Assembly (NCBI RefSeq): GCF_022832435.1
Contig: NZ_JALHLF010000006.1
Coordinates: forward strand, 1-64,000
DNA: 64,000 nucleotides
From: Novosphingobium organovorum
GTDB lineage: Bacteria; Pseudomonadota; Alphaproteobacteria; Sphingomonadales; Sphingomonadaceae
Direction: 5' to 3'
The notes below the pieces were generated by a model. It searched no databases and was not told the origin of the DNA. It was given only the letters and a program-made list of their open reading frames with translations. The translations under genes and the position numbers were made by a program. This document shows positions 1 through 64,000 of the stretch, in pieces. Each line of letters opens with the position of its first letter. Within the stretch, counting starts at the first letter, position 1.

Positions 1-175
1 GCCAACCGGCGGCGGCGACGCGCGCGGCCAGCCAGGCCTGCCCGTCCCACGCGCCCGCGCGGGTTTCGTTGCCCCCGCTCACGATGAGGAGCGCGGTTTT
101 ACCCGCTGCCCGATCGAGCGTGCCGATCAGCGTGCTGCCCTCGCAGGCGAACAGGAGGTGCTCGCGCCCGCTCAT
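1..175 (-). CDS. Hydrolase 1, exosortase A system-associated (partial, N-terminus only)
   Basis: The first 58 codons of an alpha/beta-hydrolase gene that runs off the left edge of the window. It starts at the ATG at 175, which overlaps the stop of hydrolase 2 as ATGA, so the two are probably translationally coupled. The visible protein begins MSGREHLLFACEGSTLIGTL and contains LLIVSGGNETRAG, the N-terminal signature I associate with the type 1 hydrolase of XrtA loci. The catalytic triad lies outside the window. The exact reaction is unknown; a role in modifying or releasing an acyl group in exopolysaccharide synthesis is inference from the adjacent ACP and acyl-CoA ligase. Confidence 0.8.
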   Translation of the reverse strand, partial: MSGREHLLFACEGSTLIGTLDRAAGKTALLIVSGGNETRAGAWDGQAWLAARVAAAGW

Positions 176-855
176 TTGGCCAGACCGGCCAGGTGATCGG
201 CCACCATGTGCGCGAGTGCGCGCGCCTGGGTGGGATCTTCGGACGGCTCGGCACGCCGCCAAAGGCCGCCGCCCGGCAGTGTGGCCTGCTCGATAAGCGG
301 GGTGTCCGGGGCTGGGGTCAGGGTTTCGAATTGCGCGAAAAATCGCGCGCCGAGCCGGTATCCGGTGAGGGTAATCCCATCGCGCAGCGCCAGTGCCGCC
401 AACGCGTCGCGGGTTTCGCTGTACCCCGCCTCGCGCGCGCTGACGATCCGCGCGCGCAGCAACTGGCGCAGGATCGTCGCGCCACTTGTCGGGGCGTAAT
501 GCAGCGCGGGGAGGTCGGCGGGGGTGAACAGCGCGCCGCCGCGCAGGCCGAGCACCAGATCGACCTCGAAATGGGCTGCGCACATCCGTATGGCCTCCGC
601 CCAGCGCGCGGGTGTCTGCGTTTCGAGCGGTTGCAGGCTTTCGTTGCAGCCGGGAAGATCGGGCAGCACGCTGGCGATCCCGGCCTGCGCGAGCGCGCGC
701 ATCGTCTCGACGGTGAAGCGGCGCAGCTTGTTGCCCTCGTCGAACAGCGCGGGAATGATGAGCACGCGGCCTGCGGTGCCGTTGCCCAGGCACAGCGCGT
801 ATTCGCAGGCGCTCGGACCCTTGAAAGTGGGGCAGGGCCAGAGGACCGGCGTCAT
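172..855 (-). CDS. Hydrolase 2, exosortase A system-associated
   Basis: A 227-residue protein resembling the second alpha/beta-hydrolase family of XrtA exopolysaccharide loci. It opens with PCPTFKGPSACEYALCLGNG and has RVLIIPALFDEGNKLRRFTVE, where the Pro-Ala-Leu-Phe-Asp-Glu segment sits in the usual oxyanion region, then VLPDLPGCNESL. It lacks a clear GxSxG nucleophile elbow; the expected place reads LVLGLRGGAL, so it may not be a serine hydrolase of the usual kind. It lies between the ACP gene (20 bases upstream) and hydrolase 1 (4-base overlap), one leftward operon. The substrate is unknown. Confidence 0.8.
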   Translation of the reverse strand: MTPVLWPCPTFKGPSACEYALCLGNGTAGRVLIIPALFDEGNKLRRFTVETMRALAQAGIASVLPDLPGCNESLQPLETQTPARWAEAIRMCAAHFEVDLVLGLRGGALFTPADLPALHYAPTSGATILRQLLRARIVSAREAGYSETRDALAALALRDGITLTGYRLGARFFAQFETLTPAPDTPLIEQATLPGGGLWRRAEPSEDPTQARALAHMVADHLAGLAK

Positions 856-875
856 CAGCGGCGGCCCGGCGCGGC

Positions 876-1148
876 TCAGGCCTTGGCGGCCTGCGCGCGC
901 TTGGCCTGGGCAAAGGCGAGCAGGGCGCCGTAGGTCTCGAGCATTTCGCCGTCGATCTCGTCATCGTCGATGAGGATGCCGAGGCGATCCTCGATCTCGG
1001 TCAGGAGCCCGGCGACGGCCATCGAATCGAGCTCGGGCAGGTGGCCGAAAAGGCCGGTGTCCGGCTCGAAACCCGCCGCTTGGCCCGGCGCGAGGCCGAG
1101 CACGTCGGTCAGGATGGAACGCAAGGTAAGGTCGGTCGTATCAGCCAT
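876..1148 (-). CDS. Acyl carrier protein, XrtA-locus type
   Basis: A 90-residue acyl carrier protein. The phosphopantetheine attachment serine lies in the motif ELDSMAVAGLL near residue 42, followed by an acidic helix (IDDDEIDGEML), as in ACP helices II-III. It is probably loaded by the acyl-CoA ligase encoded across the divergent junction and acts in the cytoplasm. It is the second gene of the leftward arm, 39 bases after the GNAT-like gene and 20 bases before hydrolase 2. This is not the housekeeping fatty-acid ACP: its sequence differs and it sits in the exopolysaccharide cluster. The acyl group carried is unknown. Confidence 0.88.
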   Translation of the reverse strand: MADTTDLTLRSILTDVLGLAPGQAAGFEPDTGLFGHLPELDSMAVAGLLTEIEDRLGILIDDDEIDGEMLETYGALLAFAQAKRAQAAKA

Positions 1149-1187
1149 CGGATTCTCGAAGCAGGCGGTTGTGTCCAGACGGCGCGT

Positions 1188-2231
1188 CTAGCCGGACGCG
1201 CGATCGGCGGCAAGGCGCGCGCGGGCCTGCCGGGCCAGCAGCCGGGCGAGGCGGGGGGCGTTGGCAAGGCGCGTGGGGAGCAGCATTTCCAGGTGATAGC
1301 GCGGCTGCACGGTCTCCATCCAGTCGCGTTTGTAGGGATCATTGCCGGTGCCGAAATCGATCTGGCGCACCGTGTCCACGTCGATGGCGTGGCGAAACAG
1401 CGCCGCGCTCAGCACCGAACCGGGCGAGAGCGCGCGCGCTCTCTCCCGGTGGGCGAGCTTGTGGATATAGGCCGTGCCGCCCTCGATGGTCCACATCTGC
1501 GCGGCGATGGGCGGGGCGGTGGGAGCCGCCTTGTCGTAGGCGAGGCCAAGCCGTAGCCGTCCGGCAGCGCCTTCGGCCTGGGCAAAGGCGCGCAGGAAGG
1601 CGGGGCTGCCTTCGGCGCCTTTCCAGCTTTCGGCATAGATCGCCTCGTAAGCCTCCCAGGCCCCGGCATCGAAGCGGGTGAGGATGCGGGTGTCGACTTT
1701 GCCCGCCTTGCGTCTCAGCGTCGTGCGCAAGGGGCCGGGGCGGGTGGCGAGGTAGCTTTGGTAATCGCGCCCGGCGAGATCGAGCGTGTGGTTGGTGTCG
1801 CAGGCACGCGATGATACCCACCATCCGGCGCGCCGGAACGCGCGTTCGAGCGCCTGCGCGCTGCCGTCCTCGGCGGGAACCGGGCTTAGCGTAATGTGCC
1901 GCGCGGCGCGCTTGAGATCGCGGGCGAGGCGTTCGAGCAGGTCTTCGTGCTCGGCGCCGATCGGGCGAAAGCGGAAGGTGTACCAGTTGGCGAGCGCGGT
2001 CAGATGGCCGGGCCCGGCGGGCATGAGCGCGAGCAGCGCGCAGCGCTCCCCATCGAGCGCGGCGTGGAGCGATCCGTCCAGCCCACAATGCTGGCTCAGC
2101 GCCTGCCACCAGGCCAGCCGGTCGAACGGCGCATGTTCACAGGCGGAGGAAAGCCTGTGCCCAAGCGCGCTGGTGGGTTGGACTTCGCGCACGTCGCGGT
2201 GATAAGCGGTGGCGACAACCGAAGTGTTCAT
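1188..2231 (-). CDS. GNAT/FemAB-like acyltransferase of the XrtA locus
   Basis: A 347-residue protein with a GNAT-type fold pattern. The second half contains YLATRPGPLRTTLRRKAGK and IDFGTGNDPYKRDWM, features of the acetyltransferase family found next to ACP genes in XrtA loci. I start it at the ATG at 2231 (MNTSVVATAYHRD); a longer in-frame extension to 2333 would run into the divergent ligase gene. With this start only 24 bases separate the two divergent genes, so their promoters must overlap coding sequence. Likely role: transfer of an acyl group from the neighbouring ACP to a sugar or amine. That is inferred from position, not shown. Confidence 0.72.
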   Translation of the reverse strand: MNTSVVATAYHRDVREVQPTSALGHRLSSACEHAPFDRLAWWQALSQHCGLDGSLHAALDGERCALLALMPAGPGHLTALANWYTFRFRPIGAEHEDLLERLARDLKRAARHITLSPVPAEDGSAQALERAFRRAGWWVSSRACDTNHTLDLAGRDYQSYLATRPGPLRTTLRRKAGKVDTRILTRFDAGAWEAYEAIYAESWKGAEGSPAFLRAFAQAEGAAGRLRLGLAYDKAAPTAPPIAAQMWTIEGGTAYIHKLAHRERARALSPGSVLSAALFRHAIDVDTVRQIDFGTGNDPYKRDWMETVQPRYHLEMLLPTRLANAPRLARLLARQARARLAADRASG

Positions 2232-2255
2232 GATTGTGCGGTTATCTCCAAGGCC

Positions 2256-3830
2256 ATGAGTGCGATGCCCCTTCCTACGCCAGCCGGCGATCGGCCCGCA
2301 ACGCCGCGTCCGATCGATCATGTCATCGCGCATCAGCCCGATGCCGCGCCCGCGCTGGTGCTGCGCGAAGGGGTGTTGGACTACAAGGCCTTAAGATCGC
2401 GTGTCGCGCTTCTTGCAGGCTGGCTGAGGGCCGAAGTCGGTGAGCCCGGCGCGCGCGTCGCCAGCTGGGCGGCGAAGGGCGAACTGACCTGCCTCCTGCC
2501 GCTTGCGGCGGCGCGTGCAGGGTTGGTCCACGTTCCGGTCAACCCGCTGCTCAAGCGCGCGCAAGTCGCGCATATTCTGGGCGACAGCGGTGCCGCAATG
2601 CTGATCGCGACGCCGGCGCGCGCGGCGACGCTGGGTGAGGGCGACGTGCCCGAGCGGTGCCGGGTGATCGCGGAAGGCGAGGCGCTTGCGGCGGCCTTCA
2701 CGCGCGATGCGGTGCTTGAGGCCTCGACGGCCGACCCGCAAGCGCTGGCCGCGATCCTTTACACCAGCGGCTCGACCGGGCGGCCCAAGGGGGTCATGCT
2801 CAGCCACGCCAACCTCTGGCTGGGGGCCGAGAGCGTGGCGTCCTATCTCGAACTGACCGAGGCCGACCGCACGCTCGCGGTGCTGCCTTTCGCGTTCGAC
2901 TACGGGCAGAACCAGCTCTTTTCGACCTGGCTTGCCGGTGGCTGTGTGGTCCCGCTCGATTATCTCTTGCCGCGCGACGTGGTGAAGGCGGTGGACCGCC
3001 ACGCGATCACCACGCTGGCGGCCGTTCCGCCGCTGTGGGTCCAGTTGTGTGAACTCGACTGGCCGCGCGCGGTCGCCGCGCAGCTTTGCCGTCTCACCAA
3101 CAGCGGGGGCGCGCTCAGCGTCGATCTCGTCCGGCGGCTGCGCGCCATGTTTCCCGAAGCACGGCTCTTTGCGATGTACGGGCTGACCGAGGCGTTTCGC
3201 TCGACCTATCTCGACCCGGCGCTGATCGATGCGCGGCCGACCTCGATGGGCAAGGCCGTCCCCCACGCCGAAGTGCTGGTGATCGATGATGCGGGCGCTA
3301 TCGCCGCCGACGGTGCCGAAGGCGAACTGGTCCATTGCGGCCCGCTCGTCGCTCAGGGCTATTGGCAGGACACAGAGCGCACCGCCGAGCGCTACCGTCC
3401 CGCGCCCGCCGCTTCGCGCTATGGCGGGATCGCGGTCTGGTCGGGCGACCGGGTGCGCCGCGATGGCGAGGGGTTCCTGACTTTCGTCGGGCGGCGCGAT
3501 GCGATGATCAAGAGCGCGGGCAATCGCATCAGCCCACAGGAAATCGAGGATGTGGCGCTGGCCAGCGGGCTGGTGGCCGAGGCGGTGGCGCTGGGCCTTC
3601 CCGACGCGCGTCTGGGCGAGGCGGTTCACCTCGTCGTGCGCGCGGCGCCTTCAGCCGAAGCGGCGGCCGACGAATTGCCCCGCCGCCTGATGCAGGACCT
3701 GCCCAACTTCATGCACCCCAAGGCCATCCACTGGCGCGCCGCGCTTCCCATCGGCCCCAACGGTAAGATCGATCGGACAGGGCTCAAGACCGCGCTTCTC
3801 CAGGCGCTTGACGAAGGAGCACGCGGATGA
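2256..3830 (+). CDS. Acyl-CoA ligase (AMP-forming), exosortase A system-associated
   Basis: A 524-residue ANL-superfamily adenylating enzyme. The P-loop-like AMP-binding motif LYTSGSTGRPKGVMLSH is near residue 167-183, the A5 motif MYGLTEAFRSTY follows, then the A7-A8 hinge (SGDRVRRDGEGFLTFVGRRD) and the catalytic lysine in PNGKIDRTGLK close to the C-terminus. It is expected to activate a carboxylate and load the adjacent ACP. The ATG at 2256 (MSAMPLP) is chosen because the longer ORF extends over the divergent gene; the ATG at 2265 is an alternative. The stop overlaps the decarboxylase start as ATGA, indicating coupling. The acid substrate is unknown. Confidence 0.9.
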   Translation: MSAMPLPTPAGDRPATPRPIDHVIAHQPDAAPALVLREGVLDYKALRSRVALLAGWLRAEVGEPGARVASWAAKGELTCLLPLAAARAGLVHVPVNPLLKRAQVAHILGDSGAAMLIATPARAATLGEGDVPERCRVIAEGEALAAAFTRDAVLEASTADPQALAAILYTSGSTGRPKGVMLSHANLWLGAESVASYLELTEADRTLAVLPFAFDYGQNQLFSTWLAGGCVVPLDYLLPRDVVKAVDRHAITTLAAVPPLWVQLCELDWPRAVAAQLCRLTNSGGALSVDLVRRLRAMFPEARLFAMYGLTEAFRSTYLDPALIDARPTSMGKAVPHAEVLVIDDAGAIAADGAEGELVHCGPLVAQGYWQDTERTAERYRPAPAASRYGGIAVWSGDRVRRDGEGFLTFVGRRDAMIKSAGNRISPQEIEDVALASGLVAEAVALGLPDARLGEAVHLVVRAAPSAEAAADELPRRLMQDLPNFMHPKAIHWRAALPIGPNGKIDRTGLKTALLQALDEGARG

Positions 3831-5053
3831 AGCCGCTCGGCCCGATCCCGCCCGGCTTCGAGAGTATCGGGGGTGTTCTTGCCATCGCTGGGCAACCGGT
3901 GACGCAGCTGGTCGAGGCCGCCGGGCAGACCCCGCTGTTCGTTTACAGTAGCCAGCGTATCCGCGCGCGGATCGCCGAATTTCGCGCCGCGATGCCCGCG
4001 CGTCTGGCGCTGCATTACGCGATCAAGGCCAACCCCTTCGCGCCGATCCTCGATCTGATGCAGGGCCTGGTCGACGGGTTCGACATCGCCTCGGGCGGGG
4101 AGCTGCGCGCGATGCTGGCGGCGGGCGTCGACGGGGCGCGGATAAGCTTTGCCGGGCCGGGCAAGCGCGACGCCGAGATCGAGGCGGCGATCGTCCACGG
4201 CGTGACGCTCAACCTGGAATCCGAGGGCGAGGCCGCGCGCGCCTTCGCGCTGGCCGACCGACTGGGCATGACCCCGCGGCTGGCGCTGCGGGTCAATCCC
4301 GATTTCGACCTCAAGGGCTCGGGCATGAAGATGGGCGGCGGGGCCAAGCCTTTCGGCGTCGATGCCGACCGGGCCGGAGCGCTGGTGCGCACCATCCTTG
4401 ACAGCGGGGCCGAGTGGTGCGGCTTTCACATCTTTGCCGGGAGCCAGGCGCTCGACGCGGGGGCGATCGCGGAAACGCAAGGGCGCACGCTCGATCTTGC
4501 CGCGCGGCTGGGTGAGGAGAGCGGGGTCGCCGTGCCCCGCTGCAACCTGGGCGGCGGGCTGGGCATCCCCTACTTCGCCTCCGATACCCCGGTGGACCTT
4601 GGCGACGTGGGCGCGCGGCTGGGCGAGCGCTTCGAGACGCTGCCCGAGGTGCTCGCCGGGACACGCTTCTGCATGGAACTGGGGCGCTATCTGGTGGGTG
4701 AGGCGGGGGTCTATCTCACCCGCATTCTCGATCGCAAGACGAGCCATGGCGAGACCTTTCTGGTTACCGACGGGGGGTTGCACCACCAGCTCGCGGCCTC
4801 GGGCAATTTTGGTACGGTGGTCCGGCGCAATTACCCATGCGCCATCGCCACGCGCTTTGACGCGCCGGTCGAGGAAGAGGCTTCGATCGTCGGGTGCCTG
4901 TGCACCCCGCTCGACAAGCTTGCCGAAAAGGGCGGATTCCCGCGGGCCGAGGTGGGCGATCTGGTGGCGGTGTTCTGCGCCGGAGCCTATGGCGCCAGCG
5001 CCAGCCCGGCCCTGTTTCTGGGGCAGGGGCCAGCGCTGGAAAGACTGGTCTGA
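3827..5053 (+). CDS. PLP-dependent decarboxylase, exosortase A system-associated
   Basis: A 408-residue fold-type III PLP enzyme of the diaminopimelate/ornithine decarboxylase class. The PLP lysine is in LALHYAIKANPF near residue 67; FDIASGGELRAML and the glycine-rich phosphate-binding NLGGGLGIPY follow, and the C-terminal FCAGAYGASASP carries the usual active-site loop from the partner subunit. It is the XrtA-locus paralogue of LysA rather than the lysine gene itself, judged by its cluster. It overlaps the ligase gene by 4 bases and ends 189 bases before the export gene. It probably makes an amine or decarboxylated amino acid used in decorating the polysaccharide; the substrate is not predictable from sequence. 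Confidence 0.9.
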   Translation: MKPLGPIPPGFESIGGVLAIAGQPVTQLVEAAGQTPLFVYSSQRIRARIAEFRAAMPARLALHYAIKANPFAPILDLMQGLVDGFDIASGGELRAMLAAGVDGARISFAGPGKRDAEIEAAIVHGVTLNLESEGEAARAFALADRLGMTPRLALRVNPDFDLKGSGMKMGGGAKPFGVDADRAGALVRTILDSGAEWCGFHIFAGSQALDAGAIAETQGRTLDLAARLGEESGVAVPRCNLGGGLGIPYFASDTPVDLGDVGARLGERFETLPEVLAGTRFCMELGRYLVGEAGVYLTRILDRKTSHGETFLVTDGGLHHQLAASGNFGTVVRRNYPCAIATRFDAPVEEEASIVGCLCTPLDKLAEKGGFPRAEVGDLVAVFCAGAYGASASPALFLGQGPALERLV

Positions 5054-5113
5054 ACGCGGCGCACCACTTTGGGTTATCAAGTGTCTCGATTTGGGACCGT
5101 CCAAGAGTTAGTG

Positions 5114-5242
5114 CGTAAAGCTAACGCAATGTTCACCCTTTTTCGGGATAGGGCATAGTTGGATTTTGCCCGGTCTTGCCCGTGCTCCGCGACGTTTTCG
5201 CGAAGCGGGAAGGCACGACGGGTGAAAAATAGGGAAGAGTTC
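5114..5242 (+). promoter_or_regulatory. Leader of the main XrtA/exopolysaccharide operon
   Basis: The 189-base gap before the export gene probably holds the main operon promoter. It contains the 10-mer TAAAGCTAAC at 5116-5125, whose exact reverse complement occurs at 39848-39857 in the leader of the second XrtA locus. It also has a small hairpin (CGCGA/TCGCG) near 5189-5203 and a strong ribosome-binding segment AGGGAAGAGTT at 5231-5241, one base before the ATG at 5243. The same 11-mer with the same spacing precedes the ATG at 39902. A -35/-10 pair is weak (TTGGGA at 5091, CGTAAA at 5114), and no convincing sigma-54 site was found by eye despite the encoded PrsR. Confidence 0.45.
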
Positions 5243-5887
5243 ATGTTGTTTAACCGCCTTGCCGGACTTGTGACCAGCTGCGCGATCGGTTGCCTGACCT
5301 TGTCGGGTTGCGCGGGCTCCTCGGGTGTTCCCGAGCTGCCGCCCGCGACCTTCGTTGCCATGCAGGAAGGGCCGGGCGAGGAATACGTGATCGGACCGCT
5401 CGACAACTTGACGATTTTCGTGTGGCGCAACCCGGACCTCAGCACCAAGGTTCAGGTCCGCCCCGACGGGCGCATCACCACGCCCCTCATCACCGACATG
5501 CCCGCCGTGGGCAAGACCCCCTCGATGCTGGCCGAGGACATCCGTCTCCAGCTTTCGCAGTATATCGAGGACCCGCTGGTCTCGGTCATCGTCGACAGTT
5601 TCTCGGGCACCTTCAGCCAGCAGATCCGCGTGGTGGGGGCGACCGCGAAGCCGGCATCGATCCCGTATCGCGCGAACATGACCGTGCTCGATGCGATGAT
5701 CGCGGTGGGCGGCCTGTCCGAATACGCTGCGGGCAACCGCGCGCGGCTGATCCGCTTCGACAAGACCACGGGCAAGCAGAAGGAATACCGCCTGCGCCTG
5801 TCCGACCTGCTCAAGGATGGCGACAGCAAGGCCAACGTGATGCTCGCGCCGGGCGATGTGATCATTATCCCTGAGAGCATGTTCTGA
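5243..5887 (+). CDS. XrtA-system polysaccharide export lipoprotein (Wza-like)
   Basis: A 214-residue outer-membrane polysaccharide export protein. It has a lipoprotein signal with lipobox LSGC and lipidated Cys23, the Poly_export domain at about 45-120 (EYVIGPLDNLTIFVW, PDGRITTPLITDM) and an SLBB-type domain at about 130-205 (IRVVGATAKPASIPYRAN). It is short compared with E. coli Wza, as is normal for the XrtA-associated family. The ATG at 5243 is chosen over a longer reading because it has an excellent Shine-Dalgarno and gives the lipoprotein signal. It heads the long rightward operon, with the chain-length gene 16 bases downstream. Confidence 0.93.
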   Translation: MLFNRLAGLVTSCAIGCLTLSGCAGSSGVPELPPATFVAMQEGPGEEYVIGPLDNLTIFVWRNPDLSTKVQVRPDGRITTPLITDMPAVGKTPSMLAEDIRLQLSQYIEDPLVSVIVDSFSGTFSQQIRVVGATAKPASIPYRANMTVLDAMIAVGGLSEYAAGNRARLIRFDKTTGKQKEYRLRLSDLLKDGDSKANVMLAPGDVIIIPESMF

Positions 5888-5903
5888 GGAAGCGCGCGGC
5901 GTC

Positions 5904-7430
5904 ATGAACACCCTCTACGAAGAACTGCTCGCAGCGCTCCACTCGGTCTGGCACCGGCGCTGGATCGCGCTGGGATGCGCCTGGGCGATTTGCCTGGTGG
6001 GGTGGCTGGCGGTGGCGCTCATTCCCAATTCCTACCAGTCGAGCGCGCGCATCTTCATCCAGCTCGACGATGCGCTTGCGCAGCAGGTGGGGATCGGCGT
6101 TGCCGACAAGAAGCGCGACATTGAACGCATCCGCCAGACGCTGACCAGCGCGGTCAACCTGGAGAAGGTGGTGCGCGCGACGCGGCTGGGCGACAGCATC
6201 GATTCGCCCAAGCAGATGGAAGCGGCAGTCCTGGCCCTGGGCAAGACCGTCTCGGTCACCTCGCAGCAGGACAATCTGTTCGAGATCAAGGCGACCGCGA
6301 ACAAGTCCTCGTTCTCCGATGCCGAAAACGCGAGGCTCGCCCAGAACGTCGCGCAAAAGCTGATCGACATCTTCCGCGAGGAAAACCTCTCGGGCAATCG
6401 CGGCGACATGGCCGAGAGCATGCAGTTCCTCAACCAGCAGCTCAAGCAGCGCGAGAGCGAGCTGGAAGCGGCCGAATCGAAACGCTCCGCGTTCGAGGCG
6501 CAACATCCCGAAATGGCCGATGGCGGCTCGATGGCAGGGCAGCGGCTCGAATCCGCGCAGGCCGAAATGCGCGGGGTCGATGCCGACCTCGCCGCCGCGC
6601 AGAGCGCCAAGGCCGCGATCGTCGGCCAGATCGCCAGCACGCCCCGGATGCTGCCCGGCGGCGATACGCCCGGTTCGGCGCAGGCCGCGCTGATGAAGGC
6701 GCAGTCCGATCTTGCCGGCATGCGCGCGCGTGGCCTCACCGAGAACCACCCCGACGTGATTGCCGCACGCAACCAGGTCGCGCAGCTCAAGGTCGCGGCC
6801 GCGGCCGAAGTGCGCACCGGCAGCGCGGGCGTGCCCAATCCGGCCTACACCTCGCTCCAGTCGATCCTGGCCGAACGCACCGCCAACGTGCAGGCGCTGA
6901 TCTCGCGCCGTGCGGCGCTGGAATCCAATGTCGCGAGCATGACCGCGGCGGCCATTTCCAATCCCGAACTCGCCGCCGACGCGAAGCGGATCGCGCGCGA
7001 CTACGACGTGCTGCGCCAGCAATACGACAAGCTCCTGCAGGACCGCGAGGAACTGCGCATTCGCGGCGAGGTCAAGACCGAGCGTGAGGCGGTCAAGTTC
7101 GAGGTTGTTGATCCGCCCACGACACCGCGCACCCCGGTTGCGCCCAACCGTCCGCTGCTGCTGGTGGGCGTGCTGATCGTGGGGCTGGGCGGCGGCTGTG
7201 CGCTGGCGTTCGGCTTAAGCAAGGTGCGTTCGGTCTTTGCCACGACATCCGGGCTCGAGCGCGCGACGGGGCTTCCCGTACTCGGCGCGATCTCGCAGAA
7301 CCTGACCGATCAGGTGAAGGCGCTGCGGCGGCGGCGTCTGAAGTATTTCTACGGGGCCTCGGCCGCGCTGGGGTGTCTGTTGCTGGTCTTGCTGGCGGTG
7401 GAATTCGTCCAGCGGGGCATGGTGGCGTGA
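5904..7430 (+). CDS. XrtA-system polysaccharide chain-length determinant (Wzz-like)
   Basis: A 508-residue inner-membrane co-polymerase. The N-terminal Wzz domain has a first membrane segment at about 21-41 (LGCAWAICLVGWLAVALIP). A long periplasmic coiled-coil region of about 170-380 is rich in Glu, Ala and Gln, and a second membrane segment lies near 413-435 (LLLVGVLIVGLGGGCALAF) after the Pro-rich VVDPPTTPRTPVAPNRP motif. A further hydrophobic segment near the C-terminus (GCLLLVLLAVEFV) is typical of the PEP-CTERM/XrtA family. It has no kinase domain; the kinase is the next gene, as in split Wzc systems. It controls polymer length and couples export to phosphorylation. Confidence 0.92.
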   Translation: MNTLYEELLAALHSVWHRRWIALGCAWAICLVGWLAVALIPNSYQSSARIFIQLDDALAQQVGIGVADKKRDIERIRQTLTSAVNLEKVVRATRLGDSIDSPKQMEAAVLALGKTVSVTSQQDNLFEIKATANKSSFSDAENARLAQNVAQKLIDIFREENLSGNRGDMAESMQFLNQQLKQRESELEAAESKRSAFEAQHPEMADGGSMAGQRLESAQAEMRGVDADLAAAQSAKAAIVGQIASTPRMLPGGDTPGSAQAALMKAQSDLAGMRARGLTENHPDVIAARNQVAQLKVAAAAEVRTGSAGVPNPAYTSLQSILAERTANVQALISRRAALESNVASMTAAAISNPELAADAKRIARDYDVLRQQYDKLLQDREELRIRGEVKTEREAVKFEVVDPPTTPRTPVAPNRPLLLVGVLIVGLGGGCALAFGLSKVRSVFATTSGLERATGLPVLGAISQNLTDQVKALRRRRLKYFYGASAALGCLLLVLLAVEFVQRGMVA

Positions 7431-7444
7431 GCGGGGACAGCGAC

Positions 7445-8572
7445 ATGAGCGAACAGAGCAAGAAGCCGGTCCCCCAGGACACGACCAACGGGCCCCGCGA
7501 CGACGCCCCCGTCGGCGGAACCGCGCCGGACGGCGAAGGCGAAGGGGAAGGCGCGGGCGATGCCTCGCCGAACCCGCGCGGCTCGTTGATCGAGCGCGCC
7601 GCGCGCCGGTTCGATTTCGGCAGCTTCATCGCGCGTCCCGACCCCTTGCCGCCCGAAGTCGCGGCCAAGGCCGCCGCGCGCAGCAAGGCCAAGATCGTGC
7701 GCAACGACAACGCGCCGGGCGCGCGGGTGAGCGAGGAGGCGGCCGCGCCGACCAGCGCACCGGCTTCGACGCCGCTTCCTGTTACGCCGCCGCCCGCAGC
7801 CGAGCCCGACCCGGTCGTGGAACCGGTGGTGTTTTCTGCAACGCGCCATCCCATCGACCGCGCGCGGCTGCGCGACAGCGGCCTGATCGTGCCCGAGGGG
7901 CAGGTGACGACGCTTCTGGAAGAGTTCCGCATCGTCAAGCGCCAGCTCCTGCTCCAGGCCGCCGACCTGCGCCGCCAGAAGGCCGGACCGATCGCGCAGC
8001 GTGTGCTGATCGGTTCGCCGCATCCGGGCGAGGGCAAGACTTACTGCGCGCTCAACCTCGCGCTCTCGATCGCGGCGGAAAAGGAAAGCGACGTGCTGCT
8101 TGTCGACGCTGATTTCGCCAAGCCGTCGGTGCTCTCGATGCTCGGCCTGCCCGGTGGGCCGGGTCTGATGGATGCGCTGGTCGATCCGGCGCTCGACGTT
8201 GCCGATTTCGTGCTCGGCACCGATATTCCGGGGCTATGGGTGCTTCCTGCGGGCGAGGATACCAACACCGACAGCGAATACCTGTCCAGTTCGCGCGCCA
8301 AACGGGTCCTCGACCGGCTCACCCAGGGGGCGCCCAACCGCATTGTGATCTTCGATTCGCCCCCGGCGCTCGCGGCATCGCCCGCAGCCGAACTGGCCAA
8401 GCATGTCGGCCAGGCGGTGGTCATCGTGCGCGCCGACAAGACCGGACAGGGCGCGCTCGAGGATGCGATCAAGTTGCTGGAGGGGTGCCCCAACGTCCAG
8501 CTCCTGCTCAATGCGGTGCAGTTCAGCCCCAGCGGACGGCGGTTCGGTTCCTATTATGGGTACAAGGACTGA
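7445..8572 (+). CDS. XrtA-associated bacterial tyrosine kinase (CpsD/Wzc kinase domain)
   Basis: A 375-residue cytoplasmic BY-kinase partner of the preceding Wzz-like protein. After a low-complexity Pro/Ala/Glu-rich N-terminus of about 130 residues come the Walker A motif HPGEGKTYCALNLA (around 192-205), Walker A' VLLVDADFAKP and Walker B IVIFDSPPALA. The C-terminus ends in GSYYGYKD, a very short tyrosine cluster that could be the autophosphorylation tail. I start at ATG 7445 (MSEQSKKPVPQ), 14 bases after the previous stop; the longer ORF would overlap the chain-length gene. The stop overlaps the next start as TGATG, so the genes are coupled. Confidence 0.9.
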   Translation: MSEQSKKPVPQDTTNGPRDDAPVGGTAPDGEGEGEGAGDASPNPRGSLIERAARRFDFGSFIARPDPLPPEVAAKAAARSKAKIVRNDNAPGARVSEEAAAPTSAPASTPLPVTPPPAAEPDPVVEPVVFSATRHPIDRARLRDSGLIVPEGQVTTLLEEFRIVKRQLLLQAADLRRQKAGPIAQRVLIGSPHPGEGKTYCALNLALSIAAEKESDVLLVDADFAKPSVLSMLGLPGGPGLMDALVDPALDVADFVLGTDIPGLWVLPAGEDTNTDSEYLSSSRAKRVLDRLTQGAPNRIVIFDSPPALAASPAAELAKHVGQAVVIVRADKTGQGALEDAIKLLEGCPNVQLLLNAVQFSPSGRRFGSYYGYKD

Positions 8573-10272
8573 TGGCGATGCGCGTTTCCTTCGGTCTCTC
8601 CACGCGCTGCGCGCTTGGTGCGCTGGTGCTGGCCGTGCCCGCCGTACCCGCAACGCTGTTTGCGCAGACGCTGGGATACGATACCGGATCGGGATCGGAT
8701 GCCGGTTCGGCGCTCGACTCCGGTGGGACGAGCCCGTCGGGCAAGGTCGGGCACAGCTCCAGGCGCAAGTTCGAGGTGACGCCTTACATCGAGGTCGATC
8801 AGGTCGTGACCGCGCAGCTTTCACCGGGCGATGACGTGCTCACCTACACCCAGCTTTCCGCCGGGGTGGACGCGGCGATCAGCGGGCGCAACACCGCGAT
8901 TGCCGTCTCGGCGCGTTACGCCCGCCAGATCGGCTGGGGCAAGACGCGCGATGCGGACCTCGTGAGCGGGGTCGCACGCGCCTCGACGCTGATTACGCCC
9001 GGCCTCTCGCTCGACGCGGGGGCGCTTGCGACGCAGATGGACTATTCGGGTTCGGGCACGCGCGGCAGCGACCGGCAGACCTATTCGGTCTATGGTGGTC
9101 CGGCGGTAAAGACGCAGGTCGGCAAGCTCGACGTCGCGGGCAGCTATCGCCTGGGATACACCCGCATTGATCAGAACAACGCCTATCAAGCCAGCGCGGA
9201 CAGCGATCCTGTCGACGTGATCTATGACAGCGTGATCCAGTCGGCCGATCTCCAGGCCGGGTTCGCACCGGGCACAATCGCACCGGTGGGCCTTGGCGTC
9301 GGGGGCAGCTTCTACCAGGAGGATATGTCCGCCTACGACCAGCGCGTGCGCGACATGCAGGCGCGCGCGATGGTGACCGTGCCGGTCAACCGCACGACGC
9401 GGGTCGTGGGCGCGATCGGTTACGAGGATGTCGAAATCTCCAACCGCGACGTGCTCTACGATGGCGATGGCAATGCGGTGGTCGGCAGCGATGGCCAGTA
9501 CGTCACCGACAAGAGTTCGCCGCGCCAGCTCTCCTATGATGTTTCGGGCATCCTGTGGGACGTTGCGGTGATGTGGCGGCCAAGCCCGCGCACCTCGCTT
9601 TCGGCGCATTTCGGGCGGCGTTACGGTTCGACCAGTTTTGGCGGAACGCTCGCCTATTCGCCCGACGATCGCAAGCATCTGGGCATCACTGTCTATGACA
9701 ACGTCGCCGGGTTCGGTGGACAGGTGAACAACGCGCTTGCCAGCCTGTCGGACGATTTCGAGGCGGTGCGCGATCCGGTGACGGGCGAGCTGAGCGGCTG
9801 TGTCGATACGCTTGCAGGCAGCAACTGCCTGACCGGCGTGCTGGGCGCGGTGCGCTCCTCGGCGTTCCGGGCGCGCGGCGTGGCGGCAAGCTATACCATG
9901 CAGATCGGCCGCCTGCGCGCCGGGCTCGGGCTTGGGTACGACCGGCGCCGCTATCTCGGCGCCGAGGACACGATCCTGGCCAGTGCGAACGGCACGGTCG
10001 ATGAAAACTACTGGATCACGGCCTATCTCTCGGGGCCGCTCGGCCGCCGGGCGGGGTGGTCCACCACGGCTTATGCCAACTGGATCGTGTCGAACTACGC
10101 GGCGCAATCGGATGTTTCCGCATTTGGCGCTTCTGCGGCATACTACCGTCTGATTACCCCGCGCCTGCGCGGATCGGTGGCGCTGTCCCTGTACGGAGTG
10201 AGCTATGACGAGATCTCGCTTGACGATATCTGGTCGGCGTCCGCGCTGGCTGGCCTGCGCTACAACTTCTGA
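8572..10272 (+). CDS. XrtA-locus outer-membrane beta-barrel protein (PEP-CTERM-associated)
   Basis: A 566-residue secreted protein starting MAMRVSFGLSTRCALGALVL with a signal peptide that probably cleaves after LFAQ. The rest is rich in alternating hydrophobic/polar strands, many Tyr and Gly residues and a terminal aromatic (AGLRYNF), as expected of an outer-membrane beta-barrel. It matches by context and composition the PEP-CTERM system-associated barrel family of these loci. It is probably part of the secretion path or surface anchoring of the polysaccharide. The start overlaps the kinase stop; the ATG at 8578 is an alternative. The exact function is unknown in the family. Confidence 0.85.
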   Translation: MAMRVSFGLSTRCALGALVLAVPAVPATLFAQTLGYDTGSGSDAGSALDSGGTSPSGKVGHSSRRKFEVTPYIEVDQVVTAQLSPGDDVLTYTQLSAGVDAAISGRNTAIAVSARYARQIGWGKTRDADLVSGVARASTLITPGLSLDAGALATQMDYSGSGTRGSDRQTYSVYGGPAVKTQVGKLDVAGSYRLGYTRIDQNNAYQASADSDPVDVIYDSVIQSADLQAGFAPGTIAPVGLGVGGSFYQEDMSAYDQRVRDMQARAMVTVPVNRTTRVVGAIGYEDVEISNRDVLYDGDGNAVVGSDGQYVTDKSSPRQLSYDVSGILWDVAVMWRPSPRTSLSAHFGRRYGSTSFGGTLAYSPDDRKHLGITVYDNVAGFGGQVNNALASLSDDFEAVRDPVTGELSGCVDTLAGSNCLTGVLGAVRSSAFRARGVAASYTMQIGRLRAGLGLGYDRRRYLGAEDTILASANGTVDENYWITAYLSGPLGRRAGWSTTAYANWIVSNYAAQSDVSAFGASAAYYRLITPRLRGSVALSLYGVSYDEISLDDIWSASALAGLRYNF

Positions 10273-10292
10273 GTTCGAGGGAGACCTTCGCG

Positions 10293-11639
10293 ATGTTCGA
10301 TGATTTTTACGGGCTCGAGGCACGCCCCTTCCAGCTCACCCCCGATCCCACGTTCTATTTCGAGAGCGTGACCCACCGCAAGGCGCTGTCCTATCTCGGC
10401 TACGGCCTCGCGCAGGGCGAAGGGTTCGTGGCGATAACCGGGGAGATCGGCTCGGGCAAGTCGACGCTGGTCGCCTACCTCATGGCGACGATCGATCCGG
10501 GCCGCATGACGGCCGCCAACGTGGTGACCAGCGCGCTCGACGGGGAGGAGATCATCCATGTCGTCGCGCGCGCCTTCGGGCTCGCGGTCGATGGGCACGA
10601 CAAGGCGTCCGCGCTGGCCGCGATCGAGACCTTCCTGCACGAGGAAGCGCGCGCCGGGCGCCGTTCGCTGCTGATCGTCGATGAGGCGCAGAACCTCTCG
10701 ATCACCGCGCTTGAAGAGCTGCGCATGCTCTCCAACTTCCAGCTTGGCTCGCACCCGCTGCTCCAGACGCTGCTGCTTGGCCAGCCCGAATTTCGCACCA
10801 CGCTGATGGAGAGCGACCGGCTCGAGCAATTGCGCCAGCGCGTGATCGCCACCCACCATCTCACCGCGATGCAGCCCAAGGAAGTCCAGGCCTATATCGA
10901 GCACCGCCTGTCGTGCGTGGGCTGGAAGGGCAATCCCAGCTTCGACCAGCGCGTGTTCTCGGGGATCTACGAGGCGACCGGCGGCATTCCGCGCCGGATC
11001 AACCAGCTTGCCAACCGGCTGTTGCTGCTTGGTTCGGTCGACCAGCGCACCCGGATCGACAGTGCGATGCTCACGCAAGTGCTCGACGAGATGAAGGACG
11101 ATGGCACGATTGGCCACGGCTACGAACCGGGCGCCGAGGGCGCCGAGCCGCAGCGCGCCTTCGACGCGCCCACTGCCTCGGCCGCGCTGCCCACCGCAAC
11201 CCAGCTGTTCCAGGCCGATCGCGCCGCCGCTGCGGCCGGAAGCGGCGAGGCGGGTGCAGTGCGTTCACTGGAGGAAGCCGCTCCGGCCGGGCCATCCACG
11301 CCGGGTGGCGGCGGGCTCGATGCGGCCGCGGCCGTGGCGCTGATCGAGAACGCGCTGGCCGATCGCGATGCCCAGATTTCCGAGCTTCAGCAGGCCGTCG
11401 TCGAACTCGCCAACGCGGCCGAGCAGCGGGAGGCCGCGCGCGCCGAAGCGGACGATGGCGTCGATGGCGCGGCCACGGCCGAACTCGTCGCCGCGCTCCA
11501 GGCGCAGCTTGCCGACGTGACCACGCACGCAACCCAGCTCGAAGCCCGGCTGGGCGAGCAGGAGCGCACCTTGCGCCACGTGCTGACGATGCTGATCGAA
11601 TGGATCGAGAGCGGCGAAGGGCAGCGCACGGCGGCGTGA
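10293..11639 (+). CDS. XrtA-associated AAA ATPase (ExeA/GspA-like)
   Basis: A 448-residue cytoplasmic ATPase. It begins MFDDFYGLEARPFQLTPDP, the typical ExeA-like opening, and has Walker A GEIGSGKST near residues 50-58, Walker B SLLIVDEAQ near 126-133 and an arginine-rich sensor region (RRINQLANRLLLLG). From about residue 290 the protein becomes Ala/Glu-rich with a coiled-coil forming stretch (DAQISELQQAVVELAN, LEARLGEQERTLRHVL), probably an interaction tail. It lies between the barrel gene and the deacetylase in the export operon, so it may energise assembly of the envelope-spanning apparatus; that role is inferred. Confidence 0.9.
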   Translation: MFDDFYGLEARPFQLTPDPTFYFESVTHRKALSYLGYGLAQGEGFVAITGEIGSGKSTLVAYLMATIDPGRMTAANVVTSALDGEEIIHVVARAFGLAVDGHDKASALAAIETFLHEEARAGRRSLLIVDEAQNLSITALEELRMLSNFQLGSHPLLQTLLLGQPEFRTTLMESDRLEQLRQRVIATHHLTAMQPKEVQAYIEHRLSCVGWKGNPSFDQRVFSGIYEATGGIPRRINQLANRLLLLGSVDQRTRIDSAMLTQVLDEMKDDGTIGHGYEPGAEGAEPQRAFDAPTASAALPTATQLFQADRAAAAAGSGEAGAVRSLEEAAPAGPSTPGGGGLDAAAAVALIENALADRDAQISELQQAVVELANAAEQREAARAEADDGVDGAATAELVAALQAQLADVTTHATQLEARLGEQERTLRHVLTMLIEWIESGEGQRTAA

Positions 11640-11712
11640 TCCCACGGGCATCGTGGCCGGGCGCAGGCGCCCGTGCGGACAGGACCAAGGGCGCAACGGA
11701 GGTTCGCACCCC

Positions 11713-12606
11713 ATGAACGGGCAAATGCAGGCAGCGGCGCGCGGCGCGCCGGTCAACGGCCTCTCGGTCGACGTCGAGGACTGGTTCCAGGTCGGCGCGT
11801 TCGAGACCGTGATTACGCGCGAGGACTGGGCGGGGCTCTCGCTGCGGGTGGAGCGCAATTGCGATGCTATCCTGGCCTTGTTCGCCGATGCGGGGGTTCA
11901 GGCCACCTTTTTCACGCTGGGCTGGATCGCCGAGCGCGCGCCTGCGATGATGCGCCGCATCGCCGCGGCCGGGCACGAAATCGCCAGCCATGGCTGGGAT
12001 CATGAACGCGTGTTCCGCATGACCCCGGAGACTTTCCGCGCCGATCTGGCGCGCAGCCGCAAGACGATCGAGGATGCCTCGGGTGTGGTGGTGCGCGGTT
12101 ACCGCGCGCCCAGCTTCTCGATCGACGCGCGCACCCCCTGGGCGCACCGGGTGCTGGCCGAGGAAGGCTATGCCTACAGCTCGAGCGTGGCGCCGGTGGT
12201 CCACGATCACTACGGCTGGCGCGAGGCGCCGCGCTTTGCGTTCCATCCGGTCGATGGGCACGATCTGCTCGAAATTCCGGTGACCACCGCGCGGCTCGGC
12301 GAACGGCGGCTGGCAGCGGGCGGCGGCGGTTTCTTCCGCGTCCTGCCTTATGGTTTTACCCGCTGGGCGATTGCGCAAGTCAACCGCGAGGAAGGGCGCC
12401 CGGCGGTGTTTTATTTCCACCCCTGGGAGATCGATCCCGAGCAGCCGCGCGTCGCCGGGGCGCCGCTGCGCTCGCGCTTCCGCCACTACACCAACCTCGC
12501 GCGCATGGAGGCCAAGCTGCGCCGTCTGACCCGTGATTTCGCGTGGGGGCGGATGGACGAACTCGCCCGGCGCGAAGCGGAAAACCCGGTCAGGATGGCG
12601 GCGTGA
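11713..12606 (+). CDS. XrtA-system polysaccharide deacetylase (DUF3473-type)
   Basis: A 297-residue NodB-homology carbohydrate esterase. The catalytic aspartate motif LSVDVEDWFQV is near residue 20, the metal-binding His pair is in HEIASHGWDHERV, and RGYRAPSFSID and the C-terminal FYFHPWEIDPEQPR match the DUF3473 extension of the PEP-CTERM/XrtA subgroup. It probably removes N-acetyl groups from the exopolysaccharide. No signal peptide is apparent with the ATG at 11713 (MNGQMQAAARG), so it may act in the cytoplasm or be exported in an unrecognised way. Its stop overlaps the GTG of the FemAB gene (GTGA). Confidence 0.92.
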   Translation: MNGQMQAAARGAPVNGLSVDVEDWFQVGAFETVITREDWAGLSLRVERNCDAILALFADAGVQATFFTLGWIAERAPAMMRRIAAAGHEIASHGWDHERVFRMTPETFRADLARSRKTIEDASGVVVRGYRAPSFSIDARTPWAHRVLAEEGYAYSSSVAPVVHDHYGWREAPRFAFHPVDGHDLLEIPVTTARLGERRLAAGGGGFFRVLPYGFTRWAIAQVNREEGRPAVFYFHPWEIDPEQPRVAGAPLRSRFRHYTNLARMEAKLRRLTRDFAWGRMDELARREAENPVRMAA

Positions 12607-13679
12607 ACGCGCCGTTCGCGATAGGCATGTTGCGGGAACGCCTCGTTGATCTCAGCGATCCCAACGAGATTGCCCGGCTCGAGGCGTTCGTGGCGCTTCA
12701 TGACGAAGGAACGCCGTTCCACCGTCCGGCCTGGTTCGTTTCGGTCGCCCGCGCGACGGGAAACACGGCCTATGCGCTGGTGCAGGAACGCGGGGGCGAG
12801 CTTGTCGCGCTGATGCCGCTCGACCATGTCGTATCGCCGGTGTTCGGCGCGGTGCTTGCGTCCTCGGGCTTCGCCGTGGGCGGGGGGCTGCTGGCCAGCG
12901 AAGGCGCCGATCCACCCGCGCTGTTCGCCGCGCTCGAGGAACTGGCGGCCCGCCTTGCTTGTCCCGCGATCGAACTGCGTGGGGGGACTTTGCCCCAAGC
13001 GGCTGGCGGCTGGGCGCTGCAAGGCGCCTCGCACTGCAATTTCGCGCGTGATCTTGCCACGGACGATGCGGCCGAACTGACCGCGATCCCGCGCAAGCAG
13101 CGCGCCGAAGTGCGCAAGAGCCTGGCGGGCGATCTCACCGTGCATGTCGGCCGCGGCGAAGCCGATCGCGCCGCGCATTACGCGGTGTTCTGCGAGAGTT
13201 ACCGCAACCTTGGCACTCCGGTCTTTCCGCGCGCGTTGCTTGACAGCGTACTTGATGGTTTTGGCGAGGAGGCTGACATCCTCACCGTGACCCACGAAGG
13301 CCGCGCGGTGGCCAGCGTGCTCAGCGTTTACCATCAAGGCGCGGTGATGCCCTATTGGGGCGGGGGCACCTGGGAGGCGCGCCGTTTGCGGGCCAACGAT
13401 CGGATGTATTACGAACTGATGCTCCACGCGCGCCGGCGCGGCATGACGCGGTTCGATTTCGGCCGCTCCAAGACCCAGAGCGGTGCCTACCATTTCAAGC
13501 GCAACTGGGGCTTCGAGCCGGAGCCACTGACCTATGCCAGTTGGACCGCGCCCGGTGCGCCGCGCCGCGAGGCCAATCCGGCCAGCGCCAAGCTCGCCTT
13601 GCAGATCCGCCTTTGGCAGCGTTTGCCGCTGGGGCTTGCCAACCGGCTTGGTCCGATTATCGCGCGCGGCATCGGCTGA
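12603..13679 (+). CDS. FemAB family protein, XrtA/PEP-CTERM system-associated
   Basis: A 358-residue protein of the GNAT/FemAB superfamily. Conserved segments include GTPFHRPAWFVSVA, IPRKQRAEVRKSL, PYWGGGTWEARRLRANDRMYYELM and FDFGRSKTQSGAYHFKRNWGFEP. FemAB relatives add amino acids to peptidoglycan from aminoacyl-tRNA; in XrtA loci the acceptor is unknown and may be the polysaccharide. I use the GTG at 12603 because it overlaps the deacetylase stop as GTGA and is preceded by AGGATGG; the ATG at 12627 (MLRERL) is an alternative. It is followed after 15 bases by the glycosyltransferase. Confidence 0.9.
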   Translation: MNAPFAIGMLRERLVDLSDPNEIARLEAFVALHDEGTPFHRPAWFVSVARATGNTAYALVQERGGELVALMPLDHVVSPVFGAVLASSGFAVGGGLLASEGADPPALFAALEELAARLACPAIELRGGTLPQAAGGWALQGASHCNFARDLATDDAAELTAIPRKQRAEVRKSLAGDLTVHVGRGEADRAAHYAVFCESYRNLGTPVFPRALLDSVLDGFGEEADILTVTHEGRAVASVLSVYHQGAVMPYWGGGTWEARRLRANDRMYYELMLHARRRGMTRFDFGRSKTQSGAYHFKRNWGFEPEPLTYASWTAPGAPRREANPASAKLALQIRLWQRLPLGLANRLGPIIARGIG

Positions 13680-13694
13680 GGACGGTACGAGCCC

Positions 13695-14936
13695 GTGGGC
13701 GATATCCTGTTCCTGGCACACCGCCTGCCGTTCCCGCCCGATCGCGGGGACAAGATCCGCTCGCACCACGTGCTGCGTGCGCTGGCCGGGCGTGCGCGGG
13801 TTCACGTCGCGACCTTTGCCGACGATGCGGCCGACTGGGCGCATGAGGGCGAACTGGCCAGGCTGGCTGAAAGCCACTGCCTCGTCGCGCGGCGCAAGCC
13901 CCTGGCGTGCGCGGCGGGCGAGGCGCTGCTTCGCCGCCGCCCGGTCAGCCTTTGCGCCTTTCACGATGCCCGGATCGCGGGCTATGTCGCCCGCGTGCTC
14001 GCCCGGCATCCGGTCTCGGCAATCTACATTTTCTCGGGCCAGATGGCGCAATACGTCCCGAAGGATTTCCAGGGACGTGTGGTGGCCGATCTGGTCGACG
14101 TCGATTCGGCCAAGTTCGAAGCTTACGCCAAGGCCGGGCACGGTCCGCGAGCCTGGCTGGAAGCGCGTGAGGCCCGGCTGCTCGCGGCCGAAGAGGCGCG
14201 CATCGCCGCGCGGGCTGATGCAACGCTCCTGGTCAGCGAGGCCGAGGCCGAACTGCTGCGCGCACGCCTGCCGCAGCCGCTCGCCTCGGTCCACGCGATG
14301 GGCAACGGGATCGATGCCGAGACCTTCAGGCCGGGGGCGGTGATGGCCGATCCGGGCATGGCCGAGGCCGGTTTCCCGCGTCTCGTCTTTACCGGGCAGA
14401 TGGATTATGCCCCCAACGTCGAGGCCGTGCTGCGCGCCGCCCACGCTGTTCTCCCCGCGGTTCGTGCGGTTTTTCCCGAGGCGAGCCTGCACATCGTCGG
14501 GCGCAATCCCACGCGCGAGGTCGAAGCGCTGGGCGCAATCGGGGGCGTTACGGTGTGGGGCCGCGTTGCCGACGTGCGCCCGTTCCTCGCCGCAGCCGAC
14601 ATGGCGCTGGTGCCGCTGTCCATCGCGCGCGGGGTCCAGAACAAGGTGCTCGAAGCGATGGCCATGGGCCTTCCCGTGGTCCTTTCGCGCGGGGCCGCCA
14701 CCGGTATTGCGGCAAGTGATGGGCGCCACTGGCGTATCGCGGGCAGCGATGCCGCGCTGGCCGAGGCGGTGATTGCGCTTGCCAGCGCTCCGGCGCAGGC
14801 ACGCGCGATGGGCGATGCCGCCCGCCAGTGGATCGTTGCCAACGCCAGCTGGTCCGCCGCGCTCGCCGGGCTGGGCTCATGGTGTGGGCTGGGCGAGGAT
14901 GATCGCAGGGCTGAGGAAAGGGTTTACGGTGGCTGA
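13695..14936 (+). CDS. TIGR03087-type glycosyltransferase, XrtA system
   Basis: A 413-residue GT-B (family GT4-like) glycosyltransferase starting with a GTG codon. It opens with ILFLAHRLPFPPDRGDKIRS, the acceptor-domain signature of the PEP-CTERM/XrtA subgroup. The C-terminal donor-binding domain has LVFTGQMDYAPNVEAV, LHIVGRNPTREV, the EX7E-like region VPLSIARGVQNKVLEAMAMG and LPVVLSRGAATGI. It probably adds a sugar to the lipid-linked repeat unit at the cytoplasmic membrane. The donor cannot be read from sequence. Its end overlaps the exosortase start by 8 bases. Confidence 0.9.
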   Translation: MGDILFLAHRLPFPPDRGDKIRSHHVLRALAGRARVHVATFADDAADWAHEGELARLAESHCLVARRKPLACAAGEALLRRRPVSLCAFHDARIAGYVARVLARHPVSAIYIFSGQMAQYVPKDFQGRVVADLVDVDSAKFEAYAKAGHGPRAWLEAREARLLAAEEARIAARADATLLVSEAEAELLRARLPQPLASVHAMGNGIDAETFRPGAVMADPGMAEAGFPRLVFTGQMDYAPNVEAVLRAAHAVLPAVRAVFPEASLHIVGRNPTREVEALGAIGGVTVWGRVADVRPFLAAADMALVPLSIARGVQNKVLEAMAMGLPVVLSRGAATGIAASDGRHWRIAGSDAALAEAVIALASAPAQARAMGDAARQWIVANASWSAALAGLGSWCGLGEDDRRAEERVYGG

Positions 14937-16491
14937 CACGGGATCTGCGGGCTCCGCCCCGATCATGCGCGGTCTTGCCATCGTGCCGGGCTGGCGCGTG
15001 CCGCTCGTTCGGCTGGGCGCCTTGTGGCTGCTCCTCTTCGTGGTCTTCGCGTCCGACTGGATGGCGATGGTGCGCCAGTGGTGGGATATTTCCACCTACA
15101 ACCACATGATCCTGATCCCGATCGTCGAGGTCTGGCTGGTCTGGCAGCGGCGCCGGGAACTGGCGCAGCTGGAGCCGGCGGCTTCGGCGCTTGGCCTCGT
15201 GCTTTTTGCAGGAGCGGCGCTGCTGTGGCTGCTGGGCGGCGTATCGGGCTTCGATCTCGTGCGCCAGGCGGGCGCCGTGGCGCTGCTCGCGGCCAGCGTG
15301 CCACTGCTGCTGGGCCTGCGGGTGAGCGCCGCGCTGCTTTTCCCGCTGTGCTATCTCGTGTTCATCGTTCCCTTCGGCGAAGAGATGGTGAAGTCGCTCC
15401 AGACGATCACCGCGCACATCACCATCGCTCTTACCCATGCCAGCGGCATTCCGGCGGTGATCGACGGGGTCTTCATTGATACCCCCGCCGGGCTGTTCGA
15501 AGTGGCCGAGGCCTGTTCGGGCGTAAAGTTCCTCATCGCGATGATCGCTTTTGGCGTGCTTGCGGCCAATGTCTGTTTCGTCAGCTGGCGGCGGCGCGGC
15601 GTGCTCCTGCTCGCCTGTCTCGTCGTTCCGATCCTCGCCAACGGGGTGCGCGCCTGGGGGACGATCTACGCGGCGCAGATCGTCGGTACGCGGGTTGCGG
15701 CCGGGTTTGACCACATCGTCTATGGCTGGTTCTTCTTTGCCATCGTGCTGGCGCTGGTGATCCTGGGGGCCTGGCGCTTCTTCGACCGGCCGAGCGAGGC
15801 GCCGATGATCGACATTGCCGCGCTGCGTGCCAATAGGGTGCTGGCGCGGGCCGAACGGCGCATGCGGCTAAGCCCGGTCCTGGCGCTTGCGTTGTGCCTT
15901 GCGGCGCTCGCGGGGGTCAAGCTGTGGGCCTATCGCGGCGATCATCTGGCCGCGCCCTTGCCCGCGCGGATCGTCTTGCCCGACGTGCCCGGCTGGACGC
16001 GGGTGCCCTACGCGCCGAGCGTGTGGTGGGAACCGCTCGCCCAGGGGAGCGAGCACCGCCTGCTGGGGCGCTACGCCGATGCCTCCGGCGCGACGGTCGA
16101 TGTCTTCGTCGCGCTCTATTCGGGACAAGGCGAAGGGCGCGAGGCGGGGGGCTTCGGGCAGGGGGCGCTGACCCCCGAGACGTCCTGGTCGTGGCAGTCC
16201 TCGGCACCGGGGATCGAGCAGGGGCGGGGCGAACGTCTGCTCGCCGAAGGGCGGGTCGAGCGTCTGGCGCAGACCTGGTATCGCAACGGCGGGCTGCTTT
16301 CGGGCAGCAATCTCGAGCTCAAGCTGGCGGTCATCGCCGACCAGATGGCGCTGCGCGCCGAACCGACGACGCTGCTGATCCTGTCGGCCGAAGAAGGCGA
16401 GCGGCACGACGCTGCCGCGCGTATCGCGCGGTTTCGCGCGGCGAGCGGGCCGCTTGCCAGCTGGATAGACCGCATCGCGGCAGGACGATAG
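14929..16491 (+). CDS. xrtA: Exosortase A fused to an EpsI domain
   Basis: A 520-residue polytopic membrane protease-transpeptidase that sorts PEP-CTERM proteins. Eight or so hydrophobic segments fill residues 25-310. The expected catalytic residues are present: Cys196 in VAEACSGVKFLIAM, Arg241 in ILANGVRAWG and His262 in GFDHIVYGWFFF. From about residue 310 the periplasmic EpsI (DUF3485) domain follows (LPDVPGWTRVPY, ALYSGQGEGREA), the usual fusion in XrtA. I start at the GTG at 14929, overlapping the glycosyltransferase by 8 bases; the internal ATG giving MRGLAIVPGW is an alternative. No PEP-CTERM substrate gene is visible in this window. Confidence 0.93.
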   Translation: MADTGSAGSAPIMRGLAIVPGWRVPLVRLGALWLLLFVVFASDWMAMVRQWWDISTYNHMILIPIVEVWLVWQRRRELAQLEPAASALGLVLFAGAALLWLLGGVSGFDLVRQAGAVALLAASVPLLLGLRVSAALLFPLCYLVFIVPFGEEMVKSLQTITAHITIALTHASGIPAVIDGVFIDTPAGLFEVAEACSGVKFLIAMIAFGVLAANVCFVSWRRRGVLLLACLVVPILANGVRAWGTIYAAQIVGTRVAAGFDHIVYGWFFFAIVLALVILGAWRFFDRPSEAPMIDIAALRANRVLARAERRMRLSPVLALALCLAALAGVKLWAYRGDHLAAPLPARIVLPDVPGWTRVPYAPSVWWEPLAQGSEHRLLGRYADASGATVDVFVALYSGQGEGREAGGFGQGALTPETSWSWQSSAPGIEQGRGERLLAEGRVERLAQTWYRNGGLLSGSNLELKLAVIADQMALRAEPTTLLILSAEEGERHDAAARIARFRAASGPLASWIDRIAAGR

Positions 16492-16501
16492 GAGAGGCGC
16501 C

Positions 16502-18397
16502 ATGTGCGGAATTGCCGGTATCTTCCACCTCGATACGCCCAAGCCCGTCGATCCCGCGCGGCTGAGCGCGATGTGCGATGCCCTGGCCCACCGCGGGCCG
16601 GATGGAGAGGGGATCTGGACCGGGCCGGGTGTCGGGCTCGGCCACCGCCGGCTCTCGATCATCGATCTGGCCGGTTCGCCGCAGCCCATGGCCGCAGCGG
16701 ACGCGCGTGCGATGCTCGTCTTCAACGGCGAAATCTACAACTACCGCGAGCTGCGCGCCGAGCTCAAGGCGATGGGGGCGGTGTTCCGCACCGATGGCGA
16801 CAGCGAGGTGATCCTGGCCGCCTGGCAGCGCTGGGGCCCCGAATGCGTCACGCGGCTCGAGGGCATGTTCGCCTTCGCGCTTTACGACTGCGAGGCGCGT
16901 ACATTGTTCCTGGCGCGTGACCGTCTCGGGGTGAAGCCGCTCCACTATGCGCAGCTGAGCAACGGCAGTCTGATCTTCGGTTCCGAACTCAAGGCCTTGC
17001 TTGCCCACCCGCTGATGCGGCGCGAGATCGACCCGCTGGCGGTCGAGGACTATCTGACCTGGGGCTATGTCCCCGACAGCCGCGCGTTTCTCAAGAACGT
17101 GCACAAGATGCCCGCGGGCCATTGGCTGCTGCTGCGTCACGGCGCGCCGCTGCCCGCGCCCAGCCAGTGGTGGGATGTCTCCTTCGCCGATCGCCACAAG
17201 GGCAAGGCGCAGGATCTCGAAGCCGAGCTGCTCTACCATCTGCGCCGGGCGGTCGAATCGCGCATGGTCGCGGACGTGCCGCTGGGGGCCTTCCTGTCGG
17301 GCGGGGTGGACAGCTCGAGCGTGGTCGCGCTGATGGCCGAAATCAGCCATCAGTCCGTGCGCACCTGCTCGATCGGGTTCGATAGCGCCGCGCTCGACGA
17401 AAGCGCCTATGCCAGCAAGGTCGCGCAGCTGTTCGGCACCGATCACGCCACGCGGGTGGTGTCGGCGGACGATTACGGCGCGATCGACCAGCTCGCCGAG
17501 ATGTTCGACGAGCCCTTTGCCGATGCCTCGGCGCTGCCGACCTGGCGGGTGTGCCAGCTCGCGCGCGAATCGGTCACCGTCGCGCTGTCGGGCGATGGTG
17601 CGGACGAGGCGCTGGCGGGGTATCGGCGGCATATCTTCCAGCATGGCGAGGATCGCGTGCGCGCGCTGCTGCCCCAGGCGTTGCGCGCGCCGGTGTTCGG
17701 CGGGCTCGGCGCGATCTACCCCAAGGCCGACTGGGCGCCGCGAGCGCTGCGCGCGAAAACGACGCTGCTGGCGCTCGCCGGGAGCAGTGAGGAAGGCTAT
17801 GCGCGCGCGCTGGCCTATGCCCCGCCCGAGCTGCGTAGCCGCCTCTACACGCCTGATTTCGAGCGTCTGCGCGGCGATTATCGTGCCGAACAGCCGCTTA
17901 TCGATCGAATGCGCGCGGCGCCCGCGCGATCGGGGCTGGATCGGGCGCAATACGCCGATCTCAAGGTCTGGCTGCCCGGCGACATCCTCACCAAGACCGA
18001 CCGGACGAGCATGGCGGTCAGCCTGGAAGCGCGCGAACCTCTGCTCGATCACCGTCTGATCGAGTTTGCGGCCGGTCTGCCCGAATCGCTGCGCGTGCGC
18101 GGGAGGCAGGGCAAGTGGCTGATGAAGCGGGCGATGGCGCGCAGCCTGCCCGACGAGGTCCTCTATCGCCCCAAGCAGGGTTTCGTGACACCGATCGCGC
18201 AATGGTTTCGCGGCCCGTTGCGCGAAACGGCCCGTGGTATCGCCTCGGGCAAGGCGCTTGCGGCGACGGGATGGTTCGATTCCGCCCGGCTTGAGGGGAT
18301 GGTCGAGGCGCATATCGCGGGCCAGGCCGATTATGCACGTCTGTTGTGGCAACTTACGATGCTCGATCGGTCGTTTACCAAGTTGGGACTTGGCTGA
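16502..18397 (+). CDS. XrtA-system amidotransferase, asparagine synthase-like
   Basis: A 631-residue class II glutamine amidotransferase/asparagine synthase family protein. The N-terminal nucleophile is Cys2 (MCGIAGIFHLDTP), with the glutaminase signatures LAHRGPDGEG and LVFNGEIYNYRELR. The synthetase domain carries the PP-loop FLSGGVDSSSVVALM near residue 265 and VALSGDGADEALAGY. In XrtA loci such proteins are thought to amidate a sugar carboxylate or an intermediate, using Gln and ATP; the acceptor is unknown. It is the last gene of the rightward operon, 10 bases after xrtA. Confidence 0.92.
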   Translation: MCGIAGIFHLDTPKPVDPARLSAMCDALAHRGPDGEGIWTGPGVGLGHRRLSIIDLAGSPQPMAAADARAMLVFNGEIYNYRELRAELKAMGAVFRTDGDSEVILAAWQRWGPECVTRLEGMFAFALYDCEARTLFLARDRLGVKPLHYAQLSNGSLIFGSELKALLAHPLMRREIDPLAVEDYLTWGYVPDSRAFLKNVHKMPAGHWLLLRHGAPLPAPSQWWDVSFADRHKGKAQDLEAELLYHLRRAVESRMVADVPLGAFLSGGVDSSSVVALMAEISHQSVRTCSIGFDSAALDESAYASKVAQLFGTDHATRVVSADDYGAIDQLAEMFDEPFADASALPTWRVCQLARESVTVALSGDGADEALAGYRRHIFQHGEDRVRALLPQALRAPVFGGLGAIYPKADWAPRALRAKTTLLALAGSSEEGYARALAYAPPELRSRLYTPDFERLRGDYRAEQPLIDRMRAAPARSGLDRAQYADLKVWLPGDILTKTDRTSMAVSLEAREPLLDHRLIEFAAGLPESLRVRGRQGKWLMKRAMARSLPDEVLYRPKQGFVTPIAQWFRGPLRETARGIASGKALAATGWFDSARLEGMVEAHIAGQADYARLLWQLTMLDRSFTKLGLG

Positions 18398-18521
18398 ATC
18401 GCAAGCGTTTTCGGGTTTTTGGTCCGATTTGCGTCCGAGAGGCGCGGACCTTGGTTAACTACACATATTCTTAGGAACTTACGGTTACTCCGGAGAAACC
18501 TAGCGTCACCACGGGACGTCC

Positions 18522-18632
18522 ATGACGAAGATTGGTTTCATTTCCGAGGCACCGGAGCGGCATGCGGCCGCGGTGATGCTGCACGTCGATTGCCTTTCGA
18601 CCCCACGGCCCGGACAGGGGAGCCCGTTCTGA
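18522..18632 (+). other. Possible 36-codon ORF ahead of the CHASE2-EAL gene
   Basis: A short reading frame beginning MTKIGFISEAPERH and ending one base before the ATG of the CHASE2-EAL gene. It has an ordinary composition but only a weak ribosome-binding site, and I do not recognise it. The tight spacing could mean translational coupling or simply a leader. The rest of the 236-base gap (18398-18633) is AT-richer than its neighbours and contains GGTCCG...CGGACC around 18421-18450, possibly a weak hairpin, but no convincing T-tailed terminator. Confidence 0.25.
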
Positions 18633-18633
18633 G

Positions 18634-20928
18634 ATGATGGCCCGATTGCGCCAGATCTGGAAAAGCGCGCGCTTCCGTATCGTCTTCTGGGCGACGGTAA
18701 CCGGCCTCGTGCTGGGCACGAGCGGGCTCAGCGTCATTGTCGAGGACGTGCTGCGCAACTTCCGCACGCCGCTGCGCCTGCACCCGTCGAACGGTCGCAT
18801 CGTGATGGTGCTGCTCGACGATCGAACGCTCGAAGCCCTTGATTCGCTGGACGTGAATCGTGGAGACGACGCGCAGGTTCTCAATTCGCTGCTGAAGGCC
18901 GGGGCAAGGCGCATTTTCTTCGATCGCCGCATTCCCGATCAGTCCACGCCGGCGCAGAGCGCCCGGTTTCTCGATGTTCTGCGCAGCAACCGGGGTAAGG
19001 TTTTCATTGGCGCCTTGCCCAGTGGCGATGGCCCGGTGGGCAATTATGCGGGACGGCTGCCCAAAAAGCAGTTCGTCGATGCATCCAGCCTGATCTCGCT
19101 GCTGACCCTGCACCATCCGTTCAATCTCGGGTTGGAGATTCCCTACTCATCGGAGAGTCCCTACGGACGAATTCCGACGCTTTCGGCCAAGATCGCCGGC
19201 GTTAGCAAGGGAACGAATGAACTCTTCCTTCCCGACTTTTCGATCGATGTCCGCTCGATCCCCGGCCTCAGCTACATCGACGTCCTGAACGGGAATTTCG
19301 ATCCATCGACCGTGCGCGGCAAGGACATCATCATCGCGCCGGCTGCGGTTACCTACAACGACATCCACAAGGTCCCTGGACAGTATGGGACGATCCCCGG
19401 CGGCTATCTTCAGGCGATCGCTGCAGAAACCCTGATGCAGGGGCTACCCCGCAATTATGGCTGGCTACTGCCGCTGTTAATCGTCGTTGCGATCATCGTC
19501 ACCGGTACGGGCCGCGGCCGCGTGCTCGACTGGAAGCGTTCGGCCGCGCTGCTGACCGTCATCGTTGCCGCGCCGTTCCTGCTCGACTACCTGCGCATTC
19601 GCATGGACGTGGCGCCCGCGCTTGTGGTCGCGATGATCGCGGTCCTGCGTATGCGCAGCCTGGATCGTGTCGAAGTCGCGAGCGAGACCAACACCGGCTC
19701 GGGCTTGCCGAGCGTTCAGGCGCTGCGCAATTCGGACGAGAAGTCCAACCGCATCCTGGTCGCCCTCAAGATCCGCAATTACGGCGCGATCATCGGCAGC
19801 TTTGCCGAAACCGTCGAGGCGAGCGTCGCGCGCGAGATCGTGCGCCGCATCCGGATCAGCGACGACACGGTAACGGTCTACCACGAAGGCGGCATGTTCA
19901 TGTGGCTGTCCTCGATCCGCAGCACGTTCGATCTGTTCGAGAACCTCGAGGGGCTTCACCGGATCGTTCAGAACGGCATTCAGGTCGGCGGGCTCGACAT
20001 CGACCTGTCGTTCAACTGCGGTGTCGATTCCGAATTCGATCGCCCGCTGTCGGCGCGCGTTGCCGGAGCGATGCAGTCGGCCGAGGAAGCCGTGCGCAAC
20101 GACGAACTGGTCTACCAGCACGACAGCCGCAAGCACGAGGCGCAGTGGGAAATCTCGTTGCTGACCTCGCTTGACCGCGCGATCGACAATGGCGAGGTCT
20201 GGGTTGCCTACCAGCCCAAGTTCGACTTGCGCGAAAGTCGCATCTGCGGCGCCGAAGCGCTGGTACGCTGGACACACCCCGATCGCGGGCCGATCTCGCC
20301 CGAGAAGTTCATCCGGATCGCCGAGGAGTTCCATCGGATCGAGCGGATCACGCGTTTCGTCGTCGACGATGCGGTGCGGTGCGGGGTGGAGATGATGCGC
20401 AAGGGCATCGACATGACGATGTCGGTCAACATCTCGGCGCAACTGCTGCGCAATCCCGGCCTGCCGGGGATGATCTCGGACATTCTGGCGGTCCATGGCC
20501 TGCCGAGCGACCGCCTGATCCTCGAAATCACCGAGACCGACCGGCTCGACCGCAGCTCGCGCACGTACCAGATGCTCCAGCGCCTGGTGCATTCGGGGCT
20601 GCGGCTGTCGATCGACGATTTCGGCACCGGCAACGCGACCCTCGAATACTTGCGCTACCTGCCGGCGAGCGAGGTCAAGATCGACCGTTCGTTCGTCTCG
20701 CTGATGGAGACCAGCAAGGAAGATCTGGTCCTGGTGCAGTCGATCATCGACATGGCCCATTCGCTCGACCGTACCGTGGTGGCCGAAGGGGTTGAGACCG
20801 CGCGGGGCATGGAAATGCTCAAGGAGCGGGGGTGTGACATCGTCCAGGGCTACTATATCGGCCGTCCAGTCCCGTTTCGGGACATGCTGGAGCGGGTTAC
20901 AGGAAATTCACACCGCCAAATTGGTTAA
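18634..20928 (+). CDS. CHASE2 sensor / EAL c-di-GMP phosphodiesterase
   Basis: A 764-residue membrane signalling protein. Residues 1-40 hold a first membrane segment; a periplasmic CHASE2 sensor follows (RIVMVLLDDRTLEALDSLDV, IIAPAAVTYNDIHKVPGQYG), then two to three membrane segments (LLPLLIVVAIIVTGT and following). Residues of about 340-500 look like a degenerate GGDEF without the signature. The EAL domain at about 510-755 retains EALVRW, SVNISAQ, LEITETD, IDDFGTG, VKIDRSFV, AEGVET and the final QGYYIGRP, so catalytic activity is expected. It sits directly after the exopolysaccharide operon and could tune c-di-GMP levels that affect polymer production. Confidence 0.9.
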   Translation: MMARLRQIWKSARFRIVFWATVTGLVLGTSGLSVIVEDVLRNFRTPLRLHPSNGRIVMVLLDDRTLEALDSLDVNRGDDAQVLNSLLKAGARRIFFDRRIPDQSTPAQSARFLDVLRSNRGKVFIGALPSGDGPVGNYAGRLPKKQFVDASSLISLLTLHHPFNLGLEIPYSSESPYGRIPTLSAKIAGVSKGTNELFLPDFSIDVRSIPGLSYIDVLNGNFDPSTVRGKDIIIAPAAVTYNDIHKVPGQYGTIPGGYLQAIAAETLMQGLPRNYGWLLPLLIVVAIIVTGTGRGRVLDWKRSAALLTVIVAAPFLLDYLRIRMDVAPALVVAMIAVLRMRSLDRVEVASETNTGSGLPSVQALRNSDEKSNRILVALKIRNYGAIIGSFAETVEASVAREIVRRIRISDDTVTVYHEGGMFMWLSSIRSTFDLFENLEGLHRIVQNGIQVGGLDIDLSFNCGVDSEFDRPLSARVAGAMQSAEEAVRNDELVYQHDSRKHEAQWEISLLTSLDRAIDNGEVWVAYQPKFDLRESRICGAEALVRWTHPDRGPISPEKFIRIAEEFHRIERITRFVVDDAVRCGVEMMRKGIDMTMSVNISAQLLRNPGLPGMISDILAVHGLPSDRLILEITETDRLDRSSRTYQMLQRLVHSGLRLSIDDFGTGNATLEYLRYLPASEVKIDRSFVSLMETSKEDLVLVQSIIDMAHSLDRTVVAEGVETARGMEMLKERGCDIVQGYYIGRPVPFRDMLERVTGNSHRQIG

Positions 20929-20935
20929 AAATTCG

Positions 20936-20964
20936 TTGATACATCGTTAACGGATCGTTATCCA
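20936..20964 (+). promoter_or_regulatory. Sigma-70-type promoter of the small transcription unit
   Basis: TTGATA at 20936-20941, a 17-base spacer and TATCCA at 20959-20964. The predicted start of transcription is near 20971, giving a transcript of roughly 165 bases ending at the terminator. Confidence 0.6.
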
Positions 20965-21008
20965 TGTTAGCTGTCGCAGATAAGCGACGGTTCACATGGG
21001 GAAATGCA

Positions 21009-21047
21009 ATGTTTGGTGGTTATTGGTGGGGCGCTCTCGGCGCCTAA
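21009..21047 (+). CDS. 12-residue Trp/Gly-rich micro-ORF
   Basis: The reading frame encodes MFGGYWWGALGA and a TAA stop. It has a plausible Shine-Dalgarno (GGGGA at 20998-21002, 6 bases from the ATG), lies 38 bases after the predicted transcription start and is followed by two hairpins, the second a terminator. No downstream gene on this strand is co-transcribed; zapE is convergent. It could be a tiny membrane-active peptide, the coding part of a dual-function sRNA, or an incidental ORF in a non-coding RNA. I do not recognise it as a known family. Confidence 0.4.
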   Translation: MFGGYWWGALGA

Positions 21048-21097
21048 TTGGACGCTGAAATGATGTTTTCGGACATCATTGCCCAATAAACGAAAGG

Positions 21098-21134
21098 CCC
21101 TCGGGAGACTTTAGCGAGTTTTCCGAGGGTTTTT
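21098..21134 (+). terminator. Intrinsic terminator of the small transcription unit
   Basis: Stem CCCTCGG (21098-21104) with CCGAGGG (21123-21129), a loop of 18 bases and a run of five T then CTTT. The flanking A-run and T-run extend the pairing. Confidence 0.75.
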
Positions 21135-21316
21135 CTTTGGGTTTGACCGGGGCTTTTTGCGCCCTTTATTCGAAATTAACCGTGATGTCGGTCACGATGC
21201 GGCTCGAATTGCATCGATGATGGACAAGTTTTGACGAGATTTTACGCCCGGCATGGGTTTCGCTGGATCGTTTCGTTAGCTAACCGATTCGCGAATGGTA
21301 ACGCGAAAGCGGGCGA

Positions 21317-22432
21317 TCAACTGTCGCCGTGGCCCATTGCCAGGTAGTCCGCGCTCTGCATCTCGTTGAGGCGGCTGACGGTCCGCTCGAATTCGAAGCG
21401 GCCGGTCCCGGCTTCGTAGAGCTCTTCAGGCGCGGCATCCGCTGCCGCGATCAGCTTGACCTTGTTTTCGTAGAGCGCGTCGATCAGCGTGACGAAACGC
21501 GCGGCCTCGTTGCGGCGATCGGGGCCCATGCGCGGAATGCCGACGATGATGACCGTGTGATAGGCGCGCGCAATGGCCAGATAGTCCGAAGCGCCGCGCG
21601 CTTCGGCGCACAGGCGCTTGAAGCTGAAGACGCCCACGCCCTTGAGGCTCTTGGGGACGTGCAGCATGCGCCCGCCACCCACGTCGATGTCCGCGGGCGG
21701 GACATGGTCGGCATCTTCGGGCGGGTAGTCGGTCAGGCGGTAGAAGGCCTCGCGGGTCTGTTCGGTCGCTTCTTCGCCCAGCGGGGTGTGCCAGGTCGCC
21801 ATGCCGCCCAGGCGCTCCAGTCGATAGTCCGTCGGGCCGTTGAGCGTCAGCACGTCGAGCTCACGCTCGATGAGGGCGATGAACGGGAGGAAGTGCTCGC
21901 GGTTGAGCCCGTCCTTGTAGAGATCCTTGGGCGCGCGGTTCGACGTCGTCACGATGGTCACGCCTTCCTCGAGGATGAGGTGGGTGAACAGCCGACTCAT
22001 GATCATCGCATCGGCCGAATTGTTGACGACCATCTCGTCGAAGGCCAGGCACTGCAGGTTGCGCGCCAGTGTGGCGGCCACCGGCGGAATCGGATCGCCG
22101 CTTTCCTTTTTGCGCTCCTCGTTGAGCAGCGCATGCACTTCAAGCATGAAGGCGTGGAAGTGGACGCGGCGCTTGTCGGGAATGTCGAGCGTCTGGTGGA
22201 ACAGGTCCATCAGCATCGACTTGCCACGCCCCACGCCGCCCCACATGTAGACCCCGCGGGGGCTCTGGGGCTTCTTGCCCAGCAGCTTGCCGAGAAAGCC
22301 CGTCGAACTGCGCGCCTTGTAGAAGTCGCGCTGGAGCTGGTTCAGCCGTTCGGCCGCTGCGGCCTGCTCGGGGTCGGCGCGCAGTTCGCCCGTCGCCACA
22401 AGCGCTTCGTAGCGTTCGAGCATCGCCGTCAC
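21317..22432 (-). CDS. zapE: Cell division ATPase ZapE (AFG1-like)
   Basis: A 371-residue AFG1/ZapE-family P-loop ATPase. Walker A is GGVGRGKSMLMDLFHQ (about 66-81), preceded by the family motif GVYMWG; Walker B is LAFDEMVVNNSADAMIM; sensor segments TTSNRAPKDLYKDGLNR and FKRLCAEARGASDYLAIA follow. ZapE acts at the Z-ring in E. coli, while the eukaryotic relative works in mitochondrial protein quality control. The start used is a GTG at 22432; the ATG at 22423 (MLERYEAL) is equally possible and neither has a clear Shine-Dalgarno. It lies 118 bases downstream of sdhB on the same strand. Confidence 0.93.
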   Translation of the reverse strand: MTAMLERYEALVATGELRADPEQAAAAERLNQLQRDFYKARSSTGFLGKLLGKKPQSPRGVYMWGGVGRGKSMLMDLFHQTLDIPDKRRVHFHAFMLEVHALLNEERKKESGDPIPPVAATLARNLQCLAFDEMVVNNSADAMIMSRLFTHLILEEGVTIVTTSNRAPKDLYKDGLNREHFLPFIALIERELDVLTLNGPTDYRLERLGGMATWHTPLGEEATEQTREAFYRLTDYPPEDADHVPPADIDVGGGRMLHVPKSLKGVGVFSFKRLCAEARGASDYLAIARAYHTVIIVGIPRMGPDRRNEAARFVTLIDALYENKVKLIAAADAAPEELYEAGTGRFEFERTVSRLNEMQSADYLAMGHGDS

Positions 22433-22550
22433 AGCGTGTGCACCCCGGTCGCCATGGGCAGGACCAATCCTGCCATGGCGTCATGAGAAAAGGCACGGCG
22501 AGACATGGCGCAGCGGACGCGGTAAGCCAGCGGAACGGACCGGACGCCGA

Positions 22551-23333
22551 TCAGATCTGGCGCTCGGCCTGCATCTTCTTGATTTCGGCGATGGCGCGCG
22601 CGGGCGAAAGGCCCTTGGGGCACACGTTCGAGCAGTTCATGATCGTGTGGCAGCGGTAGAGGCGGAACGGATCTTCCAGCTCGTCGAGGCGCTCACCGGT
22701 CATTTCGTCGCGGCTGTCGGCCAGCCAGCGGTAAGCCTGGAGCAGAATGGCGGGGCCAAGGAACTTGTCCGAGTTCCACCAGTAGCTCGGGCACGACGTC
22801 GAGCAGCAGGCGCACAGGATGCACTCGTAGAGACCGTCGAGCTTTTCACGCTGCTCGGGGGTCTGGAGGCGTTCCTTGCCCGAAGGCGTCGTCGAAACGG
22901 TCTGCAGCCAGGGGCGGATCGAGGCGTACTGCGCGTAGAAATGCGTGAAGTCGGGAACAAGGTCCTTGACCACGTCCATGTGCGGCAGCGGCGTGATGCG
23001 CACGTTGCCCTTGAGGTCTTCGATCGCGGTCGTGCAGGCCAGGCCATTGGCGCCGTTGATGTTCATCGCGCACGAACCGCAGATGCCTTCGCGGCACGAA
23101 CGGCGGAAGGTGAGCGTGGGGTCCTGCTCGCTCTTCATCTTGATGAGCGCGTCGAGAACCATCGGGCCGCAGTTGTCGAGGTCGATCTCGAAAGTGTCGT
23201 AGCGCGGGTTTTCACCCGAGTCCGGGTCGTAGCGATAGACGGTGAACTTCTTGACGCGGGTCGCACCTTCGGCCTTGTGGACGTGGCCCTGCTTCTTGAT
23301 CTTGCTGTTGGCCGGAAGGGTGAACTGCGCCAT
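22551..23333 (-). CDS. sdhB: Succinate dehydrogenase iron-sulfur subunit
   Basis: A 260-residue SdhB subunit of respiratory complex II. Cysteine ligands are present for the [2Fe-2S] cluster ([21 protein letters not shown] region), the [4Fe-4S] cluster ([11 protein letters not shown]) and the [3Fe-4S] cluster ([14 protein letters not shown]). It transfers electrons from SdhA to ubiquinone at the inner membrane. The ATG at 23333 ([11 protein letters not shown]) is chosen over an upstream ATG because it matches the family start. sdhA, sdhC and sdhD are not adjacent: upstream is rne and downstream zapE. Confidence 0.96.
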
Positions 23334-23700
23334 GAACGAATCCCCGTTATCTTGCATTGCGGCATACGCCGCGTCGTTGCTTCCCCTCTAGCGATTCAAC
23401 CGCGTGGGGCAAGGGGGGCTGAGTGCGTTCGTTGCATTTCCCGGCGCTTAAAGCGGGGCTAAGGGCGGTTTGCGCGCTCTGGGGAAGGGTGCTGCGAGTC
23501 CAGGTGCCAACCTGTCGGACCTTTTTGGGATATCGGTAATGGCTGCCGCGCGTGAGTCGTTGCGTGTCGTTCGCAATTGCAGGAGAGCGCTGCCTTGCAT
23601 GATGTGGCTGCGCGCGGCGCAGCTGCAAAAAGGCCCCCCGATCGCTCGGGAGGCCTTTTCGTTTTTTGGGCCTGGTGCGGCGTGAGCCGACCGGCGGCGA
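23334..23700. other. 367-base gap between rne and sdhB
   Basis: Contains the rne terminator (23627-23659) and presumably the sdhB promoter and leader on the minus strand. No clear -35/-10 pair, tRNA or convincing small gene was seen; overlapping ORFs here have no recognisable features. Confidence 0.5.
23627..23659 (-). terminator. rne intrinsic terminator (bidirectional form)
   Basis: On the minus strand AAAAGGCCTCCCGA pairs with TCGGGGGGCCTTTTT across a short GCGA loop, ending in a T-run. Both sides carry A/T runs, so it could act in either direction. Confidence 0.8.
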
Positions 23701-26544
23701 TTATTCGCCGAAGGTGCGCTGCCACCATCCCCGGCGCGGCGCGGCGGCTTCGTTTGCCGCGTCGGCTTCGGCCGGGGTCTCGGCTTCGGCTTCAGCTTCG
23801 ACGGGCGCCGCGGCTTCGGGCGCCGGGGCGGTGCTGGTCACTGCGTCGTCGGTCGCTTCCTTGGCAACCGGTTCCGCCTTCTTGCGGCGCGTGCGCTTGG
23901 GCTTCACTTCGGCTTCGGCCGGAGCGGCTTCCGCTTCGGCGGGTGCCTCTTCGGCAGCCGGCTCAGCCTTCTTGCGGCGGGTGCGCTTGGGCTTGGGCTT
24001 TTCCTCCGCATCGGCCGGAGCGGCTTCGGCAACCGCTTCGACGGCGGCTTCCTCGGCAACGGGCTCGACCTTCTTGCGGCGGGTGCGTTTGGGCTTGGGC
24101 TTTTCCTCCGCTTCGACGGGCGCGACTTCGGCGGCCGCTTCTGCGGGTGCTTCCTCGGTCACGGCCTCGGCTGCGACCGGTTCGGCCTTCTTGCGGCGCG
24201 TGCGGGCCCGCTTGGGCTTGGGGGCGGCCTCTTCGGCAACCTCGGCCACGGCTTCGGGCTCGGCAGCCACGTCTGCTTCGACGGTCACGTCGGGCTCGGC
24301 TGCAGGGGCGGGAGCGTCCTCGGCAAAAGCGTCAGCGGACGGCTCGCCGTCCTCGTTTGCTTCGGCATCGCTGCCGTCCTCGGCAAGCGTTTCGCCTTCA
24401 CCCTCGGCGTTGCGGCGGCCACGGCGACGGCGGCCACCACGGCGACGGCGCTTGCGCGGCGCGTCGGCGTCTTCGGCGGCTGCCTGGGAAGGCGCCTCGT
24501 CGGTTTCGTCCTCGGTGCCTTCGTCCGCGTCGTCGGCGGGTTCAACGGCGTCATCCGCCGTCTCCACGCCGTCCTCGCGGCGGTCGCGGCCGCCACGGTT
24601 GCGGCGGCGCTTGCGGCGCTTGCTGCGGCGCGCGTTGCCATCGTCCTCGTCGGCTTCGCGCAGTTCCTCGGCTTCGAACTCCTCGTCCTCTTCCTCGGGA
24701 TAGTCGTCGTCCTCGACGTCCTGTGCGATCGGGTCGAAGCGCGGCACGAAGTCGTTGCGCGGGCCCGACGAGCCAACGCGCATCTTGGCGCCTTCGTTCT
24801 CACCCTCGGGGATGACCTCGACGGCCACGCCGTAGCGCGCCTCGATGTCGGCGAGGTCCGCGCGCTTGGCGTTGAGCAGATACACGGCCGCTTCGGTGCT
24901 GGCGAAGAGCGAGATGACCACACCCTTGCCCTTGGCCGCTTCGTCCTCGATCAGGCGCAGCGCCGAAAGGCCGGCCGAACTGGCGGTGCGCACGAGGCCG
25001 CTGCCATCGCAGTGCGGGCACGAACGGGTGGTCGCCTCGAGCACGCCGGTGCGCAGGCGCTGGCGGCTCATTTCCATGAGGCCGAAGCTCGAGATGCGGC
25101 CGACCTGGATGCGCGCGCGGTCGTTCTTGAGCGCGTCCTTCATCGCCTTCTCGACCTTGCGCACGTTCGAGCCGTACTCCATGTCGATGAAGTCGATCAC
25201 GACGAGGCCGGCCATGTCGCGCAGGCGCAGCTGGCGGGCGATTTCACGCGCCGCCTCGAGGTTGGTGGCGACCGCCGTCTGCTCGATGCCGTGCTCCTTG
25301 GTGGCGCGGCCCGAGTTGATGTCGATCGAGACCAGCGCCTCGGTCGGGTTGATGACGATGTAGCCACCCGACTTGAGCTGCACGACGGGGTCGTACATCG
25401 CGGTCAGCTGGTCTTCGGCGCCGTAGCGCTGGAACAGCGGAACGGGGTCCGAGTAGGGCTTCACGCGGCGTGCATGGCTGGGCATGAGCAGCTTCATGAA
25501 GTCCTTGGCGGCGCGGAAGCCTTCCTCGCCCTCGACGACGACTTCCTCGATCTCGCGGTTGTAGATGTCGCGGATCGCGCGCTTGACCAGGTCACTGTCC
25601 GAATGGATCAGCGCGGGGGCGGCCGAGTGGAGCGTCTTTTCGCGCAGTTCGTCCCACAGGCGGGCGAGGTAATCGAAGTCGCGCTTGATTTCGGTCTTGG
25701 TGCGCTGGAGGCCCGCGGTGCGCACGATGCAGCCCATCGAGCGGGGCAGGTTGAGCTCCGCGATGATCGACTTGAGGCGCTTGCGGTCCGACGCCGAGCT
25801 GATCTTGCGGCTGATGCCGCCGCCGTGGCTCGAATTGGGCATGAGTACGCAGTAACGGCCAGCGAGGCTGAGGTAGGTGGTGAGCGCCGCGCCCTTGTTG
25901 CCGCGCTCTTCCTTGACAACCTGAACCAGCAGCACCTGGCGGCGGTGGATCACGTCCTGGATCTTGTAACGGCGGCGCAGCGCGAGGCGCTTGGAACGCA
26001 GTTCCTCGGCTTCCTTCGAGCGCGCCTTGCCCTGGCGGCGGCGACCACGACGGCCACGCCCGTCCGAGCGCTCCGTATCGTCGTCTTCGTCGCTGTCTTC
26101 GAAGCCCTTTTCGACCGCGCCGTCCTCGATCGTGGCGACATCGTCCTTCTCGGACGTGTCGACTTCGGTCAGGCCGCCGTCTTCGTAGTCTTCGCCGTTG
26201 TCCTCGTCCTCGTCGTCATCGGCCTCGCTGGCGCGCAGCGCGGCTTCTTCCTCGGCGTGCGCGGCTTCCTCGGCGAGGAGGGCTTCACGGTCTTCCTTGG
26301 GAATCTGGTAGTAGTCGGGGTGAATTTCGCTGAAGGCGAGGAAACCGTGACGGTTGCCGCCGAAGTCCACGAACGCGGCCTGCAGCGAAGGCTCCACGCG
26401 GGTAACCTTCGCGAGGTAGATGTTGCCCTTTATCTGCTTGCGTTCGGTCGATTCGAAATCGAACTCTTCAATGCGATTTCCCTTGAGTACCGCCACCCGC
26501 GTTTCTTCCGGGTGGCGCGCATCGATGAGCATGCGCGTTGCCAT
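23701..26544 (-). CDS. rne: Ribonuclease E/G family endoribonuclease with long disordered tail
   Basis: A 947-residue RNase E. The N-terminal S1 region (GNIYLAKVTRVEPSLQAAFV) is split by a long acidic, Arg-rich insertion at about 90-200, then the catalytic domain follows with the DNase I-like motifs VSIDINSGRAT and VVIDFIDMEYGS that bind Mg2+, and the Zn-link CPHCDGSG. Beyond about residue 630 the tail is acidic and Ala/Pro/Lys-rich, with repeated KPKRTRRKKAEP blocks, and ends RRGWWQRTFGE. The ATG at 26544 (MATRMLIDAR) has a good GGAG Shine-Dalgarno. It processes rRNA and decays mRNA in the degradosome. Confidence 0.95.
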   Translation of the reverse strand: MATRMLIDARHPEETRVAVLKGNRIEEFDFESTERKQIKGNIYLAKVTRVEPSLQAAFVDFGGNRHGFLAFSEIHPDYYQIPKEDREALLAEEAAHAEEEAALRASEADDDEDEDNGEDYEDGGLTEVDTSEKDDVATIEDGAVEKGFEDSDEDDDTERSDGRGRRGRRRQGKARSKEAEELRSKRLALRRRYKIQDVIHRRQVLLVQVVKEERGNKGAALTTYLSLAGRYCVLMPNSSHGGGISRKISSASDRKRLKSIIAELNLPRSMGCIVRTAGLQRTKTEIKRDFDYLARLWDELREKTLHSAAPALIHSDSDLVKRAIRDIYNREIEEVVVEGEEGFRAAKDFMKLLMPSHARRVKPYSDPVPLFQRYGAEDQLTAMYDPVVQLKSGGYIVINPTEALVSIDINSGRATKEHGIEQTAVATNLEAAREIARQLRLRDMAGLVVIDFIDMEYGSNVRKVEKAMKDALKNDRARIQVGRISSFGLMEMSRQRLRTGVLEATTRSCPHCDGSGLVRTASSAGLSALRLIEDEAAKGKGVVISLFASTEAAVYLLNAKRADLADIEARYGVAVEVIPEGENEGAKMRVGSSGPRNDFVPRFDPIAQDVEDDDYPEEEDEEFEAEELREADEDDGNARRSKRRKRRRNRGGRDRREDGVETADDAVEPADDADEGTEDETDEAPSQAAAEDADAPRKRRRRGGRRRRGRRNAEGEGETLAEDGSDAEANEDGEPSADAFAEDAPAPAAEPDVTVEADVAAEPEAVAEVAEEAAPKPKRARTRRKKAEPVAAEAVTEEAPAEAAAEVAPVEAEEKPKPKRTRRKKVEPVAEEAAVEAVAEAAPADAEEKPKPKRTRRKKAEPAAEEAPAEAEAAPAEAEVKPKRTRRKKAEPVAKEATDDAVTSTAPAPEAAAPVEAEAEAETPAEADAANEAAAPRRGWWQRTFGE

Positions 26545-27225
26545 TGGTAATTCTCCGGACGCGCCGCCGTCCGGCCGGATCAGCCTGGAGAGCGCGTCGA
26601 TTGTCATGGTGGCCGCCGGGATATGTCTGGCAAGGGTCCGTGAGCGGACCCGCTTTCCCGTTAGCGGCCGGATGGAAACAAGCGTCGGGGCAATCCATCG
26701 CCCCGAGTGTCGTGTGAACGTGCACTGCCCGAATGGCAGTCATTGCCTCTGCGAGTGGAAGTTTGCGTGGCGATTCCGAACACGCCCAATTCTGCGGCCA
26801 CACCGCCACCGCCCGTACGGGCGTCGGCTGGCAAAGCGGCAGTTGGCTTCTCATCTCTCGCGTCAACCTGTTGGAGCCGGGCCCGACAGGACCGGCTCAA
26901 TTCTTCCCGCGCAACTCGGTCAACGTGATCCTTGTGCGGCGTGCCGTTCAAGCGGCAGCGCCCTATCGGAACGACGATGACAGTCGCGGATGCAAATTGC
27001 CTAGCATTCAAGTTCCCGCACGGCAAGTTACTTGCCACGTCCCTTGCCTCCTGCGTCGCAAGGTGCCGTACTGGCGCGCTTGGCGCGTGCCGTTTTGCGC
27101 ACAAGGTTTGCCCGTGAGGGTTTTTGGATACGCGAACGAATGTATGCGGCGGGAATGAAAACCGGGGTAACGCGCTGCTGCGAGGATTGCCGCCGGACGC
27201 ATGAGCGCTTAACCAACCCGCTGTC
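26545..27225. other. 681-base region: long RNase E leader and amidase upstream region
   Basis: No recognisable protein gene; the overlapping ORFs on both strands have no family features. On the minus strand the rne leader folds into several hairpins: TCGGGGC/GCCCCGA (26685-26706), GGGTCCG/CGGACCC (26634-26651) and CCGGACG/CGTCCGG (26555-26574). The last touches the Shine-Dalgarno of rne. The part near 27000-27225 probably contains the amidase promoter. Confidence 0.5.
26552..26574 (-). promoter_or_regulatory. Hairpin overlapping the rne ribosome-binding site
   Basis: A perfect 7-bp stem, CCGGACG (26555-26561 on the plus strand) with CGTCCGG (26568-26574), with a 6-base loop. Its lower end overlaps the GGAG Shine-Dalgarno of rne, so it could limit translation. 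In E. coli RNase E binds and cleaves its own structured 5' UTR; a similar loop here is inferred. Confidence 0.45.
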
Positions 27226-28110
27226 ATGGCGCGTAGGGTTCAGATAGGCTTGCTGCTGACGGCGCCGCTCGCGGTGCTGGCCTTCGTGCTCGTGCTTAAC
27301 CATACGCTGGTCAGGGGGCAGGGCGGGTACGATTATGTCGTACGCATGGACCTTCCCGCGCTCGATGCCCCGGCCGACCTTCCCGCGATCGAGGGACCGA
27401 GCGATGTGAGCGTGCCGCTGGTGGTGATCGATCCGGGGCACGGCGGGTTCGATCCGGGGGCGGGGCAGGGCGCGCTCAAGGAAAAGCGCGTCGCGCTCCA
27501 GATCGCCCGCGCGATCCGCGACGACCTGCTTGCCCACGGCGACGTGCGCGTGGCGCTGACCCGCGACACCGATCGGTTCATCGCGCTGTCGGACCGCCCT
27601 GCGATCGCGCGCCGGTTGAACGCCGACCTGTTTCTCTCGATCCACGCCGACAGCGCGCAAAGCGACCAGGCGCGCGGGGCCAGTGCCTATGTCCTGTCCG
27701 AAAAGGGCAACGACGAGGCGGCGCAGCGTTTCGCCGCCAGCGCGCGCCAGACCGGCGCGGAAAAAGGGCAGCGCATCAATGGCATCGTGATTGCCGATAC
27801 CTCCGATCGGGTGGGCGCGATCCTGCTCGACCTGTCGCAGAGCGGAACCCAGGCGGATTCGGCGCGTGTGGCGGGGTTGCTGCTCGACGAATTGACGAGT
27901 GCGGGCGTTCGCCTGCACCGCCGTCGGGCGCAGACCGCCGCGCTCGCGGTGCTCAAGGCGCCGGACATCCCCTCGGTGCTGTTCGAGACCGGCTATATCA
28001 ACAACGCCGATGATGCCGCGTTCCTGAGTTCGCGGAAAGGGCAGGCGGTCGTCGCCGATGCCGCCTCGCGCGCGATCCGGCGCTTCTTTGCGCGCAAGGC
28101 CGGAACGTGA
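27226..28110 (+). CDS. N-acetylmuramoyl-L-alanine amidase (Amidase_3)
   Basis: A 294-residue zinc amidase that cuts the muramyl-peptide bond during daughter-cell separation. It has an N-terminal membrane/signal segment (IGLLLTAPLAVLAFVLVLNH). The catalytic domain starts near residue 65 with VVIDPGHGGFDPGA (zinc His), then KEKRVALQIARA (Glu), LFLSIHADS (zinc His) and VLFETGYINNADDA (catalytic Glu). No AMIN domain is present. It lies 157 bases ahead of PBP1A, a logical cell-wall pair. AmiC-like by role, but I leave the symbol blank because the AMIN domain is missing. Confidence 0.92.
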   Translation: MARRVQIGLLLTAPLAVLAFVLVLNHTLVRGQGGYDYVVRMDLPALDAPADLPAIEGPSDVSVPLVVIDPGHGGFDPGAGQGALKEKRVALQIARAIRDDLLAHGDVRVALTRDTDRFIALSDRPAIARRLNADLFLSIHADSAQSDQARGASAYVLSEKGNDEAAQRFAASARQTGAEKGQRINGIVIADTSDRVGAILLDLSQSGTQADSARVAGLLLDELTSAGVRLHRRRAQTAALAVLKAPDIPSVLFETGYINNADDAAFLSSRKGQAVVADAASRAIRRFFARKAGT

Positions 28111-28267
28111 CTGCAGCAAGGGCCGACGGGTACAGGCGCTGACCGGGGTCAGCCCGGACGGGGCCGGCGTGCGGGCCTTCGCGCGTGACGAAAGCCGCGG
28201 GGAAATCGGCGGATGGTGCCAAGGCGGCTGGCCTTGCGCGAAAAGGGCGTGCTAGAGGGCGATCACG

Positions 28268-30829
<2,562 letters not shown>

Positions 30830-30833
30830 TCCT

Positions 30834-30875
30834 TTTCCCGCGCATCCACCGCTTTCGGGGCGGATGCGCGGGAAA
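30834..30875 (+). terminator. Long hairpin downstream of mrcA
   Basis: TTTCCCGCGCATCC (30834-30847) pairs perfectly with GGATGCGCGGGAAA (30862-30875). There is no T-run after it on the plus strand, so it may act as a mRNA 3' end stabiliser or weak terminator rather than a classical one. Confidence 0.55.
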
Positions 30876-30876
30876 G

Positions 30877-30896
30877 ATTAGGTATGATTACCTAAT
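30877..30896. promoter_or_regulatory. Inverted repeat upstream of the diguanylate cyclase gene
   Basis: ATTAGGT-N6-ACCTAAT, perfect 7-base arms in an AT-rich island in otherwise GC-rich DNA, 61 bases before the cyclase ATG. It looks like a dimeric regulator operator; the regulator is not identifiable. Confidence 0.5.
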
Positions 30897-30956
30897 ATTA
30901 AATCGCTTGCACCCATAGATGGCCTGAACGGACGGGATAATGGGTTCAGGGGTCGC

Positions 30957-32156
30957 ATGGCACAGTATTCCTCGCGCGGGCTGACGCTGCGCTATATCGT
31001 CGCACTCGCCCTGATCGCGCTGCTGACGATCATCTCGCACCTCGTGCTCACCCAGACCTTGCGCGCGAACGAGGGCTCTGCCGCAATCATCAACATGAGC
31101 GGGCGCCAGCGCATGCTCTCGCAGCGCATCAACGGGCTCGCGGTCGACCTGCATCTGGGCAACGCCTCGGCGCGCGCGCCGCTGGCCGACGCGATCGACC
31201 AGTTTGCGAGGGCGCACGAAACGCTGCGCGCGCTCGCCAGCGGGACCGGGGCGGCCTCGATCGGTGAACGGCGGCTATCCGACGTCTATTACGGCGCGGG
31301 CGATGTCGACCGGCTGACGCGCCGCTATCTGGATGCCGCGCGGCGCATTCTCGAGCGCCCAAGCGCCAAGCGTGTGCGGGCCAATCCTGCGGAAATGGCG
31401 GACTTGCGTACGCTGGCGGACCTGGCGCGCGGGCCGCTGCTGGCCGGGCTCGAGCAGGTCGTGTCGATCCACCAGTCTGTCAGCGAAGGGCGCACGCAGC
31501 GGATGGAGGACATCCAGTGGGCGATCCTGCTGATCGTCCTGATGACGCTGACGTTCGAGGCGTTCTTCATCTTCCGGCCGATGGAGCGTTCGATTTCGCG
31601 CCATGTCGCGCAGTTGCTCACCATGGCCGACCGCGACTACCTGACCGGGGTGCTCAACCGGCGGGCGTTTACGGCGCGCGCCGAGGCCGAAATCCAGCGC
31701 TCGCGCCGCCACGCACGCAAGTTGTCGTTGCTGCTGATCGACGTCGATCACTTCAAGCAGGTCAACGACCGGCACGGGCATCTGGCGGGCGATGCGGTGC
31801 TGGTCGCGATCGCCCGGTCGATCGATTCCGCCGCGCGGCGCGAGGATCTGGTCGGGCGCATGGGCGGTGAGGAATTCGCCGTGCTGCTGCCCGAAACGGG
31901 CTACGCGGGCGCGATCGAGGTGGCCGAGCGGCTGCGCGCGGCGATTGCCGAAACGCCGGTGGAGCTGGGCGAAAAGACGATTGCCGCAACGGTCAGCATC
32001 GGTGTCGCGCCGATCGAACTGAACGGTCCGCGCGGGCTCGTCGCGGCAATGGGGAGCGCGGACAAAATGCTCTATCGGGCCAAGGACGCGGGCCGCAACT
32101 GCGTGCGGCCGAGCCTTGCGGGGGTTGCCACCGGGGGGCAGGCCGCCGCGTCCTGA
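30957..32156 (+). CDS. Membrane diguanylate cyclase with PilJ/NarX-like sensor
   Basis: A 399-residue GGDEF protein. A first membrane helix (YIVALALIALLTIISHLVL) leads to a periplasmic helical sensor with INMSGRQRMLSQRINGLAVDL, the signature of type IV pili/nitrate-nitrite sensor-like domains. A second membrane helix follows (WAILLIVLMTLTFEAFFIF), then the GGDEF domain from about residue 225. The active site is GGEEF in GRMGGEEFAVLLPE, and RRED five residues earlier fits the inhibitory I-site (RxxD). It should make c-di-GMP with product feedback. The upstream inverted repeat suggests transcriptional control. Confidence 0.92.
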   Translation: MAQYSSRGLTLRYIVALALIALLTIISHLVLTQTLRANEGSAAIINMSGRQRMLSQRINGLAVDLHLGNASARAPLADAIDQFARAHETLRALASGTGAASIGERRLSDVYYGAGDVDRLTRRYLDAARRILERPSAKRVRANPAEMADLRTLADLARGPLLAGLEQVVSIHQSVSEGRTQRMEDIQWAILLIVLMTLTFEAFFIFRPMERSISRHVAQLLTMADRDYLTGVLNRRAFTARAEAEIQRSRRHARKLSLLLIDVDHFKQVNDRHGHLAGDAVLVAIARSIDSAARREDLVGRMGGEEFAVLLPETGYAGAIEVAERLRAAIAETPVELGEKTIAATVSIGVAPIELNGPRGLVAAMGSADKMLYRAKDAGRNCVRPSLAGVATGGQAAAS

Positions 32157-32181
32157 ACGCGGTGGCGCGGGCTCGCGCTGC

Positions 32182-33174
32182 TTAAAACGAGGACTGCGGC
32201 GCGGGCTGGGTAAAGTCGACGACCGCATCCTCGCGCTTCTCCGGGCGGATGTAGATCGAGGAAATCGAGGGCGAGAGGCGCTTGAGACGCTGTTCGAGAT
32301 CCTCGATCATCGTTTCGGCGTCCCCCATCGTGACGCTGTCTTCGAAATCGGCGCTTATCGCGACGAAAATCGCCTGGGGTGCGGTGTGCAGCGTGCGCAC
32401 GTGGTTGACCGCGACGATCGCGGGATGCGCCGCCACGGTCTCGCGCAGCGCACGGATCAGCGCCGGGTCCGCCGCTTCGCCGATGAGCAGTCCCTTGGCC
32501 TCGCGCGCGAGCAGTACCGCGACAGCAGCCAGGACGAGCCCGATCAGCACCGAGGCCGCGCCGTCGATACGCGGATCGGCGAAATGGACGCTGCCCCACA
32601 CCCCCAACGCGGCGATGGCGAGGCCGATGAGCGCGGCGCTGTCCTCGAACAGGACGATGAACGCGGCCGGGTCCTTGCTGCGCCGGATCGCCTTCCACCA
32701 GCTCTGGCGGCCGCGCGCGGCGTTGAATTCGCGCATCGCGAGAAACCAGCTCGACCCTTCGAGGGCAAAGGCGATGGCGATGACGATATAGCTCAGCGTC
32801 GGGTCTTCGACCGCGTGCGGCTTGCGGATATGGGCCAGCCCTTCGTAGATCGAGGCGCCCGCGCCGACGGCAAAGATCAGGATGGCGACCACGAGCGCCC
32901 AGAAATAGAGCTCGCGGCCGTAGCCGAAGGGGTGTTCGGCATCGGGCGGGCGACCGGCACGCTTCTGGCCGTAGAGCAGCAGGACCTGATTGCCGCTGTC
33001 GACCAGCGAGTGGATCGCCTCGGTCGCCATCGAGGAGGAGCCGCTGATCGTCGCGGCGGCGAACTTGGCGACCGCGATGCCAAGGTTCGCGGCGAGCGCG
33101 CCGTAAAGCACGATGTTCTTGCGGATGTGGGTGAGCGCGGTGGTGCCATCGCTCGGTGTCTGGGAATGGGCCAT
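32182..33174 (-). CDS. Cation diffusion facilitator family transporter
   Basis: A 330-residue CDF antiporter with about six membrane segments. TM2 has EAIHSLVDSGNQVLLLYG with the family His-x3-Asp metal site, followed by HPFGYGRELYFWALVVA. The metal-binding pair in TM5 reads DPRIDGAASVLIGLVLA. A C-terminal cytoplasmic domain contains VNHVRTLHTAPQAIFVAIS. It should export a divalent metal such as Zn2+, Fe2+ or Co2+ in exchange for H+; the metal is not predictable. It is convergent with the cyclase gene, 25 bases apart, and 53 bases after the upstream gene on its strand. Confidence 0.9.
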   Translation of the reverse strand: MAHSQTPSDGTTALTHIRKNIVLYGALAANLGIAVAKFAAATISGSSSMATEAIHSLVDSGNQVLLLYGQKRAGRPPDAEHPFGYGRELYFWALVVAILIFAVGAGASIYEGLAHIRKPHAVEDPTLSYIVIAIAFALEGSSWFLAMREFNAARGRQSWWKAIRRSKDPAAFIVLFEDSAALIGLAIAALGVWGSVHFADPRIDGAASVLIGLVLAAVAVLLAREAKGLLIGEAADPALIRALRETVAAHPAIVAVNHVRTLHTAPQAIFVAISADFEDSVTMGDAETMIEDLEQRLKRLSPSISSIYIRPEKREDAVVDFTQPAPQSSF

Positions 33175-33227
33175 GATCTTTCAACGCATGGAAAAGGCGC
33201 CGAATACAAGGAAAAACTGTCCGTCAG

Positions 33228-34310
33228 TCAGCCCACATCGACGCTTTGTGCGCCTCGCCACTGGCGCATGACGAGATAGGGGCCGTGCAGCGCCGCGCGT
33301 TCGTAGACCCCAAAGCCCAGTTTGGTGCCCGGATCGCCGTGCGCAGCGTCGAGCCAGGTGACCTGTTCGAGCCCGAGCCGCAGTCCCGACCGGCCCGGCC
33401 CGACCGCGCGCGCCATCGCTTCGCCGACCAGCCGCGCGACGTCGTGGCCGAGCGCGATGGAGGGCGCGTCCTGCAGGGCCGCGGCATGGGTTTCGAGCGC
33501 GCGCGCCAGAACCGGGTTGCGCACGCTTACCGTCGCCACGTGGAACCAGCCCTCGCAAGCGGCGGCGTCTAGCGTGATCGCGGCGGCGCTGGCGCAGTTG
33601 GTGAGGCATGGCCCGGTAAATCCGGCGGATCGCAGGCGGGCTGCCAGCGCGCGCGCCGGGTGGCCCTGGCCGAGATAGACCAGAGCGTCGCAAGAGGGGG
33701 CGCTGTGCGGCGCCGTCGCAGCGGCTACCACTGTATCGAGCGCTGCCGGCTCGGGTCGTTCGTCCAGCGCGGCGATGGCGGAAGGCGCAAAACCGTGCAG
33801 TGCGCCTTGTCCGGCGAACTGCCTTGCCAGCCGCTCGCCAAACGGCGTCGCATCGTGGACGACGAGCGGCGCGCGGCATTCCAGCGTGCGCAGATGCCCG
33901 GCAATAAGGGCGGCCTCCTGCGCCGGGTTGCCGGTCTGCAACTGGAACACGTGGCGGCCGCGCGCGCGATCCTCGTCGGTGCAGATGAGCGTGGGCAGGC
34001 GCAGCGCCTCGGCGAGCGGCGCGGCGACGCGCGCGTTGTCGCCCACGAACGGGCCGATGACCAGATCGACCGGCGTTTCGGCGAGCCGCCGGTAAGCGGC
34101 CTCGAGCGCATCGGCGGTGCCACCGGGAAGCCCCAGCGCATAAGCGTGCACGATCGCGACGGAGCCGCAAAGCCGTCCGGCCTCGATCAGCGATCGGGCC
34201 TCGCGCTCGATCCATCCGGCAAGATCGCCGGGGCCGCCGTCGTCGAGCCCCATCGGCCCGCCGCGATCGGCGCTATCGTTGAGAATACCGATCGTGATCG
34301 TGCCCGTCAT
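33228..34310 (-). CDS. Periplasmic-binding-protein-like (type 1) protein without signal peptide
   Basis: A 360-residue protein with the Leu/Ile/Val-binding-protein fold (ABC substrate-binding family). Recognisable parts are TITIGILNDSADRGGP, VDLVIGPFVGDNARVAAPLAE, FQLQTGNPAQEAAL, a middle CDALVYLGQG strand and IALGHDVARLVGEAMARA. No secretion signal is seen, and no permease or ATPase genes are nearby, so this may be a cytoplasmic sensor-like member rather than a transporter part. I use the ATG at 34310 (MTGTITIG); an in-frame ATG at 34325 is an alternative. Confidence 0.65.
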   Translation of the reverse strand: MTGTITIGILNDSADRGGPMGLDDGGPGDLAGWIEREARSLIEAGRLCGSVAIVHAYALGLPGGTADALEAAYRRLAETPVDLVIGPFVGDNARVAAPLAEALRLPTLICTDEDRARGRHVFQLQTGNPAQEAALIAGHLRTLECRAPLVVHDATPFGERLARQFAGQGALHGFAPSAIAALDERPEPAALDTVVAAATAPHSAPSCDALVYLGQGHPARALAARLRSAGFTGPCLTNCASAAAITLDAAACEGWFHVATVSVRNPVLARALETHAAALQDAPSIALGHDVARLVGEAMARAVGPGRSGLRLGLEQVTWLDAAHGDPGTKLGFGVYERAALHGPYLVMRQWRGAQSVDVG

Positions 34311-34435
34311 GTTCCTGAACCCCATCGCCTGAACCCGCCGTCAGGGCGGGCGCGCGCGCCGTGCGGCGGCGCGTGTCGCGAAGGGAAAACCGTCAGCGGG
34401 CAAAAGGCTCCGGGGACCGGTCGCGGGGGCGCTGG

Positions 34436-34864
34436 TTACTTGCGTCCGGCGAGCACGCAGCGCATGGCATCGGCGGGCGTGGCGGGGTCCGCGAGGCGCA
34501 GGAAGCCGCTGGACACGCGCTTGAAACGCATGTTCTGCAGCTTGCCTCCGGTCATCACCACATCGTCGCCGGTGAGCAGGTAGCTGCCGCGCACGCCACC
34601 GGCCTTGTAGCTCGAGGCGTTGACGATGCTGAAGTTGTACGCGGGCATCGGCTCGCCGATGAGACCGCCCGCATCGCCCGGCTTCTCACAGGTGTAGCGG
34701 CCCAGGCTCAGCGTGTCGATCCGGCCGCCCGGAACCGGCGGCGGCGCGGGCTCGGCGACAGCGGCCTCCACCGTGCCGGGGACGAGCGCGGCGAGCGCAA
34801 GCAGGGCCGCCAGAGCGAAGGCGGGGCGAGACAGGGAGTGGACAGGTTCGAGGGTGCGGATCAT
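34436..34864 (-). CDS. Small secreted protein of unknown function
   Basis: 142 residues with a signal peptide ([20 protein letters not shown], probable cleavage after VEAA). The mature part has two cysteines (RYTCEKPG and AMRCVLAG) that could form a disulfide and reads like a small beta-rich periplasmic protein. I chose the ATG at 34864 ([10 protein letters not shown]), as the longer ORF runs into the efp gene on the other strand. I do not recognise the family. It is divergent from efp, with a shared 145-base upstream region. Confidence 0.6.
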
Positions 34865-35009
34865 GTCCCGCTCGCTAGCATCGGCGCGAGGCAATTGCCA
34901 TGCCCGTCTCGCTGGTCTAAGGGGCGCAGGATTTGCAGCTGCGCCCACAGAACCAACCTCTGCACGGCGCAGGCACCAGTCAGCTCTTTCCCATCGAAGG
35001 CAGGTTTTC

Positions 35010-35573
35010 ATGAAGATCAGCGGCGTCGACATTCGTCCCGGCAACATTCTCGAATACGAAAAAGGCATCTGGAAGGTTGCCAAGACGCAGCACACCCAGC
35101 CGGGCAAGGGCGGCGCGTACATGCAGGTCGAGATGAAGAACCTCATCGATGGCCGCAAGACCAACGTGCGTTTCCGCAGCGCCGACACGATCGAGAAGGT
35201 CCGTCTCGACACCAAGGACTTCCAGTACCTTTACGCCGAAGGCGACATGCTGGTGTTCATGGACACCGAGACCTACGAGCAGATCAACCTGCCGGCCGAT
35301 CTCGTGGGCGATGCCGCAGCCTTCCTCCAGGACGGCATGGAAGTCGCGCTCGAGCTGTGGGAAGAACGCCCGATCTCGGTCCAGCTGCCCGAGCAGGTCG
35401 AAGCCACCATCGTCGAGGCCGACGCCGTCGTGAAGGGCCAGACCGCCTCGTCGAGCTACAAGCCCGCCGTGCTCGACAACGGTGTGCGCGTCATGGTTCC
35501 GCCGCACATCGAGAGCGGTACGCGCATCGTCGTCGACGTCTACGAAAAGGCTTACGTGAAGAAGGCGGATTGA
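35010..35573 (+). CDS. efp: Translation elongation factor P
   Basis: 187 residues, the standard EF-P length, with three beta-barrel domains. The loop [19 protein letters not shown] carries the conserved lysine that is lysylated in E. coli; the C-terminal ends in [23 protein letters not shown] relieves ribosome stalling at polyproline, which is relevant because this genome encodes Pro-rich segments such as those in the BY-kinase N-terminus. The ATG at 35010 is the family start. The next gene begins 2 bases after its stop, so they are probably co-transcribed. Confidence 0.97.
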
Positions 35574-35575
35574 TC

Positions 35576-36016
35576 ATGAGCAAGCGAATTGTCGAACGCG
35601 TGGGCGCACTGGCATCGGCTGTGACGCTGGCGCTCGCGCCGGTCGTGGCGAGTGCCGCGGCCTCGGCGGCCGTACCCGCGCCGGTCGCGGCTCCGGCGGT
35701 GGCCGGTACGCCAGCGAAGAACCCGGACACGAAGAACGTGATGCTCTATCTCGACGTGTTCTACGCCGCGCTGCACTCCGACAAGGTGGACCATACGGTC
35801 AAGCAGCGCCTGGTCGGCTGCCTGTACGACAATTCGCTGCACAAGATCACCACCGCCATGGACAACACCATCGCGCAGAACGCGGGCAAGGTCCATCTCG
35901 ACAAGCCCAACGAAGTGCTCGACGTGATGGCGCTCATCTGTGGTTACAAGCCCAAGGCCGCGGCCGCCGCAGCCAAGGCTCCGGCCAAGGCCGGGCCCGG
36001 CATGAAGGGACGCTGA
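35576..36016 (+). CDS. Small secreted Ala-rich protein downstream of efp
   Basis: 146 residues: a signal peptide (VGALASAVTLALAPVVASAA), a Pro/Ala/Val-rich linker, then a compact helical domain with NVMLYLDVFYAALHSDKVDH and two cysteines (LVGCLYDN and ALICGYKP). The end is Lys/Ala-rich. I do not recognise the family. It starts immediately after efp with only 2 bases between stop and ATG, which suggests coupling. Probably periplasmic. Confidence 0.65.
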   Translation: MSKRIVERVGALASAVTLALAPVVASAAASAAVPAPVAAPAVAGTPAKNPDTKNVMLYLDVFYAALHSDKVDHTVKQRLVGCLYDNSLHKITTAMDNTIAQNAGKVHLDKPNEVLDVMALICGYKPKAAAAAAKAPAKAGPGMKGR

Positions 36017-36098
36017 GCGCCCTCACCGGGTGGTGATGGCCGGTCCATTGGTATATTGATGCGCCGGTCCCGTCCGGCGGTAGGAGCAAGTAAAGGTT

Positions 36099-36920
36099 AT
36101 GGCCGCAATTTCCGGTCTCATCCGCGTCATGGAAAAGGCCGCCCGCAAGGCTGGCGGCCGCCTTCGTCGCGATTTTGGTGAAGTCGAGCACCTTCAGGTC
36201 TCGCGCAAGGGTCCTGCGGACTTCGTCTCGAAGGCCGACCAAGCCGCCGAGCGCACGATCTGGGACGAACTGCGCGCGGCGCGCCCCGACTGGGGCTTCC
36301 TGTTCGAGGAAGGCGGCACGATCGAGGGCGATCCTACCAAGCCGCGCTTCATCGTTGATCCGCTCGACGGGACGACCAACTTCCTGCACGGCATTCCCCA
36401 CTTCGCGATCTCGATCGCGGTGCAGGAACCGCGCCTTGACGGGAAGGGCTGGGGCGAAGTGACCGCCGGCCTCATCTACCAGCCGATCACCGACGAGAGC
36501 TTCTGGGCCGAAAAGAGCCGCGGCGCCTGGCTGCACGATGCGCGTCTGCGCGTGTCCTCGCGGCGCCATCTCGATGAAAGCCTGATCGCTACGGGTATTC
36601 CCTTCGCCGGGCATGGCAACGTGGCCGAATGGTCGCGTATCTATCAGTCGATCGCGCCACAAGTGGCGGGTATCCGCCGCTTCGGCTCGGCCGCGCTCGA
36701 CCTCGCGTGGGTCGCGGCAGGCCGCTATGAAGGCTTCTGGGAAGCCGGTCTCAAGCCCTGGGATACCGCGGCAGGTTGTCTTCTGGTGCGCGAAGCGGGC
36801 GGTTTCGTGTCGGACTGGAAGGGCCGTTCGCTGCCCTATTGCGACGAGCAGATCCTGGCCGGCAACGACACGCTGCACTCGCGCCTCCACAAGCTCCTGG
36901 CCAACGCGCTCAAGGACTGA
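36099..36920 (+). CDS. suhB: Inositol monophosphatase family protein (SuhB-like)
   Basis: A 273-residue Mg2+-dependent phosphatase of the IMPase superfamily. Metal and phosphate ligands are in FLFEEGGTIEGD, FIVDPLDGTTNFLHGIPHFA and, near the C-terminus, KPWDTAAGCLLVREAGG. In bacteria SuhB hydrolyses inositol-1-phosphate and in E. coli also helps rRNA antitermination; which applies here is not certain. It is preceded by an 82-base gap after the efp-linked gene and followed by a strong terminator at 36980-37016. Confidence 0.92.
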   Translation: MAAISGLIRVMEKAARKAGGRLRRDFGEVEHLQVSRKGPADFVSKADQAAERTIWDELRAARPDWGFLFEEGGTIEGDPTKPRFIVDPLDGTTNFLHGIPHFAISIAVQEPRLDGKGWGEVTAGLIYQPITDESFWAEKSRGAWLHDARLRVSSRRHLDESLIATGIPFAGHGNVAEWSRIYQSIAPQVAGIRRFGSAALDLAWVAAGRYEGFWEAGLKPWDTAAGCLLVREAGGFVSDWKGRSLPYCDEQILAGNDTLHSRLHKLLANALKD

Positions 36921-36979
36921 TCGGCAGGTTCCGCGCCCGTTCGGGGGGCGGTAATGATCTGCGCTTTGGTTATCACAGT

Positions 36980-37016
36980 CAGCCGCTCCGGTTCGTTCCG
37001 GGGCGGCTGTCTTTTT
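36980..37016 (+). terminator. suhB intrinsic terminator
   Basis: A 12-bp stem, CAGCCGCTCCGG with CCGGGGCGGCTG, including one G-T pair, a TTCGTT loop and a TCTTTTT tail. Confidence 0.9.
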
Positions 37017-37069
37017 AGTGCCATCGCCGCGCCACGGAACTTTCGCAGGCACCGGATATTGTTTCCGGC

Positions 37070-37423
37070 ATGGCGGTGCGACGAACATGGTCTTTGGGCA
37101 TGGCGGGCTGTTTGCTCGTTATGGCTGGCAAAGCGGAGGCGCAGGCGGGTCTGCCCGGCCCGGCAGATGCGCGTATCGGCGCATCGGGTGCGGCGTTCGA
37201 CATGCGTGCGCTGGGGTCCGGCGCGCTTAGCGGCGCGCTGCGGGCGCGCAGCGCGCGGCTCGAACTTGGTGCGCCGCCCGAGGCGGGCGATGCGCCGATC
37301 AAGCTGCGCCTGCGCTACATGCCCCAGCCCGGCGGTCCGCGCTTCGAAATCGGCTCGATTGGTTCGCGCAAGGGGGCGATGAAGCGCCAACTCCTCCACG
37401 TCGCGCTGGACTGGAGCTTTTGA
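37070..37423 (+). CDS. Small secreted protein, unknown
   Basis: 117 residues with a signal peptide (MAGCLLVMAGKAEAQA, probable cleavage near AEAQ). The mature part is short, Gly/Ala/Arg-rich and ends in HVALDWSF, an aromatic C-terminus that can occur in outer-membrane proteins, but it is too short for a barrel. I do not recognise the family. It follows the suhB terminator, so it should have its own promoter in the 53 bases before it. Confidence 0.5.
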   Translation: MAVRRTWSLGMAGCLLVMAGKAEAQAGLPGPADARIGASGAAFDMRALGSGALSGALRARSARLELGAPPEAGDAPIKLRLRYMPQPGGPRFEIGSIGSRKGAMKRQLLHVALDWSF

Positions 37424-37536
37424 ACGCTCGGAACAGCCCAGGCCTGCTCTGGCCTCTTGATGCTCCACGCAAAAAGCCACGATTGGCCCCTTGAACGCCG
37501 AGAGCGGTACGGCTAAGCGTCTCGACCTCATCTGCT

Positions 37537-37620
37537 GCCCCTGTGGCGGAATGGTAGACGCGAACGACTCAAAATCGTTTGTCGCAAGGCGTGCCCGTTC
37601 GAGTCGGGCCAGGGGCACCA
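37537..37620 (+). tRNA. tRNA-Leu (anticodon CAA)
   Basis: 84 bases with encoded 3' CCA. The acceptor starts GCCCCTG and ends CAGGGGCACCA; the anticodon loop is CTCAAAA with anticodon CAA (reads UUG); a long class II variable arm follows; the T-loop region is GTTCGAGTC. The secreted M20 peptidase gene starts 66 bases downstream. Confidence 0.97.
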
Positions 37621-37686
37621 CGATCGCGCGGGCGAAGCGTCTGGCAGGGCTTGCCTTTTGGTGTCCTTCGCATAGCTTGCCTGGCC

Positions 37687-39030
37687 ATGGGACTTCACGC
37701 ATCGCTTCGTCTGGGCCTTCTTGCAGGCTCGCTTCTGGCAACCGCTTCGCCCGTCCTGGCGCAATCGCCGCAGAGTGCGGCGCTGGCCGGAGCCATTGCC
37801 GGTGACATGCCGCAGCTCATGGCGATCTACCGTGACCTCCACGCGCATCCTGAGTTGAGCGAACAGGAACACCGCACCGCCGGGATCATGGCCGAGGCTG
37901 CGCGCAAGGCGGGATTCACCGTGACCGAGGGCGTGGGAGGTACCGGCGTGGTTGCGGTGATGCGCAATGGCGAAGGTCCCACTGTGCTCATCCGCGCCGA
38001 CATGGACGGCTTGCCGGTGACCGAGGAAACGGGGTTGCCCTTCGCCTCGAAGATGCGCGGTGTGTCGACCGCGGGTGTCGAGAGCGGGATCATGCACGCC
38101 TGCGGACACGATACGCACATGACCGCGTGGATTGAGACCGCGCGTCTGATGTCGGCGCGCAAGGCGGACTGGTCGGGCACGCTGGTGATGATCGGCCAGC
38201 CCGCCGAGGAAATGGGCGTGGGCGCGCGGGCGATGCTGGCTGACGGGCTCTATACACGCTTTCCCAAGCCCGACTATGCGCTGGCCTTCCACGATTCGGC
38301 CGGCATGGAGGCTGGAAAGGTCGGTGCAGCGGTGGGCTGGGCGCTGGCCAACGTCGACAGTGTCGACATCCTGGTCAAGGGGCGTGGCGGCCACGGCGCC
38401 TACCCGCACACCACCATCGACCCGATCGTGCTGGCGAGTTCTATCGTCATGAAATTGCAGACGCTGGCCAGCCGTGAAATCGATCCCAAGGACCCGGTGG
38501 TGGTCACCGTCGGCTCCTTCCACGCCGGGACCAAGCACAACGTCATTCCCAACGAGGCCAAGCTCGAACTGACCGTGCGCAGCTATTCGGATGCCACGCG
38601 CAAGCAGCTGCTCGACGGTATTGCGCGGATCGCGCGCGGCGAAGCGCTTGCCTCGGGCGTGGCCGAGGCAGACCTGCCGGTGGTCACGGTCGATCCGCAC
38701 AACACCCGCGCGACGTGGAATTCGCCGGAATTCACCCAGGCGACGGTTGATCGCCTCCAGGGTCAGATGGGCGAGGGGGCGGTTTCGGTCCTGCCGTCGG
38801 TCATGGGAGGCGAGGATTTCGGAGAGTTCCGCCGGGCGGACGAAAACCACATCCAGTCGATCATCTTCTGGGTCGGCGGAGTGCCCGAAAAGGCCTGGGC
38901 GGCGGCGCAGGCGGGCGGTCCGCCGCTGCCTTCGCTCCACAGCGCGCTATGGGCGCCCGAGGCCGACAAGGTCATCGCATCGGGCGCGCAGACGCTGACG
39001 CTGACCGCGCTCGACATTCTCAAGCGCTGA
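37687..39030 (+). CDS. Secreted M20 family amidohydrolase/peptidase
   Basis: A 447-residue zinc amidohydrolase of the M20D (hippurate hydrolase/IAA-amino acid hydrolase) type. A signal peptide (LGLLAGSLLATASPVLAQ) is followed by DLHAHPELSEQEHRTAG, VLIRADMDGLPVTEETGLPF, IMHACGHDTHMTAW and PAEEMGVGARAML, which hold the metal ligands, and VMGGEDFGEF near the end. The substrate is an N-acyl amino acid or peptide in the periplasm; its identity is unknown. The ATG at 37687 is chosen for the signal peptide. Confidence 0.93.
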   Translation: MGLHASLRLGLLAGSLLATASPVLAQSPQSAALAGAIAGDMPQLMAIYRDLHAHPELSEQEHRTAGIMAEAARKAGFTVTEGVGGTGVVAVMRNGEGPTVLIRADMDGLPVTEETGLPFASKMRGVSTAGVESGIMHACGHDTHMTAWIETARLMSARKADWSGTLVMIGQPAEEMGVGARAMLADGLYTRFPKPDYALAFHDSAGMEAGKVGAAVGWALANVDSVDILVKGRGGHGAYPHTTIDPIVLASSIVMKLQTLASREIDPKDPVVVTVGSFHAGTKHNVIPNEAKLELTVRSYSDATRKQLLDGIARIARGEALASGVAEADLPVVTVDPHNTRATWNSPEFTQATVDRLQGQMGEGAVSVLPSVMGGEDFGEFRRADENHIQSIIFWVGGVPEKAWAAAQAGGPPLPSLHSALWAPEADKVIASGAQTLTLTALDILKR

Positions 39031-39079
39031 CATCGGAACGGCGGCCGAATTCCCGATCCCTTGCGAAGGGACGCTAGGT

Positions 39080-39628
39080 TCAGTGCGAGGACGGCGCCGG
39101 GGGCTGGCTCGCGCCGTTGGCGTTCAGCGTCTGCACGTCCGCTGCGGACAGGACGACCTGCGGCAGCCCTGCGGTTTGCATCTCGCCCATATTTTCCTTT
39201 AGCGCCAGCCACTGTTCGAGCGTCATGCCGGGCGGCAGCGAGGTAGGCAGCGCGTAGGGGCTGAGGCCCGGAGGCAGGGTCGAGCCCATCTCGTAGCCAG
39301 CGCCCGCGCTTTGGGCATAGCCGTAGTTTGCGCTGGCGGCCGAGGGACCCTCATCGGGGCCGAAGCTGCCAGGTGTCTCGTTGGTGCGGTTGACGATGCT
39401 GTTGGCGCTTTCGCCGTGCACGGCGCGGCTGATGGCGTCCGGGCGCGCGGTCGTGCTGGCCTGCGCGATCGCCGCGCCGCCGCCAACGTCCGGCGTGCGC
39501 TCGTCGTCGGCGAACATGGCCAGCCCCGCCGTCACGGCCAGGGTCACGACGGCGAAGTGCATGGACATCGTCTTGAGCGAGATCCCGGCGCGGGCTCCCT
39601 GGCGCTTATGAATGCGTGACATGGCCAT
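39080..39628 (-). CDS. Membrane-anchored protein of unknown function
   Basis: 182 residues with a short basic N-terminus (MAMSRIHKRQGARAG) and one hydrophobic segment (MHFAVVTLAVTAGLAMFA), then a Ser/Ala/Gly-rich, probably periplasmic part and a short helical motif PPGMTLEQWLALKENMG. It ends in a Pro-rich tail. No family is recognised. The two ATGs at 39628 and 39622 are both plausible; the longer ORF has no support. It is convergent with the M20 peptidase gene, 49 bases away. Confidence 0.55.
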   Translation of the reverse strand: MAMSRIHKRQGARAGISLKTMSMHFAVVTLAVTAGLAMFADDERTPDVGGGAAIAQASTTARPDAISRAVHGESANSIVNRTNETPGSFGPDEGPSAASANYGYAQSAGAGYEMGSTLPPGLSPYALPTSLPPGMTLEQWLALKENMGEMQTAGLPQVVLSAADVQTLNANGASQPPAPSSH

Positions 39629-39929
39629 AGGCCCTAGCCGAAAAGGCGTATCGGCGTGGTGTGCGGGTTTGGTTAGCAAAGGATTGCATTCGCGCTATGG
39701 CGGATTGCCTTGTGGTGTCGGCCCAAGAGGGTCTGCGTGTAAAGCGCGCCGACATTGCACGGTCGGTCCGAGCCCCGGACCGCGCGGCTGCGCGACGGAT
39801 CGGCCGCGGAAAAGTGCCGATTGGCAAAGAATTGTCCGCGCATATGTGTTAGCTTTACCGACAGTTTACGCCTTTGCCCTAGTCAGGGCAGGGAAGAGTT
39901 AATGGACAAGAGGGTGGCGAGCGCGGACG
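39629..39929. other. 301-base upstream region of the second XrtA locus
   Basis: Holds a promoter-like TTGGCA-N16-TATGTG (39821-39848), the 10-mer GTTAGCTTTA (39848-39857), an inverted repeat GCCCT-AGTC-AGGGC (39876-39889) and the ribosome-binding 11-mer AGGGAAGAGTT (39890-39900). A 28-codon ORF begins at 39902. Nothing recognisable was seen in the first 150 bases. Confidence 0.5.
39821..39848 (+). promoter_or_regulatory. Likely promoter of the sugar transferase-PrsK-PrsR locus
   Basis: TTGGCA at 39821-39826, a 16-base spacer and TATGTG at 39843-39848. The 10-mer GTTAGCTTTA, shared with the export-gene leader, begins at its last base and covers the predicted transcription start. Confidence 0.45.
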
Positions 39930-41311
<1,382 letters not shown>

Positions 41312-41315
<4 letters not shown>

Positions 41316-43450
41316 TCGAGGCGGGTTTCCTCGATTTGTGGACGACGGTTGGCGTCGCCTTCGACCTGACCGGCGCGATCGCCGCGGCTTCGGCCGGGCT
41401 GTGGCTCTGGCCGCGCCGCGCGCGGCTCGGGCGTACCGGTGCGATGGTGCTCGCGGCGCTTTTCGTGACTTCGTGCTGGAGCCTGACGCTCGCCGCCGCC
41501 GCCACCGGGACCCTGCCGCCGATCGTCGCCTCGTTGTTCGAGAGTGCGCGCAATCTGGCCTGGCTGGTCGTCGTGCTGCGGCTGTTCAGCGGCGACGGGC
41601 GCGATACGACGCTGGCGCCGATCCGCCCGGTGATCATCGCGCTGTGCTTCGTGGAGATGCTTCACCTTTGCATCGACTACGGCCTGCTCAACGTCGCGCT
41701 GCCGATTTCGGCGCAGCGTGTCGCGTTCGAGTTCAACGTGATGTTCCGCCTGCTGGTCACGGTGGGCGGGCTGGTGCTCGTGCACAACCTCTACGCGGGC
41801 TGTTCGCACGAGGCGCGGTCCGGACTGCGCTGGCCAACGATCGGCCTTGCGGTGCTCTGGGCCTTCGATCTCAACCTTTACACGATTTCCTACCTGGCCG
41901 GGGGCTGGCCCACGGAGATCGCGGCCTTTCGCGGACTGGCGACGCTGTTCCTGGCACTGTTCATCGGTCTTGCCGCGGCTGGAAACCGGGACGAACTGCG
42001 CATTCGCCCCTCGCGCGCGGTGACCTTTCAGACCTTTTCGCTGCTGGTGATCGGCGCCTATCTGGTGGGCATGGTCGCGGTGGCGCAGTGGCTGTCCTAT
42101 GCGGGTGGCAACTTTGCCCGGCTGATCGAGCTGGCGTTCCTGACGCTGGCAAGCGCGATCGCCTTCGTCGTGCTGCCCTCGCGCCGCTTGCGCAGCTGGC
42201 TCAAGGTGACGCTGGCCAAGCACTTCTTCCAGCACCGCTACGATTATCGCGAGGAATGGCTGCGCTTTACCCGCACCATCGGCAGCGGCGGCGAGGAGGC
42301 CGCGCCGCTTGGCGAGCGGGTGGTCAAGTCGATCGCGGATCTGTTCGAAAGCCCGGCCGGCCTGCTGCTCACCCCCAGCGACCAGGGCGAGATGACGCTG
42401 GCCGCGCGCTGGAACTGGGCCGAGATCGAGGTTCCGGCCATCGCCATGTCGATGCAGAGCCAATCGCACCTCGAACGCACCGGCTTCATCGTCGATCTCG
42501 ACGCGATCCGCGACGCCGGGATCGACGGCGAGGGCACCCCGCAGCTCGATACGCCCCCCTGGTTGCTCGGTGACACGCGCGCCTGGGCGGTGATCCCCTT
42601 GGTGCACTACGAGCGGCTGGTCGGCACCGTGGTGCTGGCGCGCCCCCAGTTCGTGCGCAAGTTCGATTGGGAGGACTTCGACCTGCTGCGCGTGATCGGC
42701 CAGCAGGTGGCGAGCTATCTGGCCGAAAACGCGAGCCAGATCGCGCTTGCCGAAGCCAACCGGTTCGACGATTTCCATCGCCGTATCGCCTTCGTGATGC
42801 ACGACATTAAGAACCTGGCGAGCCAGTTCAGCCTGCTCGCCCGCAACGCCGAGCTTCACGCCGACAAGCCGGCCTTTCGTGCCGACATGCTGGTGACGTT
42901 GCGCAATTCCTCGGAAAAGCTCAACGCGCTGATCGCCCGCCTCGGGCGCTACGGCACCGGGGCGGTGGACAAGCTGGATATCGTCAGCACGCGCGAGGTG
43001 CTGGGCGCGATCGCGGCCAGATACCGCGACAGCCGCCAGTTCGTTCTCGTCGAATCGCCCGATCTCGACATTACCGCCAACCGCCATTCGCTCGAGCAGG
43101 TGCTGGTCCATCTCGTCCAGAACGGCCTCGATGCGAGCGAGCCGCATAGTCCGGTGTTCCTTTCGGTGGTCGCCGACGGGCTGCATGCGCGCTTCGAGGT
43201 CCTCGATTCGGGCTGCGGCATGTCTGCCGAGTTCGTCCGCAACGGACTGTTCAAACCTTTCGTGTCAACCAAGAGCGGAGGATTTGGCATCGGGGCCTTC
43301 GAGGCGCGCGAACTTGTGCGCGCGATGCGCGGGCGGCTCGACGTGGAATCGCGCGAAGGGCTGGGGTCGCGCTTCGTCGTGCGCATTCCGCTCAGCGAAG
43401 CCACCAACCTTTACCATAACCTCACGAAGAATGACCAGAAAGTAGCCTGA
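41312..43450 (+). CDS. prsK: XrtA/PEP-CTERM system histidine kinase PrsK
   Basis: A 712-residue membrane sensor kinase. About nine hydrophobic segments fill residues 1-290, a GAF-like domain follows at about 310-475, and the dimerisation/His motif is FVMHDIKNLASQFSLLARNAE near residue 495, which carries the phospho-acceptor His. The ATPase domain has LVQNGLDASE, LDSGCGMSAEFVRNGLFKPF and STKSGGFGIGAFEAREL. The stop and the PrsR start share one base. It is predicted to phosphorylate PrsR and so control exopolysaccharide and PEP-CTERM genes. Confidence 0.93.
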
Positions 43451-44826
43451 TGCCGCAAGATCACGCCAAGTCCTTGCCCAAACTTCTGATCGTCGAGGAC
43501 GATCCGGGCCTGCAGGCGCAGCTCAAGTGGGCCTATGAGGATTTCGAGGTGCTTGTCGCGGGCGACCGGCCGAGCGCGATCGCGCTGCTGCGCGCCGAGA
43601 CGCCCGATGTGGTCACGCTCGACCTTGGCCTGCCACCCGACCCGGACGGGACGAGCGAGGGGTTCGCGGTGCTCGACGAAATCATGGCGCTCAAGCCCGA
43701 CACCAAGGTGATCGTGGCGAGCGGGCACGGCGCGCGCGAGAGCGCGCTTAACGCGATCGCGCAAGGGGCCTACGATTTCTACCAGAAGCCGGTGGACATC
43801 GATTCGCTGGGCCTGATCGTGCGCCGCGCGCTCCAGCTCCACCGGCTGGAGGAAGAGAACCGCCGTCTCGCCGCCAAGGTCGAGAAAGACGACAAGGTGC
43901 TGGGGCGGATGATCACCGCCGCGCCCGAGATGCTCAAGGTCGCGCGCACGATCGAACGTGTGGCCAACACCAAGGTTTCGGTCATGCTGCTGGGCGCGAG
44001 CGGGACCGGCAAGGAGCTGCTCGCGCGCGGGCTCCACGACGCGAGCGATCGCGCGCGCGGCCAATTCGTCGCGATCAACTGTGCCGCGATCCCGGAAAAC
44101 CTGCTCGAAAGCGAACTGTTCGGGCACGAGAAGGGGGCTTTCACTGGCGCGGTCAAGACCACGCCGGGCAAGATCGAGCAGGCGGGCGGGGGCACGCTGT
44201 TCCTCGACGAAGTGGGCGACATTCCGCTCCAGCTCCAGGTCAAGCTGCTGCGTTTCCTGCAGGAGCGCGTGATCGAACGCGTCGGCTCGCGCGAATCGAT
44301 CGCGGTCGATACGCGCATCGTGTGCGCCACGCACCAGGACCTGGAAGCGATGATCGCCGAGGGGCGCTTTCGCGAGGATCTCTATTACCGTCTCGCCGAG
44401 ATCGTCGTGCGCATTCCCAGCCTCGCGGAGCGGCCGGGTGATGCCACGCTGCTCGCCAAGACCTTCCTGGCGCGCTACGCGGCGGAAATGAACCCACGCG
44501 TGCGTGGCTTCGCGGCCGATGCGCTGGCCGCGATCGATGCCTGGTCCTGGCCGGGCAATGTGCGCGAGCTGGAGAACCGGGTGAAGCGCGCGGTCATCAT
44601 GGCCGACGAGAAGCTGGTCTCGGCGACCGATCTCGATCTGGCCGATCCCGACGAGCAGGTGATCAATGCGCTCAACCTCAAGACCGCGCGCGAAGCGGCG
44701 GATCGCAAGGTGATCCGCCATGCGCTCGCGCGCAGCGAAGGCAATATTTCGAGCACCGCCAAGATGCTCGGGATAAGCCGCCCCACGCTCTATGACCTGC
44801 TCAAGCAGTACGACCTGCAATCCTGA
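43450..44826 (+). CDS. prsR: XrtA/PEP-CTERM system response regulator PrsR
   Basis: A 458-residue NtrC-type sigma-54 activator. The receiver domain (1-125) has the phospho-Asp in VVTLDLGLPPDPDG and the Lys in FYQKPVDID. The AAA+ domain has Walker A LLGASGTGKELLARGLHD, the sigma-54 contact loop EKGAFTGAVKTTPG (GAFTGA intact), Walker B GGGTLFLDEVGDIPLQLQ and the arginine finger region. The C-terminal Fis-like HTH is EGNISSTAKMLGISRPTLYDLL. It is expected to bind upstream enhancers of XrtA-regulon genes with sigma-54; no clear -24/-12 site was found in this window. Confidence 0.94.
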   Translation: MPQDHAKSLPKLLIVEDDPGLQAQLKWAYEDFEVLVAGDRPSAIALLRAETPDVVTLDLGLPPDPDGTSEGFAVLDEIMALKPDTKVIVASGHGARESALNAIAQGAYDFYQKPVDIDSLGLIVRRALQLHRLEEENRRLAAKVEKDDKVLGRMITAAPEMLKVARTIERVANTKVSVMLLGASGTGKELLARGLHDASDRARGQFVAINCAAIPENLLESELFGHEKGAFTGAVKTTPGKIEQAGGGTLFLDEVGDIPLQLQVKLLRFLQERVIERVGSRESIAVDTRIVCATHQDLEAMIAEGRFREDLYYRLAEIVVRIPSLAERPGDATLLAKTFLARYAAEMNPRVRGFAADALAAIDAWSWPGNVRELENRVKRAVIMADEKLVSATDLDLADPDEQVINALNLKTAREAADRKVIRHALARSEGNISSTAKMLGISRPTLYDLLKQYDLQS

Positions 44827-46690
44827 CGGTGCCCGCCCCGGGGCCTGCGCTGGTGGAAGGACCGGAACTGGCGGAGAGGGCAGGGGGCGCCGGTTCGCGT
44901 TTCGCGGAGGGGCTGGGCTGGTGCTGGCGGCCGGTTTGGCGCTGGGCGCTTCACCGCTCGCGGTTCGGTCCGGTCACGGGCAGGAGGACGCCGCTCCGGC
45001 GGGCCTGATTGCCAGGGCGCGCGCCGCGCTGGCGAAGGGCGATGGCATCGCGGCCGAGATGCGCCTGCGCGCCGCGCTCGACAAGGGCGCCGCACGGCGC
45101 GACATCGCGGCCTGGATGGGCGAGGCCTATCTCGACCAGGGCGACACGCAAAGCGCCCGCGACTGGCTTGGGCAGGGGCGCTTTTCCCGCGACACGGCGG
45201 CGCTGGGCTGGCGCGCAATGGCGCGCGTGGAATGGACCGAGGGCGATCTGGCAGCGGCGGGCCGGGCCTTCGACAAGGCTCTGGCGATCACTCCTGACGA
45301 CCCCGAGCTGTGGGTTGATATTGGCCGCCTGCGCTACGCGGGCGGGCAGCACACGCTGGCCATCGCGGCGGCCGATCACGCGCTGGCGCTCGATGCACAC
45401 GATGTTCCGGCGCTCACGTTCAAGGGCGAGCTGGTGCGCGATCGCTACGGGCTGGTCGGGGCGCTGGCCTGGTTCGAGCAGGCGATCCTGATCCGCAAGG
45501 ACGATGTGCCCACGCTGCTGCAATACGCCGCGACACTGGGCGAACTCGACCGGGCGAGCGAGGCGGTGACGGTGACCCGCCGGGTGCTCGAACTCGATCC
45601 CGGGAACGCCCAGGCTTACTATATTCAGGCGGTAATTGCCGCGCGGGCGGGAAATTTCGAGCTGGCGCGCCGTCTGCTCGACCGGGCCGGGGACCGGATC
45701 ACGGATCGCGCGGGCGGGCTCTTGATGCGCGGTATCGTCGAACTGGCGGCAGGCAACCCGGCGACGGCGGGTGAGGCGTTGGAGGCCCTGCTGCGGATGC
45801 GGCCCGACAACGGGCGGGCCAAGGACCTGCTGGCGCGCGCGATCTATCTTTCGGGGCAATACCGCTATGCGACGCTGCGCTTTGCCGGGGATGTGGCGCG
45901 CGGCGATGCCTCGCCCTATCTGCTGACCGTTCTGGCGCGCTGCCACGAAGCGCTGGGTGAGCGCATGGCCGCGGGCGAACGGCTCGACGCGGCGGCGCGT
46001 CCGCGTGCGGGAGTGCTGCATCTGGTGGGCGCGCAAACGCCGATTGGGCAGCTGCTCGCGCGTGGTCAGGATGCGGCGGCGGCGCAGTTGGCCGAGAGCG
46101 CGCTGCGGGCCGATCCGGGAAACTATGCCAGCCTTGCGCGCGCAGGAGACGTGCAACTGGCGCTGGGTCATCCGCGCGATGCGGCCGAGCGCTACGCGCG
46201 CGCGGCCGCGATCCGTATGCCGCCCAGCCTCTTTCTGCGGCGTTATCAGGCTCTCGTCGCGGCAGGAGAAATTTCGGCCGCGCGCGATCTGGTGGAGGGC
46301 ACGCTGCAGCAGAACCCGACCAGCCGCGTAACCCTGCGCGCGGCGGCGGCGCTGGCCATCGCGGGCGGCGACTATCGGCGTGCCGAGGCGATTCTTGCCT
46401 GGCTGCGTGACACCGGAGCGCAGCGCGACGTACAAGTGCTCTCCAACCTCGCGCTGGTCGAGGCCGGGCTGGGCGATCCGCAAAGCGCGCAGATCACCGC
46501 GATGCAAGCCTACCGCCTCCAGCGTGCGAGCCCCGAGGCGACGCAGGCCCTGGCCTTCGCCGAAGCGGCCCTGGGGCGCCATCGCGGCGATGCGCAGGCG
46601 CTCTTCGACAAGGCGGCGGCCATGGCCGGCCCCACCGCGCTGATCGCGCAGGGCCGCGCGATACTGGCCGAGGAGTCGCGTTTCCGCTGA
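44792..46690 (+). CDS. TPR-repeat protein of the XrtA locus (PrsT-like)
   Basis: Up to 632 residues made of tandem TPR-like helical pairs from about residue 70 to the end, for example AAGRAFDKALAITPDDPELW and AVTVTRRVLELDPGNAQAYY. An N-terminal secretion-like segment (GLVLAAGLALGASPLAVRSG) is present, but no lipobox Cys, unlike the usual PEP-CTERM TPR lipoprotein. The start is uncertain: the ATG at 44792 lies inside prsR without a ribosome site, while the GTG at 44921 follows a GGAGG and gives a short signal peptide; I list the longer form. It probably scaffolds polysaccharide or PEP-CTERM assembly. Confidence 0.7.
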   Translation: MTCSSSTTCNPDGARPGACAGGRTGTGGEGRGRRFAFRGGAGLVLAAGLALGASPLAVRSGHGQEDAAPAGLIARARAALAKGDGIAAEMRLRAALDKGAARRDIAAWMGEAYLDQGDTQSARDWLGQGRFSRDTAALGWRAMARVEWTEGDLAAAGRAFDKALAITPDDPELWVDIGRLRYAGGQHTLAIAAADHALALDAHDVPALTFKGELVRDRYGLVGALAWFEQAILIRKDDVPTLLQYAATLGELDRASEAVTVTRRVLELDPGNAQAYYIQAVIAARAGNFELARRLLDRAGDRITDRAGGLLMRGIVELAAGNPATAGEALEALLRMRPDNGRAKDLLARAIYLSGQYRYATLRFAGDVARGDASPYLLTVLARCHEALGERMAAGERLDAAARPRAGVLHLVGAQTPIGQLLARGQDAAAAQLAESALRADPGNYASLARAGDVQLALGHPRDAAERYARAAAIRMPPSLFLRRYQALVAAGEISAARDLVEGTLQQNPTSRVTLRAAAALAIAGGDYRRAEAILAWLRDTGAQRDVQVLSNLALVEAGLGDPQSAQITAMQAYRLQRASPEATQALAFAEAALGRHRGDAQALFDKAAAMAGPTALIAQGRAILAEESRFR

Positions 46691-46721
46691 GTTCCGGCCA
46701 GCTATGTTCCGGAGGTGGCGT

Positions 46722-47597
46722 TCACGCGCCGCGCGGCTGGTAGGTCTGGTCGATACCCGGAAAGCTGCGGGCGCGCACTTCGGCGGCGAACGTTTCGGCG
46801 GCCTCGCTGATCGTCGTGGCCATATCGGCGTAGCGCTTGACGAAGCGGGGAACCCGCTCGAACAGGCCGCACATGTCTTCGGTCACGAGAACCTGGCCAT
46901 CGCAGCGCGCCGAACCGCCGATGCCGATGCTGGGGCAGGCGATCGCCTCGCTCGCGGCCACCGCGATCGGTTCGACCACGCCCTCGATCACGATGGCAAA
47001 GGCACCCGCGGCATCGAGCGCGCGCGCATCGGCGACGATCTTGTCGGCTTCGGCGGCCGAACGCCCACGCGCGTTGTAGCCGCCCAGTACGTTGACCGCC
47101 TGCGGGGTCAGTCCGATATGGCCCATCACCGGAATGCCGCGCTGGCTGAGGAAGGCGACGGTTTCGGCCATCGCCGCCCCGCCCTCGAGCTTGACCGCCG
47201 CGCAGCCCGTCTCCTTGAGCAGGCGCGCGGCGTTTTCGAACGCCTGGGCAGGCGATTGCTCGTAGGTGCCGAACGGCATGTCGACGACGACCGCGGCGTG
47301 ATAGCTGCCGCGCACCACCGCGGCGCCGTGGTTGATCATCATTTCCATCGTCACCGGCACGCTGGAGGACAGGCCGTAAATGACCTGACCCAGGCTGTCG
47401 CCCACCAGCAGCATGTCGCAATGCGCGTCGAGCAACTGGGCCTGGCGCGCGGTATAGGCGGTGAGCATGACGATCGGTTCGGCAGTGACGCCGTCCTGCT
47501 TGCGGCGCCGGATGGCCGGAATGGTCAGCCGCTTCATCGGCGCAGGCGTGGGATGGGCGCGGCTGGTGGCGGTGTCGAGCTGGAAGGTCGTGGACAT
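46722..47597 (-). CDS. panB: 3-methyl-2-oxobutanoate hydroxymethyltransferase
   Basis: A 291-residue PanB, first step of pantothenate synthesis from 2-ketoisovalerate and 5,10-methylene-THF. The family blocks are [84 protein letters not shown] and DMCGLF. The ATG at 47597 ([10 protein letters not shown]) is chosen; the extension upstream is not supported. 2-Ketoisovalerate is made by the ilv pathway, whose genes lie at the far end of this window. It is convergent with the TPR gene, 31 bases apart. Confidence 0.95.
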
Positions 47598-47790
47598 GAG
47601 CGCGCTTCTAGCGCTCCGCGCGCTTGCGGGCAAACCTTGCTGGATGGCCCCTGTGGCGGGGCGGGAAATCAGGAAATCGGGGAAACCCGCGCGCAAGCGG
47701 CCTGAGAGTGAGGCATTTTTCTTGCTTACCCCTTGCCAATAATTTCGGGATGGTTAGCGTCGCGCCATCAAGGAAATCGGGGATCCACGC

Positions 47791-49311
47791 ATGTTTGGAC
47801 GGGTAAAGCCGCTTGATGCCATTTTGGCGACAGCGGAAAAGAAATCTCTACATCGCTCGCTGGGGGCCTTCCAGCTCACCATGCTCGGCATCGGCGCCGT
47901 CATCGGCACCGGTATCTTCGTGCTGACCGCCGAAGCGGCGCAGAAGGCCGGACCGGGGATGATGCTCTCCTTCGTCATCGCCGGCTTCGTCTGCGCGGTC
48001 GCGGCGCTGTGCTACGCCGAAATGTCGGCCATGGTGCCGGTTTCGGGTTCGGCCTATACCTATAGCTATGCGGTGATGGGCGAAGTCGTGGCCTGGATGG
48101 TGGGCTGGGCGCTCATTCTGGAATACGCGATCGCCGCGGGCGCGGTGTCGGTGGGCTGGTCGGGCTATTTCGTGGGCTGGTTGCACACCAGTTTCGCGAT
48201 CGACGTGCCCAAGGAGCTTGTCCGTGGTCCGTTCGACGGCGGCATGATCAACCTTCCCGCGATGCTCATCGCGATGGTGGTCACCGCGCTGCTGGTCAAG
48301 GGCACCAAGGAAAGCGCGACGGTCAACGCGGTGCTGGTGGGCATCAAGATCCTCGCGCTCACGCTGTTCATCGCGCTGACCATTCCGGTCATCAAGACCG
48401 GCCAGTTCGAACCGTTCGCGCCGATGGGCTTTGCCGGTATTTCGGCCGCCGCCGCTTCGATTTTCTTTGCCTACGTCGGTTTCGACGCGGTTTCGACCGC
48501 GGCCGAGGAAACCCGCAATCCCCAGCGCAACATGCCGATCGGCCTGATCGGCAGCCTCGCGATCTGCACCATCTTCTACATGCTGGTCGCTGCCGGCGTG
48601 ATCGGCACCGTTGGCGCGCAGCCCGTGACCGGTGCGGCCGGTGAGGCGCTGTCGCCCGGAACCCCGGCGCTGGCGCACGCCTGCTCGGCGATCCACGACA
48701 ACGCCGTGGTCTGCTCGAAGGAAGCGCTCGCCTGGACGCTCAAGCAGGTTGGCTATCCCTTCGTCGGCTGGCTGATCGGTGCGGCCGCGATCCTCGCGCT
48801 GCCCTCGGTCATCCTGATGATGATGTTCGGCCAGACCCGCATCTTCTTCGTGATGAGCCGCGATGGCCTGCTGCCCGAGTTCTTCTCGCGCGTGCACCCC
48901 CGCTTTCACACGCCGCACGTCATCACCATCCTGACCGGCGTCTTCGTGACGCTGTTCGCCGCGTTCTTCCCGGTCGGTCTGCTGGCCGACGTGTCGAACT
49001 CGGGTACGCTGTTCGCCTTCGCGGCGGTGTCGATCGCGGTGCTCGTGCTGCGTCGGACCGATCCCACGCGCGCGCGTCCGTTCCGCACCCCGGTGGTCAC
49101 CTTCACGGCGCCGCTTGCGATCCTGGGCTGCATCTACCTGTTCTTCAGCCTGTCGTTCGAGACGATCGCCCTGTTCTTCGGCTGGGCGGCGCTGGGGCTC
49201 ATCGTGTACTACGCCTACAGCCGTTCGCGCAGCCACGTGGGCCGCGGCCTGGTCGAAGTCCATGAGGGGGACCGCGACACGCCGCCCCAGCCGGTCCCGC
49301 CGATCGAGTGA
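47791..49311 (+). CDS. APC-family amino acid permease
   Basis: A 506-residue transporter with about twelve membrane segments and the APC signature near the N-terminus (LGIGAVIGTGIFVLTAEAAQKAGPG), which forms the unwound TM1 binding site. The YVGFDAVSTAAEETRNPQRNMP segment is typical of cationic amino acid transporter-like members. Substrate is not determined. Strong T-tailed terminator at 49332-49359. It has its own upstream region of 193 bases and faces pirin. Confidence 0.92.
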   Translation: MFGRVKPLDAILATAEKKSLHRSLGAFQLTMLGIGAVIGTGIFVLTAEAAQKAGPGMMLSFVIAGFVCAVAALCYAEMSAMVPVSGSAYTYSYAVMGEVVAWMVGWALILEYAIAAGAVSVGWSGYFVGWLHTSFAIDVPKELVRGPFDGGMINLPAMLIAMVVTALLVKGTKESATVNAVLVGIKILALTLFIALTIPVIKTGQFEPFAPMGFAGISAAAASIFFAYVGFDAVSTAAEETRNPQRNMPIGLIGSLAICTIFYMLVAAGVIGTVGAQPVTGAAGEALSPGTPALAHACSAIHDNAVVCSKEALAWTLKQVGYPFVGWLIGAAAILALPSVILMMMFGQTRIFFVMSRDGLLPEFFSRVHPRFHTPHVITILTGVFVTLFAAFFPVGLLADVSNSGTLFAFAAVSIAVLVLRRTDPTRARPFRTPVVTFTAPLAILGCIYLFFSLSFETIALFFGWAALGLIVYYAYSRSRSHVGRGLVEVHEGDRDTPPQPVPPIE

Positions 49312-49331
49312 GGCGCGGCTTGCCGGACGAG

Positions 49332-49359
49332 AAAAGGGGGCCTTTCGGCCCCCTTTTTT
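49332..49359 (+). terminator. Terminator of the amino acid permease gene
   Basis: AAAAGGGGGCC-TTTC-GGCCCCCTTTTTT, a perfect GC stem with A and T flanks, so it can work in both directions. Confidence 0.92.
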
Positions 49360-49381
49360 GTGCGTGCGTTCTGGTGCCTGG

Positions 49382-49459
49382 CGGAATGTCCCCGGTAACT
49401 CCACGCCGTTTCCATGGCCTGTGAACAGATTTGTCCACAGGCCATGTGGAATGTCCGGG
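49382..49459. repeat. Inverted repeat with flanking direct repeats between permease and pirin
   Basis: CATGGCCTGTG (49413-49423) pairs with CACAGGCCATG (49436-49446). Around it GGAATGTCCCCGG (from 49382) and GGAATGTCCGGGG (from 49448) form imperfect direct copies. The loop contains TTGTCCACA, close to a DnaA box consensus. Probably a pirin 3' hairpin or a small extragenic repeat; no second copy was seen in this window. Confidence 0.5.
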
Positions 49460-49464
49460 GTTCG

Positions 49465-50313
49465 TCAGGCCGGGATCGCGCCGAATTTTCCGGCCTCGTA
49501 ATCGCGGATCGCGTCCATGATCTCTTCGCGCGTGTTCATGACGAAGGGCCCGTGGGCGACGGTGGGCTCGCCGATGGGGTCGGCATGGCCATAGAGCAGC
49601 GTGACGGGCTCGCTCGCCGCGATGTCCACGCTGTCGCCCCCCTGGTCGAGCTCGATCAGGTGCGCCTCGCGCACGGGCGTGCCCGCGACACTCGGATTGC
49701 CCGCGACGACGTAGAGGAACACCGTGCGTCCCCTTGGGGCTGGCAGCGTGAGCTGCGCGCCCGCATCAAGCGTCACGGTCATCATTGCGACCCCTGTGAG
49801 CGAGTGGAACGGCCCCTCGTCGCCGCCGAAGGTGCCCGAAATGAGATTGACCGTCCCGCCGGGCACCGCGATCGCCGGGATGTCTTCGCGCTGCAGGCCG
49901 GTATAGGCGGGCGCTGTGAACTTGAGGCGCGCGGGCAGATTGACCCACAGCTGGAGGATCTCGAGCGGACCACCCGTCTGCTTGAAGCTGGCGGGCGAGA
50001 TTTCGGCGTGGACGAGCCCCGAACCGGCGGTCATCCATTGAATCCCGCCTTCCCCGATCACGCTTTCATGGCCGCCGCTGTCGCGGTGGGCCATTTCGCC
50101 CTTGAGGATGAAGCTTACCGTTTCGAACCCACGATGGGGGTGTGGGCCAAAGGGAAGGCCGCGGTTGTGCGGGGGATAGACCTGGGGCCCATGGTGGTTG
50201 AGGAAAAGAAACGGATCGAGCTGCGGCAGCGCGGGGTTGGGCAGGGGGCGCCGCGTGGTCAGATCGGCGATGTCATCGCGAAGAGCACGGTGTTGGCGCA
50301 GGACGTGGCGCAT
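49465..50313 (-). CDS. Pirin family protein
   Basis: A 282-residue double-cupin pirin. The N-terminal cupin has LDPFLFLNHHGPQVYPPHNRGLPFGPHPHRGFETVSFILKGE, containing the metal His residues, then GEGGIQWMTAGSGLVHAE. Pirins act as quercetinase or as redox/metal regulators; which is unclear. The ATG at 50313 (MRHVLRQHRA) has a good AAGGAAG ribosome site 5 bases away; the longer ORF is not supported. It is divergent from the small membrane protein gene at 50442. Confidence 0.92.
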   Translation of the reverse strand: MRHVLRQHRALRDDIADLTTRRPLPNPALPQLDPFLFLNHHGPQVYPPHNRGLPFGPHPHRGFETVSFILKGEMAHRDSGGHESVIGEGGIQWMTAGSGLVHAEISPASFKQTGGPLEILQLWVNLPARLKFTAPAYTGLQREDIPAIAVPGGTVNLISGTFGGDEGPFHSLTGVAMMTVTLDAGAQLTLPAPRGRTVFLYVVAGNPSVAGTPVREAHLIELDQGGDSVDIAASEPVTLLYGHADPIGEPTVAHGPFVMNTREEIMDAIRDYEAGKFGAIPA

Positions 50314-50441
50314 GATGGCTTCCTTTGAAACGGCGAAATGCACCGACAGGGCGCGATCGCTTTTGCCGTAATTTAACCGGAAAGGGGGTGTAGTACGAGG
50401 GCATGAGGGTGCGTCGCTATCGTTTTGCAAGGACGTGAGAA

Positions 50442-50645
50442 ATGGCGTTCATCAAGGCCCTGTTTCCCGGTTTTATCCTGACCTGGCTGGTGGCGGGCGT
50501 GCTTGGCTCGCAAGGCGTGCGGGGAGGGATACTCCAGCTGCACGAAGCTACGATCGACACCCATCCGTTCTTCTGGTCCTGGCCGTTGTTCCTGCTGGGC
50601 ACGGGGCTGGCGTGGGCGATGTTCGCGCTGACCTCCGAGCGGTGA
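50442..50645 (+). CDS. Small membrane protein, two TM segments
   Basis: 67 residues with hydrophobic segments ALFPGFILTWLVAGVLGS and FFWSWPLFLLGTGLAWAMFAL joined by a short polar loop (EATIDTHP). An AAGGACG ribosome-binding segment precedes the ATG. I do not recognise a family with a known function. The adjacent arsH gene is convergent, 24 bases away. Confidence 0.65.
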   Translation: MAFIKALFPGFILTWLVAGVLGSQGVRGGILQLHEATIDTHPFFWSWPLFLLGTGLAWAMFALTSER

Positions 50646-50669
50646 TGCGACAAACGCGTCGCCGTGCGC

Positions 50670-51425
50670 TCAGGGCCGGGTGAGGCCTGCAGCGTCGGCC
50701 GGGGTGGCAACAGGCCGGTCGCGCTCGCGGCGCTCGGAATAGCGATCGACGAGCTGGTCGGCGTGCGGGCGAACCAGCACGGTAAAGCGCACCAGTTCCT
50801 CCATCACGTCGACGATGCGATCGTAATAGGACGATGGCTTCATCCGCCCGGCCTCGTCGAATTCCTCGTAGGCCTTGGCGACGCTCGACTGGTTGGGGAT
50901 GGTGACCATCCGCATCCAGCGCCCCAGGATGCGCAAGGTGTTGACCGAGTTGAACGATTGCGACCCGGCCGAAACCTGCATGACGGCCAGCGTGCGCCCT
51001 TGCGTGGGGCGAAGGCCCTTGTAAGCGAGCGGCAGGTGGTCGACCTGGGTCTTCATGATGCCGGTGATCTGGCCGTGCCGCTCGGGGCTGCACCAGACCT
51101 GCCCTTCGGACCACAGCGCGTGTTCGCGCAGTTCGTGAACGGCGGGGTGGTCGTCGCTGGCCACCTGATCGGGCAAGGGCAGGTCGCTGGGATCGAAGAT
51201 GCGGGTTTCGCAGCCCATGAGCTGGAGCAGCCGGGCGCACTCCTCGACCACGAGACGCGAATAGGAGCGTTCGCGCAACGAACCGTAAAGCAGCAGGATG
51301 CGCGGCGCGGGGGCGAGCGGACCGAGCCCGGTAGCCGGACGTTCGTGCAGATAGCGCGGGTCCAGCGCGGGAAAGTGATTCGCATCGCTGACCGCGCGCA
51401 GGCGGGAAAATTCGCGTTCGCTCAA
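50670..51425 (-). CDS. arsH: ArsH-type NADPH-dependent FMN reductase
   Basis: A 251-residue flavodoxin-fold reductase of the ArsH family. The FMN-binding loop is [21 protein letters not shown], followed by [28 protein letters not shown] and [18 protein letters not shown]. ArsH oxidises trivalent organoarsenicals or acts as a general quinone/azo reductase. No arsR, arsB or arsC lies nearby, so an orphan. The start is a TTG codon at 51425 with GGAG 8 bases ahead; no ATG fits. Confidence 0.9.
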
Positions 51426-51540
51426 CAGCCTGTCTCCGGGCGCGCTCAGGATGAGCGGCCGTGCCGCGCTAGCACGCGCGGGAGCGCTACGTAAATGTCT
51501 GATGATGGATCAGGGGAGAGGCGCTTTCTGGCGCCGGAAA

Positions 51541-51616
51541 TGGTGACCCCTACGGGACTCGAACCCGTGTTTCAGCCGTGAAAGGGCCGCGTCCTAGACC
51601 GCTAGACGAAGGGGCC
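51541..51616 (-). tRNA. tRNA-Glu (anticodon TTC), copy 5 in transcription order
   Basis: 76 bases with encoded CCA. Anticodon loop CTTTCAC, acceptor GGCCCCT/AGGGGTC, T-loop GGTTCGAGTCC. It is the promoter-distal gene of the five-gene array. Confidence 0.96.
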
Positions 51617-51666
51617 AAAAGCCATTTTCAACGAACTTTTCGAAACACCGCCTCGCGAACGAGAGA

Positions 51667-51742
51667 TGGTGACCCCTACGGGACTCGAACCCGTGTTTCA
51701 GCCGTGAGAGGGCCGCGTCCTAGACCGCTAGACGAAGGGGCC
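51667..51742 (-). tRNA. tRNA-Glu (anticodon CTC), copy 4 in transcription order
   Basis: 76 bases with encoded CCA, identical to the TTC genes except for the anticodon: loop CTCTCAC, so it reads GAG codons. Confidence 0.95.
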
Positions 51743-51780
51743 GAAAAGCCATTTTTCTGCCTGCCAGGCGCCGCACCGGA

Positions 51781-51856
51781 TGGTGACCCCTACGGGACTC
51801 GAACCCGTGTTTCAGCCGTGAAAGGGCCGCGTCCTAGACCGCTAGACGAAGGGGCC
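51781..51856 (-). tRNA. tRNA-Glu (anticodon TTC), copy 3 in transcription order
   Basis: 76 bases with CCA, identical to the gene at 51541-51616. Confidence 0.96.
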
Positions 51857-51906
51857 AAAAGCCATTTTCAACGAACTTTTCGAAACACCGCCTCGCGAAC
51901 GAGAGA

Positions 51907-51982
51907 TGGTGACCCCTACGGGACTCGAACCCGTGTTTCAGCCGTGAGAGGGCCGCGTCCTAGACCGCTAGACGAAGGGGCC
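51907..51982 (-). tRNA. tRNA-Glu (anticodon CTC), copy 2 in transcription order
   Basis: 76 bases with CCA, identical to the gene at 51667-51742. Confidence 0.95.
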
Positions 51983-52020
51983 GAAAAGCCATTTTTCTGC
52001 CTGCCAGGCGCCGCACCGGA

Positions 52021-52096
52021 TGGTGACCCCTACGGGACTCGAACCCGTGTTTCAGCCGTGAAAGGGCCGCGTCCTAGACCGCTAGACGAAGGGGCC
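52021..52096 (-). tRNA. tRNA-Glu (anticodon TTC), copy 1 in transcription order
   Basis: 76 bases with CCA, next to the promoter. Its upstream flank differs from the repeat unit, so it marks the end of the duplicated block. Confidence 0.96.
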
Positions 52097-52126
52097 ATTC
52101 CGAGCTGCGCCGGAGGCAGGACCGGC

Positions 52127-52155
52127 CCTCTAGCGGGGGTGCGGTGGGGGGTCAA
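52127..52155 (-). promoter_or_regulatory. Promoter of the tRNA-Glu array
   Basis: On the minus strand TTGACC (52155-52150), a 17-base spacer and TAGAGG (52132-52127), about 30 bases before the first tRNA. A strong stable-RNA-type promoter. Confidence 0.7.
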
Positions 52156-52245
52156 GCCCCGGCTTGAAGAAAAATGACATTGCCAGGTCACAAGGGGGGA
52201 CGGATCACGTCAAAACCCTCGCGAAAACCCGCTTTTTGTGGATTT

Positions 52246-54060
52246 TCAGTCGGCGAAAGCGGCGTCCTCGAGGTGCAGTTCGGCTTGCGGACGCGCACCC
52301 CAGTCGTCGATCTTGGTGCGCCCGGCCAGCCACAGGCGGCGGCCCTGGCTGGCGTGGAGCAGCGCCTGGCCAAGATCGGTCTCGGCGCTGCGGAAGGCCA
52401 TGGCCTTGAACCGCCCGCCATCCTGCCCACCCACGATCAGGCGGACATGATCGGTGCCTACCACATCGGCCTTGAGAACGCGCACCGGCCCTACCGCGAC
52501 GCGCGGCCCCGGCCAGCCCATGCCGTAGGGCCCGGCGCCTTCGAGCGTCTCGACGAGTGAGGGGGTGAGCCCGGCCGGTGCCAGGGCAAGGTCGAGCCGG
52601 ATCGTCTGGCTGGCGCCCGCGCGCGCGACGTCGGCGGCGAGGCGCTCGTCGAGCCAGTCGGCCAGCGTATCGAGCTTGTCGGGCGCGATGGTGAGGCCGC
52701 AGGCCATCGCGTGCCCACCGCCCGCGACGAGCAGCCCGGCTTCGCGCGCGGCGATGATTGCAGCGCCCAGGTCCACCCCCGCGATCGAGCGGCCAGAGCC
52801 CTTGCCATGGCCCGCCTCGTCGGCCTCAAGCGCGATGACCAGCGCGGGCTTGCCGGTCTTCTCCTTGATCCGACCGGCGACGATGCCGATGACGCCGGGA
52901 TGCCAGCCGGCCCCCGCGAGCACCAGCACCGAGCGGTTGTCCTGCCGCGCGAGCTGTTCCTCGGCGGCTTCCTGCACGGCCTGTTCGATCGCGCGGCGCT
53001 CGTCGTTGAGGCGCGAAAGCTGGGCGGCGATGGCCTCGGCCTCGGCCGGGTCGGTGGTGGTGAGCAGGCGCACGCCGAGGGTCGATTCGCCCACGCGTCC
53101 ACCCGCGTTGATCCTGGGGCCAAGCGCGAAGCCGAGGTCCGAGCAGGTCGGCGCGCGGCTGAGGCGGCTCGCATCGATCAGCGCGGCCATGCCGATGTGC
53201 TCGCGCCGGGCCATGACCTTGAGCCCCTGTGCGACAAGCGCGCGGTTGAGCCCGTGGAGCGAAGCAACGTCGGCCACCGTGCCCAGCGCGACGAGATCGA
53301 GCAGGCCCCTGAGGTCGGGCTCGGGGCGGGTCCTGAAATAGCCGCGCTGGCGCAAGGTGCGGTTGGTGGCAATGGCCAGCAGGAAGGCGACGCCGACGGC
53401 GGCGAGGTTGCCGTGCGCGGCCGCGGTGTCGCTTTCGTCGAGCCGGTTGGGGTTGACCAGCGCGGTCGCCCAGGGAAGCTGGGGCGCGCACTTGTGATGG
53501 TCGACGACGACCACGTCGACCCCGGCCTCGCGCGCCATGTCGAGTGCTTCGTAGGCCATCGCTCCGCAGTCGACGGTGACGATGAGGCTGGACCCTTCCT
53601 TTGCCAACCGCACCAGCGCCTCGCCGGATGGGCCGTAACCTTCGAGCAGACGGTCGGGAATGTAGTACCGCGCCGAGACGCCCAGACTGCGCAGGAGCAG
53701 GATCAGCAGGGCCGCGCTGGTCGCGCCATCGACGTCGTAGTCGCCGTAGACGGTGATCGATTCGCCGGTCTCGACCGCGCGGGCGAGCCGCTCGGCGGCG
53801 CGGTCCATGTCCTGGAAGGCCGATGGATCGGGCAGGAACGTGGCGAGTTTGGGGCTGCGGTGGCGTTCCAGATCCTCACGCGCAACCCCGCGCGAGAGCA
53901 GCAGCTGGGTGACGATGTCGTCTTCCAGCCCGCCGGGACCGTCCGCGCTGCCTTGCCCAAAGCCCCCTTGCGAGATGTCCATGTTGCCGCCGCGCCAGAG
54001 CCAGGACTTGCCGGTCAGCGAGCGTTCGATGCCGAATACGGTTGCGGATCGCGATGCCAT
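52246..54060 (-). CDS. recJ: Single-stranded-DNA-specific exonuclease RecJ
   Basis: A 604-residue RecJ of the DHH superfamily. Motif I GDYDVDGATSAALL and motif III VVVVDHHKCAPQLP (DHH) supply metal ligands; later blocks are GPRINAGGRVGES and the DHHA1-type region AGAGWHPGVIGIVAGRI with GKGSGRSIAGVDL. It degrades single strands 5'-3' in recombination and mismatch repair. The ATG at 54060 is used. The gene diverges from the flavodoxin-like gene at 54135. Confidence 0.96.
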   Translation of the reverse strand: MASRSATVFGIERSLTGKSWLWRGGNMDISQGGFGQGSADGPGGLEDDIVTQLLLSRGVAREDLERHRSPKLATFLPDPSAFQDMDRAAERLARAVETGESITVYGDYDVDGATSAALLILLLRSLGVSARYYIPDRLLEGYGPSGEALVRLAKEGSSLIVTVDCGAMAYEALDMAREAGVDVVVVDHHKCAPQLPWATALVNPNRLDESDTAAAHGNLAAVGVAFLLAIATNRTLRQRGYFRTRPEPDLRGLLDLVALGTVADVASLHGLNRALVAQGLKVMARREHIGMAALIDASRLSRAPTCSDLGFALGPRINAGGRVGESTLGVRLLTTTDPAEAEAIAAQLSRLNDERRAIEQAVQEAAEEQLARQDNRSVLVLAGAGWHPGVIGIVAGRIKEKTGKPALVIALEADEAGHGKGSGRSIAGVDLGAAIIAAREAGLLVAGGGHAMACGLTIAPDKLDTLADWLDERLAADVARAGASQTIRLDLALAPAGLTPSLVETLEGAGPYGMGWPGPRVAVGPVRVLKADVVGTDHVRLIVGGQDGGRFKAMAFRSAETDLGQALLHASQGRRLWLAGRTKIDDWGARPQAELHLEDAAFAD

Positions 54061-54134
54061 GGCGCAGCGGTTAGACTACCTGCGGCGCCACGGAAAGGGG
54101 CCGCGCGGGCGCGATGGCAGGAGGTGTGACGTAC

Positions 54135-54677
54135 ATGGGCTATCTCGCGATCATCTGGCACAGCCGCACCGGTGCGTCGCGCGCGCTGGCCGAGGCGGTC
54201 GAGACGGGGGCGATCGAGGCGGATGCGAGCGACGCGGGGGCGGGCGAACAGGGGCAGGGCGAGGCTGGCTCTCGCGCAACCGCGGTGCGCCGAATCGCGG
54301 CGGAGCAGGTGGAGCCGGGGGATCTGCTTGGTGCGCAGGGGTACGTTTTCGTCGCGCCGGAAAACCTGGGCACGCTCAGTGGGGTGATGAAGGACATGTT
54401 CGATCGCACCTACTACCCGCTGCTTGGCCAGATCGAGGGACGTCCCTATGCCAGCGTGATCGCGGCAGGGTCGGACGGCACGGGCGCAGCGGGGCAAGTC
54501 GATCGGATCGTCACCGGATGGCGGCTTCGCCGTGTCGCCGAGAGGATGATCGTGGTGACCGGCGCACAGACTGCCGCCGAGATTGCGGCACCCAAGCGGC
54601 TTGATCGCGCGGTACTCGATGAGGCCGCTGCATTGGGCAGGGCGATGGCCGAAGGGCTCGCGCTGGGCATCTTTTGA
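54135..54677 (+). CDS. Flavodoxin-like / NAD(P)H-dependent oxidoreductase family protein
   Basis: 180 residues with a flavodoxin fold: an N-terminal strand-loop YLAIIWHSRTGASRALAEAVE that binds FMN phosphate, an acidic low-complexity insert (SDAGAGEQGQGEAGS), then GYVFVAPENLGTLSGVMKDMFDRTY and PYASVIAAGSDGTGAAGQVD. I start at ATG 54135 because AGGAGGTG lies 8 bases before it; an in-frame ATG at 54114 sits upstream of that ribosome site. It probably transfers electrons in the cytoplasm; partner unknown. Confidence 0.8.
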   Translation: MGYLAIIWHSRTGASRALAEAVETGAIEADASDAGAGEQGQGEAGSRATAVRRIAAEQVEPGDLLGAQGYVFVAPENLGTLSGVMKDMFDRTYYPLLGQIEGRPYASVIAAGSDGTGAAGQVDRIVTGWRLRRVAERMIVVTGAQTAAEIAAPKRLDRAVLDEAAALGRAMAEGLALGIF

Positions 54678-54781
54678 TCCTGTGACGGGGAAAGGTGACG
54701 CGAAGGACTCGACGAACACTATTTAATTGTGCCTAGTTGCTGGTCAGCGCATCGGCAGTCATGAGCGGGAAATAGCAAGAC

Positions 54782-55561
54782 GTGACGCAGTCCAGTCCAC
54801 TTCATGACCTCACGGCAGACGATCAGGCCTTTTCGTTCGTCTTCGCCAGTGGTGCGCGCCCCGATCAGGCGGGCCTTGCCGCGCTGTTCGATGGCACCGG
54901 CCTGGAGGGCTTGCCCGCTAGCCTCAGCCATGTGCCAGGCGAAGCGGAAGGGTGGGTCGAGATACTGGCCAGCGGGCTGACGTTCGACGTGCGCGGCTTG
55001 AGCCCGGCCAGCGGGACCGCTTGTATCGTGCCCCGGCATGACTACGGGTTCGCGCCGGGCACTGTAGCGCAGGCGCTTGGCGGCCGTGGCGGGGCCATCA
55101 GCCTCGGGCCTGCGGGCCATATCGCCGCAGGCGCCGCGCTGGCGCCGGTGATTCGCACGATGGCTGGTCTCGCTGCTAATCTTGCCGCGCGCCTGCCGGT
55201 CTGCGCGGTGCTATGGCCCCCGGCACGCAGCGCGATGGAACCGGGTTATTTCGTGCGCATCGTCCTCAACTGGCTGGCCGGAGGCGCGTTCCCGGCGCTT
55301 GGCCTGACCGCGCTCGAGGCGGCGCCTGACGGCAGCGTGGCCAGTCTCGGGCTGGCTTTTTTCACCGGGGTCGAAATGCAGCTTGAAGCGGGCCCCGATC
55401 GGGACGCTGCGGCTGATTTCAAGCTGGCGATCCGCGTCGTCGACTATCTCGTCACGAACGGGGTTCCGGCCGGTGATGCGCAAATCCAGGTCGATAATCA
55501 CGCGCTCGTGCTTGAGCGTTCTCGCCAGGGAAAACGCGTATGGGTCTGGCGCGCCGATTGA
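54782..55561 (+). CDS. Unknown protein next to an AHH nuclease gene (DUF4261-like?)
   Basis: 259 residues starting with a GTG codon. No signal peptide or membrane segment. The middle (CAVLWPPARSAMEPGYFVRI) and GLAFFTGVEMQLEAGPDRDA remind me of the DUF4261 family, but this is a weak impression. It is 7 bases upstream of the AHH nuclease-like gene, so the two are likely co-transcribed. A partner or immunity role is only inference from that placement. Confidence 0.55.
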   Translation: MTQSSPLHDLTADDQAFSFVFASGARPDQAGLAALFDGTGLEGLPASLSHVPGEAEGWVEILASGLTFDVRGLSPASGTACIVPRHDYGFAPGTVAQALGGRGGAISLGPAGHIAAGAALAPVIRTMAGLAANLAARLPVCAVLWPPARSAMEPGYFVRIVLNWLAGGAFPALGLTALEAAPDGSVASLGLAFFTGVEMQLEAGPDRDAAADFKLAIRVVDYLVTNGVPAGDAQIQVDNHALVLERSRQGKRVWVWRAD

Positions 55562-55568
55562 CGGGGGC

Positions 55569-56147
55569 ATGCGCCGCGAACGCACGTATCTTTCGTTTCG
55601 CAGCGTCAACCGCCTGAACGCTCCGGGATACGATCCGGGGCTTCAGCGCCACCATCTCCTGCCGCGCCAGTTGCTCACCGACGATGGTCTGGCTCGCATG
55701 TTCCACGAATTGGGCGATCACCGTTTCCGGTTCGAGGACTTTCGCGAAAACGGGCTCCTGCTGCCCTGCCGCGAGGTTGCCGCGCTGCGTCTTGGACTGC
55801 CGCTGCATCGCGGGCCGCACCGGCGCTACAGCGAGCTTGTGGCGCAGCGGGTCGGGCAGATCGAGGCGGACTGGTCGCGCCAGCGTCTGGCCGACGCCGC
55901 CGCGGCCGCGCTTCAGGCCCAGATGCGCCTGTCGCTGCTGCAACGCGCCTTGCGGCGGCGGCTGCTCGCGCCGCGGGGCGAACGGCCGCTTCTCAACCGC
56001 TATGATCCGGTCCTGCGCGACTTCACCGAACTTGATCAGATGGCCGAGGCGCTGTGGAGCGCCACGCCGTCCGGCGCGCTGGCGGCCGAGGAGGCGCTAG
56101 GCGCCATGCCTCAGCGCAGGGCGAGGCGTTCGAGCGCGGCGCAGTAG
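55569..56147 (+). CDS. AHH-type HNH-superfamily nuclease-like protein
   Basis: 192 residues. Near residue 30 the motif LQRHHLLPRQLLTDDGLARMF resembles the His-His core of the AHH/HNH (ENDO VII) nuclease group, followed by FRFEDFRENGLLLP, where Asn/Glu residues fit the rest of the fold, and LHRGPHRRYSELVAQRVGQIE with further His residues. The rest is Arg/Ala/Leu-rich and helical. The last 37 bases overlap the 3' end of the convergent nitronate monooxygenase gene. AHH nucleases often serve as toxins, but this one is a free-standing small protein, so a housekeeping or defence role cannot be told apart. Confidence 0.65.
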   Translation: MRRERTYLSFRSVNRLNAPGYDPGLQRHHLLPRQLLTDDGLARMFHELGDHRFRFEDFRENGLLLPCREVAALRLGLPLHRGPHRRYSELVAQRVGQIEADWSRQRLADAAAAALQAQMRLSLLQRALRRRLLAPRGERPLLNRYDPVLRDFTELDQMAEALWSATPSGALAAEEALGAMPQRRARRSSAAQ

Positions 56148-57070
56148 TCGCGTTCGAGCGTGGCGACGCGGGTGGCGACCGGTTCGATCGCGTCGACCGC
56201 GCCGATCCCCTGGCCCGATCCCCAGATGTCCTTCCAGGCCTTGGCCGCGGTGTTGCCGCCCGAGCCGAAGTCCATGGCCGACCGCTCGCCTTCGGGCAGA
56301 TTGTCGGGGTCGAGCCCGGCGGCCACGATCGAGGCGCGCAGGTAGTTGCCGTGGACCCCGGTGAACAGGCTCGAATTGACGATATCGGCGGCGTGCCCAT
56401 CGACGATCGCCTGCTTGTAGGTGTCGCTCGCCTGCGCTTCGGGCGTGGCGATCCATGGGCTGCCGATATAGGCGAAATCGGCCCCCATGGCCTGGGCGGC
56501 CAGCACCGCGCCGCCGTTGGCGATGGCCCCCGAGAGCGCCAAGGGGCCGTCGAACCAGCGGCGGATTTCCTGCACGAGCGCGAACGGCGATTGCCGTCCG
56601 GCGTGGCCTCCGGCGCCCGCCGCCACGGCGATCAGGCCGTCGGCGCCCTTGTCGATCGCCTTGTGCGCGAAGAAATCGTCGATCACATCATGCAAAACGA
56701 CACCGCCCCAACCGTGGACCGCTGCGTTCACCTCGGCCTTGGCGCCGAGCGAGGTGATGACCAGCGGGACCTTCCACCGGGCAAGCACGGCGAGGTCTTG
56801 CTCGAGCCGGGTGTTCGATTTGTGGACGATCAGGTTGACAGCATAGGGGGCGGCGCAGCCTTGGGTTTCGTCGGTGATGCGCGCCAGCCAATCGTCGAGC
56901 TGGCTGGCCGGGCGGGCGTTGAGCGCCGGAAAGCTGCCGATAATACCGGCCTTGACCTGCGCGATGACCAGTTCGGGCGAGGAGACGATGAACATCGGTG
57001 CGGCGATGACGGGCAGGCGCAGCGAGGCGCCAAGCGCGCCCGGCAGCGGGCGGGAGGTGGGGTGCGTCAC
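56111..57070 (-). CDS. Nitronate monooxygenase (2-nitropropane dioxygenase family)
   Basis: A 319-residue FMN-dependent TIM barrel. Diagnostic segments are LPVIAAPMFIVSSPELVIAQ, ALSGAIANGGAVLAAQAMGAD, AVAAGAGGHAGRQSP and YIGSPWIATPEA. It detoxifies propionate-3-nitronate-like alkyl nitronates. Start is a GTG at 57070 with AAGAGAG ahead. Two CCTATAGG palindromes lie about 75-105 bases upstream and suggest a dedicated regulator. Confidence 0.93.
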   Translation of the reverse strand: MTHPTSRPLPGALGASLRLPVIAAPMFIVSSPELVIAQVKAGIIGSFPALNARPASQLDDWLARITDETQGCAAPYAVNLIVHKSNTRLEQDLAVLARWKVPLVITSLGAKAEVNAAVHGWGGVVLHDVIDDFFAHKAIDKGADGLIAVAAGAGGHAGRQSPFALVQEIRRWFDGPLALSGAIANGGAVLAAQAMGADFAYIGSPWIATPEAQASDTYKQAIVDGHAADIVNSSLFTGVHGNYLRASIVAAGLDPDNLPEGERSAMDFGSGGNTAAKAWKDIWGSGQGIGAVDAIEPVATRVATLERDYCAALERLALR

Positions 57071-57143
57071 AGGGTTCTCTCTTCCACGGCAGTTTTGCTT
57101 TGCCGCGACGATAAGCGGAGCGGAGCTGCGTGTCGAGCGAACT

Positions 57144-57174
57144 TTCCCTATAGGGAAGGCTATTGACCTATAGG
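57144..57174. promoter_or_regulatory. Paired CCTATAGG palindromes upstream of nitronate monooxygenase
   Basis: TTCCCTATAGGGAA (57144-57157) is a perfect palindrome; a second CCTATAGG lies at 57167-57174. Centres are 20 bases apart, about two helical turns, as for cooperative binding of two dimers. Confidence 0.55.
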
Positions 57175-57190
57175 GATGTTTTCGGGGCGC

Positions 57191-57236
57191 AAAAAAAAGG
57201 GCCGCAGCGGCGCTGTGGATCAGCGCGGCTACGGCC
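57191..57236 (-). terminator. leuA intrinsic terminator
   Basis: On the minus strand GGCCGTAGCCGCGCTG pairs with CAGCGCCGCTGCGGCC (two mismatches) and is followed by a run of at least eight T. Confidence 0.92.
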
Positions 57237-57284
57237 TATTTTTCATTTCGTTTCAGGCAGCGGCGCGGCGCGCCATTGCGGCGC

Positions 57285-58955
57285 CTAGGCGGCGGCGTTG
57301 GCCGCGCTCAGCAGCGCGCGCACGCTCGCGGTGGCGACGTCCTCGTCGATGCCCACGCCCCAGATCACGCGCCCGTCGGGGGTCACGCATTCGACATAGG
57401 AGGCCGCCTTGGCGTTCGAATCCTTGCCCATCGAATGCTCGGCGTAGTCGCGCACGTCGAGCTTGACGCCGAAACCTTCATCGAGCGTGGCGACGATCGA
57501 GGAGATCAGCCCCTTGCCGCGACCCGAGACCGACTGCTCCTTGCCGTCGACGCCGATCTTGCCGGCGAAAACGCGCGTGCCGTCGGCGCTGCGCGCCTCG
57601 TCCCAGTCGATCAGGTGGAAGCGCTGGGGCTCGTCAAGGCGGTAGGCCTTGCGGAACACGTCCCAGATATCGCCCGCCTGGAGTTCGCGGCCCAGCTCGT
57701 CCGCCAGCTGCTGGACGTGCTTGGAGAAGTGCGCCTGCATGCGCTTGGGCAGCTTGAGGCCCTGGTCCTGCTCGATCACCCAGGCAAAGCCACCCTTGCC
57801 CGACTGCGAGTTGACGCGGATCACCGCTTCGTAGTCGCGGCCCAGGTCCGCCGGATCGATCGGCAGGTAAGGCACCGCCCAGAGCTCGTCGTTGCGGCTT
57901 TCCTGCGCGGCGAAGCCCTTCTTGATCGCGTCCTGATGCGAGCCGGAGAACGCGGTGAAGACCAGTTCGCCGCCGTAGGGGTGGCGTTCGGGCACCTTGA
58001 GCTGGTTGCAGTACTCGACCGTCTGGATCACGTCGTCGATGTTCGAGAAGTCCAGCTCGGGGCTGACGCCCTGCGTGTACATGTTCATCGCAACGGTCAC
58101 CAGGCAGCAGTTGCCGGTGCGCTCGCCATTGCCGAACAGGCAGCCTTCGACGCGATCGGCACCCGCCATCAGTCCCAGTTCCGCCGCCGCGACACCGGTG
58201 CCGCGATCGTTGTGGGTGTGCAGCGAGATTACCGCCGATGCCCGGTTGGGCAGGTTGTTGCAGAAATACTCGATCTGGTCGGCGTAGATGTTGGGCGTTG
58301 CCGCTTCCACCGTCGCGGGCAGATTGAGGATGATCGGATGTTCGGGCGTGGGCTGGAGAATCTCCATCACCGCCTCGCAGCATTCGATCGAGAAATCGAG
58401 TTCGGCCGTCGAGAACGTCTCGGGGCTGTATTCGACGTGCCACTTGGTCTGCGGGTACATCGCGATCTGGTCGCGGATGATCTTCGCGCCGTTCTCGGCG
58501 ATGCCACGGATCTGCGCGCGGTCCATGCCGAACACCACGTTGCGCCACAGCGGCGAGACCGCGTTGTAGACGTGGACGATCGCCTCATGAACACCGGCAA
58601 GGCTCTTGAACGAGGTTTCGATCAGGTCCTGGCGCGACTGGGTGAGAACCTGGACCAGGACGTCTTCGGGGATACGCTCGCCATCGACCAGGCCGCGGAT
58701 GAAATCGTACTCGGTCGCGCCCGCGCTCGGGAAGCCGACCTCGATCTCCTTGAGGCCGACCTTGACCAGCAGGTCGAAGAAGCGGGTCTTCTTTTCCGCA
58801 CCCATCGGGTCGATCAGCGCCTGGTTGCCGTCGCGCAGGTCCGTCGAGAGCCAGCGCGGGGCCTTGGTGATCGTGTTCGACGGCCACTGGCGGTTGGGCA
58901 GGTCGATCTGCGGGAACGGGCGATACTTGACCGAGGGGTCTTTGAGCATAGTCAT
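57285..58955 (-). CDS. leuA: 2-isopropylmalate synthase
   Basis: A 556-residue LeuA, first committed step of leucine synthesis (2-ketoisovalerate plus acetyl-CoA). The HMGL-like barrel has STDLRDGNQALIDPM, EIEVGFPSAGATEYDF, LHTHNDRGTGVAAAELGLMAGAD and GNGERTGNCCLVTVAMN with the metal-binding His pair. The LeuA allosteric domain at the C-terminus ends in VECVTPDGRVIWGVGIDEDVATAS. The ATG at 58955 (MTMLKDPSV) is used; MLKD at 58949 is an alternative. A Leu-rich leader peptide lies upstream. Confidence 0.96.
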   Translation of the reverse strand: MTMLKDPSVKYRPFPQIDLPNRQWPSNTITKAPRWLSTDLRDGNQALIDPMGAEKKTRFFDLLVKVGLKEIEVGFPSAGATEYDFIRGLVDGERIPEDVLVQVLTQSRQDLIETSFKSLAGVHEAIVHVYNAVSPLWRNVVFGMDRAQIRGIAENGAKIIRDQIAMYPQTKWHVEYSPETFSTAELDFSIECCEAVMEILQPTPEHPIILNLPATVEAATPNIYADQIEYFCNNLPNRASAVISLHTHNDRGTGVAAAELGLMAGADRVEGCLFGNGERTGNCCLVTVAMNMYTQGVSPELDFSNIDDVIQTVEYCNQLKVPERHPYGGELVFTAFSGSHQDAIKKGFAAQESRNDELWAVPYLPIDPADLGRDYEAVIRVNSQSGKGGFAWVIEQDQGLKLPKRMQAHFSKHVQQLADELGRELQAGDIWDVFRKAYRLDEPQRFHLIDWDEARSADGTRVFAGKIGVDGKEQSVSGRGKGLISSIVATLDEGFGVKLDVRDYAEHSMGKDSNAKAASYVECVTPDGRVIWGVGIDEDVATASVRALLSAANAAA

Positions 58956-59011
58956 GGGATGGGTCTCGTTCGGAATTTCTCAACTGCGGCAGGACAGGCG
59001 CTAACCGTTCA

Positions 59012-59084
59012 GGTGCGCTTGTATTCAGGTCCCCTTGAGCGCCGCGCGCACCACCGGGGCAGCACGCAAGCTCACGCCCAAGGG
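59012..59084 (-). promoter_or_regulatory. Candidate leuA attenuator: mutually exclusive RNA pairings
   Basis: On the transcript, CCCTTGGGCG (59084-59075) can pair with CGCTCAAGGG (59041-59032), with one G-U pair. Alternatively GGTGCGC (59052-59046) pairs with GCGCACC (59018-59012). The two stems interlock, so only one can form. No U-run follows, so the terminating step would need Rho or act on translation. Confidence 0.45.
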
Positions 59085-59122
59085 CGCGTAAGTCGCAGGA
59101 GAAGGCCAAGACGACGAGTCAT
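59072..59122 (-). CDS. leuL: Leucine leader peptide of leuA
   Basis: 16 codons, MTRRLGLLLRLTRPWA, with five Leu codons, four of them CTT or CTC, then TGA at 59074-59072. The Leu-rich content, position 117 bases before leuA and overlap with an attenuator-like pairing fit a translation-attenuation leader. The symbol leuL is used by analogy with the E. coli leader. The promoter places transcription start within one or two bases of the ATG, so the mRNA may be leaderless, as is known for rhizobial trpL. Confidence 0.7.
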   Translation of the reverse strand: MTRRLGLLLRLTRPWA

Positions 59123-59129
59123 GGCTGTG

Positions 59130-59158
59130 CCTATGGGCATTCGGGCCGGCAAAGTAAA
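59130..59158 (-). promoter_or_regulatory. leuL-leuA promoter
   Basis: On the minus strand TTTACT (59158-59153), a 17-base spacer and CATAGG (59135-59130). Expected start of transcription is at about 59123-59122, the first base of the leader ATG. Confidence 0.5.
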
Positions 59159-59184
59159 GGGCCAAGTTGGCCAGCCTGACGGGA

Positions 59185-59514
59185 TCAGTTGCAGGCGAAC
59201 TTGTCGATATGTCCGGTGTCGTCAAGGAAGACGTTGAGCCGGTCGGGGTGGTAGTCCATGGTCATTGCCGAGCCGGGCTTGAGGACCCGTACCGGCTTGT
59301 CGCCGCGCCAGCTGCGAAGGACCGTGAGGACCGTCTCGCTCGCCTCGCGGCCAAGAAACGCGCCGAGTTGCGCCGCGCCGCAATCGGCGGGCCGGGCGGG
59401 AGAAGGTGGCGGCGACGTGGGGGGCTCGGTAGTCGCCGAGCAACCGCCGAGCCCGGCCAGAAGGCTGGCCGCGAGGATCGGAAGAAGACCGGCAGTCGAA
59501 ATGGGGCGGATCAT
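59185..59514 (-). CDS. I78-family peptidase inhibitor lipoprotein
   Basis: 109 residues with a lipoprotein signal (ILAASLLAGLGGC; Cys near residue 21), a Thr/Pro-rich linker, then a compact domain CGAAQLGAFLGREASETVLTV, GDKPVRVLKPGSAMTMDYHPDRLN and VFLDDTGHIDKFACN typical of the I78 inhibitor family. The two terminal cysteines probably form a disulfide. It would protect the envelope against serine proteases. The ATG at 59514 gives the lipoprotein signal; the longer ORF adds an unlikely basic extension. Confidence 0.85.
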   Translation of the reverse strand: MIRPISTAGLLPILAASLLAGLGGCSATTEPPTSPPPSPARPADCGAAQLGAFLGREASETVLTVLRSWRGDKPVRVLKPGSAMTMDYHPDRLNVFLDDTGHIDKFACN

Positions 59515-59653
59515 GCGAGAGTCCTTGCTTGGCGCGCGTCGTCCGAAGCGGCCGCGCGAAGCGGTCGGCCGGATAGTCGGGCGTGCAAGCCTAGCGCAGA
59601 TCACGCGGCAAGGGGAACGGTTTGTCGGCGCGGGCCTGGCTCTGCCCGCCGGG

Positions 59654-59920
59654 CTAGAGATACCTGGCGAGTTCGCCCAGTCGGGCCAGATCGTCGCGCA
59701 CGGTGCTGGGCAGCGGGCCGATCAGGTCCTCGATATGGTGTTCGATGTGATCGGTGACGATCAGCGTCTTGGTCTTTTCGAGCGCGGCGACCACGGCCTG
59801 CATCTGCTGGGCGATCTTGAGCCCGTCCTCGCCGTCCTCGACCATCCGGATGATGCTCGCCAGATGGCCGTTGGCGCGGCGCAGGCGGTTGATCAGGTCG
59901 GGATTGGCGGCGTGGCTCAT
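59654..59920 (-). CDS. CsoR/RcnR family metal-sensing repressor
   Basis: 88 residues with the all-helical DUF156 fold: PDLINRLRRANGHLASIIRMVEDGED, AQQMQAVVAALEKTKTLIVTDHIEHHIED. Metal ligands at His3 and the His residues of DHIEHH are present, but the cysteine of helix 2 that is conserved in CsoR and RcnR is replaced (Gly33 by alignment with RcnR). It lies 16 bases downstream of the Ni/Co exporter gene and probably controls it through the operator at 60787-60805. Confidence 0.88.
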   Translation of the reverse strand: MSHAANPDLINRLRRANGHLASIIRMVEDGEDGLKIAQQMQAVVAALEKTKTLIVTDHIEHHIEDLIGPLPSTVRDDLARLGELARYL

Positions 59921-59936
59921 GAATTGCGTGTCCGTT

Positions 59937-60752
59937 TCAGGGAAGGGCGCGATAACCCTGCAGCGCAAGGTAGAGGCCAAGGCACAGGATCACGATGCCG
60001 CTGAGATAAGGCGCCTTGCGAACCAGCGAACCGAACCCGCCAAAGGCCTTCTGGGCGTAGCGCACGCTAAGCGCGGCGATGACGCCTGACAAGACCATGG
60101 TCAGCGCCAGGCCGATGCTGAAGCACAGCACGAGGACCGATCCGAGCGCGACGCGATCGAGCTGGAGGCACAGCAGGAGCACGGTGATCGCGCCGGGGCA
60201 GGGCACCAGCCCGCCGGTCAGGCCGAACAGGACGATCTGGCCGGTGGTGACCGTGCGCCCGGCGAAACGGCGGCGGATGTCTTCGGCGTGCTCGCGCTCG
60301 TGCGCGTCCTGGTAGCCGCCATCGGTCAGATCGAGCGCGTGCTCCAGCGCCGTGTCGCCGTGCCCGTGTCGATGGTCGTGATGATGGTCATGGTGGTGGC
60401 CGTGCGACTGTTCGCGGCGAATGCGCCAGAGCATCCACACCGCCATGGCCAGGATGACGAGTCCCGAGCCGAACTGGAAATAGGGCTCGATCCCCTCCGG
60501 GCTCAGGCCCTTGAACAGATAGACGCCGCCCAGCGCGACGATCCACACCACGGCGGTATGCGAAAGCGTGGCCGCGAGGCCGAGTAGTACCGCCTGGCGC
60601 ACCGTACCGCGCACCGCGACGATGAAGGCGGCCATCATGGTCTTGGAGTGGCCCGGTTCGAGGCCGTGCAGTGCGCCAAGCAGGATGGCGCTGGGGATGA
60701 ACAGCCAGGCGTGCGCGGCGCTGTGCTCGAGGAGCTGGGAAAGCGATGTCAT
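59937..60752 (-). CDS. NicO/RcnA-type nickel/cobalt efflux transporter
   Basis: A 271-residue membrane exporter with about six membrane segments. TM1 region GALHGLEPGHSKTMMAAFIV carries the conserved His-Gly-Leu-Glu-Pro-Gly-His motif; a cytoplasmic His-rich loop (SHGHHHDHHHDHRHGHGD) follows, then TGGLVPCPGAITVLL. It exports Ni2+/Co2+. I use the ATG at 60752 with AGGGAA 8 bases ahead; the ATG at 60782 adds a short basic stretch. Confidence 0.93.
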   Translation of the reverse strand: MTSLSQLLEHSAAHAWLFIPSAILLGALHGLEPGHSKTMMAAFIVAVRGTVRQAVLLGLAATLSHTAVVWIVALGGVYLFKGLSPEGIEPYFQFGSGLVILAMAVWMLWRIRREQSHGHHHDHHHDHRHGHGDTALEHALDLTDGGYQDAHEREHAEDIRRRFAGRTVTTGQIVLFGLTGGLVPCPGAITVLLLCLQLDRVALGSVLVLCFSIGLALTMVLSGVIAALSVRYAQKAFGGFGSLVRKAPYLSGIVILCLGLYLALQGYRALP

Positions 60753-60786
60753 GCGCGATTCCCTAGCATTCTTTGCGGCCATATCC

Positions 60787-60805
60787 TATCCCCCCTGAGG
60801 GGATA
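60787..60805. promoter_or_regulatory. Candidate CsoR/RcnR-type operator
   Basis: TATCCCC-N5-GGGGATA, a G/C tract flanked by A/T bases as in known RcnR/CsoR operators, directly upstream of the exporter gene. Confidence 0.65.
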
Positions 60806-60881
60806 TAATGTGGTCGCATCCGTTCCCGGCGGATGCCGGATCGGCCGGGGCCTGTTTGCGCCATTCGCCGCGTCCCAACGC

Positions 60882-60921
60882 AAAAGCCCCCGGCTGCGCA
60901 CGGGCGCGGCCGGGGGCTTTT
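60882..60921 (-). terminator. ilvC intrinsic terminator
   Basis: AAAAGCCCCCGGC pairs with GCCGGGGGCTTTT. A second perfect hairpin, GGATCGGGCAAG/CTTGCCCGATCC (60930-60956), lies between it and the gene. Confidence 0.9.
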
Positions 60922-60969
60922 GCTCACGCGGATCGGGCAAGCGGCTTGCCCGATCCGGCTAAGGTGAGA

Positions 60970-62605
<1,636 letters not shown>

Positions 62606-62633
62606 TGGGAAATTCCTGGGTTCGCTGAGCCGG

Positions 62634-62672
62634 TCAGGCGCCTGGATCAGGCGCCTGGATCAGACGCCTGAA
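62634..62672. repeat. Three 13-bp tandem repeats after the ilvB stop
   Basis: TCAGGCGCCTGGA at 62634-62646 and 62647-62659 and TCAGACGCCTGAA at 62660-62672. Read on the minus strand each begins a TGA; since 13 is not a multiple of three, stops appear in all three frames. The core CAGGCGCCTG is palindromic. Confidence 0.8.
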
Positions 62673-64000
62673 TCAGACAAGCGCCTTGGCCGCGTCGTCG
62701 AGCGTTCCGGCCACATCGTCGCCGTAGAGGATCATTTCGGTATGCGCCGCGCCCGAAGGGATCATCGGGAAGCAGTTCGATTCCTTGGCCACGCGGCAGT
62801 CGACGATGACCGGGCCGGGGTGGGCGATCATCGCCTCGATCCCGGCGTCGAGTTCGCTTTCGTTCTCGATGCGCAGGCCCTTCCAGCCATAGGCCTCGGC
62901 AAGGCGCACGAAGTCGGGCAGGCTGCTCGAGTACGAGTTCGAGTAGCGGCTCTCGTAGGTCAGCTCCTGCCACTGGCGCACCATGCCCATCCACTCGTTG
63001 TTGAGGATGAACACCTTGACCGGCAGGCGGTACTGCGTGGCGGTGCCCAGTTCCTGGATGTTCATCTGGATCGAGGCGTCGCCCGCGATGTCGATGACCA
63101 GGCTGTCCGGGTTGCCAAGCTGCGCGCCGATCGCGGCGGGCAGGCCATAGCCCATGGTGCCAAGGCCGCCCGAGGTCAGCCACTTGTTGGGGCCGAAGAA
63201 GTGGAAGTACTGCGCCGCCCACATCTGGTGCTGGCCCACTTCGGTGGCGATGATCGGGTCCTTGTCGCGGGTCAGCGCGAAGAGCCGCTCGATCGCCAGC
63301 TGGGGCATGATCGCCTTGCTGTTCGCGGGGTAGGCGAGGCTGTTGCGGGTGCGCCATTGCGCGATCCGGCCCATCCAGCCGGACAGGTCGTTGCCGGCAA
63401 AGTCACCCAGGCCTTCGAGGATCTGGGTGAGCACCTGCGCGCAATCGCCGACGATCCCGAGATCGACGGGCACGATCTTGTTGATCGAGGCGCGGTCGAT
63501 GTCGATGTGGATCTTCTTCGAATTGGGCGCGAAGGCATCGAGGCGGCCGGTGACGCGGTCATCGAAGCGCGAGCCGACGGCGATGATGAGGTCGGCCTGG
63601 TTCATCGCCAGGTTGGCCTCGTAAGTGCCGTGCATCCCCAGCATGCCGAGCCAGGCCGGGCTGTCGGCCGGGATGGCGCCAAGGCCCATCAGCGTGGAGG
63701 TGACCGGCGCACCGGTTTTCGCCTGAAGCTCGCGCAGCAGCGCGGTAGCCTCGGGGCCCGAGTTGATGACCCCGCCCCCGGTGTAGAGGATCGGTGCCTT
63801 CGCCGCCTTGATCATGGCGACGGCCTCGTCGATCTCGCTCTGCTCGCCGCGCAGGCGCGGGTCGTAGCGGTTGCGACGCTGGACCGGCGCCTCGCTCCAC
63901 GTCGCGGTCGCGACCTGGACGTTCTTGGGGATGTCGATCAGCACCGGGCCGGGGCGGCCGGTGGTGGCGATCTGGAACGCCTCGTCGATCACCGCGGCAA
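62673..64000 (-). CDS. ilvB: Acetolactate synthase large subunit (partial, 5' end outside window)
   Basis: The C-terminal part (about 442 residues) of a ThDP-dependent acetolactate synthase, first step of branched-chain amino-acid synthesis. Visible are [20 protein letters not shown], the central FAD-binding region with [20 protein letters not shown], the ThDP motif [21 protein letters not shown] with [19 protein letters not shown] and [13 protein letters not shown]. The ThDP Glu domain is beyond the right edge. The gene is cut by the window end at 64000. Confidence 0.96.

Follow-up and report, generated by a model that had tools for sequence, protein, structure and literature searches.

A Trp-rich micropeptide gene linked to CHASE2–EAL genes in the Sphingomonadaceae, with a putative tie to CtrA

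Behind the gene for a CHASE2–EAL protein in Novosphingobium organovorum lies a short transcription unit that, judged from its sequence and those of its relatives, is almost certainly a micropeptide gene. The unit occupies the plus strand of the 64,000-nucleotide stretch of DNA that we analysed (the ‘window’), between the CHASE2–EAL stop codon (20928) and a convergent zapE-like gene (21317). It would be an independently transcribed and translated gene, and a short member of a peptide family that accompanies one clade of CHASE2–EAL genes in the Sphingomonadaceae. The gene and its association with CHASE2–EAL are well supported; what the peptide does, and in which direction it acts, we infer. The best explanation overall, and one that we consider reasonably probable, is a CtrA-linked micropeptide whose target, or means of action, is the c-di-GMP phosphodiesterase encoded next to it.

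The unit begins with a putative promoter, TTGATA-N17-TATCCA (20936–20964), the −35 element of which (TTGATA, 20936–20941) starts 8 nt past the CHASE2–EAL stop and the −10 element of which (TATCCA) occupies 20959–20964. This is followed by a 5′ hairpin of 9 pairs with the loop AGATAA (20969–20992; −13.1 kcal/mol, z −4.7), by the block TTCACATGGGGA with its Shine–Dalgarno sequence, GGGGA (20991–21002), and by a 12-codon ORF encoding MFGGYWWGALGA (21009–21047), which starts with ATG at 21009 and whose TAA ends at 21047. One hairpin encloses the stop codon (21037–21058; z −4.4), and another, of 9 pairs with a UUCG loop, comes next (21059–21080; −8.4 kcal/mol, z −3.1). The unit closes with an intrinsic terminator, a 20-pair stem and a U run (21092–21135; −30.8 kcal/mol, z −7.0). 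All of these elements are on the plus strand, and every hairpin is more stable than shuffled versions of itself. The 172-nt stretch as a whole (20967–21138) folds with a z of −5.5, and none of 200 shuffles was equally stable. The unit occurs once in its own genome. A scan of the 64-kb window against Rfam gave six matches, all of them tRNAs, and the unit reaches no family's gathering score. A preliminary description of this DNA had reported promoter, 5′ hairpin, Shine–Dalgarno, ORF, second hairpin and terminator, and all are found at these positions. The hairpin that it gave as 8 bp exists, but folds with 9 pairs, and the stop-codon hairpin is an addition to its list. It also held, correctly, that no co-directional gene lies directly behind the unit, zapE being convergent. 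The promoter of the window unit is putative, and rests on similarity to relatives: across 19 aligned orthologues, the TTG of the −35 element and the TA-N-CC of the −10 element are invariant. The window's own −10 agrees with TATAAT at 3 of 6 positions, and a scan of 20400–21800 with the sigma-70 consensus reported no promoters.

Close relatives within Novosphingobium were collected with R1, a covariance model of the core from −35 to ATG, built from the 19 orthologues after a pattern search of the genus. Of the 194 genomes of the genus, 41 contain this promoter-to-ATG core according to R1, each in a single copy. One further strong match came from a draw of 397 genomes of the family, in a genome (G495) that is filed outside the genus and carries 6% contamination. 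All 42 R1 units, G495 included, lie behind a CHASE2–EAL gene; in one (L077), the two are ~160 nt further apart than elsewhere. The check proposed with the preliminary description was conservation of ORF and stems in relatives; the core is present in 41/194 genomes, and its 5′ stem covaries. Matches of the pattern search were read only if they had an exact TTCACATGGG block on site; L010, L011, L013, L017, L020, L025 and L038 were left out of further reading, and L018 and L037 were discarded after being read. A DNA similarity search returned one true orthologue besides the window (L005), together with chance matches (L006–L008), and three R1 matches with E-values of 0.01–0.09 (L042–L044) were likewise taken as chance and removed. 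A scan of named genomes (41 stretches) returned Novosphingobium records, and the detector described below confirmed the unit in, for instance, N. resinovorum, N. panipatense, N. guangzhouense and N. beihaiensis. It also matched organisms that are not sphingomonads (e.g. Phyllobacterium and Thermococcus), presumably by chance; the pattern fixes 19 bases.

In 41 of the 42 R1 units, a Trp-bearing frame of 10–16 codons starts at the ATG of the model or no more than 2 nt from it (e.g. MLSGYWWGSFGH, MYSWLWGGLGR, MNKDIWGGGWWGSGL and MKKWPWAGWNW), and R1 units were chosen by leader sequence, independently of Trp. The sole exception, L080, encodes MLGNIGGRPKGG; together with L249 it makes up the two members without Trp that we have seen overall. 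Residues of the 35 distinct R1 ORFs are 29% Gly and 21% Trp, and TGG occurs in frames 0, 1 and 2 at 88, 0 and 24 sites, respectively. In three gap-free groups of R1 sequences (of 8, 9 and 6), pN/pS is 0.67, 0.46 and 0.49, the last being the window's own subgroup; these values are modest and come from related sequences, and so are evidence for coding but no proof by themselves. The same TGG count over 101 distinct peptides of all types gives 230, 15 and 63 sites, but is biased and was not used as evidence, because ORFs outside R1 were partly selected by Trp. ATG was preferred in choosing the starts. Among the options raised in the preliminary description, that of a micro-protein gene is the one these data bear out, through the retained Trp ORF, a pN/pS below 1 and the peptide core of the wider family described below.

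Trp attenuation was the first reading considered, and was abandoned once the peptide family emerged. The unit would, in that case, be a leader that senses Trp, as a trp attenuator does, but persists as a free RNA, with ribosome pausing at the Trp codons selecting between hairpins. The 2–4 Trp codons per 10–16-codon ORF in 34 of the 35 distinct R1 ORFs fit such a leader, as does the succession of ORF, hairpins and terminator in the window. Yet no co-directional trp biosynthesis gene lies behind the unit: zapE is convergent in the window, and in all 40 of the 42 R1 loci where it is seen. The number and placement of Trp also vary (the window ORF has two, and two members have none), and the long members of the family combine a Lys/Arg-rich N-terminus with a fixed core. 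We consider a Trp-sensing leader very improbable, and the ‘stand-alone leader’ of the preliminary description is unsupported on the same grounds, namely the convergent gene, the varying Trp codons and the two Trp-less members.

A regulatory or dual-function sRNA, which would act by base-pairing to targets, its ORF having a lesser part or aiding stability, has more in its favour, and we rate it as unlikely. The fold is very stable (z −5.5, above), and there is covariation in the 5′ stem: among the 19 orthologues, 4 of 7 counted pairs are changed on both sides, and 92.2% of stem cells are paired, compared with 84.2% in shuffles. The exact TTCACATGGG block is present in 37/42 R1 units; its invariance in the alignment of 19 is by construction, since those rows were picked for it. 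The hairpin at the stop codon recurs in many of the Novosphingobium units, with a mean z of −1.37 over 40 distinct R1 units and 20/40 below −1. By eye, this hairpin displays compensating changes between species, and might have a role in the end of translation or in RNA stability. Against a primary role for the RNA, the leader sequence shifts across the family while the peptide core stays, so that the core can be found with a protein profile; TGG codons are in frame in R1 units, and pN/pS is below 1. The earlier suggestion of a dual-function sRNA thus keeps a small probability. An RNA function may exist beside the peptide, since the 5′ stem covaries and the stop-codon hairpin recurs, but it is the peptide core that is kept when the leader changes, and we take a micropeptide gene as the preferred reading.

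Beyond R1, the unit belongs to a wider family. We read 121 CHASE2–EAL loci and saw a unit at 109 of them, 12 being without one. In the family draw, all 42 CHASE2–EAL matches were read, and a unit was present at 31 and absent from 11; in the genus search, 71 of 91 were read, every one with a unit. Twenty of the genes from the genus are distant (34–55% identity), and each has a similarly built unit behind it; in other genera, a unit lies behind 27 of 29 CHASE2–EAL genes. The peptides of distant units are often longer, with a clear core (e.g. MAKRTKQPVRGFWDWLLGGGWSN, MRKDKRPNRGFWDWLFGDGHAGSR and MKNKKPNKGFWDWLLGGGWGSTGTGG, from an alignment termed A3). Sizes range over the family from 8 to 38 aa, and the longer peptides share the core GFWDWLxGGGW behind their Lys/Arg-rich N-termini. 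The peptides are rich in aromatic residues, and most of them are neutral to basic. In the 66 units outside R1, their mean net charge is +1.7, and the 5′ hairpin has a mean z of −2.08, with 77% below −1. No signal sequence is visible by eye, and most of the peptides are too short for a membrane span. Four loci of the genus (L159, L160, L171 and L172) have a different core (e.g. RSIWDSLGNFFG and RGFWDGIGHSFG) behind their CHASE2–EAL genes, and zapE was not seen near them. At another (L193), the pair has been separated naturally: an IS element, its transposase gene IS5-like by eye, sits past the EAL gene, and the unit beyond it, MGWFWRFLGGGGTDSAGGQA, is intact.

This large group of micropeptides is apparently undescribed. 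Six longer peptides searched against Pfam-A and NCBIfam matched no family at E ≤ 1 in either library, and searches of plasmids and phages with one 38-aa peptide gave matches only at E ≥ 2. Gene callers usually report nothing as small as 8–38 aa, which may be why so widespread a gene has seemingly gone unnoticed. In the open-licence literature, we found no paper that joins CHASE2 and EAL with a small protein or with ‘Sphingomon-’, and the part of PMC9756655 that we consulted does not mention CHASE2.

The association with CHASE2–EAL genes was examined with a profile made from A3. Over 149 genomes of the family, the profile gives 27 matches at E ≤ 0.0117, and all 27 lie directly behind a CHASE2–EAL gene, as placed by coordinates for the profile's own rows and by reading for the new ones. 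Twenty are its own rows; the other seven are new, and lie behind homologues of 30.6–33.6% identity that an earlier cut-off had missed. Three matches between E 0.03 and 0.05 were also read: L233 is behind a CHASE2–EAL gene, and L231 and L232 (E 0.036) are not, and were rejected. In a draw of 181 genomes from the class, the sole match at E ≤ 0.012 falls within a reading frame of 373 aa (L300) and was taken as chance. Among 190 class genomes, the CHASE2–EAL protein itself has four matches outside the family at E ≤ 1e-60, all to the EAL part only. Against the window's own genome (G000), the profile gives no matches at E ≤ 1, so the window peptide is itself unmatched. It joins the family by position, by composition and by architecture (promoter, GC hairpin, Shine–Dalgarno, ATG, short aromatic ORF and terminator, all present in the window unit), rather than by profile score; by eye, peptides like MRKDFWGGHWGSSV are intermediates.

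A blind detector, which looks for a Shine–Dalgarno sequence, an ORF of 7–45 aa with Trp, and a terminator, fires at one of the 44 gene ends in the window, that of the CHASE2–EAL gene. It fires at 80 of 108 companion loci; the other 28 units are missed by its strict settings and were called by eye. At L046, L049 and L242 it picked an ORF other than the one called, and in the window and at L085 it reports a frame that overlaps the called ORF within one and the same unit. On 70 gene ends from 16 Novosphingobium loci it made ten matches; the nine that were read lie at the CHASE2–EAL gene, and the tenth is from locus L095. It fires at none of the 12 unit-less loci, where it is blind to units that lack Trp or are more distant; these loci, L234 and L235 included, were judged by eye over 330–520 nt and by the detector over 600 nt. 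When 119 distinct rows are placed in a tree, the 12 proteins without a unit fall into a single clade (support 99), and the distribution requires one change, compared with a mean of 11.7 when shuffled (0/500 as low). The window's EAL gene (L040) falls inside the unit-bearing clade. The tree was made by a quick method from the C-terminal 434 columns, with long-branch warnings and an arbitrary root, and so does not distinguish gain of the unit from loss. Five genomes (G055, G081, G044, G050 and G146) each have one CHASE2–EAL copy with a unit and one without.

Short ORFs of this kind commonly arise by chance, and the unit could on that account be a functionless frame between a terminator and a spent promoter. 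The comparative data already contradict this, and we practically dismiss it: the detector fires at 1/44 gene ends of the window, the unit is present at 109/121 loci and absent from one clade, and profile matches at E ≤ 0.0117 are found only behind CHASE2–EAL genes.

The preliminary description placed the unit just after a CHASE2–EAL gene, and at a junction with zapE. The first neighbour is right, although its constancy was missed; the second is not constant. zapE is seen near 51 of 108 units, within 0.5–2.2 kb behind the EAL stop, and the unit therefore tracks the EAL gene rather than the locus. At seven loci from other genomes of the genus (L251–L256 and L242), zapE is 71–75% identical to that of the window, and the C-terminal part of the CHASE2–EAL protein 33–37%. 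The zapE locus thus harbours two versions of CHASE2–EAL, each with its own peptide type. These versions reflect either fast evolution, or replacement together with the peptide gene; on this sequence comparison, the peptide travels with the enzyme, not with the locus. A shared neighbour is linkage, of course, and not interaction, and since the promoters seem separate, peptide and enzyme need not be produced together.

The CHASE2–EAL gene of the window (18634–20928, plus strand) encodes 764 aa, with Pfam CHASE2 at residues 36–287 and EAL at 512–745. Residues 333–750 align to DosP (9cmf), catalytic motifs included, and the EAL motifs are kept in register with it: EALVRW at 541, NIS at 599, EITET at 631, DDFGTG at 661, KID at 682 and EGVET at 718. 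Since these motifs are kept, the protein is likely an active c-di-GMP phosphodiesterase. The predicted structure of its CHASE2 part (residues 1–345; mean pLDDT 80.8, 11 rows) comprises N-terminal helices, an alpha/beta domain at about 50–277, and then three helices. Fold comparison of this prediction yielded no clear match, with a best Foldseek E-value of 0.065 and a best VIA Z of 4.5, and a sequence search of the PDB with residues 1–289 found no CHASE2 relatives at E ≤ 1. The zapE-like gene on the other side of the unit (21317–22432, minus strand) encodes an AFG1 ATPase (PF03969).

Upstream of the ORFs lies a second recurrent element, which may tie the unit to the cell cycle. TTAA-N7-TTAA, with at most one mismatch, is present in 35/35 distinct R1 units (8.0% in shuffles) and in 48/66 of the others (7.4% in shuffles). 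When the spacer is varied from 3 to 12 in these 66, seven is best (48 units), followed by six (29) and three (22), with ~5 expected; TTAA repeats are frequent upstream of the ORFs, which lifts most spacers above expectation. The sections of PMC11264516 that we consulted give TTAA-N7-TTAA as the CtrA consensus, and those of PMC2877005 place the CckA–ChpT–CtrA relay in the Sphingomonadales. In the window, the CtrA-like box (TTAA-CGGATCG-TTAT, 20947–20961, plus strand) has one mismatch and overlaps the supposed −10. In promoters that CtrA activates, its site is usually at −35, and a second site, over the −10 of hemE, takes part in repression, according to the same sections of PMC11264516. The overlap in the window could accordingly mean repression, or a misplaced promoter.

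We propose that the peptide would be the working product of the gene; that it would lie at the membrane interface, as expected from its small size, its aromatic residues and glycines, and the neutral to basic charge of most members; and that it may tune from there the activity of the neighbouring CHASE2–EAL protein. Its transcription would be tied to CtrA by the TTAA-N7-TTAA box, and in that event the peptide would connect the CckA–ChpT–CtrA relay to the breakdown of c-di-GMP. The parts of this proposal differ in strength. That the peptide is a functional partner of the CHASE2–EAL protein we regard as probable; that it acts on this protein from the membrane is possible, at rather less than an even chance. 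CHASE2 is described, in the portion of PMC10581220 that we consulted, as an extracellular sensor module ‘with unknown ligands’, and the peptide genes, sitting right behind one branch of CHASE2–EAL genes, make the peptide a candidate partner or signal of the sensor. The boldest version, that the CtrA-controlled micropeptide is the cognate signal of CHASE2, switching the phosphodiesterase at its periplasmic domain or membrane helices, is tentative and somewhat unlikely. The peptide might, instead, act alone, as a membrane-active toxin-like or antimicrobial peptide whose CHASE2–EAL neighbourhood is merely inherited. Membrane-active peptides are typically short, Trp-rich and positively charged, as these mostly are. 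The neighbourhood is kept across different loci, however, and with two very different versions of CHASE2–EAL at the zapE locus, and we consider independent action distinctly unlikely.

Several known systems resemble the one proposed, in which the peptide would act with its neighbour. One is rnTrpL/peTrpL of Sinorhizobium meliloti (PMC7298713), also a tiny, Trp-rich alphaproteobacterial ORF on a short, terminator-ended RNA, and a precedent for a leader-size peptide that acts in trans. peTrpL derives from a transcription attenuator; in the present case, the window unit faces a convergent gene, the number of Trp varies, and the constant neighbour is upstream. KdpF, MgtR and CydX likewise are encoded by very short genes kept beside a gene for a membrane protein. 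Regulators of this type are mostly transmembrane, and often within one operon, whereas the present peptides are mostly too short to span a membrane, and their genes seemingly have their own promoter and terminator. Peptide pheromone–receptor cassettes of Gram-positive bacteria pair a fast-changing short peptide gene with a fast-changing gene for a membrane sensor, much as here, but by eye our peptides have no export signal, and could equally well work in the cytosol or the membrane. Type I toxin genes specify short peptides on small structured RNAs, too; by eye, the peptides of the present family lack their hydrophobic membrane span.

The peptide offers a concrete candidate partner of CHASE2–EAL to test, one kept through changes of locus, through a marked divergence of the enzyme into two versions, and through the insertion of an IS element. 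Should the peptide control the phosphodiesterase, and CtrA the peptide, this would be a new link between the cell-cycle relay and c-di-GMP in Alphaproteobacteria. And if it is the signal of CHASE2, it would be the first CHASE2 ligand, and the enzyme a peptide-gated second-messenger enzyme in Gram-negatives.

Two further features of the window deserve mention. ORFs upstream of the CHASE2–EAL gene (14773–18397) resemble what we take to be an exosortase and an amidotransferase of the asparagine-synthase type. And five tRNA-Glu genes are arranged in tandem on the minus strand (51540–52097), with the anticodons TTC, CTC, TTC, CTC and TTC; within this array, 240 bp are exactly duplicated, 51540–51779 being identical to 51780–52019.
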